From positions 1-26,012 of IMG/VR virus record IMGVR_UViG_3300042887_001843: 26,012 nucleotides of DNA; one strand, 5' to 3'. The notes under the pieces are model-generated. The model made no database searches and was not told the DNA's origin. It worked only from the letters and a program-made list of their open reading frames with translations. The translations under genes and the position numbers were made by a program. Each line of letters begins with the position of its first letter. The stretch's first letter is position 1. The DNA is from a virus. This document shows positions 1 to 26,012 of this stretch, one piece after another.

Positions 1-2
1 CA

Positions 3-308
3 GAAAAAGCCAAGGCGGTGCCAGTGGATGAGGTCGAGGCGATGCTGGGCAAGATTACAAAAAATTTGCAAGCCGCATCTGTTGCAACTGCACAGGCAAA
101 GGCAATGGGTGAGGCAATGGTTGAAAGTAAGGTAGCGGAAAAGGAAGCGCTAAAGGAGGCCGTAGTTGAAGCCACAACCAAGGCCCAGGTGTTTGAATTG
201 AAGGCGGAAAAGTATGCCACCACAATGCGGATCATGGGCGTTGATACTGCACTGGCTGAAATGGACACGCTAAGCCTCAACAATATGCTAAAACTTAACG
301 GCTTGTAA
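3..308 (+). CDS. Ala/Lys-rich coiled-coil protein (5' truncated)
   Basis: I do not recognise this gene. The reading frame is open from base 3, so the gene starts before the window; GTG at 18 is an in-frame codon rather than a convincing start. The visible ~101 residues are rich in Ala, Glu, Lys and Val, with heptad-like spacing over most of the length. The last ~25 residues (MDTLSLNNMLKLNGL) look like a short hydrophobic-helix tail. No membrane segment or catalytic motif is visible. It lies directly before the lysis genes, one base from the start of the next small gene, so it belongs to the same late transcript. A virion or tail-fibre-associated coiled coil is possible, but that is inference from position only. 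Confidence 0.7.
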   Translation, partial: EKAKAVPVDEVEAMLGKITKNLQAASVATAQAKAMGEAMVESKVAEKEALKEAVVEATTKAQVFELKAEKYATTMRIMGVDTALAEMDTLSLNNMLKLNGL

Positions 309-309
309 A

Positions 310-426
310 ATGGCAAAGGCGAGCGCATCCGTAGGTAAATGGCAACCAAAGCCCAAGCGTAAAAACAAGGGCGTACATTCAAAGAATAATAAGCCCGCGA
401 AAAGATACCGCGGTCAAGGTAGATAA
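310..426 (+). CDS. 38-aa strongly basic small protein
   Basis: This short ORF begins with ATG at 310, one base after the stop of the previous gene, and ends with TAA at 424-426. The TAA shares its last base with the ATG of the holin-like gene (TAATG). The product is about one third Lys/Arg with almost no acidic residues, begins MAKASASVGKWQPKPKRK and ends KRYRGQGR. Such composition suggests nucleic-acid or phosphate binding, but no fold can be assigned. The tight coupling on both sides and the clean start and stop argue that it is real. Its function is unknown; its position suggests a late-expressed protein of the lysis cassette. Confidence 0.7.
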   Translation: MAKASASVGKWQPKPKRKNKGVHSKNNKPAKRYRGQGR

Positions 427-659
427 TGAAAAAAATACTCGAAATTTTTAAGGGCGATAACGGCCAACTTTCTAGCAAGCGTTTTGTCGGAATCATTGGC
501 GCATTTGTTCTATTCGGAACGATGGCACACAACTCAATGAGCCCGCAAGATATTGCACCCAGCGCGGAATTGGTGGCAGCTGTTGAATGGGTTACAATAC
601 TAACCCTCGGCTTTACTTCTGTCGATAAGTTTAGCGGCAAAAAGGGTGAGCAAGAGTAA
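426..659 (+). CDS. holin-like small membrane protein
   Basis: A 77-aa protein with a charged N-terminus, a hydrophobic segment at about residues 20-36 (VGIIGAFVLFG) and a second at about 48-64, then a charged tail (KFSGKKGEQE). Small size, two membrane segments and a polar tail fit a class II-like holin, the inner-membrane protein that times lysis. The neighbours support this: two spanin-like genes and an endolysin follow in the same direction. The ATG overlaps the stop of the 38-aa gene. The stop lies 14 bases inside the next gene, which starts with GTG at 646. Holins are poorly conserved, so the call rests on size, topology and context rather than on a motif. Confidence 0.65.
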   Translation: MKKILEIFKGDNGQLSSKRFVGIIGAFVLFGTMAHNSMSPQDIAPSAELVAAVEWVTILTLGFTSVDKFSGKKGEQE

Positions 660-948
660 CCTCACCATCCTGCTGTTGGTCTTGCTCGTTTTTGGCGGGA
701 TGGCTTACGTGGAATTTGCGGTACCTAAACGCGAGCGCGTAGTGCACGGCCCTGCTATTAGGATCGTTGAAAAAGATTTAGATACGCTCTATCAAATCCG
801 TCTCAAATACAAAGCCCTGCACGATACACAAATTGTAATTAATGAAAAATATGACACGCTCTATATTGCTCTTAACGGTGATACTTCTTGCGGCACCACA
901 TTGCGCCTTATCGCAATGCACCGACAGCTCGACAGTCTCGGCAAATAA
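646..948 (+). CDS. inner-membrane spanin-like protein (i-spanin candidate)
   Basis: A 100-aa protein starting at GTG 646, inside the end of the holin-like gene. Residues 5-22 (LTILLLVLLVFGGMAYV) form one N-terminal membrane segment or uncleaved signal anchor. The remaining ~75 residues are polar and alternate Leu/Ile with charged residues, as expected of a periplasmic helical rod. This is the topology of an Rz-type inner-membrane spanin. The next gene begins inside it in another frame at 842 and encodes a secreted protein, the arrangement typical of Rz/Rz1 pairs. Spanins fuse inner and outer membranes in the last step of lysis of Gram-negative hosts. No sequence motif proves the role. Confidence 0.5.
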   Translation: MSKSNLTILLLVLLVFGGMAYVEFAVPKRERVVHGPAIRIVEKDLDTLYQIRLKYKALHDTQIVINEKYDTLYIALNGDTSCGTTLRLIAMHRQLDSLGK

Positions 949-1156
949 TTACTATCTGCTGAAGGGCGCTGAGGCCCGCGAGAATTTGGCGCTTTGCATT
1001 GAGTACCGAAAGATTGATGCGGAGGTTATTGCGCAACAGGATAAGATCCAGGCGAAGTTACTCGATGAGCTGCAGAAGCGTGATCAGAAATACCACAGAC
1101 TTCGCCGAGTTACATATACTATTGCAGCCGTCTTTTTATTAACTTTGATCTTATGA
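842..1156 (+). CDS. secreted partner of spanin-like pair, with C-terminal membrane segment
   Basis: A 104-aa protein starting at ATG 842, overlapping the preceding gene by 107 bases in another frame. Residues 1-25 look like a Sec signal peptide: basic start, hydrophobic core LLLTVILLAAPH, then ALSQC. Cleavage could be by signal peptidase I before Gln25, or Cys26 could be lipidated, although LSQC is a poor lipobox. The middle (about 40-85) is a charged helical region. Residues 88-104 (RRVTYTIAAVFLLTLIL) form a membrane segment at the extreme C-terminus. If this is the outer-membrane spanin, the C-terminal membrane segment is atypical of Rz1. The stop overlaps the endolysin start as ATGA. Confidence 0.55.
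   Translation: MKNMTRSILLLTVILLAAPHCALSQCTDSSTVSANNYYLLKGAEARENLALCIEYRKIDAEVIAQQDKIQAKLLDELQKRDQKYHRLRRVTYTIAAVFLLTLIL
1140..1147 (+). promoter_or_regulatory. TAACTTTG -7-type box before endolysin start
   Basis: TAACTTTG is a perfect match to the Bacteroidota -7 element TAnnTTTG and ends 5 nt before ATG 1153. It lies in the last codons of the preceding gene (Leu-Thr-Leu), and I see no TTTG at 19-21 nt upstream. It may therefore be a coincidence of coding sequence. It is listed because the same placement recurs at seven other starts. Confidence 0.3.
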
Positions 1157-1716
1157 ATATAGCAGTATTAAAGGCCACTATGGCCGCCAAAAAATATGCC
1201 TTCTTTGAAGATGGCGAGTATAACCTAAACATCGTGGGAATCCGTAACAGTTCCACAGGCAACAAAGTTACCAATGCCTTTGACGATAAAATTGTGGTTG
1301 CTTACAAAATACAAAATACCTGGGTAGTAAAAGAATGGGCTGCCACAACTGATAACGGCGGCGGGACTGCTCGATTAGTTGCAAATCAATATCGCGGATC
1401 TCACGCCATTGGATTGCACCAGGGAAAGTATGAAGCGCTCAAACAATGCGGCCCTGTAACTGTGTACCGGGATTACACCAAAGACGGAATTTATCAAACC
1501 GATAAAACCGAAACGGGCGTTTTTGGTATTAATATACACAAGGCTGGAGTTGACAGTGCCCGCGTGGATGACTGGAGCCACGGCTGCCAAGTGTTCAAAC
1601 GCGTTGCAGATTTCAACGAGTTTATGGCATTAGCAAAAAAAGCGGCCACCATTCACGGCAACCGCTTCACTTATACGCTGATTGAATCTAAAGATTTGGT
1701 TCAGCCGTTGGGTTAA
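1153..1716 (+). CDS. L,D-transpeptidase-like endolysin
   Basis: A 187-aa protein with no signal peptide. It carries the YkuD-type active-site signature, with His129 in GINIHK and then Ser142-His143-Gly144-Cys145 (SHGCQVF). His-x13-SHGC is the usual spacing of L,D-transpeptidase catalytic His and Cys. The N-terminal half contains a Gly/Asn-rich stretch and a second SHAIGLHQGKYEAL segment that may shape the substrate cleft. L,D-transpeptidases act on peptidoglycan stem peptides. In a lysis cassette, the role is more likely hydrolysis of those peptides than crosslink formation, but that is inference. The start overlaps the previous stop (ATGA). The last 29 bases overlap the convergent recT-like gene. 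Export would depend on the holin. Confidence 0.75.
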   Translation: MNIAVLKATMAAKKYAFFEDGEYNLNIVGIRNSSTGNKVTNAFDDKIVVAYKIQNTWVVKEWAATTDNGGGTARLVANQYRGSHAIGLHQGKYEALKQCGPVTVYRDYTKDGIYQTDKTETGVFGINIHKAGVDSARVDDWSHGCQVFKRVADFNEFMALAKKAATIHGNRFTYTLIESKDLVQPLG

Positions 1717-2284
1717 TTAGTTTAGCGTTGATCGCTGCAACCCCTGCGGGCTCTTCGTGTTGAATGTCTACCACTTCCTCAACGCTGTGCATTCCCATAG
1801 TGATTTCGGGGGCGTACAGACGGCCAAAGAAAGCGGCGGCACGATATCGCATCATTAGCTCGGGCATTGTCTTCCATTTGCTGCCTGCTTTGCTCACCCA
1901 CCCCTCAGCGTTTGCCATTGCCATCGTAACGGCGGGGCCTTCTACGGTCTCGCCTGTTGCCTTTTCGGTTGCAACTGCCTTAATACCTTTGTCAAGATCA
2001 CCAACAAAACGCAGGGCGGTAAACTTTCCGCAACCGTTAATTGCGGCAATCACGAAAGTACTGGACCACGATGGGCGGCCGTGGATAATATGCAGGTTTT
2101 GCATCACCATAAGCGGCGAGGCTCCGATTCGGTTTGCAATTTCCAAAGCGACCAAAGTATTGGCTACGTTGCCTTTGTATTGTTGTGGCACCAAGTCTGA
2201 AGCGCTCAGGGCTTTTGCTTGGCGTTGGGCCAGCTCGAAGCTGCTGAGTGGCGCGGGGTTTGTTTCTGTTATTTCTGTGCTCAT
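1688..2284 (-). CDS. recT: RecT-family single-strand annealing protein
   Basis: A 198-aa protein whose central part (about residues 30-100) has the RecT hallmark: DLVPQQYKGNVANTLVALEI, then NRIGASPLMVMQNLHIIHGR and PSWSSTFVIAAINGCGKF. A later conserved piece reads WKTMPELMMRYRAAAFFGRLYAPE. RecT proteins coat single-stranded DNA and anneal homologous strands, working with a processive 5'-3' exonuclease; the RecE-like gene is two genes upstream in this operon. At 198 aa it is shorter than Rac RecT (269 aa), mainly at the C-terminus. The ATG overlaps the stop of the 142-aa gene (ATGA). The final codons lie antisense to the endolysin end, leaving no intergenic terminator between the two operons. 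Confidence 0.9.
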   Translation of the reverse strand: MSTEITETNPAPLSSFELAQRQAKALSASDLVPQQYKGNVANTLVALEIANRIGASPLMVMQNLHIIHGRPSWSSTFVIAAINGCGKFTALRFVGDLDKGIKAVATEKATGETVEGPAVTMAMANAEGWVSKAGSKWKTMPELMMRYRAAAFFGRLYAPEITMGMHSVEEVVDIQHEEPAGVAAINAKLINPTAEPNL

Positions 2285-2709
2285 ACTTTATCTTCTGTTA
2301 TTTCTATTGTTTTAATGTAAATCCAATCTTGTGATCTAGATTGACTGTGCTGCATTGCATTTTCGTAGGATGCATATTCTCTTGTATATAATTTTTTAAC
2401 TTTTCGCACTTTGCTAATTTGTAAAAATACATTAATCCAAATAGACGGGGCTTTGTGAACAATTGGCGGGTTAATCCATACGGTACACTCGTTGTGCAAT
2501 TCCCATACCTTAGTAAAAAATTGCACTATTTCGGCTTTCTTTTCGTTGCTAGTATTTGGATAGCAATTTATATCTAAAATCCCTTCGTGATCTTCTAGGC
2601 TTTCGATATTGTCTAGCAAATCTTTTCTCGTTTCGCGCACTATTCTCAAAACTGAGCCCGCCCTTAAGCGCCCTTCTTGATCTGCGCCTGTTATAATTAC
2701 TTTATCCAT
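2281..2709 (-). CDS. unrecognised 142-aa protein in the recombination operon
   Basis: I do not recognise this protein. It is 142 aa, soluble, with a balanced charge. It opens MDKVIITGADQEGRLRAG, has a helical acidic segment (RKDLLDNIESLEDHEG), a hydrophobic core (ECTVWINPPIVHK, SIWINVFLQISKV) and ends with aromatic and polar residues. The gene is visibly richer in A and T than the exonuclease and recT-like genes that flank it, which hints at separate acquisition. It sits between the two parts of a RecE/RecT-type pair, is coupled to recT by an ATGA overlap, and has its own TAnnTTTG box before its start. Possible roles are a recombination accessory factor or a cargo/anti-defence gene; neither is shown by sequence. 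Confidence 0.75.
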   Translation of the reverse strand: MDKVIITGADQEGRLRAGSVLRIVRETRKDLLDNIESLEDHEGILDINCYPNTSNEKKAEIVQFFTKVWELHNECTVWINPPIVHKAPSIWINVFLQISKVRKVKKLYTREYASYENAMQHSQSRSQDWIYIKTIEITEDKV

Positions 2710-2712
2710 ATC

Positions 2713-3477
2713 TTACAAAATTACCTTTGTTACTATTTCGCTATATCCGTGCCAGATGTTCGACTTCTTGCAAAAGCCGTAGGTCATCAGATTCTTTTTG
2801 TATTTCTGGCGCGCTTCCTTTAGATCCTCATTGCCGATAAAATACCAGCCAACTAAATAGGGCGGGTGCTTTTCAACAGCAACAAAAAAGAAACCGTTGC
2901 AGGGCTTTCCTGTGGCCTCTTCAAGACCATCGGAGTAAAATGCGGCCTGCACATCGTATCGGTACTTTTTAACGCTCTGAGCAAAGCCTCTGGGGCTCGC
3001 GTCCTCTGTTGTTTTAAGGTCAATTATAACATTGTCAGCAGTGAGCCAGTCAGGGCGAGCCTTGCAATCAATGTCTGTCTCTTCATCATTCCAGTAAATG
3101 GGTTGCTCAGCAATGCCGTCTTTGAGTAAGTACTGAGCCGTCCGATGACCGCGGACGCTTTCCATTATCCTCTCAACCATTGTAGCGCTTTCGGCATCCA
3201 GTGGGATAAGGCCCTGCGAGTGTTCCAAAAAATTGGCCCAAGTTTCTTTGCCTTCTTTGGTGCGTCTGTCGCAATGAGGGGCAACAGCATAGCGTTTGCC
3301 GAACTCAGCGGGCTCAAACACTGCACAATGAGCAGCGGAGCCAATGATAAGGGCCGGGGTTTCTTTTTGCGGTGAGGCGTTGGGGTTTAAATAGCGCTCA
3401 TAGTACAATGCTGGAGCGCGATTAATTAGGTCTAGGCCGCTCTTTGAGACGCGGCTTGTGTCTGTGTGGTACTGCAT
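2713..3477 (-). CDS. RecE-like PD-(D/E)XK exonuclease
   Basis: A 254-aa nuclease (268 aa if the upstream ATG at 3519 is used). With numbering from 3519, the motifs are GSAAH (60-64), Glu138, RPD (155-157), IIDLKT (166-171; Asp167 and Lys169) and QxxxY in VQAAFYSDG (191-195). Together these form the PD-(D/E)XK core with the RecB-family QxxxY motif seen in exonuclease VIII/lambda-exonuclease-like proteins. Such enzymes resect double-stranded ends 5'-3' to give the strand used by RecT. I prefer ATG 3477 because the conserved part begins at MQYHTDTS, and a TAAATTTG box lies 8 nt before it. It is the first gene of the leftward recombination operon, divergent from the small HTH regulator. Confidence 0.85.
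   Translation of the reverse strand: MQYHTDTSRVSKSGLDLINRAPALYYERYLNPNASPQKETPALIIGSAAHCAVFEPAEFGKRYAVAPHCDRRTKEGKETWANFLEHSQGLIPLDAESATMVERIMESVRGHRTAQYLLKDGIAEQPIYWNDEETDIDCKARPDWLTADNVIIDLKTTEDASPRGFAQSVKKYRYDVQAAFYSDGLEEATGKPCNGFFFVAVEKHPPYLVGWYFIGNEDLKEARQKYKKNLMTYGFCKKSNIWHGYSEIVTKVIL
2716..2723 (-). promoter_or_regulatory. TAATTTTG -7-type box before the 142-aa gene
   Basis: On the minus strand TAATTTTG, a perfect TAnnTTTG, ends 6 nt before ATG 2709. It overlaps the last codons of the exonuclease gene. No TTTG is visible at 19-21 nt upstream. It could let the 142-aa gene and recT be transcribed independently of the exonuclease. Confidence 0.35.
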
Positions 3478-3519
3478 AACATTTGCAAATTTATCGCTTT
3501 TTTTGTAAATTTGTAGCAT
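3478..3519. promoter_or_regulatory. overlapping divergent promoters with inverted repeat
   Basis: Rightward: TTTG (3482-3485), 20 nt spacer, TAAATTTG (3506-3513), then ATG 3520 after 6 nt. Leftward: TAAATTTG on the minus strand (3493-3486), then ATG 3477 after 8 nt. The two -7 boxes form a perfect 8-bp inverted repeat (CAAATTTA / TAAATTTG) separated by 12 bp. The rightward -33 box overlaps the leftward -7 box, so the two promoters should exclude each other. The TTTTTTTGTAAATTT segment at 3498-3512 recurs exactly at 3753-3767. These repeats are candidate operators for the HTH protein. Confidence 0.6.
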
Positions 3520-3696
3520 ATGGAAAAAAATATCGTTACTGATTTAAAAATTAAGGCAATCCAAAAGGGCGTAACCCTCACAAAACTTTGCGCACTTGCA
3601 GGCGTGAATCGGTGCGTCTTAACTCACTGGTCAAGAAAAGAACCGAAGAGCCTAGAAACGTTAAGGAAATTAGAACAAACCTTACAAAATCTTTGA
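3520..3696 (+). CDS. 58-aa helix-turn-helix regulator (Cro/C1-like)
   Basis: A small protein from ATG 3520 to TGA 3694-3696. Residues 7-57 fit a compact Cro/XRE-like helix-turn-helix: helix 1 around TDLKIKAIQKG, then VTLTKLCALAGV as helix 2, NRCVLTHWSRK as the recognition helix, and KSLETLRKLEQTL as the closing helix. At 58 aa it is close to the minimum for such a domain and has no effector or dimerisation extension. It is divergent from the exonuclease gene and separated from the rightward operon by a terminator. This places it as the switch between recombination and replication transcription. Probable operators are the repeats at 3486-3513 and 3753-3767. Which promoter it represses is not shown. 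Confidence 0.75.
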   Translation: MEKNIVTDLKIKAIQKGVTLTKLCALAGVNRCVLTHWSRKEPKSLETLRKLEQTLQNL

Positions 3697-3704
3697 GTAT
3701 ATTT

Positions 3705-3759
3705 GCGCCGTTAGTGTGGTGCTAACTGCCTCGGGTTTCGGCTCGGGGCATTTTTTTTT
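3705..3759 (+). ncRNA. candidate ~50-nt structured small RNA
   Basis: A TATATTTGC box (3698-3706, perfect TAnnTTTG) precedes two abutting hairpins. Hairpin 1 has stem GTTAG (3710-3714)/CTAAC (3722-3726) with loop TGTGGTG. Hairpin 2 is the terminator at 3727-3750 with nine T. The loop and one flank (3715-3724) are perfectly complementary over 10 nt to the leader at 3808-3817, just before ATG 3820. Bases 3712-3723 are complementary over 12 nt to 7899-7910, inside the first codons of the primase-like gene. No -33 box is clear, so the RNA could instead be the 3' end of the HTH transcript. Structure and complementarity are seen; the regulatory role is inferred. Confidence 0.5.
3727..3759 (+). terminator. 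Rho-independent terminator
   Basis: A 9-bp stem (TGCCTCGGG, 3727-3735, with CTCGGGGCA, 3742-3750; two G-T wobbles) and a 6-nt loop, followed directly by nine T. It ends transcription from the HTH gene and the candidate small RNA before the rightward operon promoter. Confidence 0.85.
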
Positions 3760-3768
3760 GTAAATTTA

Positions 3769-3799
3769 TTTGGTTTTGTGGAAAACGCCTTTATATTTG
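3769..3799 (+). promoter_or_regulatory. consensus promoter of the rightward early operon
   Basis: TTTG (3769-3772), exactly 19 nt, TATATTTG (3792-3799): a full match to the Bacteroidota TTTG/TAnnTTTG promoter. Start of transcription is expected near 3804-3808, giving a leader of ~15 nt before ATG 3820 that contains TAGCACCACA (3808-3817). A copy of TTTTTTTGTAAATTT (3753-3767) lies just upstream and could be an operator. Confidence 0.7.
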
Positions 3800-3819
3800 C
3801 ATCCACATAGCACCACATT

Positions 3820-4035
3820 ATGAGTTTAGATATTATTTACCCAATCATTTTAGCGCCTGCTACCATTGCGGTGGCCTATTGCGCTCACGTAATTCGCCGC
3901 AACAAAAAGCGTGCAACTGAAACCCCTGAAGCCGAGCCCTACAAATTTGAGCGCGATGAGTATCGCCCCGAGTTTGATGAGTTCACGCAGATGCTTTATC
4001 AACGCAGAATGTACAGAGGGAGGGGCGACAAATGA
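3820..4035 (+). CDS. 71-aa membrane-anchored protein, first gene of the early operon
   Basis: Not recognised. Residues 3-24 (LDIIYPIILAPATIAVAYCAHV) form a single membrane segment, followed by a basic RRNKKR stop-transfer and a charged soluble tail rich in Glu, Tyr and Arg (YKFERDEYRPEFDEF ... RMYRGRGDK). The predicted topology is N-out, with the ~45-residue tail in the cytoplasm. It is the first gene after the early promoter and is coupled to the next membrane gene by an ATGA overlap. Early phage membrane proteins are often superinfection-exclusion or host-modulation factors, but nothing in the sequence proves that here. Its leader is the candidate target of the small RNA at 3705-3759. Confidence 0.65.
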   Translation: MSLDIIYPIILAPATIAVAYCAHVIRRNKKRATETPEAEPYKFERDEYRPEFDEFTQMLYQRRMYRGRGDK

Positions 4036-4217
4036 GCATCCGCACCACTATGCTTTGCTTTGCGCAGGCTCTGCTGATCACCTATGCAGGCTTTGTATTT
4101 GTATCGGGGCAATTTAACCCGTTGACGTGGCCAGAGAGCGCTCGCTTTTCTTTTGTGCTTTGCGTGGCCGCTTTGTATGTTTTAAACCTTGTAATAAAAA
4201 ACGATAATTCAAAATGA
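4032..4217 (+). CDS. 61-aa two-segment membrane protein
   Basis: Not recognised. It contains hydrophobic segments at about residues 6-26 (TMLCFAQALLITYAGFVFVSG) and 38-56 (FSFVLCVAALYVLNLVI), separated by a short polar loop (QFNPLTWPESAR). The protein ends in KNDNSK. Both termini are probably cytoplasmic. The ATG overlaps the stop of the previous gene, and its own stop overlaps the ATG of the next (both ATGA). The three small membrane genes are therefore translated as a coupled set and probably work together. A holin-like role is possible but less likely here, far from the lysis cassette. Confidence 0.65.
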   Translation: MSIRTTMLCFAQALLITYAGFVFVSGQFNPLTWPESARFSFVLCVAALYVLNLVIKNDNSK

Positions 4218-4582
4218 TAATTGAAATCTTAACCGCAGCAACAGCCGGTAGCACGATCGTGCTAGGGCTTGCCATCAATGCCTCGCGTGCACAGGTGCGC
4301 GGATTGGGCAGGGAATTAAACCGCAAAACATCGCAACTTTGGAAACAGGAAACGACAATGCTTGACCTGCAAGCTGAAGCCAGGGCAGAAAAAGACAAAG
4401 CAAAGACCTGGGAACAAAGGGGCGAAGATTGTGCTAAGCGTTTGCTAATTGCCGAGAATGATTTGGCAGCCTCATTGCAGAAATTGTTTGCACTGGAAGC
4501 AAAGGAATCAATCAGAAGGGAACAGGCACGGGTTAGAAAAGCAAGGCATAGGGCTAAAAAGAAAGCATTGAAAAATGATTGA
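4214..4582 (+). CDS. 122-aa membrane-anchored coiled-coil protein with basic tail
   Basis: Not recognised. Residues 2-22 (IIEILTAATAGSTIVLGLAIN) form one N-terminal membrane segment. Residues ~30-95 are a long charged coiled coil (Glu, Lys, Arg and Leu/Ala at heptad spacing). The C-terminus is strongly basic (RREQARVRKARHRAKKKALKND), as in proteins that touch nucleic acid or acidic lipid head groups. An i-spanin-like topology is possible, but the early-operon position argues against a lysis role. A membrane tether for replication or for excluding other phages is an alternative. The start overlaps the previous stop by ATGA, and the 3' end overlaps the next gene by 8 bases. Confidence 0.65.
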   Translation: MIIEILTAATAGSTIVLGLAINASRAQVRGLGRELNRKTSQLWKQETTMLDLQAEARAEKDKAKTWEQRGEDCAKRLLIAENDLAASLQKLFALEAKESIRREQARVRKARHRAKKKALKND

Positions 4583-4772
4583 CCTACCAGAACAAACCAT
4601 TAGCCTGCACATTTACAACGCTTGTTTCATGATCACCAACATTGAAGAGCGGGACAAATTGCGGGAATATATCAAACTTGCCGAGCAGTACGAACTTTCC
4701 AGACATTCAATAATAAAGCCAAATGATTACAGACTATTTACAACTATACAGCAGAGCGAGACGCGAGAATAA
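4575..4772 (+). CDS. 65-aa protein of unknown function
   Basis: Not recognised. A small soluble protein with no membrane segment: MIDLPEQTISLHIYN, then a helical charged middle (NIEERDKLREYIKLAEQYEL) and a polar end (YRLFTTIQQSETRE). It begins inside the end of the coiled-coil gene (8-base overlap). Its stop TAA (4770-4772) overlaps an AAGGAG sequence placed 6 nt before ATG 4783 of the DnaA-like gene. Coupling to its neighbours supports it as real; there is no functional clue beyond its place at the head of the replication genes. Confidence 0.6.
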   Translation: MIDLPEQTISLHIYNACFMITNIEERDKLREYIKLAEQYELSRHSIIKPNDYRLFTTIQQSETRE

Positions 4773-4776
4773 GGAG
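4771..4776 (+). promoter_or_regulatory. Shine-Dalgarno-like AAGGAG deciding the DnaA-like start
   Basis: AAGGAG sits 6 nt before ATG 4783 and overlaps the stop of the preceding gene. Strong Shine-Dalgarno sequences are nearly absent elsewhere in the window, so this one favours 4783 over 4723 as the start. Confidence 0.5.
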
Positions 4777-4782
4777 TTACAA

Positions 4783-5166
4783 ATGCGCATCCTACAAATG
4801 ACATCCAAATATGAGGCCGAGGTGGTTCGATTAAAAAACGAACTACTTCGCCCACAGGTAAAATTTACTAGCAAAATGGATGATTTCGCCAAGGTTATGC
4901 AATCCGTTTGCATTGCCTGCGATGTAACCCCTGCGCAGTTGTTAAGCACTTCCAGGGAGGGCGACATTAAGGATGCCAGGCATATGTTGGTTTACATTTT
5001 GAGACAGCACTACGCTTTAAGATATTCAGAGATTGGCAGACGTTTGGGGCGTGATCACTCAACAGCTATTAATAGCTACAACAGAATGCGGGATTTTTTG
5101 GAGTTTGACAGATCAGTGCAGAAGATTTATAAAACAGTCAAGGAGCTGTTGGGCATATGCAACTAA
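4783..5166 (+). CDS. DnaA domain IV-like DNA-binding protein
   Basis: A protein of 127 aa from ATG 4783, or 147 aa from the in-frame ATG 4723. The C-terminal ~85 residues match the DnaA duplex-DNA-binding domain IV: STSREGDIKDARHMLVYILR, then YSEIGRRLGRDHSTAINSYN, containing the RDHSTAI signature that reads DnaA boxes in the major groove. The N-terminal part is a short coiled coil. The AAA+ ATPase domain of DnaA is absent, so it cannot melt DNA by itself. I prefer 4783 because AAGGAG lies 6 nt before it, rare in this window, and the upstream choice overlaps the previous gene by 50 bases. Likely roles are origin recognition for phage replication or competition with host DnaA. Confidence 0.8.
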   Translation: MRILQMTSKYEAEVVRLKNELLRPQVKFTSKMDDFAKVMQSVCIACDVTPAQLLSTSREGDIKDARHMLVYILRQHYALRYSEIGRRLGRDHSTAINSYNRMRDFLEFDRSVQKIYKTVKELLGICN

Positions 5167-6548
5167 GGCCATATCAGTTAACAGCTGTCGATGAGATCCG
5201 CGCGGCGTTTAAAGAGGCTAAGCGGGTTGTGTTGTGTTTGCCCACTGGAGCAGGCAAGACAGTTGTATTTTCTGAGATTGTGCGCAGAGTGTTGGAAAAG
5301 GGGCGCAGGGTGGCGATTGTTACCCACCGCAGGGAGTTGCTCAGCCAAGCGGGCAAATTAAACCGCTGCGATATTTTGATGGTGGAGACACTAAACAACC
5401 AAATAAAGCGGGGGGTGGTAAACTTAAGCAGTTACGATTTGCTTGTAATTGATGAGGCGCACATTGGAAATTTTCGCAAGATTTTGGAGGGGTTCAATGG
5501 CTTTGTGATTGGCGCAACTGCAACGCCAGTAAGTAAGCCACCGATGGCGCAAAGCTATGGCCGACTGATAAACTCGGTAGGGATTGGGGAACTGATCGCG
5601 CAGGGCTATCTGTGCAATCCAATTACCTATGCAATGCACCCAGTGGACACTTCAAAGATCGCCACGAGAATGGGTGAATTTACAGCGCAGGGATTGGATG
5701 ACGCTTTTAACCGCCCGAAAGTTTATGAGGGAGTTGTGAGTGAGTATGTTAAGAGATGGAAAGATAAGAAGGCGATTGTCTTTTGCGTGAACATTGAGGC
5801 CACAATCAATACCGCTGAGGCTTTTGCCAAGGAGTTGGGGGAGGGGCGGGTTTATTGCGTTCACTCAAAACAAAGCGCATACGAAAGAGCCGACCTAATA
5901 GAGGAATTTATGGTTAGTAAATACGGCATCCTCGTTAACTGCGGAATTGCTACCACTGGCTTTGATTGCCCAGATATTGAGGTTGTTGTTGTGAACAGGG
6001 CTACCAAATCCGTAGCGCTATGGCTGCAAATGGTGGGGCGTGGATCGCGTCCGACGGCAAACAAATCGGAGTTCACCATTTTGGACTTTGGCGAGAATGT
6101 GCACCGCTTAGGATTCTGGCAGGAGGCACGCGATTGGGGCAAGGCATTCGCTGGGATCGAGCAAAAGAAAGGGCAAGGCGTGGCACCTGTTAAGGATTGC
6201 CCGTGTTGCGGCGCTGTGCTCTACGCATCCGCTCGCTTCTGTGAGTTCTGCGGTGAGGTATTTGCAAGCGAAAAGAAAGCCGAGCGCGGTAGTTTGGAAT
6301 TGATGGCCTACGAAAAGCTTAACGGGCGCTATCTATTTGAGATTGCCAAAACGCCAGCCGATTTATGGGAACTTAAAAGCCGTAAGAACTACAAGCAGGC
6401 ATTCATTGAGCGGGTGCTGTATTATGCAAACTACACAGAGTTAAAACGCTTCTGGCGGTCAAAGGGTTACACGCAAGGCTATACCAACCGCAGAGAGCGA
6501 GAATTTGCCGAAGGTGGCGCAGTTAAAAATTTTATCGTAAAATTATGA
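5157..6548 (+). CDS. superfamily 2 DEXH-type helicase with zinc ribbon
   Basis: A 463-aa helicase. The motifs in order are: LRPYQ (3-7), Walker A PTGAGKT (29-35), Ia-like VTHRREL (55-61), DEAH (99-102), motif III GATATP (119-124), motif V GIATTGFDCP (263-272) and motif VI QMVGRGSRP (291-299) with an arginine finger. A zinc ribbon follows (Cys348, Cys351, Cys362, Cys365), then a helical C-terminus (~375-463) resembling the tail of phage replicative helicases of this type. It would unwind or remodel DNA using ATP, at the origin or at forks. It overlaps the DnaA-like gene by 10 bases and the next 48-aa gene by ATGA, so recognition, unwinding and regulator are made together. Confidence 0.9.
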   Translation: MQLRPYQLTAVDEIRAAFKEAKRVVLCLPTGAGKTVVFSEIVRRVLEKGRRVAIVTHRRELLSQAGKLNRCDILMVETLNNQIKRGVVNLSSYDLLVIDEAHIGNFRKILEGFNGFVIGATATPVSKPPMAQSYGRLINSVGIGELIAQGYLCNPITYAMHPVDTSKIATRMGEFTAQGLDDAFNRPKVYEGVVSEYVKRWKDKKAIVFCVNIEATINTAEAFAKELGEGRVYCVHSKQSAYERADLIEEFMVSKYGILVNCGIATTGFDCPDIEVVVVNRATKSVALWLQMVGRGSRPTANKSEFTILDFGENVHRLGFWQEARDWGKAFAGIEQKKGQGVAPVKDCPCCGAVLYASARFCEFCGEVFASEKKAERGSLELMAYEKLNGRYLFEIAKTPADLWELKSRKNYKQAFIERVLYYANYTELKRFWRSKGYTQGYTNRREREFAEGGAVKNFIVKL

Positions 6549-6691
6549 AACTAAATTTAAACGGCTACACGCCGAAACAGTATGCCGTTTTGATTATGCG
6601 GCAGGATCTAAAGTATTCAATTAGGGAGATTTCCGAGCGGTTGGGTTACAGCCAGTCGGGGGTTAGATACATTTTAATGATGAAGAAATGA
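6545..6691 (+). CDS. 48-aa helix-turn-helix protein
   Basis: A very short gene from ATG 6545 to TGA 6689-6691, linked by ATGA overlaps to the helicase before it and the 64-aa gene after it. Its product reads as an almost bare helix-turn-helix: YTPKQYAVLIMRQDL, then YSIREISERLGYSQSGVRYI, close in pattern to sigma region 4-like or Hin-type HTH units (IREISERLGYSQSGV). There is no room for an oligomerisation domain. It may bind the phage origin or operators, or be a translational coupling element for its neighbours. The coupling on both sides and the clear HTH make it credible despite its size. Confidence 0.7.
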   Translation: MKLNLNGYTPKQYAVLIMRQDLKYSIREISERLGYSQSGVRYILMMKK

Positions 6692-6882
6692 AAACATTTG
6701 TAATCACAGTAGAAATCGAGCACACAGATAAGAGCTACAACAGCACAGAAATTCAGGAGTTTATCCAGGGGATCAGTTTGCCTGAAGCGCAATGGGTGAA
6801 GGTTATGAAAAAGGCTTTTAAGGAAACAACGCTAGGCCATAACGCTTTTGGCATTGAGGTAACTTATGCAATAAAGGAATGA
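6688..6882 (+). CDS. 64-aa protein of unknown function
   Basis: Not recognised. A small soluble alpha/beta-looking protein: MKTFVITVEIEHTD forms a beta strand, EIQEFIQGISLPEAQWVKVMKKAF is helical, and FGIEVTYAIKE returns to a strand. It is acidic overall, with no membrane segment or metal motif. ATG 6688 overlaps the stop of the 48-aa HTH gene, and TGA 6880-6882 overlaps the ATG of the HNH-like gene. Position within a tightly coupled replication operon suggests an accessory role; no more can be said from sequence. Confidence 0.65.
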   Translation: MKTFVITVEIEHTDKSYNSTEIQEFIQGISLPEAQWVKVMKKAFKETTLGHNAFGIEVTYAIKE

Positions 6883-7493
6883 AACGGAAGCAATGGACCC
6901 CAGCCGAAACGGCAGAATTTGTGCAGCTGTACCCTACAACAATGGCCAAGGATTTGGCCGAGCGATTCGGTTGCTCAGTTGCTCAGATCTACCACAAACA
7001 GCAAAATACTGGCGTTAACAAAAACACCGAATTTTTGCACCAATACTACAAAGCCAATTTCAAAGGGCACCCGGCTACCCAATTTAAAAAGGGAATGACA
7101 AGCTGGAACAAAGGCACCAAAGGCGTAATGATGGGTGGAGTTGAAACCCAATTTAAAAAGGGGCAAGAGCCGCACAATACTAAGCCCATAGGCTACCGCA
7201 GTTATCGCGATGGGTATATGGTTGAAAAGACAGCCCAGGGCTTTAAGTTGGTGCACGTATTGTTATGGGAATCAATTAACGGCCCAGTGCCTAAAGGTAT
7301 GTTTGTGGTATTCAAAGACCGCAACAAGGCTAATATCGCACTGGACAATCTCGAGCTTATCGACCGCCACGAGCATATGAGGCGCAACAACATCAAAAAC
7401 TTGCCCGAGGAACTCAGGGAAGTATTACATATTAAAAAAAGTATCACACGAAAAATTAACCAATTAGAAAAAAATGGCACGCAACAAAATTAA
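6879..7493 (+). CDS. HNH-like endonuclease with N-terminal HTH
   Basis: A 204-aa protein. Residues ~4-45 (KQWTPAETAEFVQLYP ... CSVAQIYHKQQNTG) resemble a Myb/HTH DNA-binding unit. Residues 68-104 contain two copies of TQFKKG (68-72 region and 90-95), the first followed by SWNKGTKG, a pattern seen in phage HNH proteins. Residues 125-162 are HNH_3-like: VHVLLWESINGPVPKGMFVV, then FKDRNKANIALDNLEL. The first His (126) and the last Asn (157) are present, but the central His is Phe145, so cleavage activity is uncertain; such F variants may be natural in this subgroup. It may be a homing-type nuclease or a replication-associated nickase. It overlaps its neighbours by 4 and 20 bases. Confidence 0.75.
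   Translation: MKRKQWTPAETAEFVQLYPTTMAKDLAERFGCSVAQIYHKQQNTGVNKNTEFLHQYYKANFKGHPATQFKKGMTSWNKGTKGVMMGGVETQFKKGQEPHNTKPIGYRSYRDGYMVEKTAQGFKLVHVLLWESINGPVPKGMFVVFKDRNKANIALDNLELIDRHEHMRRNNIKNLPEELREVLHIKKSITRKINQLEKNGTQQN
7077..7162 (+). repeat. 17-bp direct repeat inside HNH-like gene
   Basis: The sequence ACCCAATTTAAAAAGGG occurs at 7077-7093 and again at 7146-7162, 69 bases (23 codons) apart. It encodes the TQFKKG motif both times, and the identity extends to wobble positions, so a recent internal duplication is likely. Confidence 0.8.
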
Positions 7494-7695
7494 TGATCTA
7501 CGCGATCACCTATTTGAAACCCTGGAACGCCTAAAGGATGGCGATATTGACATAGCAACGGCGAAGGCAATGGCCGACGTGGGGCAGGTTATTATAAACT
7601 CGGCAAAGATTGAAATTGATTTTATTAAGGCAACTGGCTCTAATAAAGACAGTGGATTTATTAAGTTGGGCGATGGTAATGAGAAACTGTTATGA
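7474..7695 (+). CDS. 73-aa helical phage protein of unknown function
   Basis: Not assignable to a function. A soluble, largely helical protein: NKINDLRDHLFETLERLKDG, then DIATAKAMADVGQVIINSAK and IEIDFIKATGSN, with a polar end (KLGDGNEKLL). This layout (helix, short DGDID turn, ATAKAMADVGQVIINSA) looks like a recurring class of small phage early proteins found near replication genes, but I cannot name a characterised member. It starts 20 bases inside the HNH-like gene, and its stop overlaps the ATG of the next small gene (ATGA). That supports translation as part of the operon. Confidence 0.65.
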   Translation: MARNKINDLRDHLFETLERLKDGDIDIATAKAMADVGQVIINSAKIEIDFIKATGSNKDSGFIKLGDGNEKLL

Positions 7696-7868
7696 GCAAA
7701 CCAACACACGCACGGATTGCCCACGTTGAAGTAACAGAAAACGGAATTTTAATTAAGGCAATTCACTTACACGATGATCACGGCGAGTATATTCGCGACG
7801 CTAAACTTAACGGGCAAATACTTTGCACGCTTACTGAGCATCTGCTTAAAATTACAATATGCAAATAA
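7692..7868 (+). CDS. 58-aa His-rich small protein
   Basis: A short ORF from ATG 7692 to TAA 7866-7868. The start overlaps the stop of the 73-aa gene (ATGA), and the end overlaps the primase-like gene by 10 bases. The product is soluble and contains a His/Asp-rich centre (IHLHDDHGEYIRDAKLNG) that could bind a metal, although no known metal site is recognisable. A beta-rich N-terminus (ARIAHVEVTENGILIKAI) precedes it. Not recognised. Because it fills the gap between two coupled genes exactly, it is likely real. Confidence 0.6.
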   Translation: MSKPTHARIAHVEVTENGILIKAIHLHDDHGEYIRDAKLNGQILCTLTEHLLKITICK

Positions 7869-10024
7869 CCTATCTGCCGAACATAAGACAGTCGGCAAAG
7901 CACCACACTATCCAAATCGCTGATTATTTCGCCCTGGTGCGATCTGGTCAGCATTTGGCACTTATTGAAGCGTACAGAAATACCAAGGCGCTGAGTAAGG
8001 ATGAGCAGGCCGAGGCAAAGCAACGGATTCCTGCGGTTACGATATCGGGAACTTTTCGAGATAATGTGAGCAATGCAAACCTCATCCAGCACTCAGGGCT
8101 CATTTGCATCGATTTTGACGCGGTGGAAGATGTGGCTCGGCTAAAGGATGAACTGGCCAAAGATCCCTATACATTTGCGGCTTTGTTATCCGTTTCAGGC
8201 AATGGCTTGGCTGCACTTGTTAAGATTGAGCCAGAGCGCCATTTGGATGCGTTCAATGGGCTCAAACAGTACTATTTTAAAAACTACGGGCAACTGATTG
8301 ATCAGAGTTGCAAGAATGTGAGCCGGTTGCGGTTCCTTTCTTATGATCCTTTGCTGTACGTCAACGAGCAAAGTAAGACGTTTAAGGAGTACCCCAAAAA
8401 AGAAGCCAAGCCAAAGCAAGTGCACACTGTGCTGACCGGCAATGAATTTGATGAATTGATTGATAGGATTTGCAGGGGCGGCTATGATCTAACAGAGGGC
8501 GCTTACAAAAATTATCTCGATATTGGCTTTGCACTGGCTTCTGAGTTTGGAGAGCGAGGCCGTGAGTATTTTCACGCCATCGCCGCCCAAAACAGCAAAT
8601 ACGACCATATCAAGGCCGATAGGCAGTACAATTATTGCCTCAGAGATACAGGGCAGAGCAAAATCGGGATAGGCACTTTTTACTATTACGCTAAGCAGTC
8701 GGGCGTTGAGTTGAAAAGCCAGCAGGCTGTGAAGTTGGAAAACATTGCAAAAATGGCCAAAAAGCAAGGGCGTGCTCAGGAGTCGGTTGTTGAGATTGCG
8801 CGGCTGTCTGGAATGGACGTTGAAAAGGCCACCGAGACCGCCGCCGCAGTATTTGAGGCCAATGTTTCGCTGCAGCTTACGGGTCAGACGCCCGTAGCGC
8901 TATGCCAGTTGTATCTTCAAAACAACCACCAACTGCATTATAACACGATCACGGCAGATATTGAGGATCGCTCAATACTGTTTAACAATCGCCCCAAGAT
9001 TTTGGATGACATGGGCCTAAATACGATGTATCTGCGCTTCAGCGAGTTGACTGATAACAAGATTTCATTTGAATTTTTCTGCAGGGTGATCTATTCGGAA
9101 TTAACACGTTATTACAACCCATTTGAGGACTTTCTGAAAGCGAATGAGTCAGTACAGCGAAGTCAGCAACTAATCGATGAGTTGGCCGCTTGCATAGAAA
9201 CCACCACGCCGCACGTTGCCAAATACTTAACTCACTGGGGCGTTGGAATGATTGCCAGCGTTTACGGCCATACCTCGCCCCTGGTATTGGTATTGGCAGG
9301 GGAGCGCCAAAATACAGGTAAAACTGAGTTTTTTAGGCGCTTGCTTCCCAAGCCACTGGCCAACTATTACGCAGAGTCTAAACTGGACGGCGGTAAGGAT
9401 GATGATATTTTGCTGACCAAAAAGCTCATTATTATGGATGATGAATTTGGGGGTAAATCAAAATTTGAGGCCAAACGATTTAAGGAGTTAACGAGTAAGG
9501 CCAGTTTTTCAATTCGCCTGCCTTATGGGCGCACCCACCGAGATTTGAAGCGATTGGCCGTCTTAGCAGGAACTACTAACGATCTGGGCCTTATCTCAGA
9601 TCCAACAGGCAACCGTCGAATCTTGCCTATTAACGTGCTCGGCATTGATCACCAGCGATACAACGCCATTGACAAAACAGCGCTTTTTATGGCATTCTAC
9701 GACCTCTATCAGGCAGGGTTCAATTGGCACCTTTCGAGTGAGGATATACTACAATTAAACGAAAATAGTAGTGAATTTAATGCAATTAATTTTGAAGCGG
9801 AATTAATAAACCAATTTTTTAGAGTTCCACAAAATGGTGATTATAGCGATTATTTAACAAATACCGAATTGAAAATATATCTCGAGGTAAACAGCCAACA
9901 GCGGATTTTTGACACTCGAAAGTTGGGGATGGAAATGAAAAATTTGGGCTTTCAACAAGTGAAAAGGAAGGTCAATGGATCAACAATGCGCTGCTATGCG
10001 GTTGTAAAAATAGCCAGACAATGA
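7859..10024 (+). CDS. primase/helicase-like replication protein (BT4734-like N domain, PriCT, VirE-type P-loop)
   Basis: A 721-aa multidomain protein. Residues ~40-175 fit the BT4734/BF3469-like N domain (SGLICIDFDAVEDV, LSVSGNGLAALVKI), an archaeo-eukaryotic primase-like fold. Residues ~195-285 resemble a PriCT-type linker (YDLTEGAYKNYLDIGFALAS). Residues ~455-620 are a VirE/superfamily 3-like ATPase: Walker A GERQNTGKT (481-489, Lys488), Walker B KLIIMDDEFGG (Asp527, Asp528, Glu529) and an arginine-containing LAGTTNDLGLISDPTGNRRI segment. The C-terminus looks like a winged-helix module. It is expected to prime and unwind at the phage origin. It ends directly before the repeat cluster at 10037-10278, a plausible binding target. 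Codons 14-18 carry the 12-nt match to the candidate small RNA. Confidence 0.88.
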   Translation: MQITYLPNIRQSAKHHTIQIADYFALVRSGQHLALIEAYRNTKALSKDEQAEAKQRIPAVTISGTFRDNVSNANLIQHSGLICIDFDAVEDVARLKDELAKDPYTFAALLSVSGNGLAALVKIEPERHLDAFNGLKQYYFKNYGQLIDQSCKNVSRLRFLSYDPLLYVNEQSKTFKEYPKKEAKPKQVHTVLTGNEFDELIDRICRGGYDLTEGAYKNYLDIGFALASEFGERGREYFHAIAAQNSKYDHIKADRQYNYCLRDTGQSKIGIGTFYYYAKQSGVELKSQQAVKLENIAKMAKKQGRAQESVVEIARLSGMDVEKATETAAAVFEANVSLQLTGQTPVALCQLYLQNNHQLHYNTITADIEDRSILFNNRPKILDDMGLNTMYLRFSELTDNKISFEFFCRVIYSELTRYYNPFEDFLKANESVQRSQQLIDELAACIETTTPHVAKYLTHWGVGMIASVYGHTSPLVLVLAGERQNTGKTEFFRRLLPKPLANYYAESKLDGGKDDDILLTKKLIIMDDEFGGKSKFEAKRFKELTSKASFSIRLPYGRTHRDLKRLAVLAGTTNDLGLISDPTGNRRILPINVLGIDHQRYNAIDKTALFMAFYDLYQAGFNWHLSSEDILQLNENSSEFNAINFEAELINQFFRVPQNGDYSDYLTNTELKIYLEVNSQQRIFDTRKLGMEMKNLGFQQVKRKVNGSTMRCYAVVKIARQ

Positions 10025-10036
10025 AAAACGGATTTT

Positions 10037-10278
10037 CTCTGACCACCTCTGAGCCCAATGTTTATAAGGGTTTGACCAAAAGGTGGTCAGAGAGGCAAGT
10101 AAAAAACATAACTTCCCTAGAAAATTATTTTTTCAATTTCCATTTTTTTTATTTTGTAGTTCTGGAAAAGTCTTTGACTTTCTCTGACCACCTGACCACC
10201 TTTTGCCTTGCGCCCAATGATAGCGCGCCTTAAGAGGTGGTCAGAGAGCTTTTTTTCTCTGACCACCCTCTGACCACC
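10037..10278 (+). repeat. cluster of CTGACCACC repeats: candidate origin iterons/operators
   Basis: This 280-bp stretch without a convincing gene holds seven copies of the element. Plus-strand copies of CTCTGACCACC are at 10037, 10182, 10257 and 10268, with a partial CTGACCACC at 10192. Minus-strand copies (GGTGGTCAGAG) are at 10082-10092 and 10236-10246. Tandem copies are 10-11 bp apart, one helical turn. Copies at 10236-10247 and 10256-10267 form a 12-bp perfect inverted repeat with an 8-nt loop; TGACCA (10073-10078)/TGGTCA (10084-10089) forms a second. An A/T-rich tract (10099-10160) lies between copies. Position after the replication protein and before the packaging genes suggests replication iterons, or operators for the late promoter. 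Confidence 0.8.
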
Positions 10279-10289
10279 GTACAAATTGC

Positions 10290-10297
10290 TAACTTTG
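10290..10297 (+). promoter_or_regulatory. TAACTTTG -7 box at head of late genes
   Basis: TAACTTTG ends 7 nt before ATG 10305, so the transcript would be nearly leaderless. No TTTG is found at the usual -33 distance; that position is taken by the last GACCACC repeat (10268-10278). A factor bound to the repeats could therefore activate or block this promoter. Confidence 0.5.
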
Positions 10298-10304
10298 CTA
10301 ATAT

Positions 10305-10640
10305 ATGACTGAGGATAAAATACAGCAGGAAATTATAATGTATTATAAAAACTATTTCCAAATAAAATATAAGAGTTGTTTAATCTTTAGCATCCCTAAC
10401 GGGGGGCTAAGAGATATGCGCACGGCAATGCTCATGAAGGCCACAGGATTAACACCAGGGGCGAGTGATCTGATTGTGATTTACTTTGGTAAGTTGCTAT
10501 TCGTTGAAGTCAAGACATCAACAGGCACGCAGTCAGAAGAGCAGAAGGTATTTGCTCAGCGTGTTAGAGACTGTGGTTTTGATTATCATTTGGTGCGCTC
10601 ATTGCTGGACTTTAAACTACTACTGACATGCCAACAATAA
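10305..10640 (+). CDS. VRR-NUC nuclease
   Basis: A 111-aa single-domain nuclease of the VRR-NUC branch of the PD-(D/E)XK superfamily. The order is typical: QQEIIMYYKNYF (helix 1), FSIPNGGLRD, LMKATGLTPGASDLIV with the active-site Asp, then LLFVEVKTSTGTQSEEQKVF with the Glu-x-Lys pair and a Gln-rich helix. Stand-alone phage VRR-NUC proteins are thought to cut branched or flapped DNA; here it may process replication intermediates before packaging. It opens the late module right after the repeat cluster and overlaps the HNH gene by 13 bases. Confidence 0.88.
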   Translation: MTEDKIQQEIIMYYKNYFQIKYKSCLIFSIPNGGLRDMRTAMLMKATGLTPGASDLIVIYFGKLLFVEVKTSTGTQSEEQKVFAQRVRDCGFDYHLVRSLLDFKLLLTCQQ

Positions 10641-10945
10641 ACAAGCCTAAGCAGGGAGGTAAGAAGCCACGCCAATACGTCAAGGGTTCATACATAGAGC
10701 CGCGCTATAATACCCAGCATTGGCGCAACCTTCGCGCATCAGTGTTGAAAGCATCACCACTATGCAAAGCGTGTGAGTCTGTTGGATTGATTACCTTAGC
10801 GCAGATGGTGGATCACATTGAGCCCGTGAGATTAGGCGGTGAGTTCTGGGATGCCGATAACTTGCAACCGTTGTGCAATTCCTGCCACGCGAGTAAGAGC
10901 GCCAAGGAAAGGAATCTTGACCCGTACGGGCATGATGATCTTTAA
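10628..10945 (+). CDS. HNH endonuclease associated with packaging
   Basis: A 105-aa HNH nuclease. After a basic N-terminus (KPKQGGKKPRQYVKG) it has Cys46-x2-Cys49 (LCKACE), Asp62-His63 in MVDHIEPV, Asn78 in WDADNLQPL, and Cys83-x2-Cys86-His87 (LCNSCHASK). This is the complete zinc-stabilised HNH arrangement. HNH proteins next to terminase genes are known in HK97-like phages, where they assist terminase cutting of cos or pac DNA. It lies two genes downstream of the repeat cluster and directly before the small terminase gene, separated by a promoter region. Confidence 0.9.
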   Translation: MPTINKPKQGGKKPRQYVKGSYIEPRYNTQHWRNLRASVLKASPLCKACESVGLITLAQMVDHIEPVRLGGEFWDADNLQPLCNSCHASKSAKERNLDPYGHDDL

Positions 10946-10973
10946 GCAGGACCCACAAAACCGCAGGCTTTAC

Positions 10974-11024
10974 TTTGATTTACACATGGGCGAAAATAAA
11001 TTTGCATATTTTAACGTATATTTG
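10974..11024 (+). promoter_or_regulatory. promoter(s) for the packaging/structural genes
   Basis: TTTG (10974-10977), 19 nt, TAAATTTG (10997-11004) is a full Bacteroidota promoter giving a leader of about 20 nt. A second box, TATATTTG (11017-11024), ends 5 nt before ATG 11030 and could start a nearly leaderless transcript. The 84-bp gap between the HNH and terminase genes holds nothing else that I can see. Confidence 0.65.
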
Positions 11025-11029
11025 TAAAT

Positions 11030-11500
11030 ATGAAAGGGAGACCACGCAAACCCGTTGATTTAAAAAAAATCGAGGGGACTTTTCGCGCCGACCGAAGTCT
11101 TGAGCAGCCGATGATTGTCGAGCTGAGCGTTGGAGTCCCACAACCACCCGCTCACCTAAATGAATTGGGCTTTGAGTACTGGGATATCACTTGCAAGGAG
11201 TTGAAAAATAATAACCTACTGGCTGGCGCTGATCTCGGTTTAGTTGCCGGGTACTGCAACGAATTGGGTTTGTATAAAAAAGCCTGCGAGATAAACAACA
11301 AAGAGGGCGAGGTTGTTGTTAACAGATTTGGCGAGCGTGTTGTTTCGCCGTGGTACGATGTGCGCAGCAAAGCATTGAAGCAAGCCACGCAGATGGGGCA
11401 GTTGTTTGGAATCACACCAAGCGCCAGGGCAAGGATTGAAACTGGAAACGTTAAGCCAGCGAGTAAATTAGAATTATTGAAAAAACCTAAAACCGCATAA
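11030..11500 (+). CDS. terS: small terminase subunit, P27 family
   Basis: A 156-aa protein. It starts KGRPRKPVDLKKIEGTFR, the basic leader common to P27-type small terminases, followed by PQPPAHLNELGFEYWDITCK. The helical core contains DLGLVAGYCNELGLYKKACE and SPWYDVRSKALKQATQMGQL, and the C-terminus reads FGITPSARARIETG, all typical of this family. The small subunit binds the packaging site on phage DNA and hands it to the large subunit. It begins the packaging module under its own promoter. An 83-aa gene separates it from terL, which is not the usual direct adjacency. Confidence 0.9.
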   Translation: MKGRPRKPVDLKKIEGTFRADRSLEQPMIVELSVGVPQPPAHLNELGFEYWDITCKELKNNNLLAGADLGLVAGYCNELGLYKKACEINNKEGEVVVNRFGERVVSPWYDVRSKALKQATQMGQLFGITPSARARIETGNVKPASKLELLKKPKTA

Positions 11501-11501
11501 A

Positions 11502-11753
11502 ATGAAAAAGACAGTTAACAAAGCAACGCACAAAGCCGCATTTGAAACGGCGCACGTTGAATACCAGGGGCGCGAGTACAGGATTGAAGAGCGAGGCCAC
11601 CAATTTGTGATCACTATGGACCAAGGCAGCGGATTCCGTGAGTGTGGCAAGTTTGGATTGTGGGATGAGGCGTTTGTGTATCGCAACTTGAAACTCGCTG
11701 AAGAGGCAAAGGCCATTTTTGAAAGCCAGTGCTTAAAGTTGAAAAGTATATAA
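11502..11753 (+). CDS. 83-aa protein between the terminase genes
   Basis: Not recognised. A small basic/acidic mixed protein with no membrane segment. It starts MKKTVNKATHKAAFETA, has a likely beta region (EYQGREYRIEERGHQFVITM) and ends in a helix (LAEEAKAIFESQCLKLKSI). It starts one base after the terS stop, and its end overlaps the terL GTG start by 25 bases. Insertion between small and large terminase is uncommon; it may be a packaging accessory or a regulatory insert. The continuous coupling suggests that it is translated. Confidence 0.65.
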   Translation: MKKTVNKATHKAAFETAHVEYQGREYRIEERGHQFVITMDQGSGFRECGKFGLWDEAFVYRNLKLAEEAKAIFESQCLKLKSI

Positions 11754-13354
11754 GCGACGTCCAATCTGGCGCGGTGCCAGTTTGTGAACACGTGCGCAAT
11801 GCCGTCGATAGATACGTGGCAGATCGCGCAGCGGGTTGGGGATTTTCTGATACCTACGCTTTGCACGCCATTGAATTTATTGAGCAGCTCGAGCATAGCA
11901 CGGGCGAATATGCGGGCAAGCCGTTTGAGTTGGAGCCATGGCAGGCTTTTATAATTTGGAATCTGTTTGGGTTTTTGAACGAGGACGGTAGCCGTAGGTT
12001 TACGCGGGCTTATGTTGAAGTGCCACGTAAAAATGGCAAATCGACTTTTTCCTCGGCCATCATGCTTTACGGGTTAATTGCAGATGATGAATCGGCGGCG
12101 CAGGTTTATTCAGCGGCCACAAAGTTAGATCAGGCGATGATGGTTTTCGGCGAGTCAGTTAGGGTTTGCCAAAATCTGCCCTGGTTGAATGAAGCGCTCA
12201 CCGTTAACAATTCTGTAAACAATCGGCGGATCCTTTACGGGCAATCAATATACAAGCCGCTCGAGTGGAACCCAGGAAAGCAGGACGGACTAAATGCGCA
12301 CTTTTGTTGTATTGATGAATATCACGCCCATCCAAATGATGAGCTTTACAACGTAATCCGAAACTCAATGGGAGCAAGGCGGCAGCCGTTGCTGTTTACC
12401 ATTACTACGGCGGGCTTTAATCGTGAAGCGCCCTGTTATAAACACAGGCAGTACTGCGCAGGGGTGTTGAGTGGCAATATAAAAGATGATGCTTTGTTTT
12501 CGGTGATCTATACATTGGATGAGGGCGATGATTGGACGGACCCGGCAGTCTGGGCCAAAGCAAATCCAAACTGGGGTATTTCGGTAAACCCGCGCCAACT
12601 TGAGCAAGGACTGACTGAGGCCAAGGAGTTTGTGCACAAGGAGGTTGAATTTAAAACCAAACTGCTCAACGTGTGGACCGATACGGCAATGACTTGGATT
12701 AGCGACAGCGACTGGAAGGCTTGCGACGGCTCGGATGATTTAGAGGGGGCTTTGTGTTATGGCGGTTTGGATTTGGCAAGCACTGGCGACTTTTGCGCAT
12801 TTAGTTTGTATTTCCCAGAATATCACGCGATTCGCTCATGGTATTGGTTGCCAGTTGAGACGGCCTATAAACGTAAGGACGCAGCAGGGCAATCGATTAG
12901 GCAATGGGCAAGTGATGGACATATTGAGTTAACGGACGGCAACGTAACTGATTACGCTTTTATTAAGGCGCGGGTTATTCAGTTGGCGCAGCAGTACGAC
13001 ATTAAAGATATTGCGTTTGACCGATTCAACTCTTCGCAGTTAGTAATTGAGTTGCAAAATGAGGGGCTGCAAATGTTTCCTTTCGGCCAAGGCTTTGTAT
13101 CAATGTCGGCACCTACCAAAGAACTAGAGCGATTGACAAAGGATAAACAACTAAGGCACGCGGGCAATCCCGTTACGCGTTGGATGATGGGCAACATAAT
13201 GCTGCGCACAGATCCTGCGGGAAATATCAAAATAGACAAAGCCAAGTCGGGCGATAAAGTCGATGGGCCTGTTTCGATAGTAATGGCATTGGGCACTTGC
13301 ATGCAGGATGCCGCAAAAGAAAAAGAATCTGATTTTTGGTTTGTAAGCTTATGA
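11729..13354 (+). CDS. terL: large terminase subunit
   Basis: A 541-aa packaging ATPase and nuclease of the Terminase_1 type. The Walker A variant VPRKNGKST (98-106) and Walker B CCIDEYHAH (193-200, Asp196-Glu197) lie in the N-terminal ATPase, preceded by the adenine-binding segment FELEPWQAFIIWNLFG. The C-terminal RNase H-like nuclease starts at GGLDLASTGD (345-354, acidic pair) and continues with DIKDIAFDRFNS and DGPVSIVMALG. It pumps DNA into the prohead through the portal and cuts the concatemer. The GTG start at 11729 lies within the preceding gene; no better ATG is available upstream of the conserved sequence. Confidence 0.95.
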   Translation: MLKVEKYISDVQSGAVPVCEHVRNAVDRYVADRAAGWGFSDTYALHAIEFIEQLEHSTGEYAGKPFELEPWQAFIIWNLFGFLNEDGSRRFTRAYVEVPRKNGKSTFSSAIMLYGLIADDESAAQVYSAATKLDQAMMVFGESVRVCQNLPWLNEALTVNNSVNNRRILYGQSIYKPLEWNPGKQDGLNAHFCCIDEYHAHPNDELYNVIRNSMGARRQPLLFTITTAGFNREAPCYKHRQYCAGVLSGNIKDDALFSVIYTLDEGDDWTDPAVWAKANPNWGISVNPRQLEQGLTEAKEFVHKEVEFKTKLLNVWTDTAMTWISDSDWKACDGSDDLEGALCYGGLDLASTGDFCAFSLYFPEYHAIRSWYWLPVETAYKRKDAAGQSIRQWASDGHIELTDGNVTDYAFIKARVIQLAQQYDIKDIAFDRFNSSQLVIELQNEGLQMFPFGQGFVSMSAPTKELERLTKDKQLRHAGNPVTRWMMGNIMLRTDPAGNIKIDKAKSGDKVDGPVSIVMALGTCMQDAAKEKESDFWFVSL

Positions 13355-13536
13355 AATTTTTGGACGACTACATGCAGGAATATTACAACAACCTACCGAG
13401 ATATCGGACTTATGAGGATGCGTACAATGCAACCGAGGAAAAGTATTTCGGCAAGTTTGGAATAAGAAGATACAAAAACTACGATGTATTCAGGGCAGCG
13501 CTCAGCAGGTGGTTGGCCCAGGGGCGTAATAAGTAA
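13351..13536 (+). CDS. 61-aa protein between terminase and portal
   Basis: Not recognised. It starts at ATG 13351, overlapping the terL stop by ATGA; this is a better choice than the in-frame TTG at 13336. The product is small, aromatic-rich and charged: MKFLDDYMQEYYNNLPRYRT, EDAYNATEEKYFGKFG, then IRRYKNYDVFRAALSRWLAQ. It looks like a compact helical protein, with many Tyr and Arg residues suggestive of protein or nucleic-acid contacts. Position between terL and portal hints at a packaging or head accessory role. It ends 43 bases before the portal start, where a conserved promoter element begins inside its last codons. Confidence 0.65.
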   Translation: MKFLDDYMQEYYNNLPRYRTYEDAYNATEEKYFGKFGIRRYKNYDVFRAALSRWLAQGRNK

Positions 13537-13573
13537 TTTGTTAACGTGAGTAATTTAGGGCAGTTGTAATTTG
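13534..13573 (+). promoter_or_regulatory. conserved phage promoter element before portal
   Basis: TAATTTGTTAACG (13534-13546), 20 nt, then TTG-flanked TAATTTG (13567-13573), 6 nt before ATG 13580. The same 13-mer with the same 20-nt spacing precedes the tail fibre gene at 24492-24532. The -7 box lacks one T of TAnnTTTG. It is probably an internal late promoter. Confidence 0.55.
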
Positions 13574-13579
13574 CGGGCG

Positions 13580-14854
13580 ATGAATCTAAAATTCTGGCAG
13601 CCAAAAAGAGCGGAGAAGCGCAGTAGCTTATCGCAGCCAACTGATTGGCTAGTGAATACTTTACAAAATGTTTTCGGATATCAAACAAAAAGCGGTCAGG
13701 CGGTTAATGATCGCACGGCGCTATCTATTGCGTCGGTGCACGCGTGCGTTAGAGTTATTGCAGACGGTATTGCGGGGCTATCTTTAAAACTATATAAAGA
13801 TGATGGCACGAATCGCGAGCAGGTTGTAATTCATTACGCTACTGCATTGGTAAACGAGCCAAACCCGTATCAAACAAAATACGATTTTACCAAATACATG
13901 GTGAGCCACTTGGCGCTAAAGGGCAACGCCTACGCTTTTATCAATCGCGACAGCAGATATTTGGGCATTGAGTTACACCCTATTGCACCTGATTACGTTC
14001 AGCCAATCATGCAGGACGGCCAATTGTTTTACAAAGTAAACCGCAAGGGCTTCCCTGGAATGATTCCTGCCGCCGACATGTTGCACTTTAAAGGTTTGTG
14101 TGGTGATGATCCGCTTGTGGGTTTATCGCCCATCGTGGTGCACGCCGAAACCTTGGGCATTGATTTGGCAGCAATTAGCCAGAGCGCTGGCGTCTACAAA
14201 AATGGAGTATTGAAATTTTTGTTAACATCTGATGCGCAGATTAAACCCGAGCAGGCAGTGCCGTTAAAGAAATCGCTCGACGATGTAATTGATGGGGCAA
14301 GCCGTAGCACTGTGTTGCCCAATGGCATCAAGATGGAAAAGTTGAGCCTATCGCCAGAAGAGGCGCAGTATTTGGAAACCCGCAAATTTTCGGCCGAGGA
14401 AATCGCCCGCATTTTTGGGGTGCCCGCTTCCATGATCGGCGCAAAGGATGGCATTAAGTCCAGCGTTGAGCAGGAATATCAAGATTTTTACGCTCGCACT
14501 TTGGCGTCCTATGCGATTAACATCGAGCAGGAAATGGCCCGCAAGCTGTTAACAGAAAATGATAAGTTGACCTATTACTTTAAATTTAACTTTAATTCGC
14601 TGTTGAGAGCCTCCGCCAATGAGCGCGCTGATTACTATAACAAAGGCATTCGCGGCGGTTGGCTTTCACGTAACGAGGCCCGCATGTTTGAAGATGCAAA
14701 CGGATTTAATGGAGGCGATGAATATTTGATCGAATCCAATTTGATGCCGTCCAGCAAAATCGATGAATACATGGATGCAAAGATTGCACAACTAATGAGC
14801 ACCGCCGACAAAAACAACAACCCAGAGGGAACCAATAACACAGAAGTAATCTAA
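13580..14854 (+). CDS. portal protein, HK97 family
   Basis: A 424-aa portal from ATG 13580; the TTG at 13571 is in frame but lies inside the promoter box. Signature stretches are ALSIASVHACVRVIADGIAG near the N-terminus, YDFTKYMVSHLALKGNAYAF, MLHFKGLCGDDPLVGLSPI, then FSAEEIARIFGVPASMIGA and WLSRNEARMFEDANGFNGGD. This is the classic HK97 gp3-like order. Twelve copies form the ring at one capsid vertex through which DNA passes. The stop overlaps the protease start (TAATG), as in most HK97-type head modules. Length is near the family norm of 400-430 aa. Confidence 0.95.
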   Translation: MNLKFWQPKRAEKRSSLSQPTDWLVNTLQNVFGYQTKSGQAVNDRTALSIASVHACVRVIADGIAGLSLKLYKDDGTNREQVVIHYATALVNEPNPYQTKYDFTKYMVSHLALKGNAYAFINRDSRYLGIELHPIAPDYVQPIMQDGQLFYKVNRKGFPGMIPAADMLHFKGLCGDDPLVGLSPIVVHAETLGIDLAAISQSAGVYKNGVLKFLLTSDAQIKPEQAVPLKKSLDDVIDGASRSTVLPNGIKMEKLSLSPEEAQYLETRKFSAEEIARIFGVPASMIGAKDGIKSSVEQEYQDFYARTLASYAINIEQEMARKLLTENDKLTYYFKFNFNSLLRASANERADYYNKGIRGGWLSRNEARMFEDANGFNGGDEYLIESNLMPSSKIDEYMDAKIAQLMSTADKNNNPEGTNNTEVI

Positions 14855-15465
14855 TGAAACAAGAAAGGCGCACATTTACGGGCACCGTCCACACTAGAGA
14901 AGACGGCGAAGGCATGCCAAAAGAAATTGGCGGCATTGCTGCTGTCATTAATTCCGCTACGGATCTCGGATATTTCGAGGAGGTTATTTTGCCGGGGGCG
15001 TTTGACAATGCTCTGTCAAAAGATTACGACATTCGTTGTTTGTTCAACCACGAAGCCGAGTTGATTTTGGGCCGCACCAAGGCAAACACCTGCAAAGTGT
15101 TTGTAAATGGTGATGGCAATCTTGAATACACTTGGGTGCCAGATTATGAAAACCCAACACATATGAGCGTTGTGCGTTCTATCATGCGCGGCGATATCAC
15201 ACAGAGTTCATTTGCTTTCACAATCAAAGAGCAAACTTGGAGCGAGTCAGAAAAGTATGGATCTATGGGAAAGCGCACAATCAAAGTTATTGAGGATTTG
15301 TATGATGTGAGCCCTGTAACTTATCCCGCTTACGCCGATACCGAAGCCGACGCCCGTAGCATTGTTGCTATGCGTGATCAGGAGCAAGAAATCGAAGAGG
15401 CAAAAAGAAGCCAAGCCTCTGCCGATGTAATTAAATTGGCTTTATTGAGATACCAAAACTTTTAA
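14854..15465 (+). CDS. HK97-family prohead protease
   Basis: A 203-aa serine protease of the herpesvirus-assemblin-like fold. The core begins GIAAVINSATDLGYFEEVIL, then PGAF, followed by LFNHEAELILGRT (His66 as catalytic His) and GDITQSSFAFTI (Ser118/119 as nucleophile). The second acidic/His element lies near EDLYDVSPVTYPAY. It cleaves the N-terminal scaffold (delta) segment of the major capsid protein and then itself during prohead maturation. The C-terminus (~170-203) is a charged helix, probably the capsid-targeting tail. It is followed by a 15-base A-rich gap and the major capsid gene. Confidence 0.93.
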   Translation: MKQERRTFTGTVHTREDGEGMPKEIGGIAAVINSATDLGYFEEVILPGAFDNALSKDYDIRCLFNHEAELILGRTKANTCKVFVNGDGNLEYTWVPDYENPTHMSVVRSIMRGDITQSSFAFTIKEQTWSESEKYGSMGKRTIKVIEDLYDVSPVTYPAYADTEADARSIVAMRDQEQEIEEAKRSQASADVIKLALLRYQNF

Positions 15466-15480
15466 ACAAAAAACAAAATC

Positions 15481-16797
15481 ATGAATAAAATTAAAGCATT
15501 GAAAGAAGAGCGTGGACGTTTGCTCGGCGAATTGTCTACCTTGCAAACCACAATCGAAAAAGAAGCCAGATCTATGGCTGATTCTGAAACCAACCGCTTG
15601 GCTGAAATTGAGGCTCGTTTGGGCGCGATCAAAGCTGAGGTTGAAACCTTGGAAAAGTTGCAGAATCTTGCAGCTCAAGCCGCTGGCCACGTTGCTAGCC
15701 GTGGTGAGGAAAAAGAAAAAGAAAGCATGGCTAAAGAATACAGCTTTAAGCGTGCTATCAATTTGGCTACCACTGGACGCCGCGAAGGTGTTGAAGGTGA
15801 ATTTTCACAAATTGGTGCTGAAGAGTTTCAGCGTTCTGGTGTTTCTGTTTCTGCTCACTCTGTAAAAATTCCTTCTGAAGTATTTAAACGTGATATGACT
15901 GCTACAGGCGGAACTTCTGGTTCTGAAGGTGGTGTAAACGTTCAAACTTCTGTTGGTTCAATTATCGATGTATTGTTGCCACGTACCGTATTGCGCGGTT
16001 TGGGTGTTCAGCAGTTGTCTGGATTGGTTGGTAACTTGGATATGCCTACCGCTTCTACAGTTCCTAGCGCAGGTTGGAACACTGAAAACGGTTCAGCTTC
16101 TGAAAAGAGCCCCGCGTTCAGCAAAATCACTTTTAGCCCTAAGCGTTTGGCCGCTTACATTCAGGTATCTAACCAGTTGATGTTGCAATCTAGCAACTCA
16201 ATCGACGCTTACGTGCGCAACTGGCTCTTGAATGCAATGGCTCAATCTTTGGAAACTGCTGCTATCAAAGGTGGTGGATCTAACGAGCCTACCGGTATTA
16301 TCGCAAACAGCAACGTAAACGTAACTTTCGCAGGTGGTGCATCTTCTAACAGCACAAACGCTAACGGTATCGCTCCAGTATGGGCCGACGTTGTTAACTT
16401 GATGAAGGCTGTAGAAAACGCAAACGGCGAAGGTGTTGCTTACTTGACCAACCCTAAAGTAAAAGCTGCTTTGCAAACTATCCCACGCCAAGCTTCTGGT
16501 GTAGAAGGTAACTTCATTTGGGCTAGCGGTGGCGCCGAGTTGAACGGTTACAATGTAGCCACTTCTACTTTGGTTCCTAGCAACTTGACCAAAGGAACTA
16601 GCAGCGCATTGTCTGCCATGATTTTCGGTGACTTCTCCAAGCTCGCTTTGGCTTCATGGGGTGGTGGCATGGAATTAGTGGTAGATCCTTTCAGCGGAGC
16701 TACTGCTGGTTTGACCAACGTTATCCTTAACTCTTACATGGATGTAAACTTGTTGCAGCCTACTGCCTTCGCAGTTTGTAAGGACATCGTAGCCTAA
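15481..16797 (+). CDS. major capsid protein, HK97 fold
   Basis: A 438-aa protein. Residues 1-65 form a charged coiled coil (LKEERGRLLGELSTLQTTIE, then EIEARLGAIKAEVETLEKLQ), the built-in scaffold or delta domain that the neighbouring protease should remove. The remainder has HK97-type landmarks: GSIIDVLLPRTVLRGLGVQQ, then WNTENGSASEKSPAFSKITF, SPKRLAAYIQVSNQLMLQSS and a C-terminal FGDFSKLALASWGGGMELVV. Codon choice is visibly different from its neighbours, with many GCT, GGT, TCT, AAC and TTG codons, as expected for the most abundant virion protein. The leader is A-rich with no Shine-Dalgarno, and translation ends in a double TAA TAA. Confidence 0.95.
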   Translation: MNKIKALKEERGRLLGELSTLQTTIEKEARSMADSETNRLAEIEARLGAIKAEVETLEKLQNLAAQAAGHVASRGEEKEKESMAKEYSFKRAINLATTGRREGVEGEFSQIGAEEFQRSGVSVSAHSVKIPSEVFKRDMTATGGTSGSEGGVNVQTSVGSIIDVLLPRTVLRGLGVQQLSGLVGNLDMPTASTVPSAGWNTENGSASEKSPAFSKITFSPKRLAAYIQVSNQLMLQSSNSIDAYVRNWLLNAMAQSLETAAIKGGGSNEPTGIIANSNVNVTFAGGASSNSTNANGIAPVWADVVNLMKAVENANGEGVAYLTNPKVKAALQTIPRQASGVEGNFIWASGGAELNGYNVATSTLVPSNLTKGTSSALSAMIFGDFSKLALASWGGGMELVVDPFSGATAGLTNVILNSYMDVNLLQPTAFAVCKDIVA

Positions 16798-16833
16798 TAA
16801 TCTGCCCGCTTGGGGGCGTAAAAGTTCCAAGTG

Positions 16834-16864
16834 CCGGGGGTGATCTTGACTGCATCGCCCCTGG
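16834..16864 (+). other. 11-bp hairpin between capsid and connector genes
   Basis: CCGGGGGTGAT (16834-16844) can pair with ATCGCCCCTGG (16854-16864) over 11 bp with two G-T wobbles and a 9-nt loop. No T-run follows, and the next ATG is at 16871, so it is not a standard terminator. It could stabilise the 3' end of the abundant capsid mRNA or reduce translation of the next gene. Confidence 0.5.
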
Positions 16865-16870
16865 GCCAAT

Positions 16871-17071
16871 ATGAAAGTCAGATTTACAGCAAACCCTACA
16901 GGGCAATTTAATTTAAGTTACAACGTAGGCGAAGAAGTAATAATGGAAACCAAGCAGGCCATGCTCTTAATTGAGGCGGGCGTTGCTGAAGAGATTGCAG
17001 TATTGACACCAGCCAAGCCTAGCAAAAAGGCAAAGCCAGTAAACCCTGAAACCGAACTAGACGCAGAATAA
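16871..17071 (+). CDS. 66-aa small head-module protein
   Basis: Not recognised by motif. It begins MKVRFTANPTGQFNLSYNVG, then EEVIMETKQAMLLIEAGVAE, a strand-rich small domain with a Lys/Pro/Ala-rich tail (KPSKKAKPVNPETELDAE). The first ~45 residues (beta strands followed by a helix ending in LIEAGVAEEI) are typical of small proteins found just after the major capsid gene, sometimes annotated as head fibre or Rho-N-like. The ATG is 6 nt after a strong hairpin. The stop shares a base with the next ATG (TAATG). Confidence 0.7.
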   Translation: MKVRFTANPTGQFNLSYNVGEEVIMETKQAMLLIEAGVAEEIAVLTPAKPSKKAKPVNPETELDAE

Positions 17072-17730
17072 TGTTTGTTAGCCGTAGATATACCGCCTTC
17101 GCAAATGCCGCCACTGATTACCTCAGTTTGGCAGATGCAAAAACCCATTTAAGGGTTACAAGTTCCTCAGATGATACTTACATTTCGGGGCTTATCTCTA
17201 TGGCAATTGATGCCTGCAGTAATTATTTGGGTTACTCAATTCGCAAAGGGACGGCAAAGTATGGCTTCGACTCATTTACGGGCCAGCCTGCGCTCGTTAA
17301 TCCCGTGAATGGACTCAATATACCTTCGGGCAATTATCTGCGCTTAAACACCCGCTGTTTGGCTGTAAATTCTGTGAGCTACGTGAACGACTCGCAGGCA
17401 GTTGTTGCTTTTGATTCTGCCGATTGGTTGGTTTCACCTGATCCGATGGGCGGGTATAGCAGAAATATCTTTTTTGAAAACACGCCATCTTCAATTACTG
17501 ATGACACAATTAAGTACATTGTTGAAATTTCTGAGGGCTTTAATCCTGTAGGCACTTTATCTGTAGATCCCGACACCATCATGCCCGCCACCATTAAGCA
17601 CGCGGCGCTGTTGTTGGTTGCTCAGTATTACGATAACAGGCAGGCCATCATTACAGGTACTATCTCCAGCACGATGGACTTCGGTTTCCACTACCTACTT
17701 GATCCGTACAAAATCCAAATCATGATCTAA
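17071..17730 (+). CDS. head-tail connector (gp6-like)
   Basis: A 219-aa protein. The N-terminal half contains DYLSLADAKTHLRVTSSSDD, then TYISGLISMAIDACSNYLGY, the standard start of HK97 gp6-like/YqbG-type connectors. The middle (about 70-160) is a beta-rich insert (VNPVNGLNIPSGNYLRLNTR, SVSYVNDS, DWLVSPDPMGGYSR) and the C-terminus returns to a helix (MPATIKHAALLLVAQYYDNR). The connector binds beneath the portal after packaging. It is longer than gp6 of HK97 (~110 aa) because of the beta insert, which is common in phages of this type. The start and stop overlap neighbours by one base (TAATG). Confidence 0.85.
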   Translation: MFVSRRYTAFANAATDYLSLADAKTHLRVTSSSDDTYISGLISMAIDACSNYLGYSIRKGTAKYGFDSFTGQPALVNPVNGLNIPSGNYLRLNTRCLAVNSVSYVNDSQAVVAFDSADWLVSPDPMGGYSRNIFFENTPSSITDDTIKYIVEISEGFNPVGTLSVDPDTIMPATIKHAALLLVAQYYDNRQAIITGTISSTMDFGFHYLLDPYKIQIMI

Positions 17731-18050
17731 TGAATGCGGGGGTAATGGATGTTTTGGTGAGTCTGCAAAGTTACACCGAAACAATAGATAGCAATACAGG
17801 CGAGAAGCTGCAAACGTGGACGGAATACGCAACGGCCTGGGCGCAGCGTGTTGAGCAGGAAAGTGGCGCGGAGAATGTAAACGCAGACAGGCGCGAACAT
17901 AAGCAAATTGTGTTTTATACAATCCGTTTTAATTCGGCCGTAGGCGTTAAGCACAGGGTGGTTGATGACAATGGAGCGCACAACATTGTTAACATTGCAA
18001 ACCTTCAGCGCAATCTATATTTGAAACTACAAACCGAATTAACACAATAA
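17730..18050 (+). CDS. head closure / head-tail joining protein
   Basis: A 106-aa beta-rich protein of the SPP1 gp16/HK97 gp7-like head-tail joining type. It shows VLVSLQSYTETIDSNTGEKL, then TWTEYATAWAQRVEQESGAE, and KQIVFYTIRFNSAVGVKHRV followed by NIANLQRNLYLKLQTEL. The family order (W-x-A-R-V, then R-F/Y strand, then D-x-I-N region) is preserved. These proteins cap the connector to hold DNA in the head and offer the interface to the tail. Position between connector and gp10-like genes is as expected. Confidence 0.85.
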   Translation: MNAGVMDVLVSLQSYTETIDSNTGEKLQTWTEYATAWAQRVEQESGAENVNADRREHKQIVFYTIRFNSAVGVKHRVVDDNGAHNIVNIANLQRNLYLKLQTELTQ

Positions 18051-18493
18051 TGGAGAAAATCGACGGACTCGCTGAAACCTTGGAAGCCTTAAAGGCTATG
18101 GGGATCAGTGTGAAAAGTCGTAAGCTCCAGCAAGTTTTAAAGAAAAGCGCAAGCCCAATTATCGCAACTGCCAAAAGTTTGGTGCCAGTTGATACAGGCG
18201 ATTTGCGGGACTCAATCGGTTTTATTAATAGCAAGGATAATCAGAACTACGATAAGGCTTTGATTGGCTTGCGCAAGGAATACCACAACAATTATTTGGG
18301 CGTGATGTATGAATACGGGACAGTTGAGCGAATCCAATCGAGCACAGGCCGTTACACAGGCGCCATCGCCCCGGTGCGTTTTATGCAAAGGGCCGTCGAT
18401 TCAAACGCCACAAGCGTAGAGGAAAACATAATAAAAGGCGTTGATCAAATCATTGCCGATTTAGCAAAGAAAAATAATTTAATATATAAATAA
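18050..18493 (+). CDS. HK97 gp10-like tail component
   Basis: A 147-aa protein. The gp10-like pattern is clear: LAETLEALKAMGISVKSRKL, then KSASPIIATAKSLVPVDTGD, LRDSIGF, and YLGVMYEYGTVER with a C-terminal APVRFMQRAVDSN helix. The VDTGDLRDSI motif is the strongest identifier. HK97 gp10-type proteins act in head-tail joining and tail completion. Its ATG shares a base with the previous stop. The next gene, the major tail protein, starts after only 2 bases. Confidence 0.9.
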   Translation: MEKIDGLAETLEALKAMGISVKSRKLQQVLKKSASPIIATAKSLVPVDTGDLRDSIGFINSKDNQNYDKALIGLRKEYHNNYLGVMYEYGTVERIQSSTGRYTGAIAPVRFMQRAVDSNATSVEENIIKGVDQIIADLAKKNNLIYK

Positions 18494-18495
18494 TC

Positions 18496-18936
18496 ATGGC
18501 AACTACTGGACCAGTAAACGGCACGCTTATAAGCATCTATAAAGATGTGAGCGGGACCTTGACTAAAATTGCAAACGCAACTTCACACTCGATGGATATC
18601 TCTAAAGATATGATCGACGTTACTAACAAAGACAGCGCAGGCGCTAAAGAATTTATCGCGGGCGAGTATGGCTACACTTTGAACGTTGAAGGTATTTTCG
18701 AAGGCGATTCATCTGTAAGCACAAGCGGCTTATCTTACAAAGATTTGTTAACTGATTTGCTCGCGGGCACTCAATTGACTGTTGTAATGACTACCAACGT
18801 AAGCGGAGATGAGAAATTCACAGGCGGCGCTTTCTTCAGCAGCTTGTCATTGAGCGCACCTAACAACGACAAAGCAACCTTTACAGGAACTTTGCAAGGC
18901 ACTGGCGCGTTGACTATTGGCACCGTATCGCCTTAA
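18496..18936 (+). CDS. major tail protein, TP901-1-like
   Basis: A 146-aa tail tube protein. Typical features are GTLISIYKDVSGTLTKIANA at the N-terminus, TSHSMDISKDMIDVTNKDSA, then GYTLNVEGIFEGDSSVS and DKATFTGTLQGTGALTIGT. This is the order of TP901-1/phi13-like tube proteins that stack as hexamers around the tape measure. Codons resemble those of the capsid gene (AAC, GGC and TTG frequent), consistent with high expression. It starts 2 bases after the gp10-like stop and is followed by a promoter box before the chaperone gene. Confidence 0.88.
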   Translation: MATTGPVNGTLISIYKDVSGTLTKIANATSHSMDISKDMIDVTNKDSAGAKEFIAGEYGYTLNVEGIFEGDSSVSTSGLSYKDLLTDLLAGTQLTVVMTTNVSGDEKFTGGAFFSSLSLSAPNNDKATFTGTLQGTGALTIGTVSP

Positions 18937-18948
18937 TACTTTTTGTCT

Positions 18949-18956
18949 TATCTTTG
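18949..18956 (+). promoter_or_regulatory. TATCTTTG -7 box before tail chaperone
   Basis: TATCTTTG, a perfect TAnnTTTG, ends 4 nt before ATG 18961. I see no -33 TTTG at proper distance. If active, it makes a nearly leaderless tail mRNA. Its position explains why ATG 18961 is preferred to the upstream TTG 18943. Confidence 0.45.
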
Positions 18957-18960
18957 TGGC

Positions 18961-19287
18961 ATGAGCCACATTATCATCGGGGGTGTTCAGCACCCCCTTT
19001 TGTTTAACATGAACAGCCTGCGCAACGTTATGCAGTTGGCTGGGATGGAAAATTTCGCAGATCTAAACCTGCAAAAAGACCTTGCAAAATCGATGGACTT
19101 CGCACTAAGTTGCGCATTTTATGGGATTCTGGAAGGCTACGAAGCCGACGGCAAAAAAACGCCATACCCCACGATCCAAAAGTTGGGCGCATCGGTTAAA
19201 AGATTTACAGAGTTGAGCCCTGCATTGGATGGATTCACGCAGGCGGTAAGTGATTTTTTTAGCACCGAAGAGCCAGAGGGAAAGTAA
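18961..19287 (+). CDS. tail assembly chaperone G
   Basis: A 108-aa protein from ATG 18961. The product starts MSHIIIGGVQHPLLFNMNSL and continues RNVMQLAGMENFADL, a beginning typical of gpG-type tail assembly chaperones in long-tailed phages. The gene sits between the major tail protein and the tape measure. Its final codons GAG GGA AAG are followed at once by TAA (19285-19287), and the heptamer G GGA AAG (19278-19284) is in the correct phase for a -1 shift into the T frame. The chaperone coats the tape measure during tail assembly; the unshifted form should be the abundant one. Confidence 0.85.
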   Translation: MSHIIIGGVQHPLLFNMNSLRNVMQLAGMENFADLNLQKDLAKSMDFALSCAFYGILEGYEADGKKTPYPTIQKLGASVKRFTELSPALDGFTQAVSDFFSTEEPEGK

Positions 19288-19628
19288 AAGCCAAGGGCGA
19301 CGGCGCACCGCTAACTTGGCGCAAGATTGAGCGCATCAGTTACGGCGAATTAAATCTAACTGAGCGGGAGTTTTGGAAATGCTCGCCACGTTTTTGGCGT
19401 TTGAAATTGGAGGGCATGCGTGAGGCGCAGCAACAGCAGTACAGAAACCAATGGGAGATCACCCGCTGGGCAGTTGCTACAGGTATGGCGCCACACTTAA
19501 AAAAGCCAATTGAACCGAAAAGGCTGTTAACATTTCCATGGGAGGAATCCGACTATATTAGTATTGAGCAAGCGGTTAAACTATATTCGCATGTCTTTGA
19601 TAAATTAACACCGGACGCCAAGGCATGA
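18961..19628 (+). CDS. tail assembly chaperone GT fusion made by -1 frameshift
   Basis: Join of 18961-19284 and 19284-19628, 222 aa. The -1 frame is open through the slippery site and has no good start of its own; the only starts are TTG 19401 and the internal ATG 19416. After the shift the product continues VKAKGDGAPLTWRKIERISY, then LNLTEREFWKCSPRFWRLKL, then REAQQQQYRNQWEITRWAVA, with the W/R-rich character of T-type domains. In lambda the GT fusion, using the same GGGAAAG heptamer, is required for tail assembly. The stop lies 4 bases into the next gene (ATGA). The fusion is inferred from sequence, not observed. Confidence 0.8.
19278..19320 (+). other. programmed -1 frameshift signal
   Basis: Slippery heptamer GGGAAAG (19278-19284) in phase G GGA AAG, followed by the 0-frame stop TAA. 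Five bases after the heptamer starts a stem, GCCAAG (19290-19295) with CTTGGC (19315-19320), enclosing a smaller GCG/CGC pair. Heptamer, short spacer and stem form a complete -1 frameshift signal. Confidence 0.8.
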
Positions 19629-20119
19629 GCGCACCCATAAAAATAGTATATAACATTTTAAGCAATGCGTCAGACCTTACGGCGTTGGTTTCCACTCGCT
19701 TAAATCCTTTGCGGATTCCGCAAGAGTCTGCATTTCCTGCAATCGCTTATAATTTAGTTAGCGTAATTGCAAGCCCTACCAACACAAGCCACTCACGCAC
19801 AGACTTTGCAAGGGTGCAAGTTAGTAGTTTTGGCACTACGTTTGCCGATGCGATGGACACAGCCGCGCAGGTTCGGGCCGCGTTTGAAGCTGCTACCTTT
19901 CCAGATACTTTTAATGGGGTATACTGCCAGGCGATTGAGTTCGATGGCGAGGTGCATTTGGTTGAAGATGAGGCAGGATTTGCAGGAATTTATCACGTTG
20001 CTCAGGACTTTATTATAAATTACATTTATGCCGCGCCAGTGCCATCTGGTGCTAGTTATTTGTTGCTCGAAGATGGCGCTTATTTATTGCAAGAAGATAG
20101 TTATAAAATAGAATTGTAA
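19625..20119 (+). CDS. tail completion protein (DUF3168-like)
   Basis: A 164-aa protein. Residues 1-125 resemble DUF3168 tail terminator/completion proteins: IKIVYNILSNASDLTALVST, RLNPLRIPQESAFPAIAYNL, then RTDFARVQVSSFGTTFADAM and the long helix AAQVRAAFEAATF, closing with AGFAGIYHVAQDFIINY. Residues 138-164 are an added tail with a repeated unit (SYLLLEDGAYLLQEDSYKIEL), a short repeat seen on various phage structural proteins. The usual place of this gene is before the major tail protein; here it follows the chaperones. It caps the tail tube at the head-proximal end in related phages. Its start overlaps the GT stop by 4 bases. Confidence 0.78.
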   Translation: MSAPIKIVYNILSNASDLTALVSTRLNPLRIPQESAFPAIAYNLVSVIASPTNTSHSRTDFARVQVSSFGTTFADAMDTAAQVRAAFEAATFPDTFNGVYCQAIEFDGEVHLVEDEAGFAGIYHVAQDFIINYIYAAPVPSGASYLLLEDGAYLLQEDSYKIEL

Positions 20120-20121
20120 GC

Positions 20122-22113
20122 ATGGCAAGGTCGTTAAATATAGTAATTGGCGCAAACATTGAAAAGCTCAGACAGGGCTTTAATGATGCGATATCAGTAA
20201 TTAAAAAGGCGGGTGGTGAAATGTCTGCCGATGTTGCTAAGAGTGCAAAGAGCATTGAGGAAAAGCTAGCAAGCATAGCCACCCGTAACCCAACGATGGG
20301 AACTGTTAGGCAGTTGACTCAGTTGGCGATGGAAGCCCGGGCATTGGGTCCAGAGTTTGGCAAAGTTGCAGATCAGTTTATTCGTGAAGCGGGTAGAATA
20401 AAAGACAGCATAGGAGACGCACGTGCTGAGGTTGCATATTTCGCAAGTGATACACGCAGAATTGATGCGGTGTTAGGTGGAGTGCAAGCAGTGACTGGAG
20501 CCTTTGGAGCCTTGCAAGGTATTACTGCTTTGCTAGGTGCAGAAAACGAGGACATGCAAAAGACCATGATGAAACTTCATGCGGCTATGTCTGTAGTAAC
20601 TGGATTGCAGGCCGTCATGAGTGCATTAGAAGCTGAGAGCACTGTGCGAAAAGGGGCCAATGTGGCAATGACAAAACTGCAAAACTACGTGATGGGGCAG
20701 GCAACTGTTGCGGCACGTGCTTACTCTGCCGCATTATTGGCTACAGGAGCGGGCGCGATATTGGTTGCAATTGGGCTTGTTGTTACGGTGTTTCAGAACA
20801 TGTCGAGCGAAATCGACAAAGCAAAAAAACGACTTGAGCAATTTCAAAAAATACAGGAACGATCTTTAACACTTGGCCAAAGGCAAATAAAAGAAGAGGA
20901 AAGAAAAACCGAGTTAGCAATAAGCCAGGCAAAGGCGCAAGGCAAAAGTGAGGGGTATATTTTAAAGTTAAAAGAAGAAAGTTTAAAGCGTCAAAAAGCC
21001 ATGTATATAAAATATGGCAAGGAGGCGCTTGATGCTTTGGCTGTGCAGAGACGCGAGGAGTTGTATTTAGCAACTGGCAACGCGGCGAAGATTACTGAAA
21101 TTAGATTAAAATATGATCAGCTTGAAAACGATTTAAGATATTCAATCAATAACGAGTACAAGGATAAAGTCGTAGCGCTTGACATTGAAAAAAATAATCA
21201 GTTAGCGGAGAATAGAAAGGATGATTTAAAGGATGCTAAAAACAATGCGGCAGAATTAGCAAAACTAGAGGCGCAGGTATTTGGCCAAAAGAATACAGGC
21301 AAGGCAATAACAAATCCAATTGAGGATCAGATAAAGCCTGAAAAAATGGAGGATGTTATTAACTCTATGGAAATGGCCGCGCCTGCTGTTAAAGCTTTGA
21401 ATGATGAGCTTGTTGGCATGGGTGGAACTGAAGGTGGCCCTGCAATGGTTGCGACCTCTGTGGGTGAATTATCTGCAGAACTGCAAGCCATGGCCGACAC
21501 TAGTTCGGTAAGTTACAAAATACACGCAGCCGCTGCTGAGGAGGCTACAAGGAAAACGCAGGAATATGCGGACAGTTTTAAAGAAGCGATGTCTGGAGTT
21601 AACCAAGCATTTAACAACATGACTGCCCAGGGCCTCGAAGATTTCGGGGTATTGTTGGGTGATATTATGACGGGCCAAATTGGAAGCTTTGAAACCTTTG
21701 GGCAAAAGTTATTAAAGGCGGTTGCGGGTTTTATGAAATCCTTTGGGCAAGCATTGATTGCCACGGCCACAGCGTCGAAGGCTTTTAAGGAGTTATTGAT
21801 TTCCAACCCTGTGCTCGCAGCTGCGGCGGGTGTTGCCTTGGTTGCGGGTTCTGCAGTGATCACCAACATGCTGAACAAAGGGCCAGAGATGACAGCCTTT
21901 GCCGAGGGGGGAATTGTGAGCGGGCCAACATTGGGATTGGTGGGGGAATATCCCGGGGCAAGTTCTAACCCTGAAGTAATTGCACCACTTGACAAATTGA
22001 AAGGAATGCTAAACACAAACGAGCAAAGCGGCTACGTTGCAAGCACCACAATACAGGGGCGCGATTTGGCGATAGTATTGGAACGATATAACAAAGACAG
22101 AAATAGGGGATAA
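20122..22113 (+). CDS. tail tape measure protein
   Basis: A 663-aa protein, long and mostly helical. N-terminal: NIVIGANIEKLRQGFNDAIS. A hydrophobic segment at about 203-225 (AALLATGAGAILVAIGLVVT) may help DNA entry through the inner membrane. Residues ~230-390 are a Lys/Glu-rich coiled coil. The C-terminal end has FAEGGIVSGPTLGLVGEYPG and NPEVIAPLDKLKGML, which are distinctive for tape measures. Tape measure length sets tail length; at ~0.15 nm per residue, 663 aa suggests a tail near 100 nm, as an estimate only. The coiled-coil stretch (20800-21350) is richer in A and T than the ends. The stop overlaps the next ATG by one base. Confidence 0.92.
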   Translation: MARSLNIVIGANIEKLRQGFNDAISVIKKAGGEMSADVAKSAKSIEEKLASIATRNPTMGTVRQLTQLAMEARALGPEFGKVADQFIREAGRIKDSIGDARAEVAYFASDTRRIDAVLGGVQAVTGAFGALQGITALLGAENEDMQKTMMKLHAAMSVVTGLQAVMSALEAESTVRKGANVAMTKLQNYVMGQATVAARAYSAALLATGAGAILVAIGLVVTVFQNMSSEIDKAKKRLEQFQKIQERSLTLGQRQIKEEERKTELAISQAKAQGKSEGYILKLKEESLKRQKAMYIKYGKEALDALAVQRREELYLATGNAAKITEIRLKYDQLENDLRYSINNEYKDKVVALDIEKNNQLAENRKDDLKDAKNNAAELAKLEAQVFGQKNTGKAITNPIEDQIKPEKMEDVINSMEMAAPAVKALNDELVGMGGTEGGPAMVATSVGELSAELQAMADTSSVSYKIHAAAAEEATRKTQEYADSFKEAMSGVNQAFNNMTAQGLEDFGVLLGDIMTGQIGSFETFGQKLLKAVAGFMKSFGQALIATATASKAFKELLISNPVLAAAAGVALVAGSAVITNMLNKGPEMTAFAEGGIVSGPTLGLVGEYPGASSNPEVIAPLDKLKGMLNTNEQSGYVASTTIQGRDLAIVLERYNKDRNRG

Positions 22114-24494
22114 TGGCACGCATTTACTACGGCTCATTCAAGAGCATTCAAGACATTGATTACAGAGTTGAGTTGTGGGATGCGCCAAGCGGTAGCACCA
22201 CCTCGGGCACCGAGTTAAAACTTGCGGGCGAGGGCTTTGTAATTGATCGCGAAGGCGAAGGCACTGCAACCTATGAAGAATTTTTAAGGCCATCACGATG
22301 CTCAACGGAGTGGGTGATGCCAAACAATACTGTACTGGCTGACTTTATTTCAATAAGCACAGAGGCTGAAAACAATTGGGCAATGATTGTGTATCGCGAG
22401 GATGCGCCTATTTGGATTGGTAGAGTTATTGCCGATCAGATGACGCGCTTACGTGAGCCCATCCAAGCAAAGCCACGGATTAAACTTGCGGCTGTCGACG
22501 GATTGGAATTGTTAAAAGGTTTTCGTGTTAGTGATCTGTGGTTTACGGATGGCATAATTACAGGCTCCTATCTTTTCCGCAAGTGCCTGGAAGAAATTGA
22601 ACTAAACGAATACTGGGCAGTTTTAGGAATACAAACAAATTACTTTTACGATGCCTCCTTAATGTATGCCAGTGCGGCCGCATTAAAAGGGATTCACTTA
22701 TTAAGCTTCAACCTTAACGCGTTTGTGAAAAACTTTGACCCCATGAAGGATGTGCGGGCCATTGATGTAGACGCGGGTTATTATGCCGACAGCAACATGC
22801 TTACCTGCACCGAGGCAATGGAGCAGATTTGCGCAGCCCTGCAAGTTAGGTTTATTCATGAGATGGCAGGTTATTGGATGGTGCCAGTAAACGGTTATTT
22901 TAATACGACGCTTGCCTATCGCCGTTACTCCTATACACTCGGCTACCAAGGCACGGGAACCTATACCCACAGGCAGACATTGGCAAGCCCACGCCCACAA
23001 TGGGAAGCCAAGCCATCGCTTTACTATCAGCCCGCTGCTAAGTTGATTAGATTAGATACTCAGCGCAGGCTTGTAGGTAGCGCTTACCGAACATATGCGA
23101 ACATTTCGGACACTGCGTATACTGCCGATTTTACAGACATACCTACAGGCAGCACGCCTGACGATGCGCCTATTAAGGTTAAGATAGTAACAAAGTTTGG
23201 CAGAGGATACCCTGCAGGAAAAGTAGAAAATAAAACAATTGTCTCATTTTCAATATGGGTAACTGACGGCACTACAAATTTATATTTACAGCCAGATGGA
23301 TATTGGGCGAGTACAAACCAAACCTATAATGAAGAGTTGGACACACGCGGGCAACGCACTACGTGGAATACTTTTTCCATCGAAAGGCAATGCACAAGTG
23401 CCCCTGCTAATTACGACCGTATTTATGTAAATATTTTATATGTTTATTCGGTTGTTAAAACTTATTCAAAAAGCAAGGGATGGCAAGTTGCAGCTGCTGC
23501 TATTAAACCCTACTGGGCATCTGTACAAGTTGCTTTTGCCGATAGTTCATCTTACCAAAACCCCGATTTTGTTTTTGATATTGAGGAAGTATTTAGCCCA
23601 AGCACAGCCTCGGCGTTAAACAGTACCGAGATTAATTTGGATATTGCCCATTACTCGAGCGATTCAAAATATGCAATTGGCAATATACTGGCCTACAATG
23701 GCACTACCAATGTAGTGGCCGATGATTGGTTTGGCGGTTGGGATTCCGTAACCCATGGCACGCTTACTGAAATGATTGGCACAGCCGTAGGTGGTTGCTA
23801 TAAAGATTTTTTGCAGGTGGTTCGTGGGAGTTGGGTAGACAGTGGCACATTAACGGCAATCAAAACTTTGTATTTTGACGGCGGCGCATGGGTGTTGAAT
23901 GGTTGCAGCTTCAAAGCCAAGTCCGAGGCATGGGATGGCGAGTGGTTGTATTTGGCCCCAACTTATTCGGGGCTTACATCAACGGGCGAAGGTTACAAAA
24001 TAGATCCTAGCAAAAACGATGACAAAGTAAATTACGCATTGGAAGCGGTGGCCGATATTAACGGATCAATTACTTTTGTGCCTGATCAGGTTTTGGAGTT
24101 TTTGATTAACGACGCAGAAGGCGCACCAACTTCGCAGCCCACTTTGAATACACGCTGGGAAGTGATGCTCGAATACGTGGATAGTTCAGAGGTTGTAAGG
24201 TGGCACGTGCAGGAACACAACGCCAGCGTAACCTATACAGCGGGCACTCACACAATTACAAACGGCTACGAGCTTATTTTGTGCGATACTTCGGGCGGTG
24301 CGGTTACAGTTGACTTGCCTGATCCAACAATAAGCAAAGGCAAAAAATACTATTTCAAAAAAATCACAACTTCGCACCAGGTCACAATCACGGGCGGAGG
24401 CTACGATATTGACGGCTCAGCTTCTAAAGTTATGACCAACCAATTTGAGGCATGCCAGATAATAAGCAACGGCGTGCAGTGGTGGATTATTTAA
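22113..24494 (+). CDS. large tail tip / hub-like protein
   Basis: A 793-aa protein. The N-terminal part (about 1-130) reads YYGSFKSIQDIDYRVELWDA, then GFVIDREGEGTATYEEFLRP, then NNWAMIVYREDAPIWIGRVI, a pattern recurring in proteins after the tape measure in Bacteroidota siphophages. It may correspond to the distal tail plus hub proteins of other phages. Residues ~130-330 (LAAVDGLELLKGFRVSD, FIHEMAGYWMVPVNGYF) look like a tail-associated domain. The rest is beta-rich, and the last ~70 residues (CDTSGGAVTVDLPDPTISKG) resemble a beta-repeat trimerisation domain of tail fibres. No peptidoglycan hydrolase motif is visible. Its place after the tape measure and its size support a structural tip role. 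Confidence 0.75.
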   Translation: MARIYYGSFKSIQDIDYRVELWDAPSGSTTSGTELKLAGEGFVIDREGEGTATYEEFLRPSRCSTEWVMPNNTVLADFISISTEAENNWAMIVYREDAPIWIGRVIADQMTRLREPIQAKPRIKLAAVDGLELLKGFRVSDLWFTDGIITGSYLFRKCLEEIELNEYWAVLGIQTNYFYDASLMYASAAALKGIHLLSFNLNAFVKNFDPMKDVRAIDVDAGYYADSNMLTCTEAMEQICAALQVRFIHEMAGYWMVPVNGYFNTTLAYRRYSYTLGYQGTGTYTHRQTLASPRPQWEAKPSLYYQPAAKLIRLDTQRRLVGSAYRTYANISDTAYTADFTDIPTGSTPDDAPIKVKIVTKFGRGYPAGKVENKTIVSFSIWVTDGTTNLYLQPDGYWASTNQTYNEELDTRGQRTTWNTFSIERQCTSAPANYDRIYVNILYVYSVVKTYSKSKGWQVAAAAIKPYWASVQVAFADSSSYQNPDFVFDIEEVFSPSTASALNSTEINLDIAHYSSDSKYAIGNILAYNGTTNVVADDWFGGWDSVTHGTLTEMIGTAVGGCYKDFLQVVRGSWVDSGTLTAIKTLYFDGGAWVLNGCSFKAKSEAWDGEWLYLAPTYSGLTSTGEGYKIDPSKNDDKVNYALEAVADINGSITFVPDQVLEFLINDAEGAPTSQPTLNTRWEVMLEYVDSSEVVRWHVQEHNASVTYTAGTHTITNGYELILCDTSGGAVTVDLPDPTISKGKKYYFKKITTSHQVTITGGGYDIDGSASKVMTNQFEACQIISNGVQWWII

Positions 24495-24532
24495 TTTGTT
24501 AACGAGTAGGCGGTGGGTGTTTTGTAATTTTG
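24492..24532 (+). promoter_or_regulatory. conserved phage promoter element before tail fibre
   Basis: TAATTTGTTAACG (24492-24504), 20 nt, TAATTTTG (24525-24532, a perfect TAnnTTTG), then ATG 24537 after 4 nt. It shares the 13-mer, the 20-nt spacing and the TTGTAATTT core with the element before the portal gene (13534-13573). Confidence 0.6.
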
Positions 24533-24536
24533 GCAT

Positions 24537-25634
24537 ATGCCAGACCAAAAGATTTCGGAACTCGCCGCCATTACGACCATTGACAACGCGGCCGATGTTC
24601 TGCCTATTGTTGATACAAGCGCAACCACCACAAAGAAAGTAACGCCCACGCAGTTAAAGACTAGCCTGGCGTTGAACAATGTAGACAACACAAGCGATGC
24701 CAACAAGCCGATAAGTTCAGCCACACAAACGGCATTGGATGCAAAACAAGCAACCCTTGTAAGCGGTACCAATATCAAGACCGTAAACAACACAAGTCTG
24801 TTAGGAAGCGGTAACATTTCCATTAGTTCGGCAGTTGCTTGGGGTGGGGTTACTGGCACTTTGTCAAATCAAACAGATTTACAAACGGCATTGGATGGCA
24901 AGGTTGATGAGAACACCGCAATTACAGGAGCAACCAAAACAAAAATCACCTACGATGCAAAAGGTTTGGTAACTGCTGGAGCAGATGCAACCACAGCAGA
25001 CATTGCAGATTCAACAAATAAACGCTATGTAACGGATGCCAATTTAACCGTCATCCAAAACACAAGCGGAACAAATACGGGCGACAATGCCGTGAACAGT
25101 TTGTATTCGGGTTTGGCAACAAGCAAACAGGATACTTTGGTATCTGGTACAAACATTAAAACCATCAACAGCACTTCGCTTTTGGGTAGTGGTAATATCA
25201 GCGTAGCACCAGCAACAGGGATTGATGCAACTGCAATCGCTGACGGTACAGTTACAAGCACAGAATTTCAATACATCAATTCGCTAACAAGCAATGCACA
25301 AACGCAGATTGATGCAAAGACAAACAAACTGATCACCACCAACAGACAAACCGCATCTTATACTTTGGTTTTGAGTGATGCTGACAAATTGGTTGAGATG
25401 AATGTGGGCAGTGCAAACAATCTTACAGTTCCTTTGAATAGTTCAGTTGCGTTCAGCACAGGCACACAGATTCTTTTGGCACAATACGGAGCAGGTCAAA
25501 CAACGGTTGTGGCCACAAGTGGCGTAACTATCCGCAGCAACGGGGCAAAGTTGAAATTAAACGCCCAGTATAGCGGTGCAACTTTGGTGAAGATTGCTGA
25601 AAATGAGTGGTATTTATTTGGAGATATAGCATAA
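24537..25634 (+). CDS. repeat-containing tail fibre protein
   Basis: A 365-aa fibre protein. It starts MPDQKISELAAITTIDNAAD followed by VLPIVDTSATTTKKVTPTQL, a common fibre attachment region. Residues 71-95 and 198-222 are near-identical 25-residue units (SGTNIKT, then SLLGSGNIS; 22 of 25 identical). Ser/Thr/Asn/Ala-rich spacers between them fit an extended trimeric shaft. Residues ~262-365 (LITTNRQTASYTLVLSDADK, LAQYGAGQTTVVATSGVTIR, KIAENEWYLFGDIA) form a beta-rich C-terminal head, probably trimerising or receptor-contacting. It is under the conserved element at 24492. The stop overlaps the next ATG (TAATG). Confidence 0.82.
   Translation: MPDQKISELAAITTIDNAADVLPIVDTSATTTKKVTPTQLKTSLALNNVDNTSDANKPISSATQTALDAKQATLVSGTNIKTVNNTSLLGSGNISISSAVAWGGVTGTLSNQTDLQTALDGKVDENTAITGATKTKITYDAKGLVTAGADATTADIADSTNKRYVTDANLTVIQNTSGTNTGDNAVNSLYSGLATSKQDTLVSGTNIKTINSTSLLGSGNISVAPATGIDATAIADGTVTSTEFQYINSLTSNAQTQIDAKTNKLITTNRQTASYTLVLSDADKLVEMNVGSANNLTVPLNSSVAFSTGTQILLAQYGAGQTTVVATSGVTIRSNGAKLKLNAQYSGATLVKIAENEWYLFGDIA
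24747..25202 (+). repeat. two 75-bp fibre repeat units
   Basis: Units at 24747-24821 and 25128-25202 code for almost the same 25 residues (QxTLVSGTNIKT ... LLGSGNIS), but many third codon positions differ. The repeat is therefore kept by selection on protein rather than being a recent duplication. Confidence 0.8.
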
Positions 25635-26012
25635 TGATTTTAGCAAGTCACGGAATTATAGCAAGTTCAATCTTGCAAGTTGACCCCGATTGGTTGGCAT
25701 ACTATAACCGAGTTATTGCGGCGGGTGGTTCACTTACTACAACCGAGCAAAACGCCACAAAAACTTTGGTAGCCGATTTGAAAAGTGCGGGGATTTGGTC
25801 TGCAATGAAAGCGATTTATCCAATGGTGGGGGCAAGTGCGGCAGCGTGTGCGCAGAACTTGAAGAGCAGTTCATTTACGGGTACTTTTTCAAGCGGTTGG
25901 ACTTTTGCGAGTACGGGGGTAACGCCTAACGGTACGAGTGCTTTTATGAATACGGGTTTTAACCCTTCAATTAATTCTACATATAATAATACACATTTTT
26001 CGCTTTATTCAA
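25634..26012 (+). CDS. receptor-binding/tail protein (3' truncated)
   Basis: The gene starts at ATG 25634, overlapping the fibre stop by one base, and runs off the window after 126 codons. The N-terminus is MILASHGIIASSILQVDPDW, then LAYYNRVIAAGGSLTTTEQN, and KTLVADLKSAGIWSAMKAIY, followed by PMVGASAAACAQNLKSS and a Gly/Ser/Thr-rich beta-type stretch ending HFSLYS. This head sequence is a recurring start of Bacteroidota phage tail or receptor-binding proteins, whose remainder is often a lectin-like (LamG-type) beta sandwich; that part is missing here. Placement after the fibre and before the probable lysis genes supports a host-contact role. Confidence 0.75.
   Translation, partial: MILASHGIIASSILQVDPDWLAYYNRVIAAGGSLTTTEQNATKTLVADLKSAGIWSAMKAIYPMVGASAAACAQNLKSSSFTGTFSSGWTFASTGVTPNGTSAFMNTGFNPSINSTYNNTHFSLYS

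Follow-up and report, generated by a model that had tools for sequence, protein, structure and literature searches.

A candidate antisense RNA matched to the translation starts of two divergent early operons in an uncultured virus

In the satellite phage P4, a small RNA of the control region, the CI RNA, pairs with early-operon leaders and causes premature transcription termination. The c4 RNA of P1 and P7 is a short control-region phage RNA whose loop is complementary to sequences around the ribosome binding site and which blocks translation; the 68/69-nt sar RNA of P22 pairs with the ant mRNA and inhibits protein synthesis, and the 77-nt OOP RNA from the control region of lambda acts on the early gene cII (PMC12197685). 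The antisense RNAs listed in a 2025 review of phage small RNAs are mostly single-target and mainly from enteric phages, and its main table holds none from phages of Bacteroidetes (PMC12197685); the literature searched here comprised open-licence PMC papers.

The window analysed here is an IMG/VR viral DNA record of 26,012 bases, and its relatives are uncultured viral contigs. Between two divergent early operons, overlapping neither target gene, we find the elements of a small RNA of about 48 nt, which we consider likely to act in trans as an antisense RNA blocking the translation starts of both operons. Like c4, it would be a short phage control-region RNA with loop complementarity and pairing at the translation start. 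However, c4 has one target, ant, whereas here two divergent operons appear to be addressed and no antirepressor is involved; the target genes encode a RecE-like exonuclease and a protein of 71 aa, an Rfam match is absent, and the host presumably initiates without Shine-Dalgarno pairing. The likeness to sar lies in a small phage RNA pairing with an mRNA, but sar has a single target in an enteric temperate phage, in contrast to two targets in opposite directions. As with OOP, a control-region RNA is aimed at an early gene; OOP is cis-encoded opposite its target, whereas this RNA is encoded apart from both and would pair over 10–15 nt. P4 CI shares the pairing of a control-region small RNA with early-operon leader sequences, but CI terminates transcription in one operon, while the sites here cover the start codons of two. 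Searching Rfam with cmscan gave nothing in the window at the gathering threshold and nothing for 3600–3900 at E up to 10, the C4 antisense RNA model included in both searches.

The predicted RNA and its promoter

Bacteroidetes mRNAs have no Shine-Dalgarno sequences, and structure near the AUG tunes initiation; the promoter consensus is TTTG/TANNTTTG, and in Flavobacterium johnsoniae the −7 element TAHHTTTG occupies −12 to −5 (PMC6847099). The two identical boxes pointed out in the initial annotation of this DNA are indeed exact copies of TATATTTGC (3698–3706 and 3792–3800), and no other copy occurs in the 26,012-nt window. Within the left box, TATATTTG (3698–3705, plus strand) matches TAHHTTTG (PMC6847099) and forms the putative −7 element of the small RNA; a recognisable −33 element was not found upstream of it. 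The right box belongs to a fuller promoter (3769–3799, plus strand), in which TTTG at 3769–3772 is followed after 19 nt by TATATTTG at 3792–3799, in line with the consensus (PMC6847099). Since the −7 element occupies −12 to −5, transcription is predicted to start at 3710 for the small RNA and at 3804/3805 for the right operon, near the 5′ ends estimated earlier. Judged by promoter type only, the host phylum of the phage is probably Bacteroidetes.

The candidate RNA would extend on the plus strand from 3710 to 3757, the 3′ end being approximate. Its fold consists solely of the two abutting hairpins described in the initial annotation (−20.6 kcal/mol, z = −4.7, none of the shuffled sequences being equally stable). 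The targeting hairpin (3710–3726), with the stem GTTAG/CTAAC and the 7-nt loop TGTGGTG, begins at the predicted +1 and adjoins an intrinsic terminator (3727–3759), made up of a stem-loop at 3727–3750 and a T run. The predicted RNA has a promoter-like box and a strong terminator, and both are conserved among relatives.

Directly upstream lies a gene for a 58-aa protein (3520–3696, plus strand) that is HTH-like by inspection and gave no match in Pfam or PHROG and no significant one in PDB. Its own promoter can be read at 3482–3520 of the window (plus strand; TTTG, 20 nt, TAAATTTG), and its mRNA is predicted to be nearly leaderless, with +1 near 3518 and the ATG at 3520. This promoter overlaps the divergent exonuclease promoter, the two sharing an 8-bp inverted repeat, CAAATTTA/TAAATTTG.

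Two target sites on opposite strands

The first gene of the right operon encodes a 71-aa protein without assigned family (3820–4035, plus strand). The perfect 10-nt pairing of 3715–3724 with 3808–3817, on which the initial annotation had built its proposal of an antisense RNA, was confirmed, and the helix grows to 13 nt with one G-U pair (3712–3724 with 3808–3820). Target site 1 (3808–3820, plus strand) therefore comprises the leader and the A of the AUG. The predicted leader of about 16 nt lies almost wholly within the pairing. Compared with dinucleotide shuffles of the RNA, the contiguous helix has p = 0.0004, and TAGCACCACA has no other occurrence in the 26-kb record.

Besides this site, a second target, absent from the initial annotation, was detected on the opposite strand: the same loop pairs with the start of the first left-operon gene. 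This gene encodes a RecE/exonuclease VIII-like protein of 254 aa (2713–3477, minus strand) and precedes, on that strand, an ORF of 142 aa and a gene for a RecT-like protein. Its start, ATG at 3477, was assigned by comparison with relatives and lies four bases behind the predicted +1, giving a 4-nt leader. Target site 2 (3464–3473, minus strand) covers exonuclease codons 2–5, CAG TAC CAC ACA, which include AGTACCACAC, and is a 10-nt complement of 3714–3723 with one G-U pair (p = 0.009, shuffle test of the contiguous helix). As the exonuclease mRNA is read from the opposite strand, the small RNA could reach it only in trans, and pairing in cis is excluded for this target.

The second site also bears on a reading that works in cis only: transcripts running on from the HTH gene would fold into a long-range stem that hides the right AUG or, as the initial annotation already suggested, competes with the terminator. 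The two complementary segments do lie on one strand, 83 nt apart, and terminator read-through is possible. Such a stem nevertheless leaves the matched site in the left-operon mRNA unexplained, and it fails on this second target; further, a good promoter located beyond the RNA serves the right operon, with the result that the bulk of the right-operon mRNA would not carry the other half of the stem. We regard this explanation as very improbable.

A third site was considered in a VapE-like primase gene (7859), where AGCACCACACTA at 7898–7909 (plus strand, codons 14–17) is a 12-nt perfect complement of 3712–3723. Its synonymous sites are frozen in clade A, yet the site is lost in clade A′ despite the same loop, and this candidate was rejected.

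Conservation and covariation among related phages

Relatives were collected from an alignment of the right-operon target protein (241 sequences, 80 retrieved) and from one of the exonuclease (327, of which 80 were retrieved); clades A and A′, the family of the window, contributed 32 loci that were read. A block of 52 nt (3698–3749) is identical in 15 contigs, with the surrounding 440 bases 83–96% identical (ungapped matches), and conservation in clade A begins precisely at the 3698 box. In two loci (L026 and L042) about 150 bp have been inserted between this box and the HTH gene; the insert resembles a tRNA gene with a long variable arm and, in L026, directly abuts the box; ARAGORN did not call it as a tRNA in either locus. 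A similar tRNA-like stretch is seen in L207.

The loop TGTGGTG is invariant in all 32 loci of the two clades, and ACCACA is retained at the start of the right operon in every one of them, despite replacement of the leader or the first gene. The distance from promoter box to ACCACA varies from 8 to about 34 nt, the site staying near the AUG. In one locus (L172) it is found solely inside the first codons, in two (L176, L181) it has been re-formed closer to the AUG, and where an extra gene has been inserted (L019/L038), both this gene and the one behind it bear the target site. Loop and leader do not vary independently in the related phages, and the antisense proposal thereby withstands the comparison suggested in the initial annotation.

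On the left side, the stem GTTAG/CTAAC of clade A goes together with GAC as exonuclease codon 6, and ATTAG/CTAAT of clade A′ with AAT or GAT; this holds for 17/17 haplotypes, although the change from A to A′ may be a single evolutionary event. The substitution of G-C by A-U in the stem is matched in codon 6, so the hairpin pair and the RNA-mRNA pair changed together. Further, TAC CAC in the exonuclease is fixed in all 17 haplotypes, while both synonymous codons are used within the gene. Among readable exonuclease relatives without the RNA, TAT stands in two thirds, CAT also occurs in four, and the next Thr is replaced by Lys in all. The terminator stem shows a compensatory change in one locus (L035).

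Outside the window's family, the same place is occupied in lineages B, C, F, G, H and E by a box, a hairpin or short stem, a linker and a terminator. The boxes are TAnnTTTG-like and stand at the corresponding place; the RNA sequences are different and unrelated, and again match the targets of their own lineage. In lineage F the linker TTCTGTTTTCATGTT pairs over 15 contiguous nt with AACATGAAAGCAGAA across the exonuclease AUG (p = 0.0008), and matches to the exonuclease start with internal loops were obtained in lineages C, G and B2 (gapped p = 0.003, 0.001 and 0.007, respectively). In lineage E, where both the exonuclease and the HTH gene are missing at this place, the left operon opens with recT, whose AUG is matched by the RNA, as is the right leader. 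The HTH gene is also missing from its place upstream of the small RNA in lineage G.

Start-codon windows chosen after inspection (right −22 to +6, left −6 to +26) gave a match to the lineage's own left target throughout (p 0.0025–0.047) and to the right target in A, B1, G and E. When partners were permuted among seven lineages in these post-inspection windows, p was 0.0012 for the left, 0.02 for the right and 0.0004 for both. Combined over eight lineages by Fisher's method, a gapped test in wide windows gave 9e-8 (left) and 1.4e-4 (right), and the contiguous-helix test 3e-6 and 2e-3; these values are to be read with the lineages being interrelated and delimited by hand, and with many contigs coming from few metagenome projects. 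None of these tests supported the right target in C, F and H. Taken singly, lineages B, C, G and H were not significant in the contiguous-helix test; strong contiguous pairing is seen only in clades A/A′ and, for F, at the left target.

These comparisons also bear on two readings without an antisense RNA. The first holds that the hairpin pair is an ordinary terminator following the HTH gene, its complementarity being chance or a shared motif of no regulatory meaning. Terminators do stand behind genes, by our estimate chance alone should produce a few 10-nt inverted repeats spaced within 100 nt in 26 kb, and other parts of the record contain stronger non-specific duplexes: in a whole-record RNAduplex ranking, which is uninformative here as GC-rich coding windows dominate it, the target sites are not on top. 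However, the shuffle and permutation tests, the covariation of stem and codon, the retention of ACCACA through leader turnover and the presence of the element in lineages E and G without an HTH gene leave this reading scarcely probable.

Alternatively, as the initial annotation also considered, the site could be a DNA operator, with the 58-aa HTH protein or another regulator binding GTTAG-N7-CTAAC and half-sites near the operon starts. GTTAGTGTGGTGCTAAC is an inverted repeat with perfect arms, a gene of HTH type is its immediate upstream neighbour, the sites are near promoters, and a change of repressor would likewise carry operators along. For an operator, conserved symmetric arms and a free spacer are expected; instead, the spacer, formed by the loop, does not vary, whereas the arms do so together, and it is the loop rather than the arms that the distant sites match. 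The second gene of L019/L038 has a site yet no promoter, and the site keeps near the AUG at any box-to-site distance from 8 to about 34 nt. Lineages E and G show matched pairs with no HTH gene in between, and lineage F pairs across the AUG by its linker, not by a palindrome. We therefore judge an operator improbable. The comparative sequence evidence supports the antisense interpretation, and the joint change of RNA and targets across related phages points to a real antisense switch.

In many loci (L081–L121), relatives of the right-operon gene stand without a recE/recT left operon nearby and with an amidase-like gene upstream, and no small RNA was found at the corresponding place. Clade D (the L084 group) has a hairpin ahead of the target gene, with the loop CCATGTTG complementary to CGACATGG; it was rejected as a candidate, since this stretch encodes the C-terminus of an amidase-like protein and the clade shows neither a left operon nor a small RNA there. 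The element was found in no genome of the genome collection searched, where the exonuclease relatives are distant and none is from Bacteroidetes; named phages gave only distant terminase relatives (about 40% identity) and none of the target protein.

Proposed mode of action and exchangeable first genes

The elements, their conservation, the complementarity and its lineage-matched covariation were read directly from the sequences; from these we infer that the RNA is produced, pairs in the cell and represses translation, with the limiting or timing of early expression as its purpose. With a host-type promoter and a terminator to itself, the small RNA would be produced as a separate transcript and act in trans on two mRNAs, on the right-operon leader up to the AUG and on codons 2–5 of the exonuclease. 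Pairing probably starts at the 7-nt loop UGUGGUG and would then spread into the hairpin arms. As initiation in Bacteroidetes proceeds without Shine-Dalgarno sequences and is tuned near the AUG, a duplex there, at the extreme 5′ end of the mRNA, should suffice to block loading of the 30S subunit, and both early operons would be turned down together.

Conceivably, the antisense RNA is real and its main effect is other than a block of initiation, namely mRNA decay, early termination, or stabilisation or activation of the target. Whether the effect is negative or positive does not follow from pairing by itself, and P4 CI RNA works via transcription termination. In most lineages, however, the AUG or the first codons lie within the sites, and this is where initiation is usually blocked; we hold a different main effect to be rather unlikely.

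The element is present where the divergent left operon exists and was unseen in the group without it, which fits a coordination of both operons by the proposed start-blocking RNA. Since integrase and resolvase families were absent from 15 related contigs, which are possibly fragments, the RNA seems likelier to time or limit early expression, or to act in superinfection, than to control lysogeny in the classic way. If the proposal is true, recombination genes and the right early operon are under the joint control of one RNA in hosts that initiate without Shine-Dalgarno pairing, where an antisense block of initiation becomes directly testable, and the set of lineages is a natural record of a small RNA coevolving with two targets. 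With evenly balanced confidence, we further suggest a phage class of "bidirectional start-blocker" RNAs in such hosts, in which a single short RNA encoded in the divergent control region shuts down both early operons via pairing at the AUG and would be re-matched whenever the first left gene (exonuclease to recT) or the first right gene (cargo, with MKNTTL-coding starts kept) is exchanged.

The position directly behind the early right promoter holds unrelated small ORFs sharing the N-terminus MKNT(TL), seen as first genes in L038, L172 and L174 of clades A/A′ and in L072, L073 and L076 of clade C. These ORFs may be early accessory genes, e.g., for anti-defence. MKNTTL is encoded by ATGAAAAACACCACATTA in clades A/A′, with CACCACA as the complement of the loop, and by ATGAAAAACACAACACTA in clade C. 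The cargo gene of L038 recurs in L106 as a homologue of 91% identity. L106 belongs to the group in which such an RNA was not found, and there the first codons are different and the target site is absent.

Follow-up and report, generated by a model that had tools for sequence, protein, structure and literature searches.

The α protein of phage P4 is a primase-helicase with a C-terminal origin-binding domain. A similar arrangement is described for the staphylococcal pathogenicity islands (SaPIs), whose Rep protein uses its C-terminal domain to recognise an iteron origin immediately 3' of the gene that encodes it, and for SCCmec, in which the repeats downstream of Cch2 are bound by the C-terminal domain of that protein (both according to the accessible text of PMC7581432). 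For plasmid pRN1, the excerpted text of PMC4234260 reports that a stem-loop 3' of the gene for the primase-helicase ORF904 is needed. Here we analysed a locus of this general kind in a virus record of 26,012 nucleotides (the window), in which a cluster of short repeats follows the gene of a 721-aa primase-helicase. We conclude that the cluster is very probably a SaPI/P4-like iteron origin of a Bacteroidota phage, placed immediately 3' of the gene of its own initiator and read by that protein. The preliminary description of this DNA had proposed a candidate iteron origin, which is still the best reading of the sequence and is now backed by the comparison with relatives. We found no published description of this origin, in a search that was thin on the subscription literature.

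The cluster consists of seven exact copies of CTGACCACC in both orientations, between positions 10039 and 10278, and an exact search of the 26,012 bases found no further copy; the preliminary description had likewise counted seven copies and seen none in the other regions it read. Iterons 1 (10039-10047), 3 (10184-10192), 4 (10192-10200), 6 (10259-10267) and 7 (10270-10278) lie on the plus strand, and iterons 2 (10082-10090) and 5 (10236-10244) are inverted. With one mismatch allowed the window holds 11 matches against 2.6 expected, a count that none of 100 shuffles reached, and this is also the only place in the window where any 8-mer occurs at least four times per 300-bp stretch. The first iteron begins 15 bp past the stop codon of the 721-aa gene, confirming the reported position right behind the primase-helicase, and the last ends 26 bp short of the next gene downstream, which encodes a VRR-NUC protein (10305-10640, plus strand, PF08774). 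Two copies on the left and five on the right are parted by an AT-rich tract (10094-10180, 75% AT), a candidate unwinding element whose A/T richness had likewise been noted correctly, the AT content being 82% at 10100-10160 against a window mean of 54%. A 12-bp hairpin, described before as perfect, is indeed 100% complementary in its arms (10236-10247 and 10256-10267, with an 8-nt loop), and it is made by two opposed copies of the repeat, iterons 5 and 6. Since the tandem spacings, start to start, are 8 bp (10184/10192) and 11 bp (10259/10270), only one tandem pair is near a helical turn; the helical phasing claimed earlier for the tandem pairs thus holds for the 11-bp pair but not for the 8-bp pair. 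The GC-skew check proposed at that stage gave no support, as there is no switch at the cluster in this fragment: from about 3 kb onwards the skew stays positive up to the right end, apart from one slightly negative interval, and the cluster is only a local GC minimum.

The gene upstream of the cluster (7859-10024, plus strand) encodes the predicted initiator, with matches to PF08800, PF08707 and PF05272 and to PHROG 15962, which names it a DNA primase. Its domains are a BT4734-like N-terminal primase, PriCT-2, a VapE-like AAA+ helicase and a C-terminal winged helix. An AlphaFold model of the protein (mean pLDDT 82) has as its best PDB match 7pds, the SaPI PriRep1 with dsDNA (Foldseek E 2.4e-13; VIA Z 22.9, rmsd 3.8, 301 residues), and this entry, described as 'similar to D. 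nodosus vapE', is also the sole PDB match of the protein by sequence. In the whole-protein and domain models roughly the last 75 residues form the winged helix (aa 645-717, codons 9791-10009, plus strand), with helices at 645-653, 668-679 and 686-695 and strands at 700-705 and 708-717. The best structural matches of the C-terminal model are RFX5 (Z 8.1) and RFX1 (Z 7.0), and the P4 origin-binding domain 1ka8 gives Z 6.0, values of the size, near 6 to 8, that winged helices commonly give; Foldseek with this domain alone returned weak matches (best E 0.073).

Relatives of the 721-aa protein are mostly from Bacteroidota, including Cellulophaga, Nonlabens and Flavobacterium phages, and the genomes that carry them include Pontibacter, Chitinophaga, Flavobacterium and others. 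The window has small and large terminase genes, and its long downstream frames read like head and tail genes, judged from the reading frames only, so it looks like an ordinary tailed phage and not a helper-dependent pathogenicity island. The window also encodes a DUF3799 PD-(D/E)XK nuclease (2713-3519, minus strand), perhaps a recombination exonuclease, and further on a 198-aa protein with no Pfam match.

In the mechanism that we propose, the 721-aa primase-helicase would bind the CTGACCACC copies through its C-terminal winged helix, the wing reading those bases that vary between lineages. The two iteron groups on either side of the AT-rich tract would load the helicase, the tract would melt and be unwound by the helicase, and the primase domain would then start synthesis.

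The repeats and their place recur in relatives. The collection began with 52 relatives with the protein, to which we added 46 from genomes and 80 among the matches listed in a second viral scan, a list that overlaps the first in part. Removing 34 duplicates, 31 loci with a profile score below 450 (from Bacteroides, Prevotella, cyanobacteria and kin, which stand outside all counts), two with a short downstream region and one without a stop left 105 distinct relatives. In 82 of these the 500 bp 3' of the gene hold four or more copies of some 8-mer. Controls gave 0.2/105 with dinucleotide shuffles, 2/92 in the 500 bp upstream, 0/100 inside the gene and 1/89 at 1000-1500 bp downstream, and after clustering at 85% identity 37 of 50 clusters carry such repeats. 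The remaining 23 of the 105 relatives have no clear 8-mer cluster 3' of the gene. Displaced clusters were seen in L030 (~8101-8700), L046 (~1501-2050), L066 (~3451-4050) and L067 (~2851-3450), where they sit either before the gene or about 1 kb beyond it, as if the gene had been inserted or the origin had moved; no repeat cluster was found in L047 or L068, nor, in the stretches around the primase gene, in the isolated phages P12024S and phi46:1.

The sequence of the repeat varies from lineage to lineage, for example TGTAACAGG in L013-L015, TGTAGAAAG in L020-L022, TGGACCACT in L167, TGTGCCAAC in L049 and TGAGACCA in L052, and among isolated phages AGGTAACC (six copies) in snusmum6-1, GGTTACAC (eight) in FPSV-S1 and TGGAACA (seven) in pippi8-1. 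When 2.9 million viral contigs were scanned for CTCTGNNCACCTGNNCACC, 61 proved to carry it. Of these, 48 have one to three copies; the other 13 have a cluster of four or more, and in every one of the 13 a relative of the 721-aa primase ends about 160 bp before the site. Scans for CTGTACACC recovered L010 and L016 (as L248 and L247), together with five other contigs holding 1-3 exact copies. The spacing recurs as well: the largest gap between arrays is 83-105 bp, a range picked after the data were seen, in 27 of 42 representatives (median of all, 93), where random placement gives a mean of 24% and a maximum of 40% over 200 runs, and across loci this gap is AT-rich (mean 72% against a region mean of 64%).

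Three individual arrangements deserve mention. In L180 (mymlan6-1, 4619-5525) a nuclease gene lies between the primase gene and VRR-NUC with repeats on both sides of it, whereas the same place in the sister phage snusmum6-1 holds the origin alone, so that the origin of L180 looks invaded by a homing nuclease. In L001 (7160-7660) the contig folds back after four iterons and continues with the primase gene in reverse complement, probably an assembly artefact. In L091 and L093, distant Bacteroidaceae relatives, the same repeat, CTCTACAC or TCTCTACA, flanks the gene on both sides.

Close relatives with different repeats show which part of the protein changes with them. The proteins of L010 and L016 are about 97% identical to that of the window, and in these two loci TGTACACC replaces TGACCACC at all seven slots, a change of the same two bases in every copy, with the spacing unchanged and the leading C kept in six of the seven. 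To compare such cases at equal divergence, we used pairs matched by how similar they are in aa 1-640 (median identity 0.964 and 0.963). Among them the wing (696-718) was unchanged in 78 of 126 same-repeat pairs but in none of 48 different-repeat pairs, the latter amounting to roughly five independent contrasts since pairs are not independent of one another; the recognition helix (686-695), by comparison, was unchanged in 126/126 and 46/48, respectively. The best 26-residue segment in these pairs was 686-711 (AUC 0.925), against 0.641 for the best segment outside the C-terminal domain. The same or different label was automatic, by shared most frequent 7-mers, and the rows it affects oddly were kept: L017 and L024 count as 'same' because both hold GGTTACA, and L042 counts as 'different' from L036, L039, L040 and L045 though all of them hold ACACTGACTAC twice. 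These pairs, a partial Mantel scan and a codon comparison point to the wing (aa 699-717, codons 9953-10009, plus strand) as the segment that tracks the repeat.

The matched-pair test is the clean one here, rather than the all-locus segment scan, and the all-locus scan and the trees favour the wing only slightly. Over 75 loci segment 691-710 reaches 0.327 and segment 341-360 reaches 0.314, and in one scan segment 331-350 also correlates (0.41 against 0.54 for 691-710). All repeat classes need 8 changes on the tree of aa 1-640 and 7 on the winged-helix tree, and on the former the CTGTACACC class needs two, a count forced by the starred branch that joins L008 and L010, so the tree test alone is weak.

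At the level of single residues (window numbering throughout), just two C-terminal substitutions, K702R and one of residue 719 to Asn, separate both L010 and L016 from all of the five CTGACCACC proteins compared (those of the window, L002, L009, L011 and L028). A second series is suggestive: TGGACC, TGGACT and TGGACA within the repeats of L167, L170 and L165 pair with Arg, Ala and Thr, respectively, at the position of Arg711 of the window, in an alignment made by eye and in wings that differ at other residues too.

Since the wing codons adjoin the repeats, linkage could mimic recognition, and it explains part of the tracking. Exchange of the two in one block is indeed observed. Over the last 100 nt of the gene and the whole of the origin the identity of L010 and L016 is 94-100%, against 73-96% before this block and 79% just after it, and in L020 and L023 the origins are 51-65% alike while the gene is 82-96% and the next gene, at its start, 93% alike. 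It might therefore be argued that wing and repeats co-vary only as neighbours that recombine together in such a block, and that the protein does not read the repeats. We regard this as unlikely, for three reasons. The VRR-NUC gene adjoins the origin from the opposite side, yet it fails to vary with the repeat: it is 98% identical in L010, with a different repeat, and 75% in L011, with the same one, and its start in L010 resembles the window while that in L016 resembles L009. The seven copies of each locus change together, which calls for a common reader. And the wing is kept in same-repeat pairs despite synonymous changes, as in L020 and L025, whose last 32 codons differ by one amino-acid and five synonymous changes where the first 420 differ by 90 amino-acid changes.

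Recognition of the repeats by the 721-aa protein thus stays our preferred reading, and a further proposal may be built on it: wing codons and origin would form an exchangeable specificity cassette, spreading by recombination among near-identical phages, in which lock and key shift in few steps. This we put forward tentatively, as a possibility somewhat short of an even chance. If it is true, switching may prevent relatives or satellites that infect the same cell from exploiting one another's origins, or may help phages to evade a defence or satellite protein that targets the origin.

A different function for the repeats is suggested by what follows them. The box TAnnTTTG at 10290-10297 (plus strand), a candidate -7 element of the VRR-NUC gene, is invariant in seven of seven aligned sequences (the window and six close relatives). 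TAnnTTTG is the Bacteroidota -7 consensus. A promoter read from this box would have the last repeats at its -33 position, so the earlier placement of the last copy at -33 fits as far as the repeats are concerned, the promoter itself being putative. On these grounds the repeats could be operators through which the primase-helicase or another protein regulates the VRR-NUC/packaging operon, with replication starting elsewhere. That seems quite improbable to us, as L036, L037 and L043 keep the repeats 3' of the primase gene although their next gene is a helicase and not VRR-NUC, as VRR-NUC is not tracked by the repeat, and as two arrays round an AT-rich gap look like an origin. The persistence of the repeats in these three loci, with no VRR-NUC gene next to them, also leaves the coupling of replication to late transcription, raised in the preliminary description, speculative.

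The hairpin could instead be the origin and the repeats incidental, by analogy with the stem-loop that pRN1 requires 3' of its primase-helicase gene (according to the excerpted text of PMC4234260), and the perfect 12-bp hairpin at 10236-10267 would suit such a role. This is very unlikely: a search for perfect hairpins (at least 10 bp, loop up to 15) found them in only 43 of the 90 loci with a repeat, so that, as far as perfect hairpins go, there is no conserved stem-loop of the pRN1 type, and the hairpin of the window is simply two opposed iterons.

Least of all do we expect the reader to be another DNA-binding protein of the phage, such as the DnaA domain IV-like protein (4723-5166), the 58-aa HTH-like protein (3520-3696) or the small terminase acting at a packaging site. 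DnaA-like, HTH-like and terminase proteins are all encoded nearby, and the first has a PF08299 match, but for the first two the identities run against the repeat class: the DnaA-like protein is 97% identical in L048, with a different repeat, and 78% in L011 and L028, with the same repeat, and the 58-aa protein is 91% identical in L010 (different repeat) and 69% in L011 (same). A 73-aa protein likewise fails to follow the repeat, and we rejected the DnaA-like, 58-aa and 73-aa proteins and VRR-NUC as readers on this ground, so of the binders proposed earlier the 721-aa protein stands and the DnaA-like and small HTH proteins do not. The DnaA-like protein (plus strand, 147 aa; Bac_DnaA_C, E 7e-16; no AAA+ domain match) is a side finding in its own right, an orphan DnaA-like DNA-binding domain encoded alongside the phage's own initiator. 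Near the cluster there is no DnaA box like TTATCCACA, and one weak match lies at 11269.

CRISPR arrays have direct repeats of about 23-50 bp with regular spacers, and the 9-bp repeats found here, in both orientations and irregularly spaced, are no CRISPR, as the preliminary description had judged; a transcription terminator can also be dismissed, since the T run is located in the loop rather than behind the stem, and since such a hairpin is missing from many loci.

If the preferred reading, an iteron origin recognised by the primase-helicase encoded next to it, is correct, there are dozens of phage lineages with an initiator-iteron pair of their own. Several of these pairs are few substitutions apart, so that a small swap experiment would give access to the specificity of self-loading primase-helicases, for which SaPI and P4 are the main known examples. 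The repeats would also be a simple marker for unannotated origins in Bacteroidota phages and prophages.

How, then, does this locus compare with the known systems? Wing recognition has precedents in proteins unrelated to the 721-aa protein: in the accessible parts of the sources, the wing of RFX1 enters the major groove (PMC4333399, PMC6137059) and TcpK binds tandem 9-nt oriT repeats through its wing (PMC6137059). Here too the wing and not the recognition helix changes with the repeat, and the wing had been identified as the varying part before the result of the structural search was at hand; its variation agrees with the way RFX1 and TcpK read DNA, and by analogy the wing of the 721-aa protein may also enter the major groove.

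With pRN1 ORF904 and phage BIP-1, as the excerpted text of PMC4234260 presents them, the locus shares a primase, a helicase, a winged helix and an origin element 3' of the gene. In pRN1, however, a stem-loop of about 100 nt is required, whereas the constant feature here is the repeats, and the repeats found in BIP-1 were judged not to be the origin.

The likeness to P4 extends to its annotated crr, whose type 1 repeats lie directly 3' of the α gene and mostly read TGTTCACC, often after C. P4 iterons (CTGTTCACC) compare with CTGACCACC in the window and CTGTACACC in L010 and L016; 7 of 9 positions are equal, and P4 has the frame CTG-NN-CACC in common with the window (AC) and L010 (TA), a resemblance that holds for the lineage of the window only, other lineages being different. 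Since P4 α is not matched by the family profile, even with E values up to 100 allowed, the resemblance may reflect convergence or deep kinship. P4 differs in having both crr and a distant ori, where one site is seen here; no second repeat cluster was found in the 26-kb window, and the record may be a fragment.

Among the closest known systems are also SaPI Rep/PriRep1 and Cch2, which are likewise primase-helicase or helicase initiators with a C-terminal DNA-binding domain (predicted in our case) and iterons directly 3'. As in the SaPI-type replicon, the initiator is VapE/D5-like AAA+ with a primase (PF05272, PF08800 and PF08707) and has the same helicase fold. The differences are that it belongs to a Bacteroidota phage and not to a Staphylococcus island, that its primase domain is of the BT4734 type and its iterons have other sequences, and that iteron specificity varies between near-identical genomes. 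The kind of origin is an ordinary one; what is unusual is the diversification and block exchange of its specificity among near-identical phages.
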